A stretch of DNA of 64,000 nt. Source: Devosia sp. SL43 (GTDB lineage Bacteria; Pseudomonadota; Alphaproteobacteria; Rhizobiales; Devosiaceae). The number at the start of each line of letters is the position of its first letter. Position 1 is the first letter of the stretch. Positions 1 to 64,000 of the stretch are shown here, piece by piece. The notes below the pieces were generated by a model. The model did not search any database, was not told the DNA's origin, and saw only the letters and a list, made by a program, of their open reading frames with translations. The stretch lies in the NCBI RefSeq assembly GCF_021729885.1, contig NZ_CP063401.1, positions 2,162,501 through 2,226,500 of the forward strand, in the 5' to 3' direction. A program made the position numbers and the translations under genes.

Positions 1-1
1 G

Positions 2-1591
2 ATCCGCAACCAGCCCTTCATGCGCATTCGCGCGACGCTGGCGACGGCCGCGACATCTCTCTCAGATGGCATTCCCGATTACGATCCGGTGGCCATCCTC
101 AATGCCACCCAGCCCATCACCGCCGCTGCCGACGCGATCGATATCAACACCGACGTCTATGGTGCCGAGGTCGAAGGCGAAGTCGCCGTTCGTCTGGCTG
201 AAATGCCGACCACCTTCGTGCCGCCCAGCGCCATCTCCGACCAGTCCGCCGCCGCCTTCGTGCGCGGCCTGTTCGAATCGACCACCTCGATCGATGGCGG
301 CGCTCCGACCCTGGCCTATGCCGCCCTCGGTCCGACCGTGCGTGATCTGGGCATTGTCGGCGATGGCACCACTGTCAGCGGCGTCGCCGAGAACGTTACC
401 GTCGTGCCCAAGACCACCATCGCCTCCGAAGCCGGCCTCGGTCGCTCGGAACGCTTCCTCACTTTACGCGACGCTACAACCCTCGACGACATCCTGGGCA
501 AGAACGGCTTTACCCCCAACCAGACAGCGCTTGTGGCCGACGCTCTGCGCAATGTCCTGCGCAGCACCGATCTCGCCGCGCGCACGCGCTTCCGCATTCT
601 CTATGGTCCGCTCAGTCGCGATGCCACAAGCCTCGTGCCCTATCGCTTGAGCCTCTATCTTCCCACCGAAGACGGCAACTACGCGCATCAGGCCACCGTC
701 GCGCTCACCGATACCGGCCAGTATGTGCTGGGCATCGAGCCGGACTTCGTCGAATTTCCTGAGGAAGACACCGAAGAGATCAACGTCGCCAACCTGCCCA
801 GCGTCTACCGCTCGATCTGGGAAACCGGCCGCAAGCACGATCTCGACGACGCCACCATCGAGCGCATCATCGGTATGTTTGCCTACGACGTCGACATGAC
901 CAAGAAGATCGCTGCCGGCGACTCAATCGAGATTCTCGAAACCGCGCCCGATGCCGAGGGTCGTACCGAGTTGCTCTATGTCGGGCTGACCCTGGGGACG
1001 ACCATCCGCCAGCTCTACCGCTTCGGCACCGATGATGGCGTTATCGATTTCTACGATCCGGATGGCGAAACCGGCAAACGCTTCCTGACCCGTCGTCCGC
1101 TCGAAGGCGGCGGCACCCTGCGCTCGCGCTTCGGCTACCGCATCCATCCCATCTTCAAGACGCGCCGCCTGCACACTGGCGTCGACCTGGCCGCCCGCTC
1201 CGGCACCCCGATCTATGCCGCCGGCGATGGCGTCATCAGCTATTACAAATGGCAGTCCGGCTATGGCAACAAGGTCGAAATCCAGCACGTCAACGGCTAC
1301 GAGACGGCCTATGGCCACATGTCGCGCTACGTTGACGGCCTTGGAGTCGGCAGCCGTGTGCGGCAGGGCCAGGTCATCGGCTATGTCGGCTCGACCGGTC
1401 AGTCCACCGGCCCGCACTTGCATTTCGAGATCAAGATCAACGGCAACCTGGTCGACCCGCTCAGCGTCAAGCTGCCCAAGGACAATGTCCTTGCCCAGCA
1501 GTATGAGGGCAAGTTCCAGGAGACCATCGCGCAGATCAACGACCTGATGACCCGCGATCCGTCGCCGGTCAATGTGGCAGCCGTCAATTAG
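2..1591 (+). CDS. M23 family metallopeptidase (5'-truncated by window edge)
   Basis: The reading frame is open to the first bases of the window, so the true start lies upstream; the first in-window ATG is at 20. The last ~150 residues are a LytM/M23 zinc endopeptidase domain. Counting from the ATG at 20, HTGVD (about residues 385-389) gives the first zinc-binding His and Asp, and HLHFE (about 466-470) gives the later His pair. GSTGQSTGPHLHFE is typical of the family. The ~370 residues before it probably hold a linker or LysM-like and substrate-positioning regions. M23 enzymes cleave peptidoglycan cross-bridges in the periplasm or regulate amidases. The complete protein probably exceeds 550 residues and carries an N-terminal membrane anchor that is not visible here. 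A 134-bp palindromic repeat follows, then a convergent MFS gene. Family call firm; substrate unknown. Confidence 0.9.
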   Translation: MRNQPFMRIRATLATAATSLSDGIPDYDPVAILNATQPITAAADAIDINTDVYGAEVEGEVAVRLAEMPTTFVPPSAISDQSAAAFVRGLFESTTSIDGGAPTLAYAALGPTVRDLGIVGDGTTVSGVAENVTVVPKTTIASEAGLGRSERFLTLRDATTLDDILGKNGFTPNQTALVADALRNVLRSTDLAARTRFRILYGPLSRDATSLVPYRLSLYLPTEDGNYAHQATVALTDTGQYVLGIEPDFVEFPEEDTEEINVANLPSVYRSIWETGRKHDLDDATIERIIGMFAYDVDMTKKIAAGDSIEILETAPDAEGRTELLYVGLTLGTTIRQLYRFGTDDGVIDFYDPDGETGKRFLTRRPLEGGGTLRSRFGYRIHPIFKTRRLHTGVDLAARSGTPIYAAGDGVISYYKWQSGYGNKVEIQHVNGYETAYGHMSRYVDGLGVGSRVRQGQVIGYVGSTGQSTGPHLHFEIKINGNLVDPLSVKLPKDNVLAQQYEGKFQETIAQINDLMTRDPSPVNVAAVN

Positions 1592-1724
1592 TGCCACGCC
1601 CTCGTGGTTCTGTTCTCGCGAAGAGCTCGCACCTCACCATGAGGGCTACTGTTAGCTCAATATCAGAGTAGCCCTCATGGTGAGGTGCGCTTCTTCAGCG
1701 CCTCGAACCACGAGGGCGTGGCGC
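1591..1724. repeat. Palindromic intergenic repeat, family A, copy 1
   Basis: Long imperfect inverted repeat. The left arm holds GCCACGCCCTCGTGGTTC then GCACCTCACCATGAGGGCTA. The right arm holds TAGCCCTCATGGTGAGGTGC then GAACCACGAGGGCGTGGC. Near-identical copies lie at 11171-11304 and 45779-45910, and a related compact element is at 38996-39086. It fills the gap between two convergent genes and could form a long hairpin in transcripts from either side. Its nature as a REP/BIME-like element is inferred. Confidence 0.85.
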
Positions 1725-1727
1725 GAT

Positions 1728-3200
1728 CTACCCCACCTTCCGCTCGAGGGTGAACCAGGCGATACCAGCAGACACCAGGCTCAAGACCGCCGTGACATAG
1801 GCGACAACAGCAAAAGCGGCATCGGTCGCGCCAAGCCGCAGCGCTTCTTCGTCGGCACTCAATCCTTCGGCCGGCATCCCGAAAAAGATCGGCAGCTCCG
1901 CAGCGCGGTCCAGGCTCTGCTCGAACACCGCCGCCACCAACGCCCCGAGCAACGCCACCGCGACCAGTCCCGCCACACGAGCCACCGCATTGTTGACGCC
2001 CGACGCAGTGCCGGTGTCGCCATCCTCGACCGAGGTCATCACCGCCGTCGACAGCGGCGAAACTACCAGCCCCATACCCAGCCCAAGCAGCACTACCGAC
2101 GGCAGCACCCCCGTCCACGGACTATGCATCGGCGCGGTGATGCCCATCACCGCAAAGCTCAGGGCAACAATCAGCGACCCCAGCGCGATCAGCGGCCCGG
2201 GTCCATACCGATCCGCCCACTTGCCACTGAACGACGACAGGAGGGTCAGGATGATCCCCAGCGGCAGCAGCGTCAGCGATACCGTGGCCGGTGACTCGCC
2301 CCAGCCGCCGATCATGGTCATGGGCAAAAAGAACATCGTGCCGCCCAATGCGAAATAGAGGGCGAAGGTCAGGCCATTGGCGCCGGAAAACCCGCGATTG
2401 GCGAAAAGCCGAAGGGGCAGCATCGGCAACTTGGCGCGCCATTCCCAGATGATGAAAGCCGCAGCCAGCACGATGCCAAGCCCGCACCAGAGCAGTGTAT
2501 GCGACAAGGGCGACACGCTCTCGCTGCCGTCGCCGATGAAGCCATAGGCGATGAACATCAGCGCCACCGTGGCGAGTGCCGCGCCGAACACATCAAGCCG
2601 CCGCCCCGCTTCGACGCGATCCGGCGCCACCTTGAACCACAGCAGCGCCAGTGCCCCCACACCGAGCGGCAGGTTGATGGCGAATATCAATCGCCAGCTC
2701 CAGTCACCCAACCCGGTTAGCACCAGCCCACCGATGATCGGCCCGGCCACCGAGGTGATCGAGGACGCCGCCGCCCAGATGCCAATGGCCTGCCCGCGGC
2801 TCTCCTTGGGATAGGCCTTGGCAATGATGGCCAGGCTTCCCGGCACCATGAACGCCGCACCAATCCCCTGGATGGCCCGCGCAACGATCAGCCATCCCGG
2901 TGTCGGCGCCAGCGCACAGGCAATCGAGGCCAGCGTAAACAGGGCAATGCCCAGGCCAAATGTCCGCCGTAACCCGAACCGGTCACCCGCCGCACCGCCC
3001 AGCAGGGTGAGCGCCGAAAGGAAGAGCAGATAGGCATTGCTCACCCACTGCGCATCGGCCAGCGTGGCGCCCAGATCGGCGCGGACCGAGGGAATGGCGA
3101 TGGAAATCACCGACCCGTCGATGAACCCCATGCTCGACGCCACGATCGCCGCCACCAGCACGAAGCGGCGGCTTTGCGGATCGGTGATATCCTGCGGCAT
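1728..3200 (-). CDS. MFS transporter, DHA2 (EmrB/QacA-like, 14-TM) family
   Basis: A 490-residue, strongly hydrophobic protein with the spacing of a 14-helix drug:H+ antiporter. Family marks are MGFIDGSVISIAIP in TM1, a motif-A loop GDRFGLRR after TM2, ARAIQGIGAA in TM4, and motif C SVAGPIIGG in TM5, which is diagnostic of exporters. It most likely pumps out hydrophobic drugs or related compounds at the inner membrane using the proton gradient. It lies 33 bp downstream of a VOC-family gene on the same strand, so the two are probably one transcript. A LexA-like box precedes the pair. Starts at ATG 3200. Substrate cannot be read from sequence. Confidence 0.9.
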   Translation of the reverse strand: MPQDITDPQSRRFVLVAAIVASSMGFIDGSVISIAIPSVRADLGATLADAQWVSNAYLLFLSALTLLGGAAGDRFGLRRTFGLGIALFTLASIACALAPTPGWLIVARAIQGIGAAFMVPGSLAIIAKAYPKESRGQAIGIWAAASSITSVAGPIIGGLVLTGLGDWSWRLIFAINLPLGVGALALLWFKVAPDRVEAGRRLDVFGAALATVALMFIAYGFIGDGSESVSPLSHTLLWCGLGIVLAAAFIIWEWRAKLPMLPLRLFANRGFSGANGLTFALYFALGGTMFFLPMTMIGGWGESPATVSLTLLPLGIILTLLSSFSGKWADRYGPGPLIALGSLIVALSFAVMGITAPMHSPWTGVLPSVVLLGLGMGLVVSPLSTAVMTSVEDGDTGTASGVNNAVARVAGLVAVALLGALVAAVFEQSLDRAAELPIFFGMPAEGLSADEEALRLGATDAAFAVVAYVTAVLSLVSAGIAWFTLERKVG

Positions 3201-3233
3201 GGCAATGTCCGGGGTACGAATCTGCGAGCCAGC

Positions 3234-3572
3234 CTATTCGCGCGCCACGTAAACCGCCATCTCGTTCCCACCCGGCTCGCGGAAGTGGAAGCGCCGACCG
3301 CCCGGAAAATCGAACTGCGGTTGCGTCACCACGCCACCGGCCGCCAGCACCCGGCGCTCCGCCGCATCCAGATCATCGGTGCGCACCACGGCCATCGTGG
3401 CGGCTACCTTGCCCTCAGCCTGATCGATGCCGCCGTCGATCCCTGCTCCATCCAGCCCATCGTAGTCGGGCCCGTAGCTCACAATGCCCCAGCCAAACGC
3501 CGCCTGAAAAAACGCGCTGCTCAGCGCCCGGTTCGCCGAGGGAAACTCGATATAGTCGATTCTGTCGGTCAT
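3234..3572 (-). CDS. VOC family (glyoxalase/bleomycin-resistance fold) protein
   Basis: A 112-residue single-domain protein with the beta-alpha-beta-beta-beta pattern of the vicinal oxygen chelate fold. The N-terminal IDYIEFPSANRALSSAFFQA is the usual start and FHFREPGGNEMAVY near the end is the usual closing strand; the Glu in that strand is a common metal or substrate contact. Members include glyoxalases, dioxygenases and antibiotic-binding proteins, so the reaction is not predictable. The start ATG is preceded by an AGAGG ribosome site, with a GAAC-N7-GAAC box immediately upstream. It precedes a DHA2 exporter, which suggests a shared detoxification role (inference). Confidence 0.85.
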   Translation of the reverse strand: MTDRIDYIEFPSANRALSSAFFQAAFGWGIVSYGPDYDGLDGAGIDGGIDQAEGKVAATMAVVRTDDLDAAERRVLAAGGVVTQPQFDFPGGRRFHFREPGGNEMAVYVARE

Positions 3573-3585
3573 GCTGTGCCTCTAT

Positions 3586-3600
3586 GTTCTTTGTTTGTTC
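3586..3600. promoter_or_regulatory. Candidate LexA (SOS) box
   Basis: The sequence GTTCTTTGTTTGTTC is an exact GTTC-N7-GTTC direct repeat, the established alphaproteobacterial LexA operator. It ends 14 bp upstream of the VOC protein ATG and next to its ribosome site. Repression of the VOC-MFS operon fits the position. A chance match remains possible. Confidence 0.5.
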
Positions 3601-3639
3601 TTATCAAATCAAAGCGTGTTCCGCAAGGAACCGCGACCG

Positions 3640-3651
3640 TCGAACGTTCGA
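3640..3651. promoter_or_regulatory. 12-bp perfect palindrome upstream of the Sel1-repeat gene
   Basis: TCGAACGTTCGA is a perfect dyad in the 139-bp divergent gap between the VOC and Sel1 genes, about 60 bp before the Sel1 ATG. It could be an operator for either direction. No matching regulator is identified. Confidence 0.3.
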
Positions 3652-3711
3652 TGCAAAATGTGAACTGTTGGGCTAGGCTAGCTCGACGCCACAGCTCTGG
3701 GAGGCATAGGC

Positions 3712-4728
3712 ATGATCCATCTGACAACATTGGCGCGCCACGCGCGCTTGGCAGCAATCGCACTATCGTTGGCCGGCGCACTTGCCGTGCCGGCACAAGC
3801 CGACGAGGTCGCCGACTGCGCGGCCCTGATCGCCAGCCCCTTCGAGGCCGGTTACAAGGCCACGGGCATCAACCCCCGCGAGGCCGATCGCGTCGCGGCC
3901 GAAGAGGTCTGCAACGCCGCCATCGTTGCCCATCCCGATTCCATGGAAGCCCGCACCTGGCTGGCGCGCATCCACTTCTACTATGGCGAGTATCCCCAGG
4001 TCGTCGATCTGGTCGAACCGGCAGCCGCAGCCGGCAATCCGCTCGCCCAGCAGATGCTGGCCGACATTCTCATCGACGGCCTTGGCGGCATTCCGGTCGA
4101 TGAGCCCCGCGCCATCGAATTGCTCGAAGCCTCGTCCGACGCCGGCTTCGCCCCGGGCCAGAACAGCCTCGGCGTCAGCTATGAGCGCGGCCAGGGCGTG
4201 CCGCAGGACGATGCCCAGGCGGCCAAGCTCTATGCGTCTGCGGCCAAACAGGGGCTGGCTGTGGCCGAGGTCAATCTGGGCATGTTCTACGCCGACGGCA
4301 TCGGCGTGCCGGAAGACGATGTCCGTGCCACCAAGCTGTTCATGAGCGCCGCCGAGAAGGGCGATGCCGGCGGCATGAACAGCCTCGCCGTCAGCTACGA
4401 AATCGGCGAAGGCATCGAACAGGATTATGCCCTGGCGCTCGACTGGTACCAGAAGGCTTCCGAGGCCGGCTCGGTGATCGCCGGCGCCAATATCGGCAAT
4501 CTTTACATTCAGGGCCTGGGCGTCGAGCAAGACTATGCCGAGGCTCTCACCTGGATCCGCAAGGCGGCGAAGGACGGCAATTCATACGGCCAGTATCTGC
4601 TGGGCAGCATGTATGAAGAGGGTCAAGGCGTCACCGCCGATATCGACAAGGCTATCGAGTTCTACACCCAGGCCGCCGACGGTGGCAGCAGCGACGCCGA
4701 GGATGCCCTGGTTCGACTGGGCCAGTAA
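3712..4728 (+). CDS. Secreted Sel1-like repeat (SLR/TPR-like) protein
   Basis: 338 residues. An N-terminal signal peptide (about 1-30, ending AVPAQA) is followed by at least six Sel1-like repeats of 35-37 residues, seen as recurring blocks of the type LGxxYxxGxGVxxDxxxAxxxYxxAA (for example SYERGQGVPQDDAQAAKLY and FYADGIGVPEDDVRATKLF). SLR proteins are alpha/alpha solenoids that scaffold protein contacts. In alphaproteobacteria they often act in the periplasm in envelope or exopolysaccharide functions. A GGGAGG ribosome site precedes the ATG. The gene stands alone, divergent from VOC-MFS and convergent with clpB. Partner proteins unknown. Confidence 0.85.
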   Translation: MIHLTTLARHARLAAIALSLAGALAVPAQADEVADCAALIASPFEAGYKATGINPREADRVAAEEVCNAAIVAHPDSMEARTWLARIHFYYGEYPQVVDLVEPAAAAGNPLAQQMLADILIDGLGGIPVDEPRAIELLEASSDAGFAPGQNSLGVSYERGQGVPQDDAQAAKLYASAAKQGLAVAEVNLGMFYADGIGVPEDDVRATKLFMSAAEKGDAGGMNSLAVSYEIGEGIEQDYALALDWYQKASEAGSVIAGANIGNLYIQGLGVEQDYAEALTWIRKAAKDGNSYGQYLLGSMYEEGQGVTADIDKAIEFYTQAADGGSSDAEDALVRLGQ

Positions 4729-4747
4729 CAGACCTGGAAAATGCGAA

Positions 4748-4774
4748 GGGGCCGGTCTCACGACCGGCCCCTTT
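4748..4774. terminator. Rho-independent terminator between the Sel1 gene and clpB
   Basis: Perfect 10-bp GC stem (GGGGCCGGTC/GACCGGCCCC) with a TCAC loop and a short TTTA tail. It lies 20 bp after the Sel1 stop and just beyond the clpB stop on the other strand, so it may serve both convergent genes. The T-tract is better on the plus strand. Confidence 0.75.
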
Positions 4775-4776
4775 AC

Positions 4777-7392
<2,616 letters not shown>

Positions 7393-7934
7393 TCAACTCT
7401 CCTGGTCTCGCCCGCTGCCCGGCCCCGAAGGCATCTGAACACAGGGCGGAAGCGTCGTCTGACGAAGCGCCCGGACCGGAGTTTGACAGCAAAAGTGGTC
7501 ACCACCTTTGCGCTTGGTCAAATCGCCGGCTTCAATATCGGCACTGCTTCATCACCGACCATATGTGGGGAGCGTTTGGCGAGGGAAAAGGGGCCTGCGG
7601 CCAACTCGCGGCCTCGCGGAGAGAGTTAGTTGCGGAGAGATCATAGGCAGGTCTTGGAGTGGATCCGTCTAGAGTTTGAGTGTGTTTGCCCACCCCCTCC
7701 CAACCTCCCCCATCGAAGGGGGAGGTGTCGCGCCACTCGTGAGGCACGATCCTGCCCCAACCACAGAACAGCACCTCACCCTTTATGGGGGAGGGTGGGA
7801 GGGGGTGATTGGAGTTGGCCCCGATGTTTCCGAGCTATGAAACGGCCTGCGCCAGCAAAGCCCAGAAGTTCTCGTTGACTGCCACCACCATTCCGTCAAG
7901 CTCCACCCAGCCGCTCCGGCCAATAGGAACCATC
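7393..7934. other. 542-bp non-coding gap upstream of clpB
   Basis: No credible protein gene. The clpB-proximal half must hold its promoter. The distal half holds a family-B palindrome (7691-7807). Short open frames here span the repeat and show no recognisable protein. Confidence 0.5.
7691..7807. repeat. GC-rich intergenic palindrome, family B
   Basis: Outer arms CACCCCCTCCCA and TGGGAGGGGGTG enclose two smaller hairpins (ACCTCCCCC...GGGGGAGGT and CACCTCACCC...GGGGGAGGGTG-like). The same CCTCCC/GGGAGG vocabulary recurs near 17277, 31354, 37660, 52264, 55729 and 57664. Confidence 0.65.
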
Positions 7935-8018
7935 ATGTCCGTTCAGGATAAGCCCGCGACCCCAGTCGTAAAGCCCAAGCCGCAGGTGACCCCGGTACCG
8001 CCCCTGCCCAAGAAGTAG
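7935..8018 (+). CDS. Possible 27-residue Pro/Lys-rich small protein
   Basis: A short frame starts MSVQDKPATPVV and ends in an alternating K-P-x pattern finishing PPLPKK. A weak AGGAAC site sits 5 bp before the ATG, and a good terminator hairpin follows at 8033-8058, which makes it look like a discrete transcription unit. The composition (Pro, Lys, Val, no Cys or aromatic residue) resembles small basic, disordered proteins often annotated as hypothetical in related bacteria. It is too short for any functional call. It lies convergent with the DUF4167 gene. Confidence 0.45.
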   Translation: MSVQDKPATPVVKPKPQVTPVPPLPKK

Positions 8019-8032
8019 GTCGGCAAAGAAGA

Positions 8033-8060
8033 AGGCCGGACATTGCTGCCCGGCCTTTTG
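8033..8060. terminator. Terminator between the small ORF and the DUF4167 gene
   Basis: Stem AAGGCCGG/CCGGCCTT with a 10-nt loop followed by TT on the plus strand. The minus-strand copy has CTTCTT after the stem. It lies between convergent units, so it may act in both directions. Confidence 0.6.
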
Positions 8061-8062
8061 GA

Positions 8063-8827
8063 TTATTCTGCGGCGCTGGTGGTGCCCGCCGTCAGGAATG
8101 CCGGCAATTCGCCGACGTCAGGCTGATCGGCGCCTGCCAGATCACCGGCATCGCCCCCCGCCGGACGGCGGCGGCGCGGACGGCGCTCGCGTGGCTTGCG
8201 CTCACCATCGGCGGCAGCCTCAGCAGGCTGCTCGACGGGGGCTTCCACTGCTTCGATCACCGCAGGCTGGGGCTGCTCGCTGGCAACCATGGGCTGCTGC
8301 TGAACTTCGCCTTCGGGGCGGAAGCGGTCGCGATTGCGGTTGCGATCGCGACGGTCGCCGCGCTGCTGGCGCTCGCCATCCTGACGCGGTTCGCGCTGCT
8401 CACCATTCTGCTGCTGGCGCGGCTGCTGATCGCCCTCGCTTTGCTGCTCGTCACCATCCTGCTGCACATATTGCTGCTGCGGCGGGGGCTGGGGCGATGC
8501 GAAGCGCGAGTTCATATCGGGCATGTCGTCATCGAAATCGTCGTCCTGGCCATCCGGCCGCTGGCCGTTCTGGGCCTGCTGGGCGCTTGAGACGATGCGG
8601 AAATAGTGCTCGGCATGCTGGAGATAATTCTCCGCCATCACCGAGTCGCCGCTCGATTGGGCGTCGCGGGCGAGCTGCAGATATTTCTCGGCGACATGGG
8701 AGGCGTTGCCGCGCACCTTCACGTCCGGGCCGTTGCTCTCGAAATTGCGGGACAGCGGATTGACATGCTTGCGCCCGCCATTCCGGCTCCGCTGCCGGTT
8801 CTTGTTATTCTGATTATTGGGTCTCAT
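8063..8827 (-). CDS. DUF4167 domain protein, disordered C-terminal region
   Basis: 254 residues. The N-terminal ~80 residues (RPNNQNNKNRQRSRNGG, then LSRNFESNGPDVKVRGNASH and HVAEKYLQLARDAQSSGDS) match the DUF4167 domain found next to prmC/prfA in many alphaproteobacteria. Residues ~90-215 are low-complexity, rich in Gln, Arg, Asp, Glu and Pro, with RRDRNRNRDR-type tracts. The tail has a basic KPRERRPRRRRP cluster. This composition suggests an RNA-binding or condensate-forming protein (inference); no biochemical function is established that I know of. The start ATG has a leader of about 315 bp to prmC. Confidence 0.85.
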   Translation of the reverse strand: MRPNNQNNKNRQRSRNGGRKHVNPLSRNFESNGPDVKVRGNASHVAEKYLQLARDAQSSGDSVMAENYLQHAEHYFRIVSSAQQAQNGQRPDGQDDDFDDDMPDMNSRFASPQPPPQQQYVQQDGDEQQSEGDQQPRQQQNGEQREPRQDGERQQRGDRRDRNRNRDRFRPEGEVQQQPMVASEQPQPAVIEAVEAPVEQPAEAAADGERKPRERRPRRRRPAGGDAGDLAGADQPDVGELPAFLTAGTTSAAE

Positions 8828-9142
8828 CTGGTCGCTTTATCTAACTCTAGAAAAATAAGCGTCACACTGCTGGCGGACCGGCATCGTGCCTGGTCTGGCC
8901 GCTCCCCCTGCGAAGACAATCGTCTTCCATCGTGGGGTTCTAACTGGCTTCATGAAGACCGGTACCGTCTGACGGCGCTCCGAACCTGTCCTGCGTCGTT
9001 CCAGCCTCTGCTGAAACCGCGCTGCACCTGCAGCTTGATGGAAGTGTCGGGTGGCATGTCGCCGTGGCGCTCATGATGCGCCGTTGACAGCAAGGGCAAA
9101 CTATCGTGTTCGCCCCGTCTTTGCCAGCACTAATTGCTGATC
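8828..9142. other. 315-bp gap between prmC and the DUF4167 gene
   Basis: No supported gene. A 68-codon minus-strand frame with a CPCC motif overlaps the prmC end but has no recognisable domain. As both flanking genes are on the minus strand, this is probably promoter plus a long 5' leader of the DUF4167 mRNA. No known riboswitch is recognised. Confidence 0.4.
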
Positions 9143-10000
9143 TCACAGAGCCGTGGTTTCACAACCCTCAAGATGGTGCGCCGATACCACACGATCAAGC
9201 CCGTTAAGATCGCGGTGCACCGCCACATCGTCGAAACCAGCTTCGAGGAAGAGCGCGGAGACCGATGCGCCCTGATCGTAACCGATCTCAACCAGCACAC
9301 GACCATTGGGCTTGAGCCATGCAGCGGCTTCTGCCGCGATGATGCGATGGGGCGCGAGCCCGTCCGGCCCGCCATCGAGGGCCAGGCGGGGGTCGAAATC
9401 CTTGACCTCAGACGCGAGCGTCTCGACGACCGCGGAGGTAATGTAGGGCGGGTTGGAGACGATGAGGTCGAAGCGTTCTCTCCCATCGGGGGAGAGGGGC
9501 TCAAACCAGCTACCTTCAAGAAACGAGATTCGCTCACCCACCCCGTGCCGCTGCGCATTTTCCCGCGCCGCCGCCAGCGCCAGAGCGCTCAAATCCACCG
9601 CCACAGCCATCGCATCTGGTTGATTGGCCAGCACCGCGATCGGGATGCACCCGGTCCCTGTCCCCAGATCGAGTAGTCGGCCGCCTGCGGGTAGCGCACC
9701 CAGCGCCATGTCGACCAGCAGCTCTGTCTCCGGCCTCGGCTCCAGCGTCGCGCTATTGAGCGTGAAGGCCAGTCCGTAGAATTCGCGTACGCCGATAATG
9801 CGCGCGACCGACTCGCCGGTCATGCGTCGGCGCACCAGTTCGGCAATGTCAGCCGCGTGGGCCTCGTCCACCGGCTCGTTCTCGCGGATTGCGAGTTCGA
9901 GCGCACCAAGACCTAAAGCATGCTGGGTCAAAAGCTTGGCATCGAGCGCCGCCGTTTCGAATCCCAGCCGCCCCAACACATCGCGCCAGCCGCGCCACAA
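9143..10000 (-). CDS. prmC: Peptide chain release factor N5-glutamine methyltransferase
   Basis: About 285 residues. An N-terminal helical domain binds the release factor, and a Rossmann methyltransferase domain follows with motif I DLGTGTG (111-117) and the catalytic NPPY (183-186) that places the glutamine amide. PrmC methylates the GGQ glutamine of RF1 and RF2 with SAM, which raises termination efficiency. Its substrate gene prfA lies directly upstream, in the same operon. The start is unclear: no in-frame ATG is available. TTG at 10000 gives MWRGWRDVLGRLGF. An in-frame CTG at 10027 overlapping the prfA stop would give a longer N-terminus (TEAPTIGAL first), as seen in related proteins. Confidence 0.93.
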   Translation of the reverse strand: MWRGWRDVLGRLGFETAALDAKLLTQHALGLGALELAIRENEPVDEAHAADIAELVRRRMTGESVARIIGVREFYGLAFTLNSATLEPRPETELLVDMALGALPAGGRLLDLGTGTGCIPIAVLANQPDAMAVAVDLSALALAAARENAQRHGVGERISFLEGSWFEPLSPDGRERFDLIVSNPPYITSAVVETLASEVKDFDPRLALDGGPDGLAPHRIIAAEAAAWLKPNGRVLVEIGYDQGASVSALFLEAGFDDVAVHRDLNGLDRVVSAHHLEGCETTAL

Positions 10001-10023
10001 GGCGCCAATGGTCGGCGCCTCGG

Positions 10024-11100
10024 TCAGTTGGAAGTCTCCAGCGCCGCCAGCTGCTCGGCCTGGCTAGTGGTGATCAGCGCCTCGATCAATTCATCCAGCG
10101 CTTCGCCCGTAATCACCTTGTCGAGCTTGTAGAGCGTCAGGTTGATGCGGTGATCGGTCACCCGGCCTTGCGGGAAATTGTAAGTACGGATGCGCTCCGA
10201 CCGATCGCCTGACCCCACCTGACCCTTGCGCTCTGCCGAACGGGCAGAATCGCGCTCTTCACGCTGCATCTCATACAGCCGCGAGCGCAGCACGATCATC
10301 GCCTGGGCCCGGTTCTGGTGCTGCGACTTCATCGCCGAAGTGACCACAAGGCCCGACGGAATGTGGGTAATGCGCACCGCCGAGTCGGTGGTGTTGACGT
10401 GCTGCCCGCCGGCGCCGGAAGCACGCATCGTGTCGATGCGGATATCCTCGGCACGGATTTCGATGTCGATGTCTTCGACCTCGGGCAGCACCGCCACGGT
10501 TGCCGCCGAGGTATGGATGCGGCCCGAACCTTCGGTGGCCGGCACGCGCTGGACGCGGTGTACCCCCGATTCGAACTTCATCCGGGCATAGACGCCCTTG
10601 CCCGAGACATTGGCGATGATTTCCTTGAAGCCCCCCATCTCGCCGGGGCTTTCTTCCATCACGGTGACCTTCCAGCCACGATTGGCCGAATAACGCTCGT
10701 ACATCCGGAACAGGTCGCCGGCGAACAAAGCCGCCTCATCGCCGCCGGTGCCACCGCGAATTTCGAGGATGATGGACTTCTCGTCGGCCTCGTCCTTGGG
10801 CAGGAGCAGGATGCGCACGGCCTGGAACAGCGCTTCGATCTTCTCGTCGAGCTCCTCGATCTCGGCCGCGGCCATCTCGGCCATGTCCTTGTCGCCGCTC
10901 TTGAGCAGCGCCTCGGCCTCGGCCCGATCACTCAGCGCCTTGTTATAGGCGCGGATCTCGCCGACGATCGGGGCGAGTTCGGCATGTTCCTTGGAAAACT
11001 TGACGAACTCATCCGGCCCGGCCCCACCAGACAAGGCCGCCTCGACATACTGAAACCGCGTCTCGAGCGCGTCGAGCTTGTCCTGGGGGAGAGATGCCAT
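10024..11100 (-). CDS. prfA: Peptide chain release factor 1
   Basis: 358 residues from [10 protein letters not shown], the usual RF1 length; an in-frame ATG 15 bp upstream (11115) is less typical. The codon-recognition PxT motif is PAT at 187-189, which identifies RF1 (UAA/UAG) rather than RF2. The catalytic GGQ is at 231-233 within [11 protein letters not shown]1 binds the ribosomal A site and triggers peptide release; Gln233 is the PrmC target. The gene is followed directly by prmC, and a family-A repeat separates it from ptsP upstream. Confidence 0.97.
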
Positions 11101-11170
11101 AGTGAAGTCTTTCAAGTCTGCAGAGGCACGCTTTAGGGATAAGGCGGGTCAAGAGCAAGGGCGAGCTCCA

Positions 11171-11304
11171 TACCACGTCCTCGTGGTTCGAGGCTCGCTG
11201 CGCTCGGCACCTCACCATGAGGACTACTGCAACACGGAGCCAAAAGTAGCCCTCATGGTGAGGTGCGAGTTCTGCACGAGCCTCGAACCACGAGGGCGTG
11301 GCAC
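11171..11304. repeat. Palindromic intergenic repeat, family A, copy 2
   Basis: Starts TACCACGTCCTCGTGGTTCG and ends AACCACGAGGGCGTGGCAC, with internal CACCTCACCATGAGG and CCTCATGGTGAGGTG. Same architecture and length as the copies at 1591 and 45779. It lies between the ptsP stop and the prfA start, so a ptsP-prfA transcript would carry the hairpin. Confidence 0.85.
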
Positions 11305-11310
11305 GATGCC

Positions 11311-13578
11311 CTACACTGGTAAATTCTGCTTCTCGATCCATTCCTGCAGCAATTGGCGGATCGTTACCCCATCGGCGCCATCACTGAGCGCCGCCCCCAC
11401 CGACATCTGGATCGGCTTGAGATCGAGGTTCAGCACCAGCTCCTTGATCGGTCCGATTGAGGCCGGGCCCATGGATAGCCGGGTCATGCCGACGGCCATC
11501 AGCGCCAACGCTTCGAGCGGCTTGCCCGCCAGTTCGCCGCACATGGTGATGGGGATATTGTAGCGCCGCGCCGCATCCACCACGAGGCGGATCGCCCGCA
11601 GGCGCGGCATGCCGATGGGATCGTAATTCTTGGCGACGCGCGGATTGGCGCGATCGGACGCAGTGAGGAACTGCACCAGATCGTTTGAGCCTATCGAGAC
11701 GAAATCGGCCTCGGGCAGCAGCTGGTCCAGTTCGAACAGCAGCGACGGGACTTCCACCATCACGCCCAGTTCAAGCCGGCTCGGAATTGCCTTTCCCTGC
11801 TTGCGCAACCGGTCGACTTCCTTCTGCACCACCAGCTTGGTCTGCATGAATTCGAAAGTCTCGGTGACCATCGGCACGAGAATCTTCAACGGGCGCCCGT
11901 CGGCGGCCAGCAACAGTGCCCTGATCTGCGTGCGCAGCAGCCCCGGCCGTTCCAGCCCCAGCCGGATTGAGCGGAACCCCATGGCCGGGTTTTCCTCGGC
12001 CATGGAGCGCTGATAGGGCAGCACCTTGTCGCCGCCGATATCGAGCAGGCGGAACACCACCGGCCGCTCGCCGGCAATCGCCATGGCCTCGGCATAGAGC
12101 TCCTGCTGCTCCTGCAGGCGCGGCAGCTTGGAGGCGATCATGAACTGCAATTCGGTGCGGAAGAGACCCACGCCCGCCGCACCGGTATCGTCGAGCATCG
12201 GCAGATCGGCCACGAGGCCGGAATTGTGCAGCAGCGTGATCTGCGTGCCGTCCTTGGTGATGGACGGCTTGTCCTTCAGCGCCGCATAATGCGCCCGCCG
12301 CTTGGCGGTGACGCGCACCTTGTCGATATAGGCCTGTTCAATATCGGGCGTGGGCCTGAGGTGAACGATGCCGGCGGTACCATCGAGGATGATGTCGTCG
12401 CCGCTTTCGCACATCGAGACGATCGACTGCGCCTGCCCCACCGCGACCATGCCGAGCGACCGCGCCACGATGGCCACATGCGCCGTGGTGCCGCCTTCTT
12501 CGAGCACGATCCCGCGCAGCTTAGTGCGGTCATATTCGAGCAGCTCCGCAGGCCCCATATTGCGGGCGACGAGAATGGCATTTTCGGGCAGCGACTTGCG
12601 CGACAAGGCGTGGCCATCGCCCGTCAGCACGCGCAGCAGGCGGTTGGCGAGATCATCGAGGTCGTGCAGCCGGTCGCGGATATAGGGATCGGTCTGGCGC
12701 AGCATGCGGGCGCGGGTATCGTTCTGCACCCGCTCCACCGCCGCCTCGGCCGAAAGGCCATTGTCGATCGCCTCAGTCAGCCGGTGCACCCAGCCGCGGT
12801 CATTGGCGAACATGCGGTAGGTTTCGAGAATTTCGCGGTGATCGCTGCCGCCGGCCATGTCGCCATGCTCGAGCATGGCGTCGATGGACAGCCGCATTTT
12901 TTCGAGCGACGTCTCCAGCCGAACCTTCTCGGCGTCGGTATCCTCGGCAATGAAGTTCGACACGACGACGCGCGGATCGTGCAACACGACGGTGCCCAGC
13001 GCGACGCCATCGGTAAAACTGACGCCGGTGAACATACGGGGCCGCCTGAGGTCGATATCGGACCCCGGCTTGATCAGATTGTCGAAATCGGAGGTGGCGA
13101 TCATCTCGGCCAGGATTGTGGCCGTAGTCAGCATCGCCTCGATTTCGTCATCGCCATAATGCCGGCGCTCGGCATTCTGCACCACCAGCACGCCCAGCGT
13201 CTGACCAGCGCGCAAAACCGGCACGCCGAGGAAGGCGTTGTACTTCTCTTCGCCGGTTTCCGGGCGATAGGCATAGGCCGGGTGGGCAGGAGCATCTTCG
13301 AGACTGAGCGGCTCGGCTTCGGCCGCAATCAGACCGACCAAGCCCTCGCCCAGCCGCAGCGTCGTCATGTGGACCGATTCGGCGGCGAGGCCGCGCGTGG
13401 CGAACAGCTCAAGCGCACCGTCATCGCGCAGCACGTAGAACGAGCAGACGTCGGCGCGCATATTGTCGGCGATCAGGCCCACGATCTTGTCGAGGCGCGC
13501 CTGCGAAGCTAGCGGCTCCGCCATCGTCTCGCGCAATTGCCGCAGCAGCACCCGTGGGCCGCCTATGGTCGTGACCAT
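11311..13578 (-). CDS. ptsP: Phosphoenolpyruvate--protein phosphotransferase PtsP (enzyme I-Ntr)
   Basis: 755 residues, the typical PtsP length. A GAF sensory domain (about 20-165) precedes the enzyme I module. The phosphohistidine domain has GGTTAHVAIVARS with active-site His367. The C-terminal TIM barrel binds PEP, with GVGLFRTELQFM, MVEVPS and the catalytic Cys in TMCGELAG. EI-Ntr passes phosphate from PEP to NPr and then EIIA-Ntr. This regulatory PTS signals nitrogen and potassium status; the GAF domain binds glutamine or 2-oxoglutarate in relatives. It lies between lysC and prfA, as in many Hyphomicrobiales. Its partners are outside the window. Confidence 0.96.
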   Translation of the reverse strand: MVTTIGGPRVLLRQLRETMAEPLASQARLDKIVGLIADNMRADVCSFYVLRDDGALELFATRGLAAESVHMTTLRLGEGLVGLIAAEAEPLSLEDAPAHPAYAYRPETGEEKYNAFLGVPVLRAGQTLGVLVVQNAERRHYGDDEIEAMLTTATILAEMIATSDFDNLIKPGSDIDLRRPRMFTGVSFTDGVALGTVVLHDPRVVVSNFIAEDTDAEKVRLETSLEKMRLSIDAMLEHGDMAGGSDHREILETYRMFANDRGWVHRLTEAIDNGLSAEAAVERVQNDTRARMLRQTDPYIRDRLHDLDDLANRLLRVLTGDGHALSRKSLPENAILVARNMGPAELLEYDRTKLRGIVLEEGGTTAHVAIVARSLGMVAVGQAQSIVSMCESGDDIILDGTAGIVHLRPTPDIEQAYIDKVRVTAKRRAHYAALKDKPSITKDGTQITLLHNSGLVADLPMLDDTGAAGVGLFRTELQFMIASKLPRLQEQQELYAEAMAIAGERPVVFRLLDIGGDKVLPYQRSMAEENPAMGFRSIRLGLERPGLLRTQIRALLLAADGRPLKILVPMVTETFEFMQTKLVVQKEVDRLRKQGKAIPSRLELGVMVEVPSLLFELDQLLPEADFVSIGSNDLVQFLTASDRANPRVAKNYDPIGMPRLRAIRLVVDAARRYNIPITMCGELAGKPLEALALMAVGMTRLSMGPASIGPIKELVLNLDLKPIQMSVGAALSDGADGVTIRQLLQEWIEKQNLPV

Positions 13579-13647
13579 CTACCCTAACAGACGGCCCGCA
13601 AAGCCGCCCCCCTTTGACCGGACGCGGCTCACTCCCCTCGACGGAGC

Positions 13648-14913
13648 TTATGCGTCCTTCTTGTCCAATCCGTAATACGTATGGAGCGCGCGAACAGCAA
13701 GCTCAGCATATTGCTCATCGATCAACACCGAGGTCTTGATTTCCGAAGTGGTGATCAGCTGGATGTTGATGCCCTTGTCGGCCAGCGCCTTGAACATCGA
13801 GGATGCAACGCCCGCATGGCTACGCATACCCACCCCCACGACCGAGACCTTTGCCCCGCCCTTGGAGCCGGAGATCCGCGCATATTCGATGCGATCGCCG
13901 GCATCCTTGAGTGTCTTGATCGCCTTGTCATATTCGCTGTCGGGCACCGTGAAGGTGATGTCGGTCGTCGCGCCATCATCGGCAATGTTCTGCACAATCA
14001 TGTCGACGATGATGCCCTGGTCGGCCAGCGTGCCAAAGATTGCCGCCGCGACACCCGGATTGTCCTTGACGTCGCGCAGGGTGATCTTGGCCTCGGCCTT
14101 GGCGAGCGTCACGCCCGAAACGATCTGCTTTTCCATGATCTCATCCTCATCGCAAACGAGCGTACCGGGAACCCCGGGCGTACCATCGGGCGCCAGCTGT
14201 GGCGCGTCCGGGTCATCGAAAGTGGAGCGGACCAGCAGCCGCACCTTATAGGCCATCGCCATCTCGACAGAGCGGATCATCAGCACCTTGGCGCCGAGCG
14301 ACGCCATCTCCAGCATTTCCTCGAAGGAAATCTTGGTCAGCCGCTGCGCCTTGGGCACGATGCGCGGATCGGTCGTATAGACGCCGTCGACATCGGTATA
14401 AATATCGCAACGATCCGCCTTGATCGCCGCCGCCACCGCCACCGCCGACGTATCGGAACCACCACGCCCCAGCGTGGTGATCCGGCCATGCGGCGACACA
14501 CCCTGGAAACCGGTGATAACAGGCACCCAGCCATCCCTCAGGCGCTTGTCCAGCTCGGTCGGATCGATCTCGGTTATGCGCGCCGCGCCATGCGAATCGT
14601 CGGTCTTGATTGGCACCTGCCAGCCGGCGAAACTCCGCGACTGGATGCCCATTTCCGACAGCACAATTGCCATGAGCCCGGCCGTCACCTGCTCGCCCGA
14701 TGCGACGACCGCATCATATTCACGGGCATCATGCAGCGGGCTGGCCTCATTGACCCAGCCGACCAGCTCATTGGTCTTGCCGCTCATGGCCGAAACCACG
14801 ACCGCAACCTCATGGCCGGCCTCGACCTCGCGCTTCACATGACGCGCGGCCTGACGGATACGTTCGACTGTGGCCACCGAAGTGCCACCGAACTTGACGA
14901 CGATACGGGCCAA
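13648..14913 (-). CDS. lysC: Aspartate kinase
   Basis: 421 residues from a TTG start that gives the family N-terminus (M)ARIVVKFGGTSVA. An in-frame ATG at 14970 and a further candidate at 14994 would add 19-27 poorly conserved residues. KFGGTS (7-12) is the kinase phosphate-binding motif. The aspartate/ATP site includes TTLGRGGSDTSAVA and DVDGVYTTDPR. The C-terminal third has two ACT domains for allosteric lysine/threonine feedback. The enzyme makes aspartyl phosphate, the first step to lysine, methionine and threonine. GGGGAA before the TTG is a plausible ribosome site. Confidence 0.95.
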   Translation of the reverse strand: MARIVVKFGGTSVATVERIRQAARHVKREVEAGHEVAVVVSAMSGKTNELVGWVNEASPLHDAREYDAVVASGEQVTAGLMAIVLSEMGIQSRSFAGWQVPIKTDDSHGAARITEIDPTELDKRLRDGWVPVITGFQGVSPHGRITTLGRGGSDTSAVAVAAAIKADRCDIYTDVDGVYTTDPRIVPKAQRLTKISFEEMLEMASLGAKVLMIRSVEMAMAYKVRLLVRSTFDDPDAPQLAPDGTPGVPGTLVCDEDEIMEKQIVSGVTLAKAEAKITLRDVKDNPGVAAAIFGTLADQGIIVDMIVQNIADDGATTDITFTVPDSEYDKAIKTLKDAGDRIEYARISGSKGGAKVSVVGVGMRSHAGVASSMFKALADKGINIQLITTSEIKTSVLIDEQYAELAVRALHTYYGLDKKDA

Positions 14914-15118
14914 TTGCTTCCCCGAAACCCCGCCGAACCCGGCGGTACGCTTATTGTTGGCCGGGGACATGCCACAAAGGGCGCGCCGGATCAACGGGAA
15001 TGGCGAAAGCGGTTAGCTGGGTGGGTATGGTGGATGGCGGGAGTGGGGTGGGTAGGGGAATGGCAGGTTTCAGGCATTATCATAGAAGCAGCTGCCAAAA
15101 CGCGATCACGGAAAATAT

Positions 15119-15595
15119 ATGCGGCACGATCAATATCAGACGAAGGAAGCTCTTGAAGCCGACGCTGAGCTACTTGCGGGAATTCGGGTAGAAGCAATGC
15201 GGCCAAGCTTAGAGGCTGTGGGGCGATTTGATCTTGAAAGAGCAAGAGATCGCTTTCTTAAGTCATTCCGGCCCGACGATACCCAGATCATATGTGAAGG
15301 AGAAGCAGTCGTCGGATTTTACGTGGTCCAGAGGCACTCCGATCATCTTTATCTCGATCATCTATATGTCACCGCGCAGTATCAGGGGCGGGGGGTAGGT
15401 CGGCGCATCATTGATGAGCTGAAGGTCGAAGCCACAATGAGCACCTTGCCTATCCGGCTGACGGCTCTCAATGGCAGCCCCGCAAACAGCTTCTACCAAA
15501 AGTGCGGTTTTCGCGTCGTTTCTACTGATGCGCTCGACACCATTTACGAATGGCAAGGAACGATAGACGAGGACGGCACTGGGTCTGGACCTTGA
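15119..15595 (+). CDS. GNAT family N-acetyltransferase
   Basis: 158 residues. The central YLDHLYVTAQYQGRGVGRRI holds the acetyl-CoA pyrophosphate loop (Q/RxxGxG/A as QGRGVG), followed by LTALNGSPANSFYQKCGF, the usual motif-B end. The acceptor is not predictable. Base composition looks lower in GC than neighbours, with more A/T at third positions, and the gene sits in a block that separates lysC from ubiG, which normally lie close together in this order. Acquisition by transfer is likely (inference). Start ATG at 15119 has no strong ribosome site, so the exact start is uncertain. Confidence 0.85.
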   Translation: MRHDQYQTKEALEADAELLAGIRVEAMRPSLEAVGRFDLERARDRFLKSFRPDDTQIICEGEAVVGFYVVQRHSDHLYLDHLYVTAQYQGRGVGRRIIDELKVEATMSTLPIRLTALNGSPANSFYQKCGFRVVSTDALDTIYEWQGTIDEDGTGSGP

Positions 15596-15762
15596 CCATG
15601 GAAAGTGTGGCCGTGGCAGCCTACAGGCACTACCAAGTTGTTCTTGAATGACGGAGATGGGGTCGGAAGCGGCGATAGCTTTGCCTCAGGCTTTTGCAGA
15701 AACCATCTGGCTGTCGCGCCTCCTGCACCGGCGATTCCCGCGTCGCCTCGCCTGCTCCAACC

Positions 15763-16290
15763 CTATTGCTCCAGATCGGGCGTCCACCAGCCGCCTGGTT
15801 CGTAGCCGCCGGACATCATCATGTCCTTTCCGGTTAGGGCCTGCTCGGCGAAGCAGTGGCGGGCGTTTTCGTGCAGGGCGGTGACCCATCCCTGCCCGAC
15901 GAAATGCACCAGCTCGTCGATCTCATCGAGGCGACGCGCGATAGCAGCGGCGTGGCGGGCCTCGAAGGTGGCACCGGGAACACGGGCCAGAAGGATGCTC
16001 AGGAGGGGTTCCTCGGGCGTGGTGTCCCAGATGCCGCTCCGCACCCCGGTGGGCAAATGTGTGCCCCAGGTCTGGACGGTGATCCGCGGCTCGACAAACT
16101 CCAGTGTCAGCGGCGGGTGCACGGCCGATGCGGGGCCCTGGAACGGGCGACGCCGCGACACGTAATCGATGGGCGCACCGACGATATCGGCGAGGACGGC
16201 GCGCCATTGCGAGAACCGTTCGGGCTTGCCCGAATAGAGACCGTCGATGGCGACCTCGGCCAGCCAGGGGTGGCGTTCGTCATATTGCAT
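15763..16290 (-). CDS. Hypothetical protein (175 residues)
   Basis: No family recognised. The protein begins MQYDERHPWLAEV and ends GGYEPGGWWTPDLEQ. It has no signal peptide or membrane segment. The middle is mixed alpha/beta with an Ala/Arg-rich helix (EARHAAAIARRLDEIDELV). Codon use looks like a real gene of this genome, and the reading frame is clean. It lies alone in the accessory block between lysC and ubiG. A cytoplasmic protein is the only safe statement. Confidence 0.6.
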   Translation of the reverse strand: MQYDERHPWLAEVAIDGLYSGKPERFSQWRAVLADIVGAPIDYVSRRRPFQGPASAVHPPLTLEFVEPRITVQTWGTHLPTGVRSGIWDTTPEEPLLSILLARVPGATFEARHAAAIARRLDEIDELVHFVGQGWVTALHENARHCFAEQALTGKDMMMSGGYEPGGWWTPDLEQ

Positions 16291-16519
16291 CGCGGCAGCT
16301 CCTAGCAGTCAGTCATCAAGCCTTGCCAGAGGCGGGCAGTCGACGCTGTTTCTCGGGGAACAAGGGAGCAAAACCGCTTCATGGCCTTTGCGCGGCAGGC
16401 TGCGGGTTGGCCCGAGAGCGCGTACCAATGTCTCCTTTAGGCAAGCGCCAAATCGGTCAGATACGTCCGAGATGGGGTCGGTTGCGGCCTCTCGCAGCTT
16501 GTCGTGAACGACTGTCCGG

Positions 16520-17110
16520 TCAGGGCTCCAGTGGCACCCAGAATTCAATGTTCTGTGCTCGCTTAGCTGGCGAAAAGCCCGGTGGGAACATCACCAAATC
16601 CGGCTGGTCGGCGGCAGCAAGGCCCGCTTCGCCCATCAGCACTTGGTAGATCAGCGCCTGGGCATTGTGGATATCGCGTGCCGATCCAGTCAGGGTGAAC
16701 ACGGCATAGCGAGTCGCTGGCAGCTCCAACATCGAGAACATATCTGGCAGCCCGCTCCCTGCTGCGCCGACCAGAACCTGGCCGGCAAAGTAGTCGAAGC
16801 TGCTGCTGGCCCCGCCGTTGAAACAGACGCCCGTTCGGGCATCGGTGTCCGCATTGAGGATCCACTGATTGCGCTGTTCAAAGCGCGTCCAGAGCACGTC
16901 GATCTGCATATCCGCCGTGCTGCCGGCAATCGCTTCCTCCAGCCCTGCCAGCACGCGCGGCCCCTTCTCGACGATTTCGGGGCCCGCAATATCAAGCGAA
17001 CCCGCCTCGGCTGCGGGATATCCGGCATAAATATCCCGGCAGCCCGCCAGGTCCAGAGCGGCGACCGGATTGGCAAGACAGGCAAGTCCGGCAAGCAGTA
17101 CCAAGCGCAT
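16520..17110 (-). CDS. Secreted protein with GyrI-like effector-binding domain
   Basis: 196 residues. Residues 1-19 (MRLVLLAGLACLANPVAAL) look like a signal peptide, and the mature part begins near DLAGC. The C-terminal ~80 residues match the GyrI/AraC effector-binding pattern: TRYAVFTLTGSARDIHNAQA, a helix, PDLVMFPPGF and the closing strand IEFWVPLEP. These domains bind small hydrophobic ligands and are normally cytoplasmic, often fused to AraC regulators. Export would make this a periplasmic ligand-binding protein (inference). It is not in an obvious operon. Confidence 0.7.
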   Translation of the reverse strand: MRLVLLAGLACLANPVAALDLAGCRDIYAGYPAAEAGSLDIAGPEIVEKGPRVLAGLEEAIAGSTADMQIDVLWTRFEQRNQWILNADTDARTGVCFNGGASSSFDYFAGQVLVGAAGSGLPDMFSMLELPATRYAVFTLTGSARDIHNAQALIYQVLMGEAGLAAADQPDLVMFPPGFSPAKRAQNIEFWVPLEP

Positions 17111-17276
17111 CGGGAATGCCCCGTTGTTGATGGGCCTACCATGACAACCGCCTTAGCCGGGCGCTTGATCGCCATTGCTCGGGAGCTTATCCACTTCAAG
17201 TCCAATTCCAACGGCTTTGGCGCAGGACGATAGAGCCGGAAGCAGTCGCACCAACTCGCCACTCGCACCGGCCAAG

Positions 17277-17316
17277 CTTCCCTCCCCCTTGTGGGGAAGG
17301 AATGAGGTGGGGTGCT
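17277..17316. repeat. GC-rich intergenic palindrome, family B (short copy)
   Basis: CTTCCCTCCCCCTTGTGGGG AAGGAATGAGGTGGGG has a CCCC/GGGG hairpin and the same vocabulary as the other family-B elements, followed by a few degenerate bases. Only a partial copy. Confidence 0.45.
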
Positions 17317-17582
17317 GCACCTCCCAACCAAGTACTTATTCCTCTTATCCCCGTCCTTTCCGCCCGCATTATCATAGCCCCATCCCCGCCATTCACGCGG
17401 TGCCGACGAAGCATCGGGTGGGGAGACTGGCAGCCGGGGTCGCCCGGCGCCTGCGTGGACGCTGACCACCGGCCGGCGTGGCGACGAGGAGAGAGCGCAG
17501 GGTACGCGCCTCGTCTGCTGTGCCCAATCCCCGAATGAGTGGGTGGCCGCTCGATGCGTGCGCAGGAAATCCAGCTCGTGTG

Positions 17583-17646
17583 AAGCGGCTTTCGCCTCTT
17601 CAATAACTCAAACAGGCGGCGCAAGCCGTCGGGGCGAAAGCCGCTT
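17583..17646. repeat. 14-bp perfect inverted repeat with 36-bp spacer
   Basis: AAGCGGCTTTCGCC at 17583-17596 is matched by GGCGAAAGCCGCTT at 17633-17646. No ORF lies between the arms. It could be a cruciform or a transcript hairpin, or the remains of a small mobile repeat. Confidence 0.6.
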
Positions 17647-17827
17647 TACGCCGTGATCTCGGGCGCTCTTGCGCTCCGACCCCCGCGACGCCAAAGGCCG
17701 GGCGGCGCGTTCTGTTGCCCAGCGGCGGCCAACGGCGTTGGCATCGCTCCAACGCCACCTGCGACGACCCGCGCCTTGTCTCTGCCATCACCTCGGGCTC
17801 ATATGGCCCCACAAGGAGCCCGCGCCC

Positions 17828-18571
17828 ATGACAGCCACCACCATCAACGATGCTGAAATCGCCAAGTTCACCGCGATGGCCGAACAATGGTGGGACCCCA
17901 AGGGCAAGTTCAAGCCACTGCACAAGTTCAACCCAGTGCGCCTGACCTATATCCGCGAGCACCTGCTGACCCATTTCGGCCGCGACGGCAGCCAGATGCG
18001 GCCCTTCGAGGGCCTGACCATTCTCGATGTCGGCTGCGGCGGCGGGCTGCTCTGCGAGCCGCTGGCCCGGCTGGGCGCCACGGTGACGGGCATCGACGCG
18101 GCCGAGCGCAATATCGCCATTGCCCGGCTGCATGCCGATAAATCGGGGCTCGATATCGACTATCGGGCAACCACAAGCGAGGCCCTCGCTGCCCAGGGCA
18201 AGACGTTCGACAAGGTGCTCAACATGGAAGTCGTCGAACATGTCGACAACGTGCCCCTCTACATGAAGAGCTGCGCCGACTTGGTGAAACCAGGCGGCCT
18301 GATGCTGACGGCGACGCTCAACCGGACCCTGCGTGCCCGCGCCCTCGCCATCTTTGCCGCCGAGCGCGTGTTGCGCTGGCTGCCAGTCGGCACCCACGAC
18401 TGGAACAAGTTCCTGACGCCCGACGAGATCAAGACGCTGATCACCCGAAACGGCCTCAAGGTGACCGCCGAAACCGGCGTGGTGTTCCACCCGCTGGCCG
18501 ACGAATGGCGCAAGTCGACCGACATGGCGATCAACTACATGGTGATGGCACAGCGTCCCGCTGCCAGCTAA
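17828..18571 (+). CDS. ubiG: Ubiquinone biosynthesis O-methyltransferase UbiG
   Basis: 247 residues from [20 protein letters not shown], preceded by AAGGAG at a normal distance; this is the family length. An early signature is [19 protein letters not shown], a UbiG hallmark. SAM motif I is [11 protein letters not shown] (65-75), and MEVVEHVDN is motif post-II. The enzyme O-methylates the ring hydroxyls of ubiquinone precursors at two steps, using SAM, at the membrane. In related genomes ubiG is close to lysC; here 2.9 kb of accessory DNA lies between them. Confidence 0.95.
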
Positions 18572-18597
18572 GCTCGCGTCAAATTCTGGAGCCCGAC

Positions 18598-19035
18598 ATG
18601 CGCCTTGCCCTCGCCTCGCTTCTCGCCTTCGCCCTCCTCGCCACGCCAAGCTTCGCCCAGAGCGAAGAGGATGTGATGGCGCAGATCGAGAGCATCCACG
18701 GCGATTCGGTGGGTTTTGGCGAAGCCTTCGGCCTGCTGCAGGATGCATTCATGTTCGGTGATCCCGTCACGATAGCCGACCTCGGATTTTACCCCATGAC
18801 CGTCAATGCCAATGGCGAGGTCTACGATATCTTCGAAGCGCAGGACCTGGTCGACAACTTCGACGCCCTGCTGACATCAGAAACCCAGAACGCAATCGGC
18901 GGCCAGGATTTCGCCGACCTGATCGTCACCAGCGAAGGCGTCGGCTTTGCCAATGGCGCACTGTGGATGACCAATGTCTGCCTCGACGATGGCTGCGCGC
19001 AGACGCAGTGGGGCATCCTCAGCATCAACAACTAG
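18598..19035 (+). CDS. Secreted NTF2-like hypothetical protein
   Basis: 145 residues from ATG 18598. Residues 1-20 (MRLALASLLAFALLATPSFA) are a signal peptide. The mature part has the pattern of a single NTF2/SnoaL-like cone: a first helix, GDPVTIADLGFYPMTVNANG, then IFEAQDLVDNFDALLT, then strands ending GVGFANGALWMTNVC and WGILSINN. Cysteines near CLDDGC may form a disulphide in the periplasm. No catalytic role is evident. It follows ubiG by 26 bp and is closed by a terminator. Confidence 0.7.
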   Translation: MRLALASLLAFALLATPSFAQSEEDVMAQIESIHGDSVGFGEAFGLLQDAFMFGDPVTIADLGFYPMTVNANGEVYDIFEAQDLVDNFDALLTSETQNAIGGQDFADLIVTSEGVGFANGALWMTNVCLDDGCAQTQWGILSINN

Positions 19036-19051
19036 CCGCCCCCCGACCGCC

Positions 19052-19075
19052 AACCGTACCCGCCGGTACGGTTTT
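19052..19075 (+). terminator. Terminator after the NTF2-like gene
   Basis: Stem AACCGTACC/GGTACGGTT with a CGCC loop, continuing into TT. It sits 16 bp after the stop and separates the ubiG unit from ilvD. Confidence 0.65.
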
Positions 19076-19155
19076 GATTGATCCTGTTCTGGAATGGGTC
19101 TAAGAAAGATCAACGCGCATAACGCTCAAGCGCAATGACTTCCGAGGATATTGCC

Positions 19156-21009
19156 ATGCCAGCCTATCGTTCCCGCACCACCACCCATGGCCGCAACATG
19201 GCCGGCGCGCGTGGCCTCTGGCGCGCCACGGGCATGAAGGACAGCGATTTTGGCAAACCCATCATCGCCGTGGTCAACAGCTTCACCCAGTTCGTGCCCG
19301 GTCACGTGCACCTCAAGGATCTCGGCCAGCTCGTCGCTCGCGAGATCGAGGCCGCCGGCGGCGTCGCCAAGGAATTCAACACCATCGCGGTCGATGACGG
19401 CATCGCCATGGGTCACGACGGCATGCTCTATTCGCTGCCATCACGCGACATCATCGCCGACTCGGTCGAATACATGGTCAACGCCCATACCGCCGACGCC
19501 ATGGTCTGCATCTCCAACTGCGACAAGATCACGCCCGGCATGCTGAACGCCGCCATGCGGCTCAACATTCCGGTGGTCTTCGTCTCCGGCGGGCCGATGG
19601 AAGCCGGCAAGGCCATGATCAAGGGCAAGCTGCAGGCGCTCGACCTGGTCGACGCCATGGTGATGGCCGCCGACGATCACTATACCGACGAGGAAGTGCA
19701 GGCCGTCGAAGAAGCCGCCTGCCCCACCTGCGGTTCGTGCTCGGGCATGTTCACCGCCAACTCGATGAACTGCCTGACCGAGGCCCTGGGCCTCTCCCTG
19801 CCGGGCAACGGCTCGACGCTCGCCACCCATTCCGACCGCAAGCGCCTGTTCCAGGAAGCCGGCCACCTGATCGTCGACCTGGCCCGCCGCTGGTACGAGC
19901 AGGACGATGCATCGGTGCTGCCGCGCTCCATCGCCACCAAGGCCGCTTTCGAAAACGCCATGGCACTCGATATCTCGATGGGCGGCTCCACCAATACGGT
20001 GCTGCATATCCTCGCCGCCGCGCATGAAGGCGGCATCGACTTCACTATGGACGACATCAACAAGCTGAGCCTCAAGGTTCCGGTCTTGTCCAAGGTCGCC
20101 CCGGCCAAGTCGGACGTGCATATGGAAGACGTCCACCGCGCCGGCGGCATCTTCGCCATTCTCGGCCAGCTCGATCGCGCCGGCCTGATTAACCGCAGCG
20201 AGCCGACGGTTCATGCCGCGACCATGGGCGATGCCATCGACAAGTGGGACATTTCCCGCACCAACTCCGAGAGCGTGCGCAACTTCTACATGGCCGCCCC
20301 CGGCGGCGTGCGCACCACGCAGGCCTTCTCACAGTCCAACCGCTGGGCCGAACTCGATCTTGATCGTCAGAACGGCGTCATCCGTTCGGCCGAGAATCCG
20401 TTCTCCAAGGATGGTGGCCTGGCCGTGCTCAAGGGCAATATCGCCATCGACGGCTGCATCGTGAAGACCGCGGGCGTCGATGAATCGATCTTGAAGTTCA
20501 CCGGCCCGGCCCGTGTGTTCGAGAGCCAGGACGACACGGTCAAGGCCATCCTCTCCAACCAGATCAAGGAAGGCGACGTCCTCGTCATCCGCTATGAAGG
20601 GCCACGCGGCGGCCCCGGCATGCAGGAAATGCTCTACCCAACGAGCTACCTCAAATCGAAGGGCCTGGGAAAAGCCTGTGCGCTTCTGACCGACGGCCGC
20701 TTCTCCGGCGGTACCTCGGGCCTCTCCATCGGCCACGTTTCACCCGAAGCAGCCGAGGGCGGCACGATCGGCCTGGTGCGCGAAGGCGACATCATCGAGA
20801 TCGATATACCCAACCGGTCCATCACCCTGCTGGTCAAGGAAGACGAACTGGCCCAGCGCCGCCACGACCAGGATCAGCTCGGCTGGAAGCCGGCACATCC
20901 GCGCAAGCGCAACGTCACCACCGCACTCAAGGCCTACGCCGCCTTTGCGACCTCGGCTGCGCGCGGTGCGGTGCGCGATACGCAGGCCATCGATAAACTC
21001 TGGAACTGA
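19156..21009 (+). CDS. ilvD: Dihydroxy-acid dehydratase
   Basis: 617 residues from ATG 19156 ([20 protein letters not shown]), matching the usual 616-residue E. coli-type enzyme; an ATG 21 bp upstream is less likely. Iron-sulphur cluster cysteines are seen in SNCDK (Cys122) and CPTCGSCSG (Cys189, 192, 195). The C-terminal substrate loop [20 protein letters not shown] is intact. The enzyme dehydrates dihydroxyacids to 2-ketoacids in valine, isoleucine and leucine synthesis. A GAGG site lies 9 bp before the start. No attenuator leader peptide is visible upstream. Confidence 0.97.
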
Positions 21010-21042
21010 TTGGACGCAGTCCGGACGGTCCGGGATAACCCG

Positions 21043-21831
21043 ATGCGCGCCTACTACATCAACCTGGCCTCGCGAACCGATCGCCGCGAGGCCATTGAGC
21101 GGCAATTGTCAGCGTTGGGCCTGATCAGCGAGCGTGTCGAGGCGGTTCTGTTCGAGAACATGCCGGCGCGGCTCCAGGCACGGTTTACTGCCAAAATGAA
21201 GATCGGCCAGCGCGAATTCTCTACCACGGCAAGCCACTTGGCCGCTTATGGGCGGTTCCTGGCGACGGGCGATCGCTATGCGCTGATTGTCGAGGACGAT
21301 GTCGTCCTGTCGACTGCGCTGCCCGGTTTCCTCGCAGCACTGGAAGCACACAGCGAGACGATCGATCTGCTGCGCCTCGAAACCTTCGGCAATCCGCAGC
21401 AGCTCTCGACGCAACCGCTTGAAAGCATGGACGGCTATGGGCTCCATTCGCTGCATGGCTGGGCCTGGGGCGCCGCTGCCTATGTCGTTTCCCGCGACGC
21501 TGCCCGGCGCCTCAGCACCAGCGAGCAGACGCTTGGCGGCGCCATCGACCGTGTGCTTTACCGACCAAATCGCATGCATATCGAACCGCTGGTCCGCCGC
21601 CAGCTGATACCGGCTCTGGCGATCCAACAAGACAGAATGCCCGGCGCGATTTGGGGTGGCGACAGTGATCTCAAGGCCGCGCGCACCGCAATGATAGCGG
21701 CGCACAAACCAGGCTGGCGCCTGCGGATTGCGGACTTCGCTGAAAATGAGGTACGCATCGGCCTGGCCTCGACAATCCACCGGCTGCTTGGCCGCTCGAC
21801 CAAGCGCGACGTCCCCTTCCGACCGGAATAA
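21043..21831 (+). CDS. Glycosyltransferase family 25 protein (copy 1)
   Basis: 262 residues from ATG 21043 (MRAYYINLASRTDRREAIER). The start is the GT25 hallmark YxINLxxRxDRR. ALIVEDDVVLS carries the EDD motif expected to coordinate metal and the nucleotide sugar, and SLHGWAWGAAAYVVSRDAAR is the conserved later motif. GT25 enzymes add sugars to lipooligosaccharide or glycoproteins in the cytoplasm. The second copy starts 5 bp downstream of the stop, so the pair is one operon. It follows ilvD directly, but a functional tie is not apparent. Confidence 0.88.
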   Translation: MRAYYINLASRTDRREAIERQLSALGLISERVEAVLFENMPARLQARFTAKMKIGQREFSTTASHLAAYGRFLATGDRYALIVEDDVVLSTALPGFLAALEAHSETIDLLRLETFGNPQQLSTQPLESMDGYGLHSLHGWAWGAAAYVVSRDAARRLSTSEQTLGGAIDRVLYRPNRMHIEPLVRRQLIPALAIQQDRMPGAIWGGDSDLKAARTAMIAAHKPGWRLRIADFAENEVRIGLASTIHRLLGRSTKRDVPFRPE

Positions 21832-21836
21832 CCGCC

Positions 21837-22655
21837 ATGCGCGCCTATTACATCAACCTGGCTCGCCGACCGGAACGGCAGGAAACCATGGAGCGGCGCT
21901 TCAGCGAGCTTGGTATTGTCTTCGAGCGCATCGAGGCCACCACGCCCGCCGATATCACGCACGAACAGCGGGCGCGGTTCTGCGACCCAACCGCCTATCG
22001 CTGGCAGACCGAAGGTGAACTGGCCTGCAGCCTGAGCCACACCATGGCTCTCCGCGCCTTCCTCGCCACCAACGAAACGCACGCCGCCATTTTCGAGGAT
22101 GACGCCATCCTCTCGGCGACACTGCCCCGATTCATGGATGCCTTCGCCGGAGCGGCCGGAAATATCGATGTCCTCAGGCTCGAAACCGACAATGCCCGTT
22201 TGCGTCTGTCGCCAGCCCCCGAGGCCAGTATTGCCGGCTTCGCCGTTCATCAGCTCTACAATGCCGGGGGCGGGGCTGCGGCCTATATCGTGTCGCGCCG
22301 CGCCGCCGAGCGCATTCTCGATGGCGAGGAAATCCTGGCCAACCTGACCGACCAGGCGCTGTTTAATCCCCTAGCGCCTCTGTCGCGCAGCCTGGTGGTG
22401 CGCCAGCTCGTGCCGGCATTGGCCATTCAGGAAGATCGCGTCATGCCGGTGGAGCAGCGCAACCGGCTGGAAACCAGCGATCTCGAACCTCTGCGCCGCG
22501 ATCGGGGGGCGGTCGATGGCGCGAACTTCTGGCGGCGGTCAGCCTACAATTTATACGACCTGTGGCAGCGCGACATTGTCGACGCGTTCCGCAAGCTGTG
22601 GAATCGCTACGCGCTAGGCGTGACCAAGACCGACATTCCGTTCCAAGCCGAGTAG
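21837..22655 (+). CDS. Glycosyltransferase family 25 protein (copy 2)
   Basis: 272 residues, starting MRAYYINLARRPERQETMER, clearly a paralogue of the previous gene. HAAIFEDDAILS has the EDD motif, and LYNAGGGAAAYIVSRRAAE corresponds to the late conserved motif of copy 1. Sequence between motifs has diverged strongly, which argues for an old duplication or two separate acceptors rather than a recent copy. It probably acts with copy 1 on surface polysaccharide. A 10-bp hairpin follows at 22756-22792. Confidence 0.88.
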   Translation: MRAYYINLARRPERQETMERRFSELGIVFERIEATTPADITHEQRARFCDPTAYRWQTEGELACSLSHTMALRAFLATNETHAAIFEDDAILSATLPRFMDAFAGAAGNIDVLRLETDNARLRLSPAPEASIAGFAVHQLYNAGGGAAAYIVSRRAAERILDGEEILANLTDQALFNPLAPLSRSLVVRQLVPALAIQEDRVMPVEQRNRLETSDLEPLRRDRGAVDGANFWRRSAYNLYDLWQRDIVDAFRKLWNRYALGVTKTDIPFQAE

Positions 22656-22755
22656 CCGCAATCTCTCTTTGCGACATTGGGGTGACAAGCCCGGCGCAGC
22701 CATGCTAAGGCACCGCCAGCCGTCCGGTGGTCTGCCAAGATTGCTGGTCCGGTCA

Positions 22756-22792
22756 GGTTCGATAGCGGGGATTCCACCCTCCCTATCGAACC
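22756..22792. terminator. Hairpin between the GT25 pair and a convergent gene
   Basis: GGTTCGATAG/CTATCGAACC with a 17-nt loop, and flanking GGTC/GACC extends the stem by a few pairs. There is no T-run, so it is a weak intrinsic terminator candidate, or another structured repeat. Confidence 0.4.
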
Positions 22793-22803
22793 GACCTATT
22801 CTC

Positions 22804-23259
22804 CTACGAGCAGACGGCCGGCCGCGCCGGATAGATCAGGAAAACCCTGTCGTCGCTGTCCATGAGATTTCCTGAAAAGCCCCGACTGCCTTCCAGTTCG
22901 AGATAATCGACGACGGACAGCTCCATGCCGTCATTGCGCGGCAGCAGGTTGAAGTAGCCGGCATCGCCCTCGAGCGCGCAGAGGTCGGCGCGGCAATAGG
23001 CTAACCCAGAATAGTCCTGACCGTTGCGCAGCGTAAAGCCGAGATCGAGGGTGATCTCGTAGCCCGGCTCCTGCCAGTCCGAGTAACCCAGATGGATTGA
23101 CTGTACACGCTGGCTGGGGTGGCTGTTGAGGTGGGCCCGGTCATACACTCGCGCAAAACAATCGCCGGGTGAACCAATCATCGGATCAAGAATACTTGCT
23201 GCCTGCGCAGGCAGACCCGACACCACAATGGCCAGTGCGGCAAAAATAGTCTTCTTCAT
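22804..23259 (-). CDS. Secreted hypothetical protein (151 residues)
   Basis: From ATG 23259 (MKKTIFAALAIVVSGLPAQA) with GGGGAG before it; the first ~20 residues form a clear Sec signal peptide. The mature part has four conserved-looking Cys (GDCFA, YCRADLCAL, PAVCS) that could form periplasmic disulphides. No family is recognised. It contains a beta-rich stretch (GYEITLDLGFTLRNG). The gene stands alone and is convergent with the GT25 pair. Confidence 0.7.
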   Translation of the reverse strand: MKKTIFAALAIVVSGLPAQAASILDPMIGSPGDCFARVYDRAHLNSHPSQRVQSIHLGYSDWQEPGYEITLDLGFTLRNGQDYSGLAYCRADLCALEGDAGYFNLLPRNDGMELSVVDYLELEGSRGFSGNLMDSDDRVFLIYPARPAVCS

Positions 23260-23323
23260 GAAAAAAAAGCTCCCCTGAACAGCAGGGAGAGCTTGGCACG
23301 TAAGTATCACTGAGGAAAGACTA

Positions 23324-23532
23324 TCAGCCCTTTCGACAGATCCGGTCCAGCGTGGAGAATTCGTTATCGCTGAGCGTGATTGCAGCGGCGGCGACGTTCC
23401 TTCCAGATGCTTGGCCAGCTGGCTGAGCGAGGCATTGTGCTTTTCTGCGATGGCACGGAATTCGGCGCTGGTCGCGGCGAGATTGCCGCCATCGATCGGT
23501 CGCCACGGAATGAAGCCAATGACGTTGGCCTC
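23324..23532 (-). pseudogene. Aldo/keto reductase C-terminal remnant (frameshifted)
   Basis: On the minus strand, one frame reads NVIGFIPWRPIDGGNLA then AIAEKHNASLSQLAKHLE. After a frameshift the next frame reads NVAAAAITLSDNEFSTLD and stops at 23324. This matches the C-terminal segment of aldo/keto reductases, where GIGFIPW...L and NVAAAxxxLSxxEF are separated by about 20 more residues. A stop codon (TAG) lies just upstream in frame and the N-terminal barrel is missing. So it is a decayed fragment with an internal deletion; the parent gene is unknown. Based on recalled family motifs. Confidence 0.75.
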
Positions 23533-23549
23533 GCACTAATCAGCACTGG

Positions 23550-23972
23550 TTAGTTGTCGTCCGCCACGTCGGGCAGCGGCATGAAATCGATGCCTTCGTC
23601 GAGCAGGCCAGCGACTTCGTCGCGCGTCGCCTCGCCATAGATGCCGCGCGCCTCCACTTCCTCGAAATGGATCTTGCGGGCCTCTTCGGCAAACTTGTCG
23701 CCGACATAATCGGCTTCGCTGGTGACCTGCTGCCGGTAGGCTCGCAGCATTTCGCGAAATTTGACGGCGTCCGGATGCCCAGAACTCAGGGCCACCTTGT
23801 CGCCATCGGTGCGCGCCACCACTGGCGCCATCGGCGCTTTCTCGACAGCTCCATCGCCACAAACCGCGCAGGTCACGATGCCACGCGCTACCTGTTCGTC
23901 GAACGCAGCAGCGTTCTTGAACCAGGCGTCGTAGCGGTGGCCTTTGGAGCAATGGAGGGAATACTGGATCAC
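23550..23972 (-). CDS. DUF1178 family protein
   Basis: 140 residues from a GTG start at 23972 giving (M)IQYSLHCSKGHRYDAWF, the DUF1178 N-terminus; longer upstream frames are not supported. Two Cys pairs (C8 with the CAVC later) suggest a zinc ribbon-like site. The C-terminal half is charged and helical (FAEEARKIHFEEVEARG). The function is not known. It is the last gene of the comF-grx-nitrilase-DUF1178 unit, an order seen in related genomes (recalled). Confidence 0.88.
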   Translation of the reverse strand: MIQYSLHCSKGHRYDAWFKNAAAFDEQVARGIVTCAVCGDGAVEKAPMAPVVARTDGDKVALSSGHPDAVKFREMLRAYRQQVTSEADYVGDKFAEEARKIHFEEVEARGIYGEATRDEVAGLLDEGIDFMPLPDVADDN

Positions 23973-24028
23973 GGAACAATCTCGCGAGCCCGAGGGGCTC
24001 TGGTTGCTTGAAGATATAGGGTGATGGC

Positions 24029-24859
24029 TCAGCCCTGCAACGGTTGCGGCAGAGCAAAGTTTCGCGCATTCGCAAGCGCCGGGATGCGCTGCCGCGCGTC
24101 GGCGACGTGATCGGGGGAAATCTCTGCCAGCAACACGCCCGGCTCGTCGTGATCGAGCTCGGCGACCACTCGGCCCCAGGGGTCGATGATGATGGAGTGG
24201 CCATAGGTCGCCCGGCCATTGGCATGCTGCCCGCCCTGCGCAGCAGCGATGACATAGGAGCCGGTTTCGATGGCCCGCGCCCGCAGCAGCACATGCCAAT
24301 GCGCCTGCCCGGTCGGTACGGTGAAGGCGGCGGGTACGGCAATCAGGCTGGCGCCGGCATTGGCGAGGGCGTTGTAGAGCCGCGGGAAACGCATGTCGTA
24401 GCAGATCGAGAAACCGAGCGTGAACTCTCCCAGCGGCGCCGTGACCGCCCGCTCTCCGCCGGCGTAGGTGGCACTTTCGCGGTAGGCGTTGAGCCCGGCA
24501 ATCTCAGCGTCGAAAAGGTGGATCTTGTCGTAGGTTGCAACCATCGCGCCATCCGGACCGAACAGCACCGAGCGATTGGCGAAAAGCCCATCGGGTAATG
24601 GAACGGCCAGCGAGCCGATATGGATGTGGATGCCGTACTGCCGGGCCAGTTCGCCGATCCGCGCCAGTTGCGGATGCCCCTCGAACGGCGCCGCCACCTT
24701 GGCCAGGCCCTCGCGGTTCTCCGCGAAGATCATGGTGACCTCAGGTGTCAGTACATACTGCGCCCCAGCCGCTGCGGCCTTGGCCAGCATGGGCTCGAGC
24801 GCGGCAAGATTGGCTGCGGGCTCCATGCCCGAGCGCATCTGGATGGCAGCGATTTTCAC
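24029..24859 (-). CDS. Carbon-nitrogen hydrolase (Nit1/Nit2-like nitrilase family)
   Basis: 276 residues. The catalytic triad is Glu40 (LTPEV), Lys112 (YDKIHLFD) and Cys153 (SICYDMRFP), all present. SYVIAAAQGG and YGHSIIIDPWG are standard. The sequence pattern fits the Nit/omega-amidase branch, which repairs deaminated glutathione or hydrolyses alpha-keto acid amides. That specificity is from family knowledge, not from unique residues. It is 6 bp from the glutaredoxin gene, which fits a thiol or glutathione-linked role. Confidence 0.9.
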   Translation of the reverse strand: MKIAAIQMRSGMEPAANLAALEPMLAKAAAAGAQYVLTPEVTMIFAENREGLAKVAAPFEGHPQLARIGELARQYGIHIHIGSLAVPLPDGLFANRSVLFGPDGAMVATYDKIHLFDAEIAGLNAYRESATYAGGERAVTAPLGEFTLGFSICYDMRFPRLYNALANAGASLIAVPAAFTVPTGQAHWHVLLRARAIETGSYVIAAAQGGQHANGRATYGHSIIIDPWGRVVAELDHDEPGVLLAEISPDHVADARQRIPALANARNFALPQPLQG

Positions 24860-24865
24860 CGGCAG

Positions 24866-25120
24866 CTACTGCGCCAGCAGCGGATCGAGGCCGCCTTGGC
24901 GGTCCAGCGCGGCCATGTCGTCATAGCCGCCGACATGGGTGTCGCCGATAAAAATCTGCGGCACGGTGCGGCGCCCATTGGCGCGCTGTGTCATCGCCTG
25001 GCGCAGGTCCGGATCAAGCACGGTGATTTCGGTGTAGTCGGCGCCCTTGTCGGCCAGCAACGATTTGGCGGCATGGCAATAGGGGCAGGTCGGGGTGGTG
25101 TAGATTTCGATCTTGGCCAA
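24866..25120 (-). CDS. grxC: Glutaredoxin 3
   Basis: 84 residues, the family size. The active site CPYC (12-15) is dithiol, TVPQIFIGDTHVGGYDD is the conserved cis-Pro and glutathione-binding segment. It reduces protein and ribonucleotide reductase disulphides using glutathione in the cytoplasm. It lies between comF and the nitrilase, which is typical in this order. Start ATG at 25120 has AAGGAG upstream. Confidence 0.95.
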   Translation of the reverse strand: MAKIEIYTTPTCPYCHAAKSLLADKGADYTEITVLDPDLRQAMTQRANGRRTVPQIFIGDTHVGGYDDMAALDRQGGLDPLLAQ

Positions 25121-25152
25121 CTGAATTCTCCTTCGAGAAGAAGCGCTTGTTC

Positions 25153-25950
25153 TTATATGGGCAAGTCCGCGCCGATGACAACGCGGGCGAAGGTCACGAC
25201 GTCGACAGCATCCACGCCACCGCGGATCAGCGTGCGAGTCACTGCTTTGGTGGTGGCGCCGGTAGTATAGACATCGTCGACCAGCACTACGCGTCGCCCC
25301 TTGGCGCGGACGAGGATATCGGGGTGAACGGCGAAAGCGCCCTGGACGTTGCGCGCCCGGCCATCGCCGCTGAGGCCCACCTGCTGTCGGGTCTTGCGAC
25401 TGCGCCGGACCAGCCCCGCGTCGACCTCAAGACCGGTGAGCCTACCCAGAGCCAGCGCCAGTTCAGCTGACTGGTTATAGCGCCGCTCCCATTGCCGCGC
25501 CCGATGCAACGGCACGGGTACCAAAATGGGTTCACCCTCCCAGAGTTCATGCCCGGCACTGGCCATCAGGCGGGCGCAGAAGCGGGCGAGCTCGGGGCGA
25601 TCGCCGTATTTGAGGCGGGAGACCACGTTGCGGGCAACATCATTATAGATGACGGCGGCACGAGCACGCCCGAAAGGCGGTGGGTCGGCAATAGCTTCGG
25701 CGGACAGCGCGTCGGCGCCCAACGACACCTCGAAGGGCAGGCCAAGGACGGGACAGTACGGCGCGGTGATCGGGCGCAAGCTCTTGAAACAGCTCACGCA
25801 CAGCGTGTCGGACGTTGCTGTCGGCACGTCGCAGTTGAGGCAGACTGGTGGGTAGGCCAGGTCAAGCAACATGCCGCCGAACTGCCGGACACGCCTGCCA
25901 AGGCGTCTGGACAATCCCTCGTTTTTGACAAGCTCGTCGGCGCTCTCCAT
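25153..25950 (-). CDS. ComF family protein (phosphoribosyltransferase fold)
   Basis: 265 residues. The N-terminal zinc-finger pairs are C37-C40 and C51-C54 (CLNC, CVSC). The C-terminal type I PRTase domain has the PRPP loop VVLVDDVYTTGATT and the pattern PVPLHRARQWERRYNQS. ComF proteins help single-stranded DNA uptake in competent bacteria; in others the role is unclear. It starts at ATG 25950, 43 bp from a divergent methyltransferase gene. First gene of the grx-nitrilase-DUF1178 unit. Confidence 0.92.
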   Translation of the reverse strand: MESADELVKNEGLSRRLGRRVRQFGGMLLDLAYPPVCLNCDVPTATSDTLCVSCFKSLRPITAPYCPVLGLPFEVSLGADALSAEAIADPPPFGRARAAVIYNDVARNVVSRLKYGDRPELARFCARLMASAGHELWEGEPILVPVPLHRARQWERRYNQSAELALALGRLTGLEVDAGLVRRSRKTRQQVGLSGDGRARNVQGAFAVHPDILVRAKGRRVVLVDDVYTTGATTKAVTRTLIRGGVDAVDVVTFARVVIGADLPI

Positions 25951-25993
25951 AAGGCGTCATAGTGCCACGTCCCCAAACGGCCGCAAGACCATC

Positions 25994-26824
25994 ATGACCC
26001 AGCCGCCCCGGATTTTCGACACCGGCCTGATCGCCCGCCACCTGGCGCGACGGCCGGATACCGGCGATTTCGCCACCGACCTCGTGCTCGCCGATTTCGA
26101 GGACCGGCTGGGTGCGTTGATCCGCGATTTTCCGAAGGCCCTGATCATCGGGCCGGACGCCGCAAAACTCCCGCAAACGGCGCGCACTGCCAGCGCCGAA
26201 ATTCGCTTCGAACGCTATGCGGCATTCGACGGCGATGATGACATGCCCCCCATTGTCGGGGAGGACTTCAATCTCATCGTCTCGCTGCTGCATCTGCAGG
26301 CGATCAATGACGTGCCAGGTTACCTGGCGCGACTGCGCGCCAAACTGGCGCCGGACGGTCTGCTCATGATCGCGGCGCTAGGCGGCGAAACGCTGACCGA
26401 GCTGCGCGAGGCCTTCCTCTCGGCCGATGCACTGGTGTTCGGCGGCGCGTCAGCGCGGGTGGCCCCGATGATCCAGGTGCGCGATGCCGGGGCGCTGCTG
26501 CAACGGGCCGGCTTGGCCCTGCCGGTGGCCGATGTCGAGACCCATATCGTACGCTATTCCTCGCCCTTCGCTTTGATGAGCGAACTCAAGGCCTTGGGCG
26601 CCTCCAACCCACTGGTCGACCGACCGCGACGGCTGGCCAGCCCGGCTTTGCTGGCGGCGGCGGCCAATGCCTATGCTACGCAGGATTCCGACCCGGATGG
26701 GCGCATCCGCGCTACGCTCGAAATCGTCTGGCTCATGGGCTGGGTGCCGCATGAAAGCCAGCAGAAACCGCTCAAGCCCGGCAGTGCAAAGGCGCGACTG
26801 GGCGACGTTCTAGGGAAGGCGTGA
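25994..26824 (+). CDS. SAM-dependent methyltransferase (NDUFAF5/BioC-like)
   Basis: 276 residues from ATG 25994. The segment FNLIVSLLHLQAINDVPGYL, LAPDGLLMIAALGGETL and MIQVRDAGALLQRAGL are the later motifs of the NDUFAF5-like branch, which in mitochondria hydroxylates or assembles complex I NDUFS7. Motif I is weakened (ALIIGPDAAKL instead of a GxGxG loop). Such changes are common in this branch. The next gene overlaps its TGA stop, so the two are co-translated. Role in respiratory assembly is an inference. Confidence 0.8.
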   Translation: MTQPPRIFDTGLIARHLARRPDTGDFATDLVLADFEDRLGALIRDFPKALIIGPDAAKLPQTARTASAEIRFERYAAFDGDDDMPPIVGEDFNLIVSLLHLQAINDVPGYLARLRAKLAPDGLLMIAALGGETLTELREAFLSADALVFGGASARVAPMIQVRDAGALLQRAGLALPVADVETHIVRYSSPFALMSELKALGASNPLVDRPRRLASPALLAAAANAYATQDSDPDGRIRATLEIVWLMGWVPHESQQKPLKPGSAKARLGDVLGKA

Positions 26825-27360
26825 TGGATCAGCTGGCCGGGCATATCCTGATCCTTTCGGGCTCGCCCGGCTCAGGCAAGACGACGACGGCAGAAATGCT
26901 GGCCCGGCTGCCGGGTGTGCCCAAGGTGCATCTCCATTCCGACGATTTCTGGGGCTACATCAAGCATGGGCTGATCGAGCCCTGGCTGCCCGAGTCGCAT
27001 GAGCAGAACCGCATGATCTCTCAGATCGCGGCCAGCGTGGCGGGCCAGTATGCACGGCACGGCTATTTCGTGGTGCTCGATGGTGTGGTTCGCCCATGGT
27101 GGCTACCGGCGTTCACCGCCCTCAATCAGACCCTTCATTATGTGGTGCTGCGGACGTCGGTGGACGAAGCTGTGGCCCGTTGCCAGGCGCGCGGGGGTGA
27201 CAGCCTTACGGACCCAGTCGTGGTCGCCGATCTCTATGCCCAGTTTGCCGATCTCGGCGAGTTCGAACGCCATGTCCTGCCGGTCGATGGACTGGAGCGG
27301 GAGGCTACGCTTGCGGCGGTGATCCGCGCCCTGGTGGGTGGTGGGCGTAGACTGACCTAA
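26824..27360 (+). CDS. P-loop kinase-like protein (AAA_33/zeta-toxin-like fold)
   Basis: 178 residues. LILSGSPGSGKTT contains a Walker A (GSPGSGKT, 13-20). LHSDDFW and LDGVVRPWW follow, as in small-molecule kinases of the P-loop superfamily. Start ATG overlaps the methyltransferase stop (TGATG). A GTG 3 bp upstream is also possible. No lid motif identifies the substrate. It may phosphorylate a sugar, nucleoside or drug; nothing shows a toxin role because no antitoxin is near. Confidence 0.75.
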   Translation: MDQLAGHILILSGSPGSGKTTTAEMLARLPGVPKVHLHSDDFWGYIKHGLIEPWLPESHEQNRMISQIAASVAGQYARHGYFVVLDGVVRPWWLPAFTALNQTLHYVVLRTSVDEAVARCQARGGDSLTDPVVVADLYAQFADLGEFERHVLPVDGLEREATLAAVIRALVGGGRRLT

Positions 27361-27460
27361 AATCGACCACAACCTATCACTTGCCATTCGATGTATCGCC
27401 GCACTCATGCCGAATGGGTGGACATGATGCGAAGCGCAATCGACCCAGATTGAGACCAAG

Positions 27461-27492
27461 AAAAAGGGCCGGTGTTTCCACCAGCCCTTTTG
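27461..27492. terminator. Terminator between the P-loop gene and carD
   Basis: AAAAGGGC paired with GCCCTTTT, with an inner GGTG/CACC stem and a TTTC loop. It ends in T-runs on both strands, so it can serve both convergent transcripts. Confidence 0.75.
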
Positions 27493-27514
27493 CATTTTGT
27501 CGAGGGTCTGTCGC

Positions 27515-28090
27515 TTACGCGGCAGCTTCCTCGTCGCCTTCGGCTTCGGCCGCATCGGCCTTGGTGCGCTTGGGCGACTTGGCCAGGTTCTTTTCGATCA
27601 GCTGCACGGCTTCGGTCAGCGTCAGGCGATTGACGGCACCGATTTCGCGGCTCATGCGATCCATTGCCTGCTCGAACAGCTGGCGTTCCGAATAGGACTG
27701 CTCGGGCTGCTCTTCGGAGCGATAAAGATCGCGCACGACTTCGGAAATGGCGATCAGATCGCCCGAATTGATCTTGGCTTCATATTCCTGGGCGCGACGC
27801 GACCACATGGTGCGCTTGACGCGGGCGCGACCGGTCACGGTGGTCAGCGCCTGGGTGACCATATCCTCTTCGGCCAGCTTGCGCATACCGACGGACTTGA
27901 TCTTGGCGACAGGAACGCGCAGGGTCAGCTTGTCCTGCTCGAAACTGATGACGAACAACTCAAGGGTCAGGCCGGCGACTTCTTGTTCTTCGATGGACAC
28001 GATCACGCCGACGCCATGCGCCGGATAGACGACGTATTCACCGGTCTTGAACCCAAGCCGTGTCTGTACCTTCTTGGCTACCATATTCAT
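27515..28090 (-). CDS. CarD family transcriptional regulator
   Basis: 191 residues. The N-terminal RNA polymerase-interaction (Tudor-like) part has TGEYVVYPAHGVGVIVSIEE; the C-terminal part is helical with LYRSEEQPEQSYSERQLFEQA, the CarD/CdnL signature. The tail (residues ~170-191) is acidic and basic and probably disordered. CarD/CdnL stabilises open promoter complexes, mainly at rRNA and housekeeping promoters. Often essential in alphaproteobacteria. MNMVAKK start; the second Met is also possible. It is monocistronic with a terminator after it. Confidence 0.94.
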   Translation of the reverse strand: MNMVAKKVQTRLGFKTGEYVVYPAHGVGVIVSIEEQEVAGLTLELFVISFEQDKLTLRVPVAKIKSVGMRKLAEEDMVTQALTTVTGRARVKRTMWSRRAQEYEAKINSGDLIAISEVVRDLYRSEEQPEQSYSERQLFEQAMDRMSREIGAVNRLTLTEAVQLIEKNLAKSPKRTKADAAEAEGDEEAAA

Positions 28091-28444
28091 GGAACTCCTT
28101 GTTGACGCCCCAAATGGACAGTTCCCTGCGGGAAGGACCGTCCATTCCTACTCTCTACTGGCGTCCGAACGGGACGCCGCGCACAGAAAACCCCACGGGC
28201 TTCCGGGTCCGCTTTCCCCGGAGCTCATGCATCCAATGATGTTGTCAAAAAAATCGTGCCTTAAGGCACGGGCTGGGTGACGGGCTCAACTGCATTATTG
28301 GCACCATAGCACAAAAATTCAGCAAAATCAAAAGCTACGAATCAACTCGGGTTTTGGCGGCTGCCACAGCCGATTCCGCGTGACGAGCCCATATTGGCAA
28401 CCGGGTTCGGGTCGGAATGCCGCACCGATCATTGATGGCCCGAC
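28091..28444. other. 354-bp gap upstream of carD
   Basis: No gene. It holds an intrinsic terminator for the cobS-cobT-phytase-like operon (28248-28270), then an A/T-rich patch on the far side (28290-28345). The rest must contain the carD promoter and leader. Confidence 0.5.
28248..28270 (-). terminator. Intrinsic terminator after the cob operon
   Basis: CGTGCCTTAAGGCACG (28255-28270) is a perfect 16-bp palindrome, followed on the minus strand by A and seven T. It closes the transcript that ends at the phytase-like gene and protects carD from read-through. Confidence 0.75.
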
Positions 28445-29434
28445 CTACTCCGGCAGCGCAAATTCCAGCAGCAGGCTGCGCTGCCAGTCGTTGAAATTGT
28501 TGTCCGAACCGATGACGATGCGGGTCTCACCGTTGGGCGCAGTGTGGACCAGTAGCGATTCCATGTTGTCGATGCTGCTGCCGCTGGCCGACAGCAGCAG
28601 TTCACCGGTCATCAGGGCGCCGGGACGGACGTCGGCGGCGGGGACGCGGCGCAGAGCCATGGTGAAGGTCAGCATGGACACGCCGCGCTCCAATACCAGC
28701 AGGTCGCCATTGGGCAGGAAGGCGCAGTCGGTGGGATTGACCACGGGGCTTGCGGCATAGGCCATGGGGCCGGTGTCGTTCTGGCCGAGCAGCCAGCCCT
28801 GGTGATTGCCGTCGCCGTCACGATCTTCTTCGGTGATCAGCAGCGTCGAGCCCGCAATCGGCGAGGCCGGCGGCGCGATGCAGAGCGATTCCAGCGATTC
28901 GTTGGTGCGGAGGTCCGTCAGCCAGTCGGGAATGGGCACTTCCCGCGCCGCGCCACCCGGCTTGCCGTCGGTCAGGGTAAAGTCGGCGACGCGGGTCAGG
29001 TGTTCGAAGGCGACACGCACCGCGATCGGAGCGCCGTCGCGATAGACTGTATCGACGCTTTCGGCATCCTTGGCATACTGCCGGGGCAGCGGCGCGCCCT
29101 TTGAATTCTGCATCGGCTCGATGGTGACACCGATAAAGCCGAAGAGCCGCGCGGCGTCGTCATAGGCCAGTTGCCCGGCGATGAAGTTGCCGCGATCGCT
29201 GACGAAGCTCACCTGCTGGGTCGAGCCAGTGGTGGCGAGGCCCGAGAGGCCACCAAACGTATCGTCCTGCGCCACCATGGAGATGCCGCCGCGAAAGATC
29301 AGACCGTCGACCGGCTGATCGAGCCCAACACCCTTGAACTGGGTAATCTGCGCCGCGCTGACCGCCACCTCGACCGCCTGAGCCGGCAGGCCGGCGAACA
29401 GGACAACGGCGAGCACGGCGAGGGGGCGGATCAT
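28445..29434 (-). CDS. Esterase-like-activity-of-phytase family protein, secreted
   Basis: 329 residues. A Sec signal peptide (1-20, ending PAQA) is followed by a beta-propeller-like domain of the phytase-like family (PF13449 type). Pattern segments: [54 protein letters not shown] (calcium-like acidic cluster), [19 protein letters not shown] and [15 protein letters not shown]. The biochemical activity in this family is not well established. It starts in a 4-bp ATGA overlap with the cobT stop. Its location in the cobalamin operon is conserved in some relatives (recalled), but the link is unclear. Confidence 0.85.
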
Positions 29435-31320
29435 CCGCGTCCGCGCCGGCGTGACTGGGCCGGCATTTCTTCGTCGAACAGGGCCGCCAACTCGTCGGTG
29501 AGCGCGCCGGCCAGTTCCTCAGCATCGAGCAGCGTCACAGCCCGCTTGTAGTAGCGGGTCACATCGTGGCCGATGCCGACGGCAACCAGCTGGATCGGCG
29601 AGCGCGTCTCGATATCCTCGATCACCTGGCGGAGATGGGCTTCGAGATAGTTGCCGGCATTGACGCTCTGGGTGGAGTCGTCCACTGGCGCGCCGTCCGA
29701 GATCACCATCAGAATGCGGCGAGCTTCCGGGCGGGCCATCAGGCGCTTGCGGGCCCATTCGAGCGCTTCGCCGTCGATATTTTCCTTGAGCAGGCCTTCG
29801 CGCATCATCAGGCCGAGATTGCGGCGGGCATGGCGCCACGGCTCGTCAGCGGCCTTGTAGATGATGTGGCGCACGTCGTTGACGCGGCCGGGATTGGCCG
29901 GGCGGCCGGCCTCGAGCCAGGCTTCACGCGACTTGCCGCCCTTCCAGGCGCGGGTGGTAAAGCCCAGGATTTCGACCTTGACGCCGCAACGCTCCAGCGT
30001 GCGGGCGAGGATGTCGCCGCAGATCGCCGCGATGGTGATCGGGCGGCCACGCATTGAGCCGGAATTGTCGATCAGCAGCGTCACGATGGTGTCGCGGAAA
30101 TCGGTGTCGTTCTCGACCTTGAAGCTCAGCGCCTGCATCGGATCGGTGACCACGCGGGTGAGGCGCGCCGTATCGAGCAGGCCTTCCTCGAGGTCGAACT
30201 GCCAGCTGCGATTCTGCTTGGCCATCAGGCGCCGCTGCAGCTTGTTGGCGAGGCGGGCCACGGCGCCGGCCAGGTTTTCGAGCTGCTTGTCGAGCAAGGC
30301 GCGCAACTGGTCGAGTTCGTCGGGCGGGCAGAGTTCGGCTGCCTTGACGATCTCGTCGAATTTTTGCGTGAACACCTTGTACTGGAACTGGTTGGTCAGG
30401 CGCTCGCCACCATCCTTGGCGGGCGGCGGCATGGGCGCGTCTTCGCCGGCTTCAGCCTGCGCGTCGTCATCGGTATCGGCCATATCGGACTCGATGCCTT
30501 CGACGTCGCCGGTCTCTTCCGATTCGCCGGCCTGTTCGTCCTGCTCGGAGTCCTGGCTGTCGTTTTCGCCCTCGCCCTGCTCGGGGGCCTTGTCGGAGCT
30601 GTCGCCCTGCTCGGGCTCCTGCTCGTCGCCCTCTTCCTCGTCGGATGAGTCAGGATCGTCGAGCTCACTTTCGGGCACGAGGTTGAGATCGCGCAGCAGC
30701 ATCTTGGCGGCCTTGGAGAACTCATCCTGGTTTTCGTAGCGGGTTAGCAACTTGTCGAGCGACTCGCCGCCCTTGTCCTCGATCTCCTTGCGCCACAGAT
30801 CGACCAGCGCATGGCCCGATGGCGGCACCGGCACGCCGGCCAGTTTCTCGCGCAGCAGAAGGCCCAGGGCCTCGGCGATCGGGGCATCGTTGCGGTCATC
30901 GACCTCGGCGAAATTGGCACGGAACAGCCGGTCTTCCAGCATCTCGCCGATATTGCCAACCATGCCGGGCATGCGCACACAGCCCAGCGCCTCGACACGA
31001 GCCTGTTCGAGCGCATCGAAAGCCGAGCGGGCGACGGGGTCCATCGGCGAACGCTTGCGATGCGTTTCGGGATCGTGGCTGGCGAGGCGCATAGCCATGG
31101 CATCGCCCTGCCCGCGTGCAATGGCGATATCGCGCCGCGTCGGCAGCCGCGGCAGGTTGGCGAGGCGCGCCTTGTCGGAGGTCAGCAGCGGCCGGTCGGC
31201 AGTGAAGGTCACTTCGAGATCAGGCTTGGCGCCGATCGCGCGCACCGTCGCACCCATGGCGGATTTGAACACCTGGGTCTGGTCGGGCTTGTTGGCTTTG
31301 CTGCGCGGTGGTTGTGCCAT
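29431..31320 (-). CDS. cobT: Cobaltochelatase subunit CobT
   Basis: 629 residues. An N-terminal ~210 residues of CobT type is followed by a strongly acidic Glu/Asp/Ser linker (about 210-310). The C-terminal half is a von Willebrand A domain with [18 protein letters not shown] (about 412-424) and [12 protein letters not shown]. With CobS it forms the AAA+ chaperone ring that drives CobN to insert Co2+ into hydrogenobyrinic acid a,c-diamide in aerobic B12 synthesis. CobN is not in the window. A family-B palindrome separates it from cobS, so the two may still be co-transcribed. Confidence 0.95.
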
Positions 31321-31353
31321 GATCTATCGGTTCACTCTGTGACCGGGAAGGAA

Positions 31354-31481
31354 GGCCCCCTCACCCGGCCCTTTGGGCCGACCTCTCCCCCAAAGGGAGA
31401 GGTGAAGTTGCGGCGCATTCGGTGCCCTATACACCTCTCCTTTGGGGGAGAGGTCGCCGCGTAGCGGCGGTTGAGGGGGCC
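31354..31481. repeat. GC-rich intergenic palindrome, family B, between cobS and cobT
   Basis: Outer arms GGCCCCCTCA/TGAGGGGGCC enclose ACCTCTCCC...GGGAGAGGT and CACCTCTCCTTTGGGGGAGAGG hairpins. About 128 bp, filling the gap between the two chelatase genes. Confidence 0.7.
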
Positions 31482-31487
31482 TTGCTC

Positions 31488-32471
31488 CTAAGCCGTCACA
31501 GCCAGGTTGGCCGACGATTCCGGCAGATCTTCGCCGAATACGCGCTGGTAGAACTCGGCAACCACGGGGCGTTCGAGTTCGTCGCATTTGTTGAGGAAGG
31601 TCAGACGGAAGGCAAAGCCGGTATCGCCACCGAAAATCTGGGTGTTTTCGGCCCAGGTGATGACAGTACGCGGCGACATGACGGTCGAGAGATCGCCATT
31701 GATGAAGGCCGAACGGGTAAGATCGGCCAGCCGCACCATATTGCCGATGAGCTTCTTGCCCTTTTCGGTCTCGGCATATGGCTTGTTCTTGGCCAGCACG
31801 ATCCCGACTTCCTTGTCATGCGGCAGGTAGTTGAGCGTCGTCACGAGACTCCAGCGGTCCATCTGGCCCTGGTTGATCTGCTGGGTGCCGTGATAGAGGC
31901 CCGACGTATCGCCCAGACCGATGGTGTTGGTGGTCGAGAACAGCCGGAACGCCGGATGGGGCACGATCACGCGGTTCTGGTCGAGCAGGGTCAGACGACC
32001 GGCGACTTCGAGCACGCGCTGAATCACGAACATCACGTCCGGACGGCCGGCATCATATTCGTCGAACACGAGCGCGACATTGTTCTGCACGGCCCAGGGC
32101 AGGATGCCGTCGCGGAATTCGGTGATCTGCTTGCCGTCCTTGAGCACGATCGCGTCCTTGCCGACGAGATCGATGCGCGAGACGTGGCTGTCGAGGTTGA
32201 CGCGGACCAGCGGCCAGTTAAGGCGCGCCGCGACCTGCTCGATATGGGTCGATTTGCCGGTACCATGATAGCCCTGCACCATGACGCGGCGGTTGAAGGC
32301 AAAGCCTGCAAGAATCGCGAGGGTGGTGTTGCGGTCGAACAGGTAATCGGGATCGACCGGCGGCACGTGGCTATTGGCTTCCTTGTAGCCCATCACCTTC
32401 ATGTCCGTATCGATGCCGAACAGCTCGCGGGCCGAAAATTCGGTATCGGGCAGGTTGGTGTATTCAGTCAT
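31488..32471 (-). CDS. cobS: Cobaltochelatase subunit CobS (MoxR-like AAA+)
   Basis: 327 residues. Walker [10 protein letters not shown] (67-75), Walker [10 protein letters not shown], sensor segment [20 protein letters not shown]. The N-terminus [23 protein letters not shown] is the CobS signature. ATPase partner of CobT; the hexamer rings power cobalt insertion in cytoplasm. It lies downstream of the DnaJ-like gene (103-bp gap) on the same strand. Confidence 0.96.
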
Positions 32472-32574
32472 GGCAAAGCTCTTGGCGGGAAATTTCGGAA
32501 GGCGGGCGGGGCAGCAAAGTCGGGGGCTCTATAGCAGCATTGTGACGGAGGCGGTAGCCACCGGCACCGCATGC

Positions 32575-33201
32575 CTACTTCGCGACGAAGCCGGTTTTCT
32601 TGAGGTGGCTATAGGCCGCGATGATCGTCCGCAACCGCTCTTCGGAGGACTTGTCGCCGCCATTCGCATCGGGATGGTGAATCTTCACCAGCGTCTTATA
32701 GGCGCGCTTGATGTCGTCCGATTTGGCCGGGCCGGTAATGCCCAGCGTTTCGAGCGCCCGGCGGTCCTGCTCATGCAGCGGCTTGACCCGCTCGGCAGCC
32801 GGCGTCTGGGCCTGGCGGTGGCGGAAGCGGGCGAAGACGCCGAACGGATCGCCGAACTTGTCGCCGGGGCGCAGGCCGGCCTGCGCCTGGCGCGAGGTTC
32901 GCGTGCCGGGATTGCCGGTGGCAAAGCTGGAGCGCGACTCGGCCTTGGGCGGCGCGTGCAGGGCCTCCTCGAGCTCGTCCTTTTCCATGCCGGCGAAGAA
33001 GTTGAACGCCGTGTTGTAGTGGCGGACATGCTCAAGGCAGAAATGGTGGTACTGCCCCTCGCTGCGGGCGCCCTTGGGTGCCCGATATTCGCCCGCCAGC
33101 TCGCAGCCTTCCCAATCGCAGACATGCTCGATCGCGGCCGGCTTTTCGTCCCGACGCGACTTGATGCGAATGGAGTCAAATATCTTGGATTGCAAATTCA
33201 T
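32575..33201 (-). CDS. J-domain protein (DnaJ-like, CobS-linked)
   Basis: 208 residues. The J domain lies at the C-terminus (about 140-205) with HPD at 176-178 (KIHHPDAN), enough to stimulate DnaK ATPase. The N-terminal ~100 residues carry CDWEGCELAGEYRAPKG and HHFCLEHVRHYN, a Cys/His zinc-like pattern typical of this alphaproteobacterial J-domain family. Client unknown. Usually found next to cobS and divergent from bolA, as here. Starts ATG at 33201. Confidence 0.9.
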   Translation of the reverse strand: MNLQSKIFDSIRIKSRRDEKPAAIEHVCDWEGCELAGEYRAPKGARSEGQYHHFCLEHVRHYNTAFNFFAGMEKDELEEALHAPPKAESRSSFATGNPGTRTSRQAQAGLRPGDKFGDPFGVFARFRHRQAQTPAAERVKPLHEQDRRALETLGITGPAKSDDIKRAYKTLVKIHHPDANGGDKSSEERLRTIIAAYSHLKKTGFVAK

Positions 33202-33244
33202 TGCGCCTAGTTACATGCCTCAGACCGACGGAGACCTCGACGCG

Positions 33245-33535
33245 ATGTCCGTAAAAGACACCTTAACCGCCAAGCTCACCAGCAAATTTGCCCCCGCTTT
33301 CCTCGATGTGATCGATGAATCATCGCTCCATCATGGTCACGCCGGGTGGCGCGAGGGTGGTGAAACCCATTTTCGTGTCAGAATCGCGACCCGTCATTTT
33401 GACGGGATGAGCCGCGTGGCGCAACACCGCGCCGTCAACGAAGTTCTGCAGGCCGAGCTGCAAGACCCCGTCCATGCTTTGGCCATTGAAGTTCTGCCGG
33501 TCGATGGACCGTGGGAACTGCCCAAGGGCGTTTAG
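33245..33535 (+). CDS. BolA family protein
   Basis: 96 residues from ATG 33245 (MSVKDTLTAKLTSKFAPAFL); another ATG at 33215 would add ten residues. The BolA fold is seen from DVIDESSLHHGHAGW to THFRVRIATRHFDGMSRVAQHRAV. The conserved HxGH-like His residues (H-H-G-H-A) may bind iron-sulphur with monothiol glutaredoxins. Roles include Fe-S trafficking and iron response. Only about 40 bp separate it from the divergent J-domain gene. Its stop touches the aroB stop on the other strand. Confidence 0.9.
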   Translation: MSVKDTLTAKLTSKFAPAFLDVIDESSLHHGHAGWREGGETHFRVRIATRHFDGMSRVAQHRAVNEVLQAELQDPVHALAIEVLPVDGPWELPKGV

Positions 33536-34648
33536 TTACGACCGCATCTCGTCCAGATACGCCGCCACCGCCGCGCCGTCGACATTGTTCTCGATGAACG
33601 CCTTGCCGATGCCGCGCGTCAGGATGAAGGTCAGCGCGCCGCGCGTGACCTTCTTGTCCTGCGCGATGGCGGCCATCAGGGTCTCGGTTGATCCGAGCGT
33701 TCCGGGGATGTCGCTCAATTTGGTGGGCAAGCACGATTTCTGCAAGTGGGCGACGATACGGCCAGTATCCTGGCTCGGGGCGAGGCCCAGTTTGGCGGAG
33801 AAACCGTGGGCCAGCGCCATGCCGATGGCGACGCCTTCGCCATGCAGCAGGCGATCGGAATAGCCGGTGTCCTTTTCGAGTGCGTGGCCGAAGGTGTGAC
33901 CCAGGTTGAGCAGGGCGCGAACGCCGAGTTCTTTCTCGTCCTCGATGACGACGCGCGCCTTGTGGGCACAGCAGCGGGCAATGGCTTCGCCACGGGCCGG
34001 GCCGCCAGCAAAGATTTCGGCCTGATGCTCTTCGAGCCAGAAGAAGAAATCTTCGTCGTCGATGAGGCCGTATTTCACCACCTCGGCATAACCGGCGGCG
34101 AACTGGCGGGGTGCCAGCGTATCGAGCGTGGACAGATCGGCCAGCACCAGCTTGGGCTGATGGAAGGCACCGATCAGGTTCTTGCCGTGGGGCGAATTGA
34201 TGCCAGTCTTGCCACCGACCGAGCTATCGACCTGCGCCAGCAGCGACGTCGGCATCTGCACGAAATCCATGCCGCGCCGAGCAATGGAAGCGGCAAAGCC
34301 GGCCAGATCGCCGATGACGCCGCCACCCAGCGCGATGACGAGATCGCCGCGTTCGAGGCGGGCCGCGAGTATGCCTTCGACCGCCTGGCCGAGAAAAGCC
34401 CAGGACTTGGTCGATTCGCCGGCCGGCAGGATGATTTCGGTATGACCAAGCCCGGACGCGTCGAGCGAGGCGATCAGGCGCGGCAACTGTGCCTTGGCGA
34501 CGTTGTCGTCGGTGATGATGCCATAGCGGCGTCCCGGGAACCGTTCCGCGAGAATCGCACCGGCTTCGTCCAGCAGCCGAGGACCGATGAGGATGTCATA
34601 GGCACGCTCCCCGAGGGCGACGTGAACCGTGTGGGCAATATCGGCCAT
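33536..34648 (-). CDS. aroB: 3-dehydroquinate synthase
   Basis: 370 residues. NAD-binding and glycine-rich segments GGGVIGDLAGFAAS and QVDSSVGGKTGINSPHGKN are the AroB hallmarks; zinc ligands include the Glu of YAEVVKYGLI and His of NLGHTFGHALE. It cyclises DAHP to 3-dehydroquinate, step two of the shikimate pathway. The start is 2 bp from the aroK stop, giving a tight aroK-aroB operon. Its stop codon lies directly next to the bolA stop with no intervening terminator. Confidence 0.96.
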   Translation of the reverse strand: MADIAHTVHVALGERAYDILIGPRLLDEAGAILAERFPGRRYGIITDDNVAKAQLPRLIASLDASGLGHTEIILPAGESTKSWAFLGQAVEGILAARLERGDLVIALGGGVIGDLAGFAASIARRGMDFVQMPTSLLAQVDSSVGGKTGINSPHGKNLIGAFHQPKLVLADLSTLDTLAPRQFAAGYAEVVKYGLIDDEDFFFWLEEHQAEIFAGGPARGEAIARCCAHKARVVIEDEKELGVRALLNLGHTFGHALEKDTGYSDRLLHGEGVAIGMALAHGFSAKLGLAPSQDTGRIVAHLQKSCLPTKLSDIPGTLGSTETLMAAIAQDKKVTRGALTFILTRGIGKAFIENNVDGAAVAAYLDEMRS

Positions 34649-34650
34649 GG

Positions 34651-35235
34651 CTAGTCCTGGCGTTTGAGATAGGCGAGCACGGCATCCACCACGTCCCCCG
34701 CCACCACATCCTGCGGCACATCGCGGCTGACGACGGTGACGTCGGCTTCGGCATAGATAGGATAGCGATCCTCGATCAGTTTTTCTAGCGTCGCCCGTGG
34801 GTTAGCGGTCTTGAGCAGCGGGCGGTTGGAGCGGCGGGAGACCCGCTCGAACAGAATATCGGCCTCGGCCTTGAGCCAAACGGTCACGGCTTCCGCCTTC
34901 ATCAAGGCGCGCGTATCGACGTTGACGAAGGCGCCGCCGCCGGTGGCCAGCACCACGCCTTGGTCTTTAAGCACGCGGGCGATGACGCGCGTTTCGCCAG
35001 CGCGGAATTCCGGCTCGCCGCGCTGCGCGAAAATCTCGGGAATGGTCATCTGCGCCGCCTTCTCGATTTCCTCGTCGCTATCGAGAAAGTGCCGGTTGAG
35101 GCGGCTTGCCAGGCGGCGGCCGACAGTGGTCTTGCCCGCGCCCATCATGCCGACCAGCACCAGCGGCTTGCCGCCGAGGCGGTCGACAAGCTCCTCGGCG
35201 CGGGCCTGCCGCAATGCCGGGTCGGATCGGTTCAA
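34651..35235 (-). CDS. aroK: Shikimate kinase
   Basis: 194 residues. Walker A GMMGAGKT (29-36), shikimate site DSDEEIEKAAQMTIPEIFAQRGEPEFR, and VLATGGGAFVN are conserved. It makes shikimate-3-phosphate with ATP. The start codon appears to be TTG at 35235 with GGGAG upstream. No nearer ATG preserves the conserved N-terminal strand except one after it. Coupled with aroB. Confidence 0.95.
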   Translation of the reverse strand: MNRSDPALRQARAEELVDRLGGKPLVLVGMMGAGKTTVGRRLASRLNRHFLDSDEEIEKAAQMTIPEIFAQRGEPEFRAGETRVIARVLKDQGVVLATGGGAFVNVDTRALMKAEAVTVWLKAEADILFERVSRRSNRPLLKTANPRATLEKLIEDRYPIYAEADVTVVSRDVPQDVVAGDVVDAVLAYLKRQD

Positions 35236-35382
35236 CGGCGGGCTCCCTTTGCTGCCGCTATCAACCCGCAGCCGCCCGCGCTGTCAAGAACTTGCGCGCC
35301 ATTGGCCAAGCATCCAATTATACCTCATTGAATTGAAACCATTTGCTGTCACTTTATTGCAATTGCATTCGATGGACGCGTT

Positions 35383-35646
35383 ATGCCCACTCTGATCCGC
35401 CTCATCATCATGCTGCTCTTCCTGGCGGGGCTGGTCTATGCCGGTATGTTTGCGCTGGTCGCCTTTGTCGAGCCGACGCAGAAAGAGCAGACAATCCGCA
35501 TCCCCCAGCGCGACCTGCTGGGCGGCGGCGCGCCCGGCCTGCCAGGCAGCGCGCCCACCGAGGAACCGGCCGAAACGCCGGCTGTGGAACCCGCTCCCGC
35601 TCCCGCTGCTGAGCCGACCACGCCGCCGGCGCCGTTGACAGATTGA
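35383..35646 (+). CDS. Small single-pass membrane protein, Pro/Ala-rich tail
   Basis: 87 residues. One transmembrane helix at about 4-29 (LIRLIIMLLFLAGLVYAGMF), then a conserved-looking KEQTIRIPQRDLLGG stretch, and a disordered Pro/Ala/Glu tail. No family function is known to me. It overlaps the xerD TTG start at its stop codon, so it is likely translated with xerD. Divergent from aroK across 147 bp. Confidence 0.75.
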   Translation: MPTLIRLIIMLLFLAGLVYAGMFALVAFVEPTQKEQTIRIPQRDLLGGGAPGLPGSAPTEEPAETPAVEPAPAPAAEPTTPPAPLTD

Positions 35647-36548
35647 GCGGTCACCTGATCGGCGCCTTCCTTGAGATGATGAGCGCCGAGCGCGGCGCTG
35701 CGAGGAACACCATTGATGCCTATAGGCGCGATCTTTCCGACTATGGCGGCTATGTGCTGGGCCGCAAGCAGACGCTGCTGACAGCGGACCGCGAGACGGT
35801 CACCGCCTATCTCGACAGGCTCAAGATGCAGGGGCTCTCGGCCTCGTCGAGCGCCCGGCGGCTGTCGGCGATACGGCAATTCCACCGCTTTCTATGTGCC
35901 GACAACCTGCGCGGTGACGATCCCACACGCATCGTCGCCAGCCCCAAGAGCCGGCGGGCTTTGCCCAAGGTGCTGTCGATAGCGGAGGTGGACAAGCTGC
36001 TGAGCACGGCGGAAGCCGAGGCCAATGCCGAGGCGTCCGAAAGCAAGCACGCTGGAGCGCTGCGTCTCTATGTGCTGATCGAACTGCTCTATGCGACGGG
36101 CATGCGCGTCAGCGAGCTGGTGAGCCTGCGCCGCTCGATGGTGATGCGCGACACGAGCTTTATTACCGTGACCGGTAAGGGCAACAAGGAACGCGTCGTG
36201 CCGCTCAACGATCGGGCCCGCGATGCCATCAAGGCCTATGTGACGACGCTGGAGCCGGGGCCATTCCTGTTTCCGGCCACGGGTGCCGAGGGCTATCTGA
36301 GCCGGCAGGTGTTTGCGCGTGACCTCAAGCAACTGGCGATTGATGCGGGGATTAGCCCATCTCGTGTCGCACCCCACGTCCTGCGCCATGCCTTTGCCAG
36401 CCATCTGCTGGCCGGCGGCGCCGATCTGCGCGTCGTACAGATGCTTCTCGGCCATGCGGACATTTCCACGACACAAATCTATACCCATGTGCTCGACGAG
36501 AAGCTGCGGACACTCGTCGAAACCCACCATCCCCTCGCGGAAGGGTAG
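35643..36548 (+). CDS. xerD: Tyrosine site-specific recombinase XerD
   Basis: 301 residues from TTG 35643, overlapping the previous stop codon; the N-terminal core-binding domain precedes the catalytic one. Catalytic residues Arg155 (TGMRVSEL), Lys179, His245 and Arg248 (HVLRHAFASHLL), His271 (LLGHADISTTQIYTHV) and nucleophile Tyr280 are all in place. XerC/XerD resolve chromosome dimers at dif with FtsK. The sequence fits XerD rather than XerC by its neighbourhood and motif spacing, but XerC/D distinction is moderate. A dif site was not found here. Confidence 0.9.
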   Translation: MSGHLIGAFLEMMSAERGAARNTIDAYRRDLSDYGGYVLGRKQTLLTADRETVTAYLDRLKMQGLSASSSARRLSAIRQFHRFLCADNLRGDDPTRIVASPKSRRALPKVLSIAEVDKLLSTAEAEANAEASESKHAGALRLYVLIELLYATGMRVSELVSLRRSMVMRDTSFITVTGKGNKERVVPLNDRARDAIKAYVTTLEPGPFLFPATGAEGYLSRQVFARDLKQLAIDAGISPSRVAPHVLRHAFASHLLAGGADLRVVQMLLGHADISTTQIYTHVLDEKLRTLVETHHPLAEG

Positions 36549-36690
36549 CGTCGTTCCACGGTTCCTGTGCGCCCTTGCCAACAAACCTTGACTTGGTGTT
36601 GCGCCATCGTCACTTTCCGGCCACTTTAAGGCGCAACAGCAGCGGCCTTACTCTCGGGTCCGCAAAATAGACCCCTAACGGGCGGGTGGG

Positions 36691-37644
36691 ATGCAGTCTT
36701 ATCTCGATTTCGAAAAGCCGGTAGCCGATCTTGAAGGCAAGATCGCTGAGCTCAAGGCGATGGCAGCGACCGATCAGGCCGTCAGCATCGACGAGGAGGT
36801 CAACCGGTTGTCGAGCCGCGCCGACGAGGCGCTGGTTGAAATCTACAAAAAGCTCACCCCCTGGCAAAAGACCCAGGTGGCCCGCCATCCGCAGCGCCCG
36901 CATTTTTCGGACTATGTGAAGAGCCTGATCACCGAATGGGTGCCGCTGGCCGGCGACCGCAAGTTCGCCGAAGACGCTGCCGTACAGGCCGGCTTTGGCC
37001 GCTTCAACGGCCAGTCCGTCGCCATTCTAGGCCAGGAAAAGGGCAATTCGACCGAAACGCGCCTCAAGCACAATTTCGGCATGGCCCGCCCTGAAGGCTA
37101 CCGCAAGGCCGTCCGCATCATGGACATGGCCGACCGCTTCAACATTCCGCTGATCTCGTTCGTCGACACTGCCGGCGCCTATCCCGGCATCGGCGCCGAG
37201 GAACGCGGCCAGGCCGAGGCCATCGCCCGCTCGACCGAGAAGTCACTCGAACTGGGCGTGCCCAACCTCGCCATCATCATCGGCGAAGGCGGCTCGGGCG
37301 GCGCTATCGCCATCGCCACGGCCAATCGCGTGCTGATGCTCGAGCATTCGATCTACGGCGTGATTTCGCCCGAAGCCGGTGCCTCGATCCTGTTCCGCGA
37401 CGCCGCCAAGGCGCAGGACATGGCGACGGCGCAAAAGATCACCGCGCAGGACCTGCTGGGTTTTGGCGTGATCGACGGCATCATTGCCGAGCCGACCGGC
37501 GGCGCCCACCGCCATCCCGAACAGGTGCTGGATTCGGCACGCGGCGCCATCGGCCAGTTCCTGGGCGACTTTGCCAATAAGGGCCGGCTGGAAGTACGCG
37601 AGCATCGCCGCGAGAAGTTTTTGGCGATCGGCAGCGCGCTGTAA
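36691..37644 (+). CDS. accA: Acetyl-CoA carboxylase carboxyltransferase subunit alpha
   Basis: 317 residues. N-terminal MQSYLDFEKPVADLEGKIAELK, then carboxyltransferase signatures NFGMARPEGYRKAVRIMDMADRF, VDTAGAYPGIGAEERGQ and GEGGSGGAIAIATANRV. Works with AccD to carboxylate acetyl-CoA in fatty-acid synthesis. GGGTGGG site before ATG. It is followed by a family-B palindrome region and appears to be a single gene. Confidence 0.96.
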   Translation: MQSYLDFEKPVADLEGKIAELKAMAATDQAVSIDEEVNRLSSRADEALVEIYKKLTPWQKTQVARHPQRPHFSDYVKSLITEWVPLAGDRKFAEDAAVQAGFGRFNGQSVAILGQEKGNSTETRLKHNFGMARPEGYRKAVRIMDMADRFNIPLISFVDTAGAYPGIGAEERGQAEAIARSTEKSLELGVPNLAIIIGEGGSGGAIAIATANRVLMLEHSIYGVISPEAGASILFRDAAKAQDMATAQKITAQDLLGFGVIDGIIAEPTGGAHRHPEQVLDSARGAIGQFLGDFANKGRLEVREHRREKFLAIGSAL

Positions 37645-37965
37645 GCAGCGCCCGATCGGCCTCCCTCCCCTAGATGGGGAGAGAATGAGGGTGGGGTGGC
37701 CGCAAACTCTGCGTCCGTGACTCACCCCCACCCTTGATCCCTCCTCACAAGGGGGAGGGAGACGACTGCGTTTTTCGGACCTCCAAACCGTCCACCCCTG
37801 CCCGAAGGGGCGAGGTCAGAACGATTTGCACACTTGTGTGATCGCCTGCCGCTTCCCGGCTGTTTTGCGGCGTGGTAACGCTTCGTTTACCAGCAATTCT
37901 CATGCTGCGGTAACCAACGGCCCCTATGGGTCACTGCATGCATCTCCGCTTTTGGGCCGCCGACC
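37645..37965. other. 321-bp gap with family-B palindrome after accA
   Basis: Positions 37660-37765 hold GC-rich CCTCCC/GGGAGG blocks, including CTCCCTCCCC...GGGGAGAG and CTCCTCACAAGGGGGAGGGAG. The remaining ~200 bp have no gene and probably hold the L,D-transpeptidase promoter. Confidence 0.5.
37660..37765. repeat. GC-rich intergenic palindrome, family B
   Basis: Two CCTCCC/GGGAGG hairpin units separated by about 40 bp, in the same style as copies at 7691 and 55729. It follows accA by 15 bp. Confidence 0.6.
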
Positions 37966-38988
37966 GTGACCGCCACACTCCTGCGCAAAATTTCGTCGGC
38001 GATCGTGCTGCTCTGGGTCGTCTTCGGCCTGGTCGCGTGCGGCGGCTTCCTGCCCAAATCCAACGACAATCGGCATAACCAGCCGCTTCTAAGCGGCACA
38101 GTATCGGCCCTGAGCGCCATGGGGTCCTCACCCGGGGAAGCCATGGTCATCCGCATCTTCAAGGAAGAAAAGACGCTTGAGGTCTGGAAGCGAACGAGCT
38201 CCGGCCAGTTCAAGATGTTCAAGACCTACGAGATTTGCGCCTTTTCGGGCGAACTCGGTCCCAAGATCAAGGAAGGCGACCGGCAGAGCCCTGAGGGCTT
38301 CTATACGATCACGCCCGGCCTGATGAATCCGCGCTCCAACTATTACCTGGCCTTCAATACCGGGTTTCCGAACAAGTTCGACCGGGCCTGGGGCCGCACC
38401 GGCAGCCAGTTGATGGTGCATGGCGATTGCTCGTCGCGCGGCTGCTATGCCATGACCGATGATGGCATTGCCGAAATCTATGCCCTGGCACGCGAGACCT
38501 TCAAGGGCGGCAACCAGAGCTTCCAGCTGCAAATCTTCCCGTTCAAGATGACGGCCGCCAACCTGGCCCAGGAGGCCAGCAACGAGCACCTGCCGTTCTG
38601 GAAGGACATCAAGGAAGGCTATGACCTGTTCGAGCTGAACAAGGCGCCGCCGACCTGGGATGTCTGCGAGCGGCAATATGTGTTCAACGCCACCGGTGGT
38701 GGTGCCCTCAACGCCATGGGTCCCTGCCCGGCCGCGGTGCAGAACGCGGCACTGACGGCCAAGCAGCAGGCCGACGAAGCCGCCTTTGCCGATACCCTGG
38801 CCGCTGAGGAAAAGAAGGCTGCCGAGGAGGCTGTCATCAAGGCACGCGGCGAGGCGGTGAGCGGCGCCGTGGGCGGGATATTCAGCGGCATCGGCAATCT
38901 GTTGAGCGGCGGCGAGGAAGAGGTCGTGCCGGTCATGTCAGGGAAGATCGCACCAATCCCGTTCCCCCGTCCGAGCTGGCTTTTGTAG
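37966..38988 (+). CDS. YafK-type L,D-transpeptidase, lipoprotein
   Basis: 340 residues from GTG 37966. A lipoprotein signal with lipobox LVAC puts the acylated Cys at 25. The catalytic YkuD/YafK domain spans about 55-235; the active site HGDCSSRGCYAM has His152 and Cys160. RQSPEGFYTI and NSFNLGFPN-like YLAFNTGFPNKFDRAWGR are family marks. Such enzymes make or release 3-3 cross-links or attach proteins to peptidoglycan. Residues ~275-330 form an Ala/Glu/Lys-rich helical tail. GTG start rests on frame and lipobox. Family-A-like palindrome starts 8 bp after the stop. Confidence 0.87.
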   Translation: MTATLLRKISSAIVLLWVVFGLVACGGFLPKSNDNRHNQPLLSGTVSALSAMGSSPGEAMVIRIFKEEKTLEVWKRTSSGQFKMFKTYEICAFSGELGPKIKEGDRQSPEGFYTITPGLMNPRSNYYLAFNTGFPNKFDRAWGRTGSQLMVHGDCSSRGCYAMTDDGIAEIYALARETFKGGNQSFQLQIFPFKMTAANLAQEASNEHLPFWKDIKEGYDLFELNKAPPTWDVCERQYVFNATGGGALNAMGPCPAAVQNAALTAKQQADEAAFADTLAAEEKKAAEEAVIKARGEAVSGAVGGIFSGIGNLLSGGEEEVVPVMSGKIAPIPFPRPSWLL

Positions 38989-38995
38989 CACTCGG

Positions 38996-39086
38996 AGACC
39001 TCATCCTGAGCTTGTCGAAGGACGAGGTCGGGCGCGCCGGCTCGTGTACCACGCCCTCGTGGTTCGACAAGCTCACCATGAGGTCT
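38996..39086. repeat. Compact palindrome related to family A
   Basis: Left arm 38996-39019 (AGACCTCATCCTGAGCTTGT then CGAA) pairs with right arm 39063-39086 (TTCGACAAGCTCACCATGAG then GTCT). The core contains CCACGCCCTCGTGGTTCG as in family A, and CTCATCCTGAGCTTGTCGAA is a repeat seen in other alphaproteobacteria (recalled). It directly follows the transpeptidase stop. Confidence 0.75.
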
Positions 39087-39171
39087 ACATTTATGCTGAC
39101 CCGTCACCATATCTGGGCCGCATTGTGCGGCCATCGCCTGTGCTAGGATTGCGCGAACCGGAGACGACGTC

Positions 39172-39855
39172 TTGGAAGAAAACCCTGCCGTCCCGAGCGA
39201 ACGCAAGATTGTCATCGAAGCCCGTGACACCAAGCAGGCCGCCGCTCCGGCTCAGCCCGAAAGGCCGGCCCGCCGCCTGCCATGGACCAGTATCCTAAGC
39301 TTCGTCGTCGGGTTGGTGGGCGTGGCGGCACTGGGCGCCACGGCCTGGGTCTATACCGAGACGCAGCGCGAAATTGTGCGCATGTCGACCGACATCGCCC
39401 AGATCAGGCTCAGCCTTGAGCTCTATGGCCAGCGCGCCACGGGGGCTGCAAGGACGGCTCCTGGCGCTGACGGTCTGCTAGACCTGTCCAACCGTCTGGC
39501 CATCCTCGAACAGAGCTGGCGCGGTGCGACGCCGACCAATCCGGCGCCCGCGTCTGTGCTGCCGGCACTACCGGGCGAAACTGCACCGGCAACGGGCGCC
39601 GTGGCCACCGGCGGCGACTGCCTGCCGACCGGCACGCGCTTCATGGTCTCGGCCGGCGACAGCTACGCCGTCTGCGGCACGACCGGGTCGGTGGCCATAG
39701 CGGGCGTCGACGACGGCTTCATCACCCTCGGCGACGGCACCGTCATCGCGCAGGGCGGCACAGTGGGCCTACCCGGCACGCAATGCATGGTGGGGCTGAT
39801 GCCATCGGACGGCGGCGGCATCAGTGGCTTTGCCGAAATCCGCGTCACCTGCTGA
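39172..39855 (+). CDS. Membrane-anchored hypothetical protein (227 residues)
   Basis: Starts at TTG 39172 with GGAG upstream; the next in-frame ATG lies deep in the protein. An N-terminal ~38-residue basic cytoplasmic part is followed by one transmembrane helix (about 40-62, SILSFVVGLVGVAALGATAW). A short coiled segment (ETQREIVRMSTDIAQIRLSLELYG) follows, then a Pro/Ala-rich linker. The C-terminal ~75 residues are Gly/Thr/Val-rich with four Cys (GDCL, VCGT, TQCM, VTC), probably a disulphide-stabilised periplasmic domain. No family recognised. Confidence 0.7.
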   Translation: MEENPAVPSERKIVIEARDTKQAAAPAQPERPARRLPWTSILSFVVGLVGVAALGATAWVYTETQREIVRMSTDIAQIRLSLELYGQRATGAARTAPGADGLLDLSNRLAILEQSWRGATPTNPAPASVLPALPGETAPATGAVATGGDCLPTGTRFMVSAGDSYAVCGTTGSVAIAGVDDGFITLGDGTVIAQGGTVGLPGTQCMVGLMPSDGGGISGFAEIRVTC

Positions 39856-39861
39856 ACCGCG

Positions 39862-40614
39862 CTACCTAACCCAGGCGTCGAACTCCTCTACGGACATTGG
39901 CCCTGCATGGGCGAAGCTTGTCGTGCCGGCCAAGTAGGACACAAGGGCCCGTGCCTGCCAAACGTCGCCGTAGCGCACCGCGTTAAACCCGCCGCCATAG
40001 GTACGACCGTCCAGCTCGTAGAGCACAATTCGCTCCTGGATGTCGTCACCCCCGGTCACGCCGAGCTGACTCATGATATTGCGGCGGTTGACCTCGGAAT
40101 TGGCCATCTGTGGCGACGGAACGCGCGTCTTCAGAACCTTGAGATTGGTCAATCGGCCCGGGTCCAGCGCGGCCTCCAGGTTGCCGGCATACTGGCCGAT
40201 ATCCTGTCCGTCGCTGAACGAAATCACTGAATCCAGCGGGGTACCCGTCGGCGCGAGCAGGCTGAAGGCCAAATTGCGCAGCTGTGCTGCGGCCTCGCCG
40301 GTGAACTGTATCTTCGCCGCGTCTCGATAGAAGTCGAACTTGACTGGCGGGGCCGTGTTGTACAGCGAGATTGACTGCAAACGTTCGGCCATCTTGACGA
40401 AGCTGTAGTTGGTGGCGCGCCGCTCTATATCGAAGGCGAGGACGGCGGCACCAAGATCGGCGTCGCGCAGCGAGGCGGCAATGTGTTCAACAGCCTCTTC
40501 GGGTGATGCGAAAGCAAGACCCGTCGCGGCAGATTTGGAGTCCTTGGCCGACGCCGGGAGCGCTATCAGGCCCAGGCCGGCCAGCGCGGTAAGATGGAAC
40601 GCACGTCGCTTCAT
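39862..40614 (-). CDS. Secreted hypothetical protein (250 residues)
   Basis: MKRRAFHLTALAGLGLIALP with ASA forms a signal peptide; the RRAF pattern gives it a weak twin-arginine look, but a Sec route is equally possible. The mature part is mixed alpha/beta with AEHIAASLRDADLGAAVLAF, then FDFYRDAAKIQFTGEAAAQLRN, YGGGFNAVRYGDVWQAR. No domain is recognised. It is convergent with the membrane protein gene and 155 bp downstream of the secA stop in genome order; both lie on the minus strand. Confidence 0.7.
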   Translation of the reverse strand: MKRRAFHLTALAGLGLIALPASAKDSKSAATGLAFASPEEAVEHIAASLRDADLGAAVLAFDIERRATNYSFVKMAERLQSISLYNTAPPVKFDFYRDAAKIQFTGEAAAQLRNLAFSLLAPTGTPLDSVISFSDGQDIGQYAGNLEAALDPGRLTNLKVLKTRVPSPQMANSEVNRRNIMSQLGVTGGDDIQERIVLYELDGRTYGGGFNAVRYGDVWQARALVSYLAGTTSFAHAGPMSVEEFDAWVR

Positions 40615-40736
40615 GACCGATCCTCCAGCGGTTGCAGGAAGGATTGCGCAATTGACGCTGGTTTACCAGTGGAGCGAATAGCGCCGGTACTGGTCTCCGA
40701 AGACCGCCGCCGAGCGCATCCGGACCGACCAGCAAA

Positions 40737-40762
40737 AAAGGCCCGGATCGCTCCGGGCCTTT
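40737..40762 (-). terminator. Intrinsic terminator after secA
   Basis: Stem AAAGGCCCGGA/TCCGGGCCTTT (11 bp) with a 4-nt loop, then a T-run (TTTTTT) on the minus strand. It sits 8 bp after the secA stop. Confidence 0.85.
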
Positions 40763-40769
40763 CTCATTG

Positions 40770-43514
40770 CTAGAACTGCCCGTGGCAGTGTTTGAACTTC
40801 TTGCCTGACCCACAGGGGCAAGGCGCGTTGCGGGAGACGCCTTCGAGCAGCTTGGGATCGATCGGCTTGAGCGAGGGATCGCCGCCGGTCGCGCCCAGGG
40901 AGGCGGCAATGGTGTCGCCGCCATCAGCGTCGTTCTCGCCGGTCAGCGGGTCGATATGGGTCTCGCGCAGGCGGCTCAGGTCGGGCGCCGGTGGCGTCAC
41001 CGGGCGCGGCTGCAGCTCGATATGGCTCATCTGCGTGGTCACCAGCTCACGCAGGTTGGCCAGCAGCGCCTGGAACAGCTCGTAGGCTTCCTGCTTGTAT
41101 TCGTTGAGCGGATCGCGCTGGGCGATGCCGCGCCAGCCCACCACCTTGGAGAGGTGGTCGAGCGTCACCAGATGCTCGCGCCACAGCCCGTCGATCGACT
41201 GCAGCAGGATGGATTTTTCCACCTGGCGCATCACGTCGGCATTGGTCGAACCGGCCGCTTCCATATTGGCGATGGTGCGCGCTTCCTTGGCGGCGGCATG
41301 CTCGTCGGCAGCCGCAGTCAAGCGCTCGATGACGGTCTCGGCGTCGATGCCCTCTTCGGCTGCCCATTCTTCCACCGGCACGTCGAGGTTGAGATAGGTC
41401 TTGGCCGCCGCCTTGAGTTGCTCGACATTCCACTGCTCGGGATAGGAGCGTGGCGGAATAGCCTTGTTGACGATGTTTTCGACCACGTCATGCCGCATCT
41501 CGACGACGGTCTCGTTGACGTCCTCGGCATCCATCATCTCGATACGCTGCTCGAAGATCACCTTGCGCTGATCGTTCATCACGTCGTCGTATTTGAGGAT
41601 GTTCTTGCGGATGTCGAAGTTGCGCGCCTCGACCTTGCCCTGGGCGCGCTCGATGGCCTTGGTGACCCACGGATGGGTGATCGACTCGCCCTGTTCGAGG
41701 CCCAGCTTGCCGAGCATGGAATCCATGCTGTCGACCGGGAAGATGCGCATCAGGTCGTCCTGCAGCGACAGGAAGAAGGCCGAATGGCCCGGATCGCCCT
41801 GGCGGCCCGAACGACCACGCAGCTGGTTGTCGATGCGACGGCTCTCGTGGCGTTCGGTGCCGATGACCATGAGACCGCCCGCGGCCAAAGCCTTGGCCTT
41901 GTCGGATGCGATGGTCTTCTTGATATCGGCGATCTTGGCTTCGCGCGCCTCGCCCTCAAGACCTTCGGTCTCGCGCTGGATGCGCATTTCGAGGTTGCCG
42001 CCGAGCTGGATGTCGGTACCACGACCAGCCATGTTGGTGGCGATGGTGATGGCGCCGGGGAGACCCGCGTCTGCGACGATGAAGGCTTCCTGCTCGTGAT
42101 GGCGCGCGTTCAGCACGTTCATGGCGCCGACATTCTTCTGGCGCAGCAGCTCGGCCAGCATTTCCGACTTCTCGATCGAGGTCGTACCGACCAGCACGGG
42201 CTGGCCGCGATCCTGGCATTCCTTGATCAGGTTGGCGATGGCATCGAACTTTTCGGCGGCGGTGCGGAAGATGGCGTCTTCGTCGTCCTTACGCGCCACT
42301 GGCACGTTGGTGGGGATGGTCACCACGTCGAGCTTGTAGATGTCGGCAAACTCTTCAGCTTCCGTCGCCGCCGTACCGGTCATGCCGGCCAGCTTTTTGT
42401 AGAGACGGAAATAGTTCTGGAAGGTGATCGAAGCCAGCGTCTGGTTTTCCGGCTGGATCTTGACGTGTTCCTTGGCTTCCAGCGCCTGGTGCAGGCCTTC
42501 CGAATAGCGGCGGCCCGGCATCATGCGGCCAGAGAACTCGTCGATGATGACCACTTCGTCGTTGCGGACGATGTAGTCCTTGTCCTTGCGGAAGAGCTTA
42601 TGCGCTCGCAGGGCCGAATTGGCGTGGTGCACCAGAGCGACGTTTTCGACGTCATACATGGAGCCGGACTTGAGCAGGCCATCCTCGGCCAGCTTGGCTT
42701 CGAGCTTTTCGATGCCACTATCGGTGAAGGTGGCGGAGCGCTGCTTTTCGTCGAGCTCGAAATCCTCCTCGCCGATGATCGGCATCAAGGCGTCGATAGT
42801 CGTATAGAGCGTCGAGCGGTCTTCCGACGGGCCGGAAATGATCAGCGGCGTGCGGGCCTCGTCGATCAGGATCGAGTCCACTTCGTCGACGATGGCATAG
42901 GCATGGCCGCGCTGCACCATCTGCTGGCGCGTGTACTTCATGTTGTCGCGCAGATAGTCGAAGCCGAGCTCGTTATTGGTGCCGTAGGTGATGTCGGCGC
43001 CGTAGGCGGCCTTGCGCTCGACATCGCTCATGCCATGGACGATGACGCCCCAGGTCAGGCCGAGAAAGCTGTAGATCTGGCCCATCCAGGCCGCGTCGCG
43101 CTTGACCAGATAGTCGTTGACGGTGACCAGGTGTGCGCCCTGGCCGGTCAGCGCATTGAGATACATCGGCAGGGTCGCGACCAGCGTCTTGCCTTCACCG
43201 GTGCGCATCTCGGCGATGCCGCGCTCGTTCATCACCATGCCGCCGATCAGCTGCACGTCGAAGTGGCGCATGCCCAGCACGCGCTTGCTCGCTTCGCGAA
43301 CAGTGGCAAAGGCCGGCACGATCAAATCATCGAGATCGGCGCCCTTTTCGATCTGTGCCTTGAACTCGGCGGTGCGGGCCCGCAACTGGTCATCGCTGAG
43401 CTTTTCGAGCTCTGCTTCCAGCGCGTTGATAGCGGCGACCTTGCCCTGGTAGCGCTTGACGTGACGATCGGATGGAGACCCGAAAATCCGCCGGGCGAGC
43501 GCAGCAAGTGCCAT
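40770..43514 (-). CDS. secA: Preprotein translocase ATPase SecA
   Basis: 914 residues from ATG 43514 ([17 protein letters not shown]); longer upstream starts add non-conserved residues. Walker A is MRTGEGKT (103-110); [20 protein letters not shown] and [21 protein letters not shown] are SecA motifs. The C-terminal [14 protein letters not shown] is the zinc site that binds SecB. It drives Sec-dependent export through SecYEG. The divergent PpiC-type isomerase gene acts on exported proteins. A TTGACA-like promoter lies at 43655-43683. Confidence 0.97.
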
Positions 43515-43896
43515 AGTCAAATCCTTCGATTGCTCATCGGCGCGCGTCTGTGGAGGGTGCGGCATAGGCCCCGCCAGGCCATCGTCGGCGCGATGAGAAA
43601 GCCTTTCCGGCTTTGAATTTCGGTATTCCCGCCGGGTGGCGGAAAAGCGGCTGAGATGTAAGAGCGGGCCCTTGTCTTGTCAACGTCGCCAAAATGGGCC
43701 ACACCTCCCCGGCCCCACCGGAAATCCTGATAGAACCGGGGCTTTCGGACCTTTGGTTGCTCACGAAACGCGGCGCGGCACATTTTGGCCCCCTTGCCAT
43801 GTGAGGCAACCCGAAACGACACCGACGGCATGCCATTGCCGACCAACACTACGCCAGGACGCTGGCAGAACAGCGCCGGCCAAGGAGACTGATCCA
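43515..43896. other. 382-bp divergent secA/PpiC regulatory region
   Basis: No ORF of note. It holds a secA promoter candidate (43655-43683). The plus-strand side has no clear promoter, only an AAGGAGA site directly before the PpiC ATG. Confidence 0.5.
43655..43683 (-). promoter_or_regulatory. Candidate secA promoter
   Basis: On the minus strand TTGACA (43683-43678), a 17-bp spacer, then TACATC (43660-43655). The -35 is a perfect match, the -10 only half. About 140 bp upstream of the secA ATG. Confidence 0.5.
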
Positions 43897-44814
43897 ATGA
43901 AGTTTTCCCCCCTGCGTCTCGCTGCCGCGAGCGTCCTCGCGCTGATGCTGGCTTCGCCTGTCCTGGCTCAGGACGCGGCGCCCGCCGCCGAAGCCCCGGC
44001 TGCCGAGGTGTCGCCCGACACCGTGGTGGCTACCGTCGACGGCGAGACCATCACCGAGGCCGACCTGAGCTTTGCCGCCGAGGGCCTGGGCCAGCAGTTG
44101 CAGCAGATGGCGCCGGAAGATCGCAAGGCCTTCCTGCTGCGCGTCGTCATCGACATGAAGGTCATGGCCCGCGCCGGCCGCGCCGCCGGCATTGCCGACA
44201 CCCCGCTGTTTCAGCAGCGCCTGAAGTTCCTCGAAGAGCAGGCCCTGCGCCGTACCTATTTCAACGACCTGATCACCAACACGGTGACCGAGGCGGCCGT
44301 GCGCGCCGAGTATGACAAGTTCGTTGCCGACTTCGTGCCGGCAGATGAAATCCGCGCCAGCCACATCCTGGTCGCGACCGAGGAAGAGGCCAAGGCCATC
44401 AAGGCCGAACTCGATGGCGGCGCCGATTTCGCCACCTTGGCCAAGGAAAAGTCGATCGATCCCGGCGCAGCCAATGGCGGCGACCTGGGCTTTTTCGGCA
44501 AGGGCATGATGGTCGCCCCCTTCGAGGCTGCTGCCTATGCGCTGACCGATATCGGCCAGGTCTCCGAGCCCGTGCAGTCGCAGTTCGGCTGGCACGTCAT
44601 CCGTCTCGAGGAAAAGCGCCAGTCCGCCGCGCCGGCCTTCGAGCAGGTCGCTGGTGAATTGCAGCAGAAACTGCTGATGAACACCTTCGACACCACCGTT
44701 GCCAAGCTGATGGAAGGCGTGGCGATCGACATCCCCGACGCGACGCTTAAGGCTGCCGTGGACGCACAGACAGCGGCTGAACAGGCGGCGGCCGAAACGG
44801 CGCCGGTTCAGTAA
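43897..44814 (+). CDS. Periplasmic peptidyl-prolyl isomerase (PpiC/parvulin, PrsA/SurA-like)
   Basis: 305 residues from ATG 43897, AAGGAGA upstream. A signal peptide (1-24, ending VLAQ) leads to a periplasmic chaperone part, then a parvulin domain at about 145-240: IRASHILVATEEEAKAIKAEL, GGDLGFFGKGMMVAPFE and SQFGWHVIRLEEK. Such proteins assist folding of outer-membrane and secreted proteins after SecA export. The C-terminus is Ala/Glu-rich and probably disordered. The gene is divergent from secA and convergent with a TetR gene 3 bp later. Confidence 0.92.
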   Translation: MKFSPLRLAAASVLALMLASPVLAQDAAPAAEAPAAEVSPDTVVATVDGETITEADLSFAAEGLGQQLQQMAPEDRKAFLLRVVIDMKVMARAGRAAGIADTPLFQQRLKFLEEQALRRTYFNDLITNTVTEAAVRAEYDKFVADFVPADEIRASHILVATEEEAKAIKAELDGGADFATLAKEKSIDPGAANGGDLGFFGKGMMVAPFEAAAYALTDIGQVSEPVQSQFGWHVIRLEEKRQSAAPAFEQVAGELQQKLLMNTFDTTVAKLMEGVAIDIPDATLKAAVDAQTAAEQAAAETAPVQ

Positions 44815-44817
44815 AGT

Positions 44818-45429
44818 TCAGGCTCCGGGGGCGACCAGCCCCCGGACTATCTGCCTGGCCAGCTGCCGCAATTGATCCGGATCGCGTTCGATGCGGCCAG
44901 TCAGCAGGCGCTGCCAGATGAAGCCGCCCAGGAGGTCGGCGCACAATCCCACATCGATATCGGCGGACAATTCGCCCCTCGCTATGCCGCGCCGGAAGAT
45001 TTGTCCGCTCTGCAGGCGCCGCTCGGCCGCATAGGCGCGCAACGAGTCTGCGGCGGCTTCGTCGCGCTGTGCTTCGGCCACCACGAAACGGAAGATTTGA
45101 CCGGCGCCGGTATCGCCCCAATGGGTGAAGACACCCGTGAGAAAGGCGAAGATATCGCCTTCGACGGTGCCGGTATCCATATGCACGTCGGCCGGCTTCT
45201 GACGATGATAAACATCGAGCATCAGCGCCGTCTTACCCGGCCACCACTTGTAGATGGTTGGCTTGCCCGCGCGGGCGCGTTTGGCCACCGCCTCGATCGA
45301 GAAACCGGCTATGCCCTCCTCGGCCATTACGGCTTCGGCGGCGGCGAGGATCGCTTCCTCGGTCTCGGGATTGCGGCGGGCGCCAATGGAACGGCGGCGG
45401 TCGTCGGTGTCGTCGGCGGGCTCGGTCAT
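44818..45429 (-). CDS. TetR/AcrR family transcriptional regulator
   Basis: 203 residues from ATG 45429 (MTEPADDTDDRRRSIG); a TTG 18 bp upstream is less likely. HTH at about 20-65: AILAAAEAVMAEEGIAGFSIEAVAKRARAGKPTIYKWWPGK. The C-terminal ligand domain has TetR_C-type GGFIWQRLLTGR. It most likely represses itself and the divergent DUF2798 gene through the two 15-bp sites at 45474-45513. Ligand unknown. Confidence 0.92.
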   Translation of the reverse strand: MTEPADDTDDRRRSIGARRNPETEEAILAAAEAVMAEEGIAGFSIEAVAKRARAGKPTIYKWWPGKTALMLDVYHRQKPADVHMDTGTVEGDIFAFLTGVFTHWGDTGAGQIFRFVVAEAQRDEAAADSLRAYAAERRLQSGQIFRRGIARGELSADIDVGLCADLLGGFIWQRLLTGRIERDPDQLRQLARQIVRGLVAPGA

Positions 45430-45473
45430 GCGCCCAATATGGTTCAAATAGGTACTGAAGAAAAGACTTGAAC

Positions 45474-45513
45474 GAAACGTTGCGTTCCATTACATAACGA
45501 AACGTACCGTTTC
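45474..45513. promoter_or_regulatory. Paired TetR-type operators in the divergent promoter
   Basis: Two 15-bp inverted repeats, GAAACGTTGCGTTCC (45474-45488) and GAAACGTACCGTTTC (45499-45513). The second is a perfect 6-3-6 palindrome (GAAACG/CGTTTC) and the first differs at the right edge. They are 25 bp apart, a typical TetR operator arrangement. Confidence 0.65.
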
Positions 45514-45527
45514 AATGGAGATCGTCC

Positions 45528-45767
45528 ATGCAACCCTCTTTTGCTTCTAGGCTGCGCATGGCGCTGGTGATGACGATTGCCGTCTATCCGGTGGTGACGC
45601 TTTACCTCTACATCCTGATGCCACTGACCCAGGGTTGGGACATCTGGCAGCGTAGCCTCGTGCTGGTGCCGTTCATGGCCACGACGATCGTGATGCTGAT
45701 CGTGCCGCTTATCGGTAAGCATTTCGGCGGGTTCATTGCTGGCAAAAAGAAGGCTGTGGCGGCTTGA
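45528..45767 (+). CDS. DUF2798 two-helix membrane protein
   Basis: 79 residues with two transmembrane helices (about 10-30 and 47-70): MALVMTIAVYPVVTLYLYI and LVPFMATTIVMLIVPLIG. RMALVMTIAVYPVVTLYL fits the DUF2798 family of short proteins of unknown function. Its start is 14 bp past the second operator, so the TetR gene probably controls it. The tail GGFIAGKKKAVAA is basic. A family-A repeat begins 12 bp after the stop. Confidence 0.85.
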   Translation: MQPSFASRLRMALVMTIAVYPVVTLYLYILMPLTQGWDIWQRSLVLVPFMATTIVMLIVPLIGKHFGGFIAGKKKAVAA

Positions 45768-45778
45768 TGGACCACACC

Positions 45779-45910
45779 GCCACGCCCTCGTGGTTCGAGG
45801 CTCGCAAAGAGCTCGCACCTCACCATGAGGGCTGATGATACACCGCGTTCAAAGTAGCCCTCATGGTGAGGTGCGCTTCTTCAGCGCCTCGAACCACGAG
45901 GGCGTGGCAC
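45779..45910. repeat. Palindromic intergenic repeat, family A, copy 3
   Basis: Left arm GCCACGCCCTCGTGGTTCG then CTCGCACCTCACCATGAGG; right arm CCTCATGGTGAGGTGCGC then CGAACCACGAGGGCGTGGC. Same length and layout as copies 1 and 2. Lies upstream of argJ. Confidence 0.85.
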
Positions 45911-45969
45911 GTCTTGCACCCGCCACGTCTTTCGGGCAAACCGTCCCCACTTCGCATGAGGACTTTGCC

Positions 45970-47205
45970 ATGGCTGCCCACCCGGTTTCCCCGCTCGCTC
46001 CAAAATCCTATCCGGACCTGCCCGAAATCGCCGGGGTGCGCTTTGCCACGGCCGAAGCTGGCATCAAGTACAAAAACCGTACCGACGTCCTGCTGATGGC
46101 CTTCGACGAAGGCACGACCGCCGCAGGCGTCCTGACCAAGTCCAAATGCTCGTCGGCGGCAGTCGACTGGTGCCGCGCCAACCTGCCCGGCGGCAAGGCA
46201 CGCGGCCTGGTGGTCAATTCGGGCAATGCCAATGCCTTTACCGGCAGCAAGGGCAAGCAGAGCGTCGAGCTGACAGCGGACTATGCCGCCAAGGCCCTGG
46301 GCTGTGCCACCAGCGAAATCTTCCTCGCCTCGACCGGCGTCATCGGCGAACCGCTGCCGGCCGAAAAGTTTGCCGGTGTGCTTGATGAGGCGGCGACCCG
46401 ACTGGGCGATACGCCATGGATCGAGCCGGCCAAGGCCATCATGACCACGGATACTTTCCCCAAGCTGTCCGGCGCGATCTTCGAAATCGACGGCGTCGAA
46501 GTGAAGATCAACGGCATTGCCAAGGGCTCGGGCATGATCGCGCCTGACATGGCCACCATGCTGAGCTTTGTCGTCACCGACATGCCGATTGCTGCGCCCG
46601 TGCTGCAGGCACTGCTGGCCAGGCATGTACAGACCAGCTTCAACGCCATCACCGTTGATAGCGACACCTCCACCTCAGACACGCTGCTCGCGTTTGCTAC
46701 CTGCAAGGCGCGTGTCGAAGCCATCGAGAGCATCGACGATCCGCGGGCCGAGACCTTTGGCGAAGCGCTGCGCGACGTGCTGTTCGACCTCGCCATCCAG
46801 ACCGTGCGTGATGGCGAAGGCGCCACCAAGCAGGTATCGGTACATGTCGAGGGCGCTACGTCCGACGCGTCGGCTTTCCGCATCGCCAAGTCGATCGCCG
46901 ACTCGCCGCTGGTCAAGACCGCCATTGCCGGCGAGGACGCCAATTGGGGTCGCGTGGTGATGGCCGTAGGCAAGGCGGGCGAACCGGCGGACCGCGACAA
47001 GCTCGCCATCCGCTTCGGCGACCTGCTGGTCGCCAAGGATGGCGAACGCGCCACCGTCTACGACGAGGCCGCCACCTCCGCCTATATGAAGGGCGAGGAT
47101 TTGGAGCTGACGGTGAGCCTCGGGCTCGGGGATGGCCGGGCGACCGTCTATACCTGCGACCTGACGCATGGCTACATCACCATCAACGGCGACTATCGGA
47201 GCTGA
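45970..47205 (+). CDS. argJ: Bifunctional ornithine acetyltransferase/N-acetylglutamate synthase
   Basis: 411 residues from ATG 45970 ([17 protein letters not shown]) with GAGG upstream. The autocleavage site [14 protein letters not shown] has the nucleophile Thr196, which becomes the N-terminus of the beta chain. The N-terminal [19 protein letters not shown] and [10 protein letters not shown] are also conserved. It recycles acetyl groups from N-acetylornithine to glutamate in arginine synthesis. The following GNAT and mutT genes form an operon with it, a conserved order in these bacteria (recalled). Confidence 0.95.
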
Positions 47206-47206
47206 T

Positions 47207-47956
47207 ATGTCTCTGCCCAGCGTCCAAGAGATCGAGGCGGCCTCGCTGGTCGCCTGGCCTGCCCTGGAAGACATTCGCGACGGCTCCTGGAGCGTTCGGT
47301 TCTCACGCGGCTACACCAACCGTGCAAATTCGGTCCAGAGCCTTGATCCGGCTGACGACAGCGATGTCGAGGCCCGGATCAACAGGCACGCTGCCGATTA
47401 TCGCACGCGCGGACTGACGCCGGTGTTCCGCGTCACCCCATTGGCCGGGCCGCAAACCGTTTCGACGCTCGATACCCTGGGCTGGGCGCCGTTTGGGCAT
47501 AGTCTGGTCATGGCGCGCGAACTCAAGAAAGTGGCGCGGCCAGTATCGGCGCATACCCAATATTTCGAGCCCGCCGACCCGCTTTGGTGGCAGCCGCAGC
47601 GTGACATGTCCGAACGTGAGGGCAAGGACGCGCTTGGCGAGGTCGTGACCCGCATAACGGCCCCGGCCCGCGGCATCCTGCTGTTTGGAGAAGACCTCGA
47701 ACCAGTCGCCGCCGCATTGGTCGTCAATGTCGAGGGCATTGCCATGTTCCTCAACGTCGTCGTTGCCGCGGCCGCGCGTGGCCAGGGGCTTGGGCGCGCC
47801 GTGATGAATGCAGGGCTCAATTGGGCAACGCTGCAGTCCAAGGCCACTACCGCCGCGCTGCAGGTGGCGGCCGACAACGAGCAGGCCGTGCCGCTCTATC
47901 GCTCGCTGGGCTTTGAGGAAATCTACCAGTACCACTACCGGAAGCCGGCAGCATGA
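47207..47956 (+). CDS. GNAT family N-acetyltransferase (argJ-linked)
   Basis: 249 residues from ATG 47207, right after the argJ stop. The C-terminal GNAT core has FLNVVVAAAARGQGLGRAVM (the acetyl-CoA loop RGQGLG) and ALQVAADNEQAVPLYRSLGFEEIYQYHYR. The N-terminal ~110 residues are a degenerate GNAT half (VFRVTPLAGPQTVSTLDTLG WAPFGHS). Tandem-GNAT type. Acceptor unknown; linkage to argJ does not prove an arginine role. Overlaps mutT by 4 bp (ATGA). Confidence 0.88.
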   Translation: MSLPSVQEIEAASLVAWPALEDIRDGSWSVRFSRGYTNRANSVQSLDPADDSDVEARINRHAADYRTRGLTPVFRVTPLAGPQTVSTLDTLGWAPFGHSLVMARELKKVARPVSAHTQYFEPADPLWWQPQRDMSEREGKDALGEVVTRITAPARGILLFGEDLEPVAAALVVNVEGIAMFLNVVVAAAARGQGLGRAVMNAGLNWATLQSKATTAALQVAADNEQAVPLYRSLGFEEIYQYHYRKPAA

Positions 47957-48357
47957 GCCAGAAGCTGCTGCTCGTCGTCGCCTGCGCGCTGGTCGATGCG
48001 GACCGCCGCGTGCTCATCGCGCAGCGGCCCGAGGGCAAGGCCATGGCCGGGCTATGGGAATTCCCCGGCGGCAAGATCGAGCCAGGTGAAACACCCGAGG
48101 CGGCACTGATCCGTGAATTGCAGGAAGAACTCGGCATTTCGACGCAGACGGCCTGTCTGGCTCCGGTATCTTTCGCTAGTCACTCTTACGAGAATTTTCA
48201 CCTGTTGATGCCACTTTACGTCTGCCGGAAATGGCAGGGTACGCCGGAACCCCGGGAGCATATTGCACTCAAATGGGTGCGGCCGCAGGGACTGCGCGAC
48301 TACCCGATGCCGCCGGCGGACGAGCCGCTGATCGCCGCTTTGTGTGATTTGCTCTAG
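47953..48357 (+). CDS. mutT: MutT/Nudix 8-oxo-dGTP pyrophosphatase
   Basis: 134 residues. Nudix box GKIEPGETPEAALIRELQEE LGI at 40-62 with all required Glu residues. WEFPGGK before it is the MutT signature, and HIALKWVRPQGLRDYPMPPADEPL is the C-terminal MutT-like segment. It removes 8-oxo-dGTP from the nucleotide pool. Third gene of the argJ operon, ATGA overlap with the GNAT gene. Confidence 0.92.
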   Translation: MSQKLLLVVACALVDADRRVLIAQRPEGKAMAGLWEFPGGKIEPGETPEAALIRELQEELGISTQTACLAPVSFASHSYENFHLLMPLYVCRKWQGTPEPREHIALKWVRPQGLRDYPMPPADEPLIAALCDLL

Positions 48358-48389
48358 CTCGCCCGGGAATACCAGGCTTGGGGGCGAGC
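48357..48389 (+). promoter_or_regulatory. Hairpin covering the pilin ribosome-binding site
   Basis: GCTCGCCC (48357-48364) pairs with GGGCGAGC (48382-48389), leaving a 17-nt loop. The right arm contains the GGGGCGAG-type ribosome site and ends one base before the pilin ATG (48390). Such a fold would hide the start. Confidence 0.4.
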
Positions 48390-48581
48390 ATGTCGGTGGC
48401 GAAGTTGCAGGCTTTTATCGGCGACGAAAGTGGTGCCACGGCCATCGAATATGGGCTGTTGGCCGGACTGGTCGCCATCGCCATCATCGGTAGCTTCACC
48501 CTGGTGGGCAACAGCATCCAGAGTCTGTTCAACAACGGCACCGCCGAAGTGCTGGCGAACCAGACGGCTGCGATCCGCTAA
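48390..48581 (+). CDS. Flp/Fap-type IVb pilin
   Basis: 63 residues from ATG 48390. The prepilin signature DESGATAIEYGLLAGLVAIAII places the peptidase cut after Gly with Ala or Thr next and the conserved Glu of the IEYGL motif. The ~20-residue hydrophobic helix that follows packs in the pilus core. Tad pili mediate attachment. No tad/cpa assembly genes are in the window, so the gene must use machinery elsewhere, or is a remnant with intact coding. Confidence 0.9.
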   Translation: MSVAKLQAFIGDESGATAIEYGLLAGLVAIAIIGSFTLVGNSIQSLFNNGTAEVLANQTAAIR

Positions 48582-48643
48582 GCCCGATCCGCGCACTTCC
48601 CAGCAAATCTCATCTTGAAAGGCAAGCCTGCCAGGGCCCGTCA

Positions 48644-50125
48644 CTACTGCAGGGACACGACTTTGTATTGCTGGCCCGCGACCAGGGGATCGCCGGGATA
48701 GAGGTCGTTGATGATGTAGAACAGCTCGGTGCCGCGGGTGAGCGAGCCCATCTGCCGGGCGAGGCTGTCCGCTGTGTCACTGGCCTTGGCCGTAACGACC
48801 TTGACCGCGACCTTGCGCACGCCGCCCAGATCGGCGGCGGTGGTGCGGCGGAAGCTGGCCAGCGTGGCGGCGGCACCCTGCGCAAAGCGCTGGCTATCGG
48901 CCTTGGCGGCAAAGATGAAGCGATAGACCTGGCCATCGAGCCGCATCACCGAGACGCGGAAGAACCACTGGTCGGTCTGGGCCAGACCCGACGCCATCTC
49001 GATGCCATTCAGCGTCTGGCTGGTCACACTGTCGGTCTTGAGACCGGCGATCCAGCCCGACTTGAGATAATCGCTCAAAGCCACATTGGGCTGGACATCG
49101 GCGCTGTCGAAGCGCACGGCCTCGCCGTCACCGGCCACGCCCACCACTGCGCTCTGCGAATTCTGCAGCGCATAACCCTCGGGCACGGTGAAGGTGAACT
49201 TGGAGGCCGGATGCATGAACTTGCGACCGCTGATCGTGCCCTGGGAGGGACTGTCGCCGAAGGTGAGGCCGGCGATGGCATTGAGATAGCCGGCGCGGTC
49301 CGTCTCGCCCATGCCGGCCTGGCCGAACATGGATGTCGCCGTATCGAGCGCCTTCTGGATGCGGGCCGGGGTTGATGGATGCGAGGACAGGAACCCCTGG
49401 TCGGCATTGCCGGCGCCCGCCGAAAAGCTGGCGAAGCGGCTCATGACGCCGAGGAACCGCGCCGCAGCCTGCGGATCGTAGCCAGCCTTGCCGGCAAACT
49501 TAATGCCTTCGCGGTCCGCCTCGAGTTCCTGCGCCTGGCCGAAGGCCGCCATGGATTCGCGGGTCCGGTTGGCCATCGCATCCACCGAGGTATCGCCCCC
49601 GAACACGCCGGTGATGACGCGATCGACGATTTCGGTGGTACGTGTGCGGTCGGTACGAGCGCGCGCGTGGCGCAGCGTCACGTGGGCGATTTCGTGTGCC
49701 AGTACGGCAGCCAGCTCGCTGGTATCGCTGGCCAAGGCCAGGATACCGCGCGTCACATAGATATAGCCACCCGGCAGCGCGAATGCGTTGACCTCGGAAG
49801 TATCGAGAATGGTGACCTGGAACTGCGCATTGGGTTGGTCAGCAGCGGCGAGCAGGCGGCCGACGATACGGGCCACCATGATTTCGGCAGGTCGATCGGA
49901 ATAGACCCCGCCATAGGCAGCGATGATGCGCGGATGCTCGCGACGGCCGATGACGGCGTCATCAGGGTCGGTGCCCTGCGGCACGACAGTCGGCGCGGGA
50001 TTGTCGCCGGTCTGGCTGGTGGAAATATTGGAACTGGTCAGCGTCGTGCAGGCGGATAGCGCCAGCAGCGACACGGCCATCAGGCCATTGCGCAAACCTT
50101 TAGCGATGTGCCCCATACCCGTCAT
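48644..50125 (-). CDS. M48 family metalloprotease, lipoprotein with LysM-like C-terminus
   Basis: 493 residues from ATG 50125, chosen because it overlaps the preceding stop (ATGA). Lipobox LSAC puts the acylated Cys at 26. The zinc site HEIAH is at 144-148, with a downstream Glu in QELEADREGIKFAGKAGYDP as third ligand. Residues ~430-493 resemble a LysM-like fold (DSLARQMGSLTRGTELFYIINDLYPGDPL). M48 lipoproteins (BepA/LoiP-like) check outer-membrane protein assembly. Same operon as the thermonuclease-like gene. Confidence 0.9.
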   Translation of the reverse strand: MTGMGHIAKGLRNGLMAVSLLALSACTTLTSSNISTSQTGDNPAPTVVPQGTDPDDAVIGRREHPRIIAAYGGVYSDRPAEIMVARIVGRLLAAADQPNAQFQVTILDTSEVNAFALPGGYIYVTRGILALASDTSELAAVLAHEIAHVTLRHARARTDRTRTTEIVDRVITGVFGGDTSVDAMANRTRESMAAFGQAQELEADREGIKFAGKAGYDPQAAARFLGVMSRFASFSAGAGNADQGFLSSHPSTPARIQKALDTATSMFGQAGMGETDRAGYLNAIAGLTFGDSPSQGTISGRKFMHPASKFTFTVPEGYALQNSQSAVVGVAGDGEAVRFDSADVQPNVALSDYLKSGWIAGLKTDSVTSQTLNGIEMASGLAQTDQWFFRVSVMRLDGQVYRFIFAAKADSQRFAQGAAATLASFRRTTAADLGGVRKVAVKVVTAKASDTADSLARQMGSLTRGTELFYIINDLYPGDPLVAGQQYKVVSLQ

Positions 50126-50961
50126 CGTGTCGCCAATACCTCGATCTGCTCGGGATGGGTCACTTCGATGCGTGGACCATCCCGGTCGTCCACCCATCCG
50201 CGCACGCGCACCAGTGCTCCCTCGAGCACCAGTGGATCGATACCTGCTTCGGCGAACACTCGTAAAGCCGGCGCCTCGATCACGGCGGTGAAGTCTTCCT
50301 TCCAGAACCGGCCAAAATTGAGGTAGACCCGCCCGCCGCCTTGTTCGGCGAGGAGTACGCGTCCTTCGACGAGTTCATATTGGCCGGCCCGGGCGAGGAG
50401 GTCGCCCGGCGCATTCGCCGCCCGAACGCTGTAATAGGGATCGCGCCAGATGCCAAGCCCGGACAGCCTCGCGCGGCCCTCTGCCGCGAACAACAGATCG
50501 AGACAAGCCCGGTTGTCCGGGAAGGAATAGACCCGCGCCAAACCCCGGGCGACCATAGCCTGCTGCGCCCAGACATCGCCTTCAGGCGTCGCAACGAAAA
50601 CATGCGCCAGCGCCCGCTCGTAGCGGTCGATTTCCGCGCCGCCATAGCCCAGTTGCACCGTCTTGTTGAGCGCTAGTGCCTCAAGCGCCGCCTTGGCTTC
50701 GGGCGCCAGCGGCCAGGTTGGGAAACCCTCGCGGCCCAGCGGCAGTTTGGGCGCCTGCATGCCGATCAGCCGCACCACCAGACCGCTATCGAGCACCAGC
50801 GTATCGCCATCGGTGACCTGCACGACCGTACCGCCCGGCACCATGCGCAGGTCGGCACAGGCCAGCGCCGCGGTCGAGACTGCCGACAGCGCTGCCAGAG
50901 TGGCAAGACGAACGAGACTGGTGCTGAGCAAAGCAGGCTCCGGAAAGACTTCGTTCACCAT
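50122..50961 (-). CDS. Thermonuclease (SNase-like) family protein, secreted
   Basis: 279 residues. The first ~35 residues are hydrophobic (LVRLATLAALSAVSTAALAC) and likely a signal peptide. The SNase OB-fold domain (about 38-165) has VTDGDTLVLDSGLVVRLIGMQAPKLP (catalytic Asp and Arg in the family), RYERALAHVFV, WAQQAMVARGLARVY. A second OB-like part lies after 190. It may cleave nucleic acid outside the cytoplasm, but the catalytic Arg/Glu set is not fully checked. ATGA overlap with the M48 gene. Confidence 0.8.
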   Translation of the reverse strand: MVNEVFPEPALLSTSLVRLATLAALSAVSTAALACADLRMVPGGTVVQVTDGDTLVLDSGLVVRLIGMQAPKLPLGREGFPTWPLAPEAKAALEALALNKTVQLGYGGAEIDRYERALAHVFVATPEGDVWAQQAMVARGLARVYSFPDNRACLDLLFAAEGRARLSGLGIWRDPYYSVRAANAPGDLLARAGQYELVEGRVLLAEQGGGRVYLNFGRFWKEDFTAVIEAPALRVFAEAGIDPLVLEGALVRVRGWVDDRDGPRIEVTHPEQIEVLATR

Positions 50962-51056
50962 GCACGCGAATACGGCAAAAAATGATGAACGAAGCGCCGC
51001 TTCAAAAGCCCGTCAGCAATTGCTTGGCTTCCTTGAGCCGGGCGCGGCTCGCTGAT

Positions 51057-52256
51057 ATGAGGAGCGACCTTTCCGATCCGTGCCGGAGCCCCTGCCCCTT
51101 GTCGTTTGTCCGCCGCTTTGCTGTCGCCCTCCTGCTCGCCCTCATCAGCCTGGGGCGTGCCGAGGCCAATCCGATGCTGCTGGTAGATATGGACAATCTC
51201 AACGTGCTCTACGCGCAGGAGGCCGGTCAGCCCTGGCATCCGGCATCGCTGACCAAGCTGATGACGGCCTATGTCGTGTTCGAGGAGATCGCCAAGGGCA
51301 CTGTCAACCTCGATACGCCGGTGATCCTGTCGCGCAACGCCATCAACCAGGCGCCGTCCAAGTCGGGCCTGCCGGTCGGTTCGGCCCTGAGCATGAAGGA
51401 CGCGCTCTATGTGATGCTGGTCAAATCGGCCAATGACGTCGCCATGGGCATTGCCGAGACGGTCGGCGGCAGCGAATCCGGCTTTGTCGCGAAGATGAAC
51501 GACGTCGCCAGCCGCATGGGCCTGACGGCGACGCACTACGAGAACCCCAATGGCCTGCATGATCCGGCACAGGTGACCTCGGCGCGCGACCTCGCGGTAC
51601 TTTCGCTCTATATCCGCCAGAGCTTTCCGCAATACCTGCCTATCTTCGGCACGGGCGCGGTAATGCTCAACGGCAAGGCGCTCGAATCGGAAAACAAGCT
51701 GCTCGAAAGCTTTGCCGGCACCACAGGCATGAAGACCGGTTTCGTCTGCGCCTCGGGCCTCAATATGGTGGCGACCGTCGAGCGCAATGGCCGCAAGTTC
51801 ATGGCGATCATCCTGGGCGGCTCGTCCGGCCGCGACCGCAACGAGCGCGCCGCCGAACTGGTGCTGAAGGGCTTTTCGGGCGCCGCCCAGCCCAACGGCC
51901 AGAATGTTCTGACGCTGGCCAACAATGCCGGCGGCACGCCCGTCGATATGCGCCCGCTGATTTGCGGCAAGGACGCCAAGGCCTATGTTGCGACGCAGGA
52001 AGCGGCGTTTCCCATGGGCCTCAAGGACCAGCCGAGCTACCTCAACGACACGGTGCCGCTGGTGACCTACACGGCGACCGACCTTGGGCGCATCGCTGTC
52101 GGCGTGAACCTGCCGCGACCGCGGCCGCAGCACACGCCGATCTTTGCCGCGCCGGTGGCAGAAGCGTCGCTGGATGGCGATTTGCGCCCGGGGATAACGC
52201 CGGTAGCGGGCGATCCGGCTGTGCCGTTTCCGCGACCGCGGCCGGCGAATTTGTAG
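51057..52256 (+). CDS. D-alanyl-D-alanine carboxypeptidase (PBP5/DacA family)
   Basis: 399 residues from ATG 51057; an ATG 75 bp upstream is possible but extends a non-conserved leader. A signal anchor (about 17-38) precedes the penicillin-binding domain. Active site SLTK (Ser64, Lys67), SAN (124-126) and KTG (226-228) are intact. It trims the terminal D-Ala from peptidoglycan pentapeptides. The C-terminal ~90 residues end in a Pro/Arg-rich tail (PRPRPQH, PRPRPAN). Divergent from the nuclease-M48 operon. Confidence 0.93.
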   Translation: MRSDLSDPCRSPCPLSFVRRFAVALLLALISLGRAEANPMLLVDMDNLNVLYAQEAGQPWHPASLTKLMTAYVVFEEIAKGTVNLDTPVILSRNAINQAPSKSGLPVGSALSMKDALYVMLVKSANDVAMGIAETVGGSESGFVAKMNDVASRMGLTATHYENPNGLHDPAQVTSARDLAVLSLYIRQSFPQYLPIFGTGAVMLNGKALESENKLLESFAGTTGMKTGFVCASGLNMVATVERNGRKFMAIILGGSSGRDRNERAAELVLKGFSGAAQPNGQNVLTLANNAGGTPVDMRPLICGKDAKAYVATQEAAFPMGLKDQPSYLNDTVPLVTYTATDLGRIAVGVNLPRPRPQHTPIFAAPVAEASLDGDLRPGITPVAGDPAVPFPRPRPANL

Positions 52257-52263
52257 GCTCCTT

Positions 52264-52288
52264 CACCTCTCCCTCTGGGGGAGAGGTG
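52264..52288. repeat. GC-rich palindrome, family B (single hairpin)
   Basis: CACCTCTCCC/GGGGAGAGGTG with a short loop, between convergent stops of the carboxypeptidase and the reductase genes. It may terminate either transcript. Confidence 0.6.
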
Positions 52289-52293
52289 TAGAT

Positions 52294-52839
52294 CTAGCTC
52301 GGCACGTAGGTCAGCCGGATCACGCTGTCGCCGATGCGCTCGTCGGCGGCGAGGCGCAGGTTGGGACGGAAGCCCGCGAAATAAGGCGCGCCGCTGCCCA
52401 GCACGACGGGATGCAGATAGACCTGGTATTCGTCGATGAGGCCCAGATCGCTGAGACTGCGGGCCAGCTTGGTGCCCCCAACCTCGATCACGCCCGCGGT
52501 CCTGGCCTTGAGGTCGCGGACCGCCGTGGCGAGATCGCCCTTGACCAGCGTTGCATTGGGGCCGACCGCGGTCAGCGTGCTTGAAACCACCCATTTGGGC
52601 ACGGCGCGCCAGGCGGTAGCGAATTCGCGCAGATCGTCGAGGTCGCTGGGACGGTCCTGGTCCCAATCATCGCCGTCCCAATACTGCATCAACTCGTAGA
52701 GGCGTCGTCCATAGAGGCTGCCGGACAGGGTATGCGTCTGCGCGATGAAGTGCCGAAACAGCACGGCATCAGGCATGAACTTGTCGTGGTCGACATAGCC
52801 GTCGAGGGACACATTCATTCCATAGACGAGCTTGGCCAT
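52294..52839 (-). CDS. Dihydrofolate reductase-like family protein (RibD C-terminal domain)
   Basis: 181 residues from ATG 52839, with GAGGA upstream. MAKLVYGMNVSLDGYVDH is the hallmark start of the YyaP/YwjB group, and VIEVGGTKLARSLSDLGLIDEYQVYLHPVVLGSGAPYF the closing motif. Members are NADPH-dependent reductases of unknown substrate; folate activity is not established. Stands alone. Confidence 0.9.
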   Translation of the reverse strand: MAKLVYGMNVSLDGYVDHDKFMPDAVLFRHFIAQTHTLSGSLYGRRLYELMQYWDGDDWDQDRPSDLDDLREFATAWRAVPKWVVSSTLTAVGPNATLVKGDLATAVRDLKARTAGVIEVGGTKLARSLSDLGLIDEYQVYLHPVVLGSGAPYFAGFRPNLRLAADERIGDSVIRLTYVPS

Positions 52840-52892
52840 CGCAGATCCTCCATCACACATGGCAGACGAGCCGGCGGGCAAACGCGAATAGG

Positions 52893-53114
52893 TCAGCCCT
52901 TCACAATATCAAAGCGCAGCACGTCGCCTTCGCTGGCAAGGACGTAAGTGTGCCCGTGCTGCCGACAATGCAGCGGAATATCGATCTTGGCCATCGGGTC
53001 GGTGGCGAGCACCGTCAGCGTGGCGCCCGGCGGCAAGGTCGCCAGCCGCTTTTCCATCTTCAGCACCGGCAGCGGGCATTTGAGCCCGCGCGCGTCGATG
53101 ACCTCATTGGTCAA
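52893..53114 (-). CDS. TusA-like sulfurtransferase
   Basis: 73 residues from a TTG start at 53114 giving (M)TNEVIDARGLKCPLPVLK. The key CPxP motif (Cys12-Pro-Leu-Pro) is present; MAKIDIPLHCRQHGH is the usual end. TusA shuttles sulphur for tRNA 2-thiouridine, moco and others. Start overlaps the CAP-domain gene's stop by about 11 bp, so the two are probably co-translated; an ATG at 53138 would add 8 non-conserved residues. Confidence 0.88.
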   Translation of the reverse strand: MTNEVIDARGLKCPLPVLKMEKRLATLPPGATLTVLATDPMAKIDIPLHCRQHGHTYVLASEGDVLRFDIVKG

Positions 53115-53583
53115 GGACAAGCACCCAGTGAACGCCATAGGTGGACGCGCCATTGAACGCAACCGCAACGCCGGCCTTGGTGGCATTGGCCTTGAGGCCC
53201 GCCGCATCGGCCGGATTGTTGCGCCAGCCCGAGAAGGTCTCGGCAAAGGTGGCGTAACCGGCGCTCAGCTTCATCACCACCAGGTCCTGCGGGGTCTTGG
53301 GCGGGGTGCCGGTCTGCGCATACTGGTTGGCCAGCACCTGCGCGGTGCCGTCGAGCCCGGCATCGGGCGTGAGAGCCGGCAGGCCGTTGGTGGCGCGATA
53401 GGCATTGATGATGGACAGGGCCTGCGCCTTGTCGAGGCTGGCACCCGGCTGGTCCATGCGTGCCGACAGGCCCGGCGCCAGTGCGATGCTGGTGCTGCCA
53501 CTGCCGCCCATGCTGCAGGCGGAGATGGCCAACGCGGCAGTCGCAGCGACGAGTGGCAGGAGGGCGAGCTTGAAAACGGTCAT
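53104..53583 (-). CDS. CAP/SCP-domain lipoprotein
   Basis: 159 residues from ATG 53583 (MTVFKLALLPLVAATAALAI). Lipobox ISAC gives an acylated Cys at about 23. The CAP domain: SIINAYRATNGLPALTPDAGLDGTAQ, then GYATFAETFSGWRNNPADAAGL, and a closing GVHWVLVLDQ. CAP proteins are found in secreted or envelope proteins of unclear role. Upstream of tusA in the operon. Confidence 0.87.
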   Translation of the reverse strand: MTVFKLALLPLVAATAALAISACSMGGSGSTSIALAPGLSARMDQPGASLDKAQALSIINAYRATNGLPALTPDAGLDGTAQVLANQYAQTGTPPKTPQDLVVMKLSAGYATFAETFSGWRNNPADAAGLKANATKAGVAVAFNGASTYGVHWVLVLDQ

Positions 53584-53752
53584 GGAGCAATCCTGAAAAG
53601 GCAAATGGGTTGATTGGCGACTATGGGGCTAGCAAGGCCAAATCATGATCTGGCCCACCCAATAGCGTCAAATGGCCTGCCATAGGCTTAACAGCCGATT
53701 AGCTCTTGCGCAGCGGCGGGGCGGGCGACTACAAGACTTCAGTTATTTTGCA

Positions 53753-53770
53753 TCCCGATTTAATTCGGGA
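53753..53770. promoter_or_regulatory. Candidate operator for the ROK regulator
   Basis: TCCCGATTTAATTCGGGA is a 6-6-6 palindrome (TCCCGA/TCGGGA around an AT-rich core), 24 bp before the ROK ATG. AT-rich cores in a GC-rich frame are typical of ROK repressor sites; autoregulation inferred. Confidence 0.5.
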
Positions 53771-53794
53771 ACTGCCAGCGAGCCCCGCTCCGTC

Positions 53795-55006
53795 ATGAAG
53801 ACCGCCGACCCCGAATTGATGCGGGCGATCAATCGCTTTCACGTGCTGGACACCATCAGGCGCCACGGCGCCATTGCCCGTGTCGAGATCGGCGAGTTGA
53901 CCGACCTGTCGGCCACCACCGTCTCGGCCATCACCGCCTCGCTGCTCGAAGACGGGCTCATAACGGTCCGGCACGAGGGCGATATCCGCAGCCAGACCTT
54001 GCGCGGCCGCCCGCGCGTAATGCTGGCACTGAACCCGGAGGCAGCCTGGGTGGTGGGAGCCAAGATCGCCGCCAACCGCATCGTCTTCGTTGCCACTAAT
54101 TTTCAGGGCGATGTGCTGGCGGGCCTGACCCTGCCGGTGCGTGTCGACCGCCTGCCCACCGAGGTCATCGCCGATCTCGTCGAAGACGGCGTGCGCCGCT
54201 GCGTGCGCGATGCGGGGCTGGGCCTCAACCAGATCAAGACCATTGCCCTGTCGCTGCCCGGGATCATCGAGCATGGCACAGGCAAGGTGCTGGCCAGCAG
54301 CGTGCTGCGCGACACCGATGTGTCGCTGCGCCTGGCCATCACCACCAGGCTGGGCATCGATACCATCGTCGAAAGCGACGCCAATGCCATCACCATGGCG
54401 CAGCACTGGTTCGGCCAGGCGCGCGATCTCGACGATTTCGTGCTCGTCGCCATCGAGGAGACATTGGGCCTGGGCGTGATGCATGGCGGCCAACTGTTCC
54501 GCGGTGCACGCGAACTGAGCCTGACGCTGGGCGACATGATCATGGGCGCGGGCAGCGACAATGCGGTCAAGCTTGCCGATCTCGCCAGCGAGCGCGCCAT
54601 TCTCAACGGCAGCCATGCCGATCCCAAGGTTGCCGACGCCATCCGCGTGGGCCAGGGCATGGCACAGGTCAAGGGCATGGTCGAGGCCGGCGACGCCACG
54701 TTGCGCGAAGCGGCAGCCCGGGCCGGAGCAGCCCTCGGCATCGCCATCGCCAATTTGGTAGCCCTGTTCGCACCGCCCCGCGTGATCCTGGTCGGCTCGA
54801 CGCTGGCCCTGGGCGATCACCTGCTGATCCCGCTGCGCCAGGCCTTTGCCAACGCCATCCCGACGCCGCTGGCGACCCTGGCCGAGATCGTCATCGACGA
54901 AGCCGGCGACGACCTCTGGGCCCGTGGTGCGGCCGCCGTGGCGCTGGGCGAACTCTATGGCTCGCCCTGGGGCACCACCGGCCCGGCGCGGCGGGCGATG
55001 CAATAA
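53795..55006 (+). CDS. ROK family transcriptional repressor (NagC/Mlc-like)
   Basis: 403 residues from ATG 53795 (MKTADPELMRAINRFHVLD); upstream starts are not conserved. HTH at about 10-60 (GAIARVEIGELTDLSATTVSAITASLLEDG). The ROK domain has LSLPGIIEHGTGKVLASS, VESDANAITMAQ and VAIEETLGLGVMHGG. The usual ExGH / CxCGxxGC zinc motif (GHxxxxxxG, C-x-C) appears missing, replaced by SLTLGDMIMG. Probably represses sugar genes. The ThuA gene follows 57 bp later. Confidence 0.88.
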   Translation: MKTADPELMRAINRFHVLDTIRRHGAIARVEIGELTDLSATTVSAITASLLEDGLITVRHEGDIRSQTLRGRPRVMLALNPEAAWVVGAKIAANRIVFVATNFQGDVLAGLTLPVRVDRLPTEVIADLVEDGVRRCVRDAGLGLNQIKTIALSLPGIIEHGTGKVLASSVLRDTDVSLRLAITTRLGIDTIVESDANAITMAQHWFGQARDLDDFVLVAIEETLGLGVMHGGQLFRGARELSLTLGDMIMGAGSDNAVKLADLASERAILNGSHADPKVADAIRVGQGMAQVKGMVEAGDATLREAAARAGAALGIAIANLVALFAPPRVILVGSTLALGDHLLIPLRQAFANAIPTPLATLAEIVIDEAGDDLWARGAAAVALGELYGSPWGTTGPARRAMQ

Positions 55007-55063
55007 TCAACGTGCCGGACGCCCAACTGCGCCGGCCAGCTATTTTGAATGAGGAGAATTGCC

Positions 55064-55708
55064 ATGCGTGAAGCATTGATCGTCTGGGGCGGCTGGAGCG
55101 GGCACGAACCCGAGCAATGCGCTGCCATCTACAAGAATTGGCTCGAGGAAGACGGCTTCAAGGTCTATGTGGAGAACACCACCGAGGCCTTCGCCGACCC
55201 GGCGATCAAGGACCTGAGCCTGATCATCCCGATCTTCACCATGAGCAAGATCGAGAAGGAAGAAGTGAGCAACCTCACCGCAGCCGTCGAGGGCGGCGTA
55301 GGTCTGGCTGGCCACCATGGCGGCATGGGCGACGCCTTCCGCGAGGCGGTGGACTACCAGTTCATGGTCGGCGGCCAGTGGGTGGCCCATCCGGGCAATA
55401 TCATTGACTATCGCGTCGACATCACGCGCTCGGACGATCCTGTTATGGCGGGACTGCCCGCCAGCTTCCCCTACCATTCGGAGCAGTATTACATGCATAC
55501 CGACCCCTCCAACGAGGTGCTGGCGACCACGACCTTCACCGGCGAACACGCCAGCTGGATCGACGGCGTCACCATGCCGGTGGTCTGGAAGCGCAAGCAT
55601 GGCGCCGGCCGGGTGTTCTACTCGGCACTCGGGCACGTCTCGAGCGAGTTCCAGGTGCCGGAAATGGCGACGATCATCCGCCGCGGCATGAACTGGGCGG
55701 CAAGGTAG
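55064..55708 (+). CDS. ThuA domain protein (class I glutamine amidotransferase-like)
   Basis: 214 residues from ATG 55064 with GAGGAG upstream. [80 protein letters not shown] and [17 protein letters not shown] are the ThuA signatures. ThuA-type proteins are linked to trehalose and other sugar catabolism; reaction is unknown. With the ROK repressor it forms a likely operon; no dehydrogenase or ABC genes follow. Confidence 0.9.
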   Translation: [214 protein letters not shown]

Positions 55709-55728
55709 GGCGGCGAAGCCGAGTCCTG

Positions 55729-55856
55729 GCGGATACCCCCACCTAACCTCCCCTGATAGGGGGAGGGACAGATCGAGTATTCGGCGCCATGCTACCGCAA
55801 CCACCGCGCGGTCCCTCCCCCTTTTCAGGGGGAGGCTAGGTGGGGTATTCTTGCTT
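55729..55856. repeat. GC-rich intergenic palindrome, family B
   Basis: ATACCCCCACCTAACCTCCC ... GGGAGGCTAGGTGGGGTAT arms (outer ~19 bp imperfect) enclose CTCCCC..GGGGGAGG and CTCCCCC..GGGGGAG hairpins. Fills the gap between convergent ThuA and DUF1905 genes. Confidence 0.7.
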
Positions 55857-55857
55857 C

Positions 55858-56148
55858 CTACCCGCCGATCACCATCTCGACATCCACATCATCGCCCACC
55901 GTCACTCCGGTCTGCTTGCGCACCGCCACCTTGATTGGCAGCAGGTATGTCCCATCCTTGGGAAACAGCGACGTGGTGAACGTCACCCCGCCGATGACAG
56001 CTTCGACCGGGATGACGCCCCAGCCATAGCTGGCCTGCTTCTTGATGCGCGCGATCTCGGCGGCATGCTCCGCCGGCACTGGGGCATAGACGAACGGCGC
56101 CGGGCCGCGCCATTCGATGATCGTGGTGTGGAAGGCCAGCTTCAGCAC
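55858..56148 (-). CDS. DUF1905 domain protein
   Basis: 96 residues from GTG 56148, one base after the GST stop. AFHTTIIEWRGPAPFVYAPVP, then YGWGVIPVEAVIGGVTFTTSLFP, YLLPIKVAVRKQTGVTVGDDV are the family pattern of this small beta-barrel domain. Function unknown. Second gene of the GST unit; ends next to a family-B palindrome. Confidence 0.85.
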   Translation of the reverse strand: MLKLAFHTTIIEWRGPAPFVYAPVPAEHAAEIARIKKQASYGWGVIPVEAVIGGVTFTTSLFPKDGTYLLPIKVAVRKQTGVTVGDDVDVEMVIGG

Positions 56149-56149
56149 G

Positions 56150-56800
56150 TCAGATCGCCTGGCTATCAGTGAACACGGCCAACTGCGCCGCGAAGGCGCG
56201 CTGGTAGGCGGGGCGGGCTTTGGCGCGGGCGCAATAGGCGGCGAGGCCGGGAAATTCATCGAGCAGGCCGGATGGGGCGAGTCTGAGCAGCACATGCACC
56301 ATCATCAGATCGCCCGCGCTGAAGTCACCATCGAGCCAGTCGGCGTCACCAAGGCAGCGGGCAAGTTCGGCGAGTCGCACCCTGATACGGTCCTTGACCA
56401 GCGGCAGGCGCTGTTCGGTCCATGGCTTGTCGCCTTCGGCGAATTGGGCCTCCTGCAATTCCAGAACTGGCGGTTCAACCGTTGCCAGCGCCGCAAACAT
56501 CCAGCTGATGGCACGGGCACGCGCATTGGCGTCCGTCGGCAAAAGACCCGGGTGAAGCTGTGCAATGTGCAAGACGATGGCGCCGGATTCGAACAGGGTG
56601 AGATCACCGTCCTGGTAGGTGGGGATCTGCCCGAAGGGTTGGCGCGCCACATGATCGGACTGCTTCAACTCCGCGAAGGAGACGAGGCGCACATTATAGG
56701 GCTGGCCGACCTCTTCGAGAGCCCAACGCACGCGCATGTCTCGCGCCAGGCCCCGGCCGCGGTCAGGGGAATTCGCAAAGGCAGTGATGGTAGGGGACAT
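56150..56800 (-). CDS. Glutathione S-transferase family protein
   Basis: 216 residues. Thioredoxin-like N-domain (RVRWALEEVGQPYNVRLVSF and FGQIPTYQDGDLTLFESGAIVLHIA) with the conserved cis-Pro and ES motif; the C-domain is helical. It starts MSPTITAFANSPDRG with a long N-terminus, the catalytic Ser/Tyr is not clear. Substrate unknown. Operon with DUF1905. Confidence 0.9.
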   Translation of the reverse strand: MSPTITAFANSPDRGRGLARDMRVRWALEEVGQPYNVRLVSFAELKQSDHVARQPFGQIPTYQDGDLTLFESGAIVLHIAQLHPGLLPTDANARARAISWMFAALATVEPPVLELQEAQFAEGDKPWTEQRLPLVKDRIRVRLAELARCLGDADWLDGDFSAGDLMMVHVLLRLAPSGLLDEFPGLAAYCARAKARPAYQRAFAAQLAVFTDSQAI

Positions 56801-56879
56801 CGAAAGCTCCGAATGAGAGAGGCTTTCCTTGAGACGAACGAGGCGCGTTCGGTTCGACAGCGTCGGAAAATATTCGGCG

Positions 56880-56956
56880 TGGTGACCCCGGCGGGATTCG
56901 AACCCACGACCCCCGGATTAGGAATCCGGTGCTCTATCCGGCTGAGCTACGGGACC
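56880..56956 (-). tRNA. tRNA-Arg (anticodon CCT)
   Basis: Cloverleaf of 77 nt on the minus strand with CCA encoded. Acceptor GGTCCCG/CGGGGTC, D-arm GCTC...GAGC, anticodon stem CCGGA/TCCGG with loop TTCCTAA (anticodon CCT), T-arm GTGGG TTCGAAT CCCGC. Reads AGG codons. Confidence 0.97.
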
Positions 56957-57085
56957 ACGCGGGCGCAACCTACGCAAAACCGGCAAACGAATAAAGTCGT
57001 TTTGTCAGATCGTGTCAGGAGGGCTGCTGACACGAAGTGGCGATGTGGCGCGTTACCTCCGGCAGCACCAACAAGGAGATACGAG

Positions 57086-57655
57086 ATGACCACCATCGTC
57101 ACCATCCTCACCCAGGGCTATGCCGATTGGGAGACCGCTCTGCTCAATGCCGCGGCGCGCAGCTTTTATGGCATCGAGACCAAATTCGCGACGCCCGGCG
57201 GCCAGCCGGTAACGTCGGCAGGTGGGCTCAAGGTCACGCCCGACATGGCGGTGGAAGATATCGACGTGACGGCCATCGACGCTCTGGTGGTCAATGGCGG
57301 GACGGCGTGGAGCCTTCCCGATGCGCCTGATGTCACCGACGTTCTTGTCGCGGCGCGCGATGCGGGCAAGACGGTGGCCGGCATCTGCGACGCCACGCTG
57401 GCGCTGGCCAAGGCCGGACTGCTCGACGACATCAGCCACACCTCAAACGATGCCGAGAACCTGCCCAAGACGGGGTATCGCGGCGCAGCGCATTATCAGG
57501 ACCAGCCATCGGCTGTGGTGGCCGGCAAGATCGTGACGGCACCCGGCACGGCGCCGGTCAGCTTCATGGCCGGTGTGTTGGAAACGCTGGGACTGAAGGA
57601 CGGGAATTTGGAGTTTTATCTGGGCATGCATGCGGCTGAGCATAAGACGGCTTAG
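57086..57655 (+). CDS. DJ-1/PfpI family protein
   Basis: 189 residues from ATG 57086, AAGGAGA upstream. Class I glutamine amidotransferase-like fold; the nucleophile elbow GICDATLALA has Cys, and IDALVVNGGTAWSLP and AHYQDQPSAVVAGKIVTAPG are family segments. Closest in type to YajL/GATase1-like proteins of unknown substrate. No partner genes. Confidence 0.88.
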   Translation: MTTIVTILTQGYADWETALLNAAARSFYGIETKFATPGGQPVTSAGGLKVTPDMAVEDIDVTAIDALVVNGGTAWSLPDAPDVTDVLVAARDAGKTVAGICDATLALAKAGLLDDISHTSNDAENLPKTGYRGAAHYQDQPSAVVAGKIVTAPGTAPVSFMAGVLETLGLKDGNLEFYLGMHAAEHKTA

Positions 57656-57663
57656 CGCGATCT

Positions 57664-57687
57664 GGCTCCCTCCTGAGGGAGGGAGCC
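57664..57687. repeat. GC-rich palindrome, family B (single hairpin)
   Basis: GGCTCCCTCC/GGAGGGAGCC with a short loop, between convergent stops of the DJ-1 and GH3 genes. It may also act as terminator. Confidence 0.6.
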
Positions 57688-57710
57688 GACCGAGGGGGCG
57701 CGTTGAGACC

Positions 57711-60167
57711 CTAAACCGGCAGCATCAGCGTCGTCTTGCGCGTCACCTGCGCGCTCAGCGGCAGGTCGGCGGAGGACAGCCCCACACGGATCGTGAACGT
57801 CCCGTCCTCCACCAGCCAGTGCTTCGCCTGGGTCCGGAAGAACGCGAAGGCCCGCGCATCAAGGCCCATCGTCACCTGAGCCGACTCGCCGGGCTTCAGC
57901 GCCACTTTGCTGAACGCCTTGAGCTCCTTGGCCGGGCGCGGGTCGGACGATGCGTCGTCGCTGACATAGAGCTGCACCACGGCCGAGCCTTCGCGGCTTC
58001 CGGTATTGGTGACGGTGACACCGACTGTCAGATTGCCCTCGGCCTCGAACTCGTCATCGGCGATGGTGAGGTCGCTGACGGCAAAGCTGGTGTAGCCGAG
58101 GCCGAAGCCGAACGGGAATAGCGGCGTCAGGCCCAGCTTGTCGTAATGGCGGTAGCCGACGAAAATGCCCTCCTCATAGCGCACCTTGCCTTCGAGGCCG
58201 GGATAGACCTCCTTGTCCTGGCTATGGGCCGGGTTGTCGGCCCAGCGCACCGGGAAGGTCTGTGGCAGGCGGCCGGAGGGTTCGGCGGCTCCAACAAGCA
58301 CATCGGCAATGGCGTTGCCGGCTTCCTGTCCAGGATACCAGGCCTGGATCAGCGCCGCGACCGAGCCGATCCACGGCATTTCCACCGGGCCACCGGTTTG
58401 CAGCACGACGATGGTGTTGGGATTGGCATTGGCGATGGCCGCGACCAGCTCGTTCTGCCGGCCGGGCAGGTCAATCGACGGCAAGTCGCTGCCTTCGGTG
58501 TCCCATTCGCCATTGCGGCCGACAAATACGATGGCGGTATCGGCATTGCGGGCGGCGCGGACGGCCTCGGTGATGGCGGCATCATCAAGCGGCAGGCCGA
58601 TACCCGCCGCGAAGGCGGCAAGGCCCAGCGTGGCAAAATCCTTGGTGGCGAACTCGATCACCACCTCATGGGCACGGCCCGCTTCGAGCTGGATGGTGCC
58701 GACGACCTCGTCGCAGCCCTCCTCGAAGAAGGTGCGGCCCTTGGTCCAGTTCGTCCAGGCATCGGCGACCAGCTTGCCATCGACAAACACCTTGGCAAAG
58801 CCGGCCGAATAGATGCCGACGCGATGGATGCCAGAGGTTTCCGGCGTGAAGGTGCCGGTCAGGCGGGCGGAGAAGTGCAATGGGTCGACCTTGCCGTCGG
58901 CGATATGGCCGATCCAGAAGGCCTGCGCCTCGTCCTGCATGGCGACATGCGCCGGTTCACCGCTGAGCGTCTGATTGGCAAAATACTCAACCTTGAACCC
59001 GCCCCGCAACACCGGCTCAAAACGATGATTGGTGCAACCGGCGGCATAGCTAAGACGGTCCTCACCGACGGCATTCACCAGCCCCTGCCACGGCGTGACG
59101 CGATAATGGGCATTAAGCTGGGCACTGCCGCCACCCATGATCTGGGCAATTCTTGCGTTTGGCCCGATGACGGCGATGGAGCCGTCGCCTTTGAGCGGCA
59201 GCGCGCCATTGTTCTTGAGCAGCACGGCGGCTTCGGCGCCGGCGCGGCGGATCAGCGCACGATGCTCTGGGCGGTCGTCGGCCTTCTCCTCGAACGGCCT
59301 GTGATCGTCGAGCGAACCGACCCGCTCCATCAGCCGCAGCATGTTGATGACGCGTTCGCGCAGGGTGGCCTCGCTGACAGCGCCGGATTTGACGGCATCC
59401 ACCAGCTTCTGGCCGCGATCGCGCGGCGGGCCGGGCATTTCGAGTTCGAGCCCAGCATTGACGGTTTCGGCCGTGGAATGGCTGCCGAACCAGTCCGACA
59501 TGACGATGCCGTCATAGCCCCACTCGTTGCGCAGCACATCGGTGAGCAGCCAGTCATGCTCGGAGGTAAAGGTGCCGTTGAGGCGGTTGTAGGAGCTCAT
59601 CACGCCCCAGGTCTGGGCTTTCTTCACCGCCCATTCGAAGGGAATGAGGTAAATCTCGCGGAGGGCGCGTTCATCGATTTCGCTCGAAATGGTGGTGCGT
59701 TCGATCTCGGATTCATTGCCGGCGAAATGCTTGATGGTGGCGCCGATCCCCTGCCCCTGCAGGCCCACGATGTAGGCGACAGCCAGTTCGCCCGAGAGAA
59801 CAGGATCCTCCGAATAGCACTCGAAATTGCGGCCATTGGTGACCGAGCGGTGGATATTGACGGTCGGCGCCAGCAGCATATGGGCGTTCTTGGACTTGAC
59901 CTCGTCGGCCAAAGCCGCGCCGATCTCCTTGACCAGCTCGACATTCCAGGTGGCACCCAACGCAATGCCGACCGGGAAGCTGGCGGACTTGACGCCGCCG
60001 ATCAGCGAACCGCCGCCACGGGCACCATTGGGACCGTCGGTGACCCGCAGCTTGCCGATGCCGAGGCGCGGAATTGCCGGAACCGACCAGAAATCCTCGC
60101 CCGACAGGATCGACACCTTCTCCTCCAGCGTCATCTGGTCGGCAAGTTGTTCGATACGGTCACTCAT
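57711..60167 (-). CDS. Glycoside hydrolase family 3 beta-glucosidase with PA14 insert
   Basis: 818 residues. N-domain with RLGIGKLRVTDGPNGARGG and the nucleophile Asp225 in IVMSDWFGSHS. The C-domain AAVLLKNNGALPL then GSDLPSIDLPGRQNELV follows, with a PA14 insert (about 385-530: FKVEYFANQTLSGEPAHVA..SGIHRVGIYSAGFAKVFVDG). A fibronectin III-like tail ends it. No signal peptide, so cytoplasmic or by an unseen route. Cleaves terminal beta-glucosides. Divergent from HxlR. Confidence 0.95.
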   Translation of the reverse strand: MSDRIEQLADQMTLEEKVSILSGEDFWSVPAIPRLGIGKLRVTDGPNGARGGGSLIGGVKSASFPVGIALGATWNVELVKEIGAALADEVKSKNAHMLLAPTVNIHRSVTNGRNFECYSEDPVLSGELAVAYIVGLQGQGIGATIKHFAGNESEIERTTISSEIDERALREIYLIPFEWAVKKAQTWGVMSSYNRLNGTFTSEHDWLLTDVLRNEWGYDGIVMSDWFGSHSTAETVNAGLELEMPGPPRDRGQKLVDAVKSGAVSEATLRERVINMLRLMERVGSLDDHRPFEEKADDRPEHRALIRRAGAEAAVLLKNNGALPLKGDGSIAVIGPNARIAQIMGGGSAQLNAHYRVTPWQGLVNAVGEDRLSYAAGCTNHRFEPVLRGGFKVEYFANQTLSGEPAHVAMQDEAQAFWIGHIADGKVDPLHFSARLTGTFTPETSGIHRVGIYSAGFAKVFVDGKLVADAWTNWTKGRTFFEEGCDEVVGTIQLEAGRAHEVVIEFATKDFATLGLAAFAAGIGLPLDDAAITEAVRAARNADTAIVFVGRNGEWDTEGSDLPSIDLPGRQNELVAAIANANPNTIVVLQTGGPVEMPWIGSVAALIQAWYPGQEAGNAIADVLVGAAEPSGRLPQTFPVRWADNPAHSQDKEVYPGLEGKVRYEEGIFVGYRHYDKLGLTPLFPFGFGLGYTSFAVSDLTIADDEFEAEGNLTVGVTVTNTGSREGSAVVQLYVSDDASSDPRPAKELKAFSKVALKPGESAQVTMGLDARAFAFFRTQAKHWLVEDGTFTIRVGLSSADLPLSAQVTRKTTLMLPV

Positions 60168-60310
60168 GGCGATACTCCTCGGATCATTCTTCTTGTGGCG
60201 CAGACAAAGACAGCCCAGCGAGGGGAGCTGTCAATCGCGTTGGGAAGCCGGAAAGCGCGAAAAGTCAGACCGGGTCACGCCGAATTCCATTGCTGCGACA
60301 ACGGCACCCT

Positions 60311-60345
60311 AGGCACAGAAGAGAACCACGTCTATATAAGTGCCT
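60311..60345. promoter_or_regulatory. Candidate HxlR operator/promoter
   Basis: AGGCAC (60311-60316) and GTGCCT (60340-60345) flank 23 bp; TATATAA (60333-60339) sits inside as a plausible -10. It lies 26 bp before the HxlR ATG. Autoregulation is inferred. Confidence 0.4.
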
Positions 60346-60370
60346 CGGTTCCCATCAAGAAGGCGCAGCA

Positions 60371-60790
60371 ATGTCACTGCAGGACACCTCCAAATCAGCC
60401 AATTGCCACGCCATGTCGGATGTTCTCAACCGCATCGGCGACAAGTGGAGCGTCATGGTCGTGGGCATGCTGGGCCGCAACGGTACGCTACGCTTCAACG
60501 AGCTCAAGCGCATGATCAACGGCGTCAGCCAGCGCATGCTGACCCTGACGCTGCGCAATCTCGAGCGCGATGGCCTGGTCACCCGCACCATCTATCCCGA
60601 AGTGCCGCCGCGCGTGGAATATGGCCTGACCGAAATGGGCAAGACGCTCGATGGCCCGATCTCCAAGCTGTGGGACTGGTCGGCCGAACATCATGGCGCC
60701 ATCGTCGATGCCCGGGCAATCTATGATGCCCGCGCCAGCGCCCATGCGGCCGAGGACGAATCCCGCAAGATCGCCTACGCACGGGATTAG
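60371..60790 (+). CDS. HxlR family transcriptional regulator
   Basis: 139 residues from ATG 60371. Winged helix with NCHAMSDVLNRIGDKWSVMVV (the sensing Cys at 12), LRFNELKRMINGVSQRMLTLTLRNLERDGLV and PPRVEYGLTEMGKTL. HxlR regulators respond to electrophiles, oxidants or drugs, often via the N-terminal Cys. Followed 3 bp later by the AAC(3) gene, one transcript. Confidence 0.92.
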   Translation: MSLQDTSKSANCHAMSDVLNRIGDKWSVMVVGMLGRNGTLRFNELKRMINGVSQRMLTLTLRNLERDGLVTRTIYPEVPPRVEYGLTEMGKTLDGPISKLWDWSAEHHGAIVDARAIYDARASAHAAEDESRKIAYARD

Positions 60791-60793
60791 GCT

Positions 60794-61573
60794 GTGATCT
60801 CGACCCGTGCGGGGTTGCAGCAGCAGTTGTCGGCGCTTGGCCTGACGGCTGGGGATGCCGTGCTGGTGCATGCCGGATTGCGTTCGGTCGGACCTGTTGT
60901 CGGTGGGCCAGACGCGCTCATCGGCGCGTTGACCGATAGTGTGGGGCCAGCTGGAACGATCCTCGCCTATTGCGACTGGCAGATGGAAGAAGAAGCACGC
61001 GACGATGCGGCCTTGCGCGACCACGTCCCGGCCTTCGACCCCCTGGCCTCCCGCGCCATCCGCGACAATGGCACCTTCCCCGAATTGCTGCGCACCACGC
61101 CGGGCGCCCGCCGCAGCGGCAGCCCCGGAGCATCCTGCGCGGCGCTGGGCGGCAAGGCCGAGTGGTTCACGTCAGACCACGCGCTCGATTATGGCTATGG
61201 CCCGCAATCGCCCTTCGGCAAGCTGGTCGAGGCGGGTGGCAAGACCCTGCTGCTCGGTGCTCCGCTCGATACCATGACCCTGCTGCATCATGCCGAGCAC
61301 CTCGCCGATATCCCCGGCAAGCGCGTATTGCGCTACGAAAGCCCGATCCTGGTGGATGGGCAGAAGATCTGGCGGTGGTTCGAGGAATTCGACACCGGCT
61401 TGCCTGTCGTTGAAGGGCTGGCCGAAGACTATTTCGAAGAGGTGGTGGAAGACTTCCTCGCCACCGGACAGGGCCGGCGCGGCCTGATCGGGCACGCCCC
61501 GTCGGTCTTGGTCGACGCCCCGGCCATCGTCGCCTTCGCGGTCGAGTGGCTGGAGCGTCGCTTCAAGCGCTAG
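60794..61573 (+). CDS. Aminoglycoside N(3)-acetyltransferase family protein
   Basis: 259 residues from GTG 60794. LVHAGLRSVGPVVGGPDALIGAL, GTFPELLRTTPGARRSGSPGASCAALG, and LLLGAPLDTMTLLHHAEHLADIPGKR are the AAC(3) (Antibiotic_NAT) marks. The family covers true aminoglycoside acetylases and related YokD-like enzymes; resistance cannot be asserted. HxlR control gives a stress-inducible flavour. Its stop shares CTAG with the convergent MATE stop. Confidence 0.87.
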   Translation: MISTRAGLQQQLSALGLTAGDAVLVHAGLRSVGPVVGGPDALIGALTDSVGPAGTILAYCDWQMEEEARDDAALRDHVPAFDPLASRAIRDNGTFPELLRTTPGARRSGSPGASCAALGGKAEWFTSDHALDYGYGPQSPFGKLVEAGGKTLLLGAPLDTMTLLHHAEHLADIPGKRVLRYESPILVDGQKIWRWFEEFDTGLPVVEGLAEDYFEEVVEDFLATGQGRRGLIGHAPSVLVDAPAIVAFAVEWLERRFKR

Positions 61574-62928
61574 ACCAGCGCCACGATGGTCTTCTTCTTC
61601 CACACGAACTGATACCAGCTCGCCTGCAGCACCAGCATCATGGTGAAGCTGGTGGCATAGGCGATCCAGATGCCGGTTAGCCCGAGGCTGGTCTGGCTGA
61701 GCAGGATCGCGCCCGGCAGTTCGATACAGAGAATACAGGCGAGCGACAGCAGCATGGGCGCATAGACCGTGCCGCTGGCGCGCATGATGCCCGAGAACAC
61801 CACCGACCAGCCAAAGCAGATGATGCTCCACAGCACCACATGCAGCAGCGTCTCGGTGAGTTCGATCACCTCCGGATCGGTGATGAACAAAGCCACCAGA
61901 TGCTGGCTGAAGAGATATGCCAGCAGCACCAGCGAGCCGGTAATGATCAGGTTCAGCACCAAGGCAGTCCGCGTGATGGCGGCCAATTGCTGGTTCTGCC
62001 GGGCGCCGATCGCCTGCGCGGCAAAGATCGAAGCGGCGATGCCGATCGACATGGCCGGGAATTGCACATAGCTCATCACCTGCCCCAGCGCGCCATAAGC
62101 GGCCGTCGCGTCGGACCCGAAGCGGTTGACTAGGCCCACCACCACGATGCCCGCAATGGACGAAATGACCATCTGCAGACCCGCCGGCACGCCCAGCTTG
62201 AGGATGAGCCCCAGCAGCTTGAAGTCTGGCCGCAGCATGGCGCCCAGCAACACCGCGTCAGGCGCCAGCGGCATGTTTCGGGCGCGCATATAGATGAACA
62301 GGAACACCAGCACCGTCGTGAAGCCGGCAATGACCGCAAAGGCCGCCGCGCTGACGCCCAGTTGTGGCAGGCCGAACCAGCCCAGGATCAGCGCCGGCGT
62401 AACCAGCAGGGAAACCACCATCGACATGATCAGCGAGAACAGCGGCGTGATCGTATCGCCAACCCCGCGCAGCACCGAAGTGACGACGAGGAACATGAAG
62501 AAGCCCGGCATGCCGATCAGCATGATGCGCGCATAGCCGGTCGAGATTGAGCGAATGTTTTCGGGCGCCCCGAGCACCGTCATGATCTGCTCGGTCCAGA
62601 TGCCGCCCACAACCGCAACGATGAGGCCGAGCCCAATCGCGGTGACCAGCGTCGTGCCGGTGACCTGCTTGACCTTGTCAATATTCTTGGCGCCCCAGGC
62701 CTGGCCGATCAGAATTGTCGAGCCGGCTGACAACCCGATGATGAAGCTCATCAGAAAGAACATGATGGGGAAGAAGGTGGCGGTCGCCGCCAGTGCCTCG
62801 ACGCCGATCAACTGCCCGATATAAATCGAGTTCACGGTGCCCGAGAGCGCCTGCAGGATATTGGACGCCATCAACGGCACGAGAAAGAAAGCGAACCGCT
62901 GCCAGAGCGGCCGGGATTGGGGGTTCAT
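61570..62928 (-). CDS. MATE family efflux transporter
   Basis: 452 residues with 12 predicted helices. Typical: FFLVPLMASNILQALSGTVN, YIGQLIGVEALAA, QAWGAKNIDKVKQVTG (helix 2-3), and the second half FAAQAIGARQNQQLAAITRT. MATE pumps exchange drugs for Na+ or H+. It starts at ATG 62928 with GGAG upstream. Convergent with AAC(3) and overlaps its stop by 4 bp. Confidence 0.94.
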   Translation of the reverse strand: MNPQSRPLWQRFAFFLVPLMASNILQALSGTVNSIYIGQLIGVEALAATATFFPIMFFLMSFIIGLSAGSTILIGQAWGAKNIDKVKQVTGTTLVTAIGLGLIVAVVGGIWTEQIMTVLGAPENIRSISTGYARIMLIGMPGFFMFLVVTSVLRGVGDTITPLFSLIMSMVVSLLVTPALILGWFGLPQLGVSAAAFAVIAGFTTVLVFLFIYMRARNMPLAPDAVLLGAMLRPDFKLLGLILKLGVPAGLQMVISSIAGIVVVGLVNRFGSDATAAYGALGQVMSYVQFPAMSIGIAASIFAAQAIGARQNQQLAAITRTALVLNLIITGSLVLLAYLFSQHLVALFITDPEVIELTETLLHVVLWSIICFGWSVVFSGIMRASGTVYAPMLLSLACILCIELPGAILLSQTSLGLTGIWIAYATSFTMMLVLQASWYQFVWKKKTIVALV

Positions 62929-63223
62929 TCGAACACTCCTGAGAACCTCGTCAACAAGCGCGTCACGTCACGGGCCCCTGATGCGACGGCGGTCTGAGCA
63001 AAGTTCAGGCCGTTGCGGGGACCGATTCACACCCCGAAGATGGGGCGCTGGCTGGACGGGCGCTGGAGGCTTGGAAATGACACGGCGGTGTTGATACGCT
63101 CGAGGCTGGGGGTCGTCAATGTGGTGGTCCATCACGCCTGCAAATGCTCGCTATCACCACTTGTCATCGCCCGCATGACGATTTCCCGGTGCGCCTGTCG
63201 CGCGCGCCCGCTACACAATTGGC

Positions 63224-63949
63224 ATGTCCACCACCGCGCCGACCGCTGACAGTTTTGCCGAGCATGTCTTTGCCGGTGCGCGCACCTTCCTGCCGGTCGC
63301 CATTTCCATCGCCGCCTATGGCGTGGTCTGGGGCGTGCTGGCGCGGGGCGCTGGCCTCAGCCTGCTCGAAGTGATGCTGATGAGCGGCATCGTCTTTGCC
63401 GGTTCAGCGCAGTTCGTGGCGCTTGATCTCTGGACCGTGACGCCGTCGAGCCTACCGATTGGACCGCTCGTAGTGGCTGCCCTGATCATCAACCTGCGCT
63501 ACGTGCTGCTGACGGCGACGCTGCGTCCCCTGTTCGGGCCAGACGCTCAGGTCCGCGGCGCGCTGACCATGTTCATGGTTTCCGACGAAACCTGGGCGCT
63601 CACCATCGGCGAAATGGGCAAGGGCAAGCGCGGCACGGTCGGCTTTCTCATCGGCGCCGGTATCGTCGCCTACACGGTCTGGATGGCCAGCACCGTCACC
63701 GGCCACGTGCTGGGCTCGGCCATCGACGACCCGACGAAATACGGCCTCGACTTTGCCTTCACCGCCACCTTCCTGGCCCTGCTGCTGGGCATGTGGAAGG
63801 GCAAGGCCGACCTCGTGCCGTGGATTGTCGGCGCGCTGGCCGCCATCGTCTCGGCGCGGCTGGTGCCCGGCAGCTGGTATATCCTGATCGGTGGTCTGGT
63901 CGGCAGTTTTGCCGGCGCTGTTTTCGACCGACTGCGCCATGACCACTAG
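63224..63949 (+). CDS. azlC: AzlC family branched-chain amino acid exporter subunit
   Basis: 241 residues from ATG 63224. Helical membrane protein, with VWGVLARGAGLSLLEVMLMSGI, FAGSAQFVALDLW (the AzlC GxxQF motif) and LIINLRYVLLTATLRPL. With AzlD it forms a two-component exporter of branched-chain amino acids or analogues. Overlaps azlD by 11 bp. The 295-bp region before it has no gene. Confidence 0.92.
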   Translation: MSTTAPTADSFAEHVFAGARTFLPVAISIAAYGVVWGVLARGAGLSLLEVMLMSGIVFAGSAQFVALDLWTVTPSSLPIGPLVVAALIINLRYVLLTATLRPLFGPDAQVRGALTMFMVSDETWALTIGEMGKGKRGTVGFLIGAGIVAYTVWMASTVTGHVLGSAIDDPTKYGLDFAFTATFLALLLGMWKGKADLVPWIVGALAAIVSARLVPGSWYILIGGLVGSFAGAVFDRLRHDH

Positions 63950-64000
63950 TCCGGAAGCCCTCATCGCCATCCTGGGCATGGCGCTGGTCACCTTCGCGGT
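63939..64000 (+). CDS. azlD: AzlD family protein (start only, truncated by window end)
   Basis: ATG 63939 overlaps the azlC stop; 20 codons are visible (MTTSPEALIAILGMALVTFA), a hydrophobic start in line with AzlD helix 1. Call rests on position after azlC and overlap; the rest is outside the window. Confidence 0.7.
   Translation, partial: MTTSPEALIAILGMALVTFA

Follow-up and report, generated by a model that had tools for sequence, protein, structure and literature searches.

A conserved LexA-type box ahead of a small VOC-superfamily gene in Devosia and other Alphaproteobacteria

A direct repeat of the form GTTC-N7-GTTC lies just ahead of a gene for a small VOC-superfamily protein in Devosia sp. 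SL43 (GTTCTTTGTTTGTTC, positions 3586-3600, + strand; GAACAAACAAAGAAC on the coding strand of the VOC gene), and we put the probability that it is the LexA operator of this gene at roughly nine in ten. An earlier note on this DNA had reported the exact repeat, which was indeed found in the window (the whole 64,000-nucleotide stretch that was analysed), but the gap to the start codon of the VOC gene (3234-3572, - strand, 112 amino acids, start codon at 3572) is 13 bases and not the 14 bp given there. Sequence comparisons support the motif itself, its match to the SOS boxes of the host genome, its conservation and its position over promoter-like hexamers. LexA control, which that note had proposed, is made very likely by the presence of the box ahead of 48 of 56 orthologues in the genus and ahead of homologues in other alphaproteobacterial groups.

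The same box was found at SOS genes of the host genome (4.26 Mb, two contigs), including the two on which the proposal of LexA control had been made to depend: lexA carries two boxes, 22 and 47 bases from its start, and recA carries one, 122 bases from its start. Further boxes lie 188 bases from the start of uvrA and 216 bases from that of ssb, and others precede genes read from their Pfam matches as dinB, comM and rmuC, and an imuA-like frame overlapping an imuB-like frame (the names imuA and imuB being our reading). The sequence around all 85 exact sites in the genome was extracted and examined, and a home-made gene finder placed 44 of them between genes and 41 within genes; this gene finder is crude, as it put the imuA-imuB box (L054) inside an open reading frame of the opposite strand, and so more weight was given to a scoring matrix and to conservation.

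Some of these sites lie outside the classical repair genes. An identical 15-base box (L023:2038-2052; G000:C1:682137-682151) stands 192 bases ahead of a DNA polymerase III alpha gene with PHP and DNA_pol3_alpha domains, read as the replicative dnaE, with lower-scoring flanks (14.9 bits); SOS control of a replicative dnaE would be unusual. The genes of two similar 64-residue proteins lacking a Pfam match (L035:2109-2303 and L070:1812-2006) are both preceded by a LexA-like box, 19 bases from the gene start, and the proteins are possibly small SOS effectors. A second gene for a LexA-type DNA-binding domain was seen on the 44.6-kb second contig (L010; G000:C2:36132-36317), and other boxed genes outside classical repair encode an EamA transporter, a GIY-YIG protein, a GFA-family protein and two radical-SAM proteins (L016, L020, L058, L041 and L072).

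Conservation was assessed by seeking the VOC protein in 101 genomes, of which 68 were positive at an E value of 1e-12 or better, and reading all 68 loci. Of the 61 genus members (SL43 included) 56 yielded the gene, as did 12 of the 40 other genomes. The 48 boxed genus orthologues have the box no more than 90 bp ahead of the VOC start, and in 40 of them it falls at -25 to -35. Control spacers of 3, 4, 5, 6, 8, 9, 10, 11 and 12 bases gave 2, 0, 0, 0, 0, 0, 1, 0 and 0 of the 56 loci respectively, and four scrambled four-base repeats held at a spacer of 7 gave 0-2. Among the eight unboxed loci (L111, L127, L130, L134, L135, L138, L140 and L142) are three, L111, L130 and L134, in which a gene of about 133 codons has been inserted between the promoter and the VOC gene, and here an exact box at -434 to -439 heads the operon with the inserted gene. 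This leaves five of the 56 loci lacking either a near or an operon-head box: L127 and L135 retain a single clear half-site, and for L138, L140 and L142 an exact box was not found in the 1.5 kb upstream.

The inserted gene belongs by Pfam to DUF6157 in L130 (1844-2245) and L134 (1846-2247), and in the genome of L111 a family search placed DUF6157 directly upstream of the VOC gene (also listed as locus L269). As DUF6157 thus sits between a LexA box and the VOC gene in three genomes of the genus, SOS control may extend to this family as well. In a fourth genome of the genus (G022, L268) DUF6157 is encoded elsewhere, and the stretch read there contained no exact box. Separately, in eight assemblies (G001, G002, G021, G023, G031, G034, G048 and G055) the VOC match begins 2.2-2.9 kb into its contig, which may point to a neighbouring repeat, possibly an rRNA operon.

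Beyond the genus the box recurs in part. It was seen at three of 12 homologues in other families of the order (L145, L147 and L150; nine without), and at 24 of the best 80 of 573 matches from a scan of genome contigs, five of which repeat genus loci. The 19 further boxed loci include Rhizobium lusitanum, R. miluonense, R. mayense, Pelagibacterium, Caulobacter sp. Root343, Phenylobacterium and two records named Devosia (L166 and L167). Gammaproteobacterial, actinobacterial and Sphingomonas homologues among the same best 80 of 573 had no alpha-type box, and it was also absent from some loci close to boxed relatives, namely those of Devosia nitrariae (L177), a member of the Caulobacteraceae (L203) and a Phenylobacterium (L204), the last of which has a one-base change in the second half-site. 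Taken over the loci outside the genus set, with eight repeats removed, the box lies within 90 bases in 22 of 84, and other spacers gave 0-2 of 84. A class-wide sample of 385 genomes held a homologue at E 1e-20 in 32, and of the 29 loci read outside the SL43 genome nine had the box and 20 did not, some of the nine being weak or farther upstream (L246 and L260); other spacers gave 0-1. LexA boxes of other lineages take the forms CTG-N10-CAG (with CTGT or ACAG ends), GAAC-N4-GTTC and TTAG-N6-TACT, and ahead of the best 80 of the 573 homologues these gave two isolated matches only (L211 and L221).

The surroundings of the gene differ between these groups: clpB and an M23 peptidase gene in the genus, a DEAD-box helicase-like gene in Pelagibacterium, and in Caulobacter and Phenylobacterium a methyltransferase-like gene whose end lies some 40 bases upstream (the last two names were read from sequence). 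Since the neighbourhoods are unlike, the gene and its operator appear to stay together while their surroundings change. On a tree of 107 homologues, in which the genus was represented by every third row and six selected ones (about 16), the box label is clustered, with 10 changes against 31.9 in shuffles; the tree is weak, with few columns (as the program warned) and 52 of 104 inner branches open, and so we make no claim of a single origin for the box. A search of plasmids with the VOC protein returned 31 records, every one below 60% identity.

The VOC protein was assigned to its superfamily on both sequence (PF00903, Glyoxalase, E 7.3e-06, and PF18029, E 3.3e-05, both over the cut-off) and fold, its AlphaFold model (pLDDT 95.1) having the VOC fold; no NCBIfam family matched it at E 0.001. 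The best solved fold match was 2r6u from Rhodococcus (Z 15.3, 110 residues), followed by others including the Ni-bound glyoxalase I 3hdp (Z 13.2), the mitomycin-binding protein MRD 1kmz (Z 12.6, with 109 residues aligned at rmsd 2.5; TM 0.76) and the methylmalonyl-CoA epimerase 1jc5 (Z 12.5). With scores so similar for MRD, glyoxalases and epimerases, function cannot be read off the fold. The protein resembles MRD (1kmz, 1kll) and the zorbamycin-, bleomycin- and tiancimycin-binding proteins (5cj3, 1qto and 5umq) in fold and size but differs from them in sequence, at about 17% identity, and 1kll, 5cj3, 1qto and 5umq align poorly with it as single chains (TM about 0.4, rmsd above 10), perhaps due to domain swapping. 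Its closest solved relatives by sequence are Rv0577 of M. tuberculosis (3oxh, E 7.2e-12), which the VOC profile matches twice, corresponding to two VOC-like stretches, and RHA04853 (2r6u, E 5.5e-07).

In profile alignments the first-strand His and last-strand Glu of 3ey7/3ey8, which we take to be metal-ligand positions of VOC enzymes, face Tyr7 and Ala106, and both of these residues are invariant in 31 aligned sequences. On this alignment of a single chain, the protein thus does not have the His and Glu of a metal-dependent VOC enzyme. Glyoxalase I requires its metal, and with two usual ligand positions replaced, the protein is less likely to be a glyoxalase I than to be a binding protein or an enzyme that works without metal. 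Our tentative suggestion, held at somewhat less than even odds, is that this small protein, which probably lacks the usual metal site, acts by binding and neutralising a small molecule that damages DNA, with an exporter as an optional helper. DNA-binding antibiotics, which the earlier note had offered as an example, are a weaker suggestion for its target, drawn from the fold resemblance and the replaced metal-ligand positions. A plausible alternative, though we would not favour it, bears on function alone and leaves LexA control untouched: the VOC protein may handle a stress by-product, such as methylglyoxal or another reactive carbonyl, or have a housekeeping role. The Glyoxalase match in Pfam and the alignment of 3hdp point that way, as does the discussion of methylglyoxal for mycobacterial VOC-like proteins in the accessible text of a paper on SigG (PMC3776920), and the invariant Tyr7 and Ala106 point away from it.

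The position of the box suggests how LexA could act on the gene. A probable -35 hexamer, TTGCGG (3621-3626, - strand), and a probable -10 hexamer, TAAGAA (3598-3603, - strand), were predicted 17 bases apart, the latter overlapping the box (the -10 could instead be GATAAG, at a spacing of 15 bases), and a probable ribosome-binding site, AGAGG (3579-3583, - strand), was read from the sequence. The TTG of the predicted -35 is conserved in the genus promoters: 41 of the 48 boxed ones have it at exactly 25 bases ahead of the box and 43 have it at 24-26, compared to 5, 7 and 4 of 48 for control windows, and at this spacing the box would overlap the -10 region of a likely promoter. The two bases preceding the box are T in 42 and A in 44 of the 48, from which most of these promoters would read TTG, a 17-base spacing and TAGAAC, so that in most boxed relatives the first half-site falls inside the predicted -10. 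Such an overlap means that the conservation could partly be that of a promoter, and we considered whether the repeat might be a conserved promoter element or the direct-repeat site of a regulator other than LexA. This is very unlikely, as a promoter alone would not keep the second half-site, which lies downstream of the -10, other half-site spacings occur in at most two of the 56 genus loci, and the same repeat is found at lexA, recA and other SOS genes.

With LexA as the regulator, the repressor bound over the -10 region would keep RNA polymerase off the promoter formed by the hexamers at about 3621-3626 and 3598-3603. Upon DNA damage, RecA filaments would promote self-cleavage of LexA, and the VOC gene, with the transporter gene behind it, would be switched on alongside recA, uvrA and the translesion polymerases. 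LexA binding, RecA-dependent induction and cotranscription are steps that we infer.

The number of copies of the motif was rejected as evidence for an operator. One exact GTTC-N7-GTTC occurs in the window, where 1.16 are expected from shuffles (sd 1.10), and the whole genome holds 85 compared to 81 for the reversed pattern; as both counts are at chance level, they prove nothing. The rival reading is chance, with a short motif, present 85 times in this genome, happening to precede a gene. On a matrix trained on nine SOS-gene boxes of the host genome, from which the VOC site was excluded, the window site scored 20.6 bits, the runner-up position in the 64-kb window scoring 11.9, and it ranked 17th of the 85 exact genome sites (training sites included). 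Its seven spacer bases alone gave a moderate 2.64 bits, a score that 2.6% of random spacers reach, as do 7 of the 29 other boxes seen at the loci of relatives. By these comparisons the box is placed beyond chance by its spacer and flanks on the matrix, and by its conservation. The earlier note had left chance open, and this stands as far as the count is concerned, but retention of the box near the start in the genus and in other genera, at a spacer of 7 only, makes chance very unlikely, and where a gene has been inserted ahead of VOC the box heads the operon; coincidence is accordingly an explanation to which we give next to no credence.

Behind the VOC gene, 33 bases from its stop codon and on the same strand, begins the gene of a transporter resembling MFS drug-efflux proteins (1728-3200, - strand, 490 amino acids; PF07690, MFS_1, E 1.2e-50), and the two are probably cotranscribed in this genome. 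The transporter is like the DHA2/EmrB efflux transporters in its MFS_1 domain and in its best NCBIfam model, TIGR00711, but its 217 bits lie below the cut-off of 230.2, and it was not assigned to the DHA2 EmrB subfamily. A VOC-MFS pair had been described in the earlier note as resembling a detoxification unit; the pair is present as described, on one strand with Pfam matches to Glyoxalase and MFS_1, but the exporter lies outside the conserved unit. Within the roughly 1.5 kb examined behind the VOC gene, a same-strand MFS match was found in 26 of the 56 genus loci and an opposite-direction M23 match in 29, with one locus (L142) having neither. Of the 26 loci with MFS 23 carry the near box, as do 25 of the 30 without (28 of 30 when the operon-head boxes are included), and in the non-Devosia loci whose neighbourhoods were read by eye no MFS gene was seen directly behind VOC. 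The conserved unit is the box with the VOC gene, and the exporter is an optional addition. That the operator serves mainly the exporter, with VOC as a passenger, would suit the 33-base gap on one strand but is scarcely tenable when most of the genus loci lacking MFS within 1.5 kb are still boxed and the loci read outside Devosia showed no MFS gene directly behind VOC. One relative has VOC and MFS separated by a gene for a small Cys-rich protein (L143:1102-1413, - strand). On the other side of the box, a Sel1-repeat gene (3712-4728, + strand) diverges from VOC, and an opposite-direction Sel1 match was seen in three of the 56 genus loci (L090, L092 and L101).

The arrangement resembles the alphaproteobacterial LexA (SOS) regulon, as known from Caulobacter crescentus, in its exact repeat and spacing, in the predicted overlap with a probable promoter, and in the occurrence of the box at lexA and recA of the host genome. 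The accessible text of one Caulobacter study, with LexA ChIP-seq and RNA-seq, gives GTTC-N7-GTTC as the LexA motif and 47 genes as LexA-controlled (PMC12700426). VOC-related terms were unmatched in the main text of that study, whose gene tables may list the gene, and in the accessible portions of five other papers (PMC13384398, PMC12907096, PMC4211646, PMC1839093 and PMC3323433); a paper on Rhodobacter names LexA in a reference only (PMC8456105) and another names glyoxalase in a reference only (PMC3901139). The literature searched did not describe LexA control of a VOC gene for Alphaproteobacteria, with the proviso that the C. crescentus gene tables may list one.

A partial precedent comes from M. 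tuberculosis, in which the VOC-like proteins Rv0887c and Rv0911 are likewise tied to a DNA-damage-responsive regulator, although control there is by the sigma factor SigG and not by LexA. According to the accessible text of the SigG study, mitomycin C raised Rv0887c 5.7-fold and Rv0911 slightly and not significantly, and a sigG mutant showed no extra sensitivity to DNA-damaging agents or methylglyoxal (PMC3776920). As the sensitivity of the mutant was unchanged, the mycobacterial precedent is one of induction and not of protection. In some Actinobacteria a gene of the PF18029 family, which the VOC protein of the window also matches, adjoins the genotoxic-stress regulator siwR, as given in the accessible text of PMC10693628.

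The operator is kept through Devosia and recurs in Rhizobium, Pelagibacterium and the Caulobacteraceae, which suggests that selection ties the VOC gene to DNA damage. SOS regulons are known mainly through their repair, polymerase and division genes, and the response as one of repair and mutagenesis. Since a VOC-like protein of mycobacteria responds to mitomycin C by way of SigG, two lineages may have reached similar solutions. A broader proposal, which we regard as speculative and rather less probable than the function suggested above, is that the SOS response of many Alphaproteobacteria regularly includes one VOC protein, a metal-free binding protein that soaks up or inactivates genotoxins while repair proceeds, travelling with its own LexA operator through differing neighbourhoods and recruiting partners, a DHA2-like exporter or DUF6157, according to lineage. 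If true, this would amount to a chemical-defence branch of the SOS response. As a probable operator shared by several groups of this class, the VOC box would add a gene to the known LexA regulon and draws attention to a side of the DNA-damage response that has been little studied.
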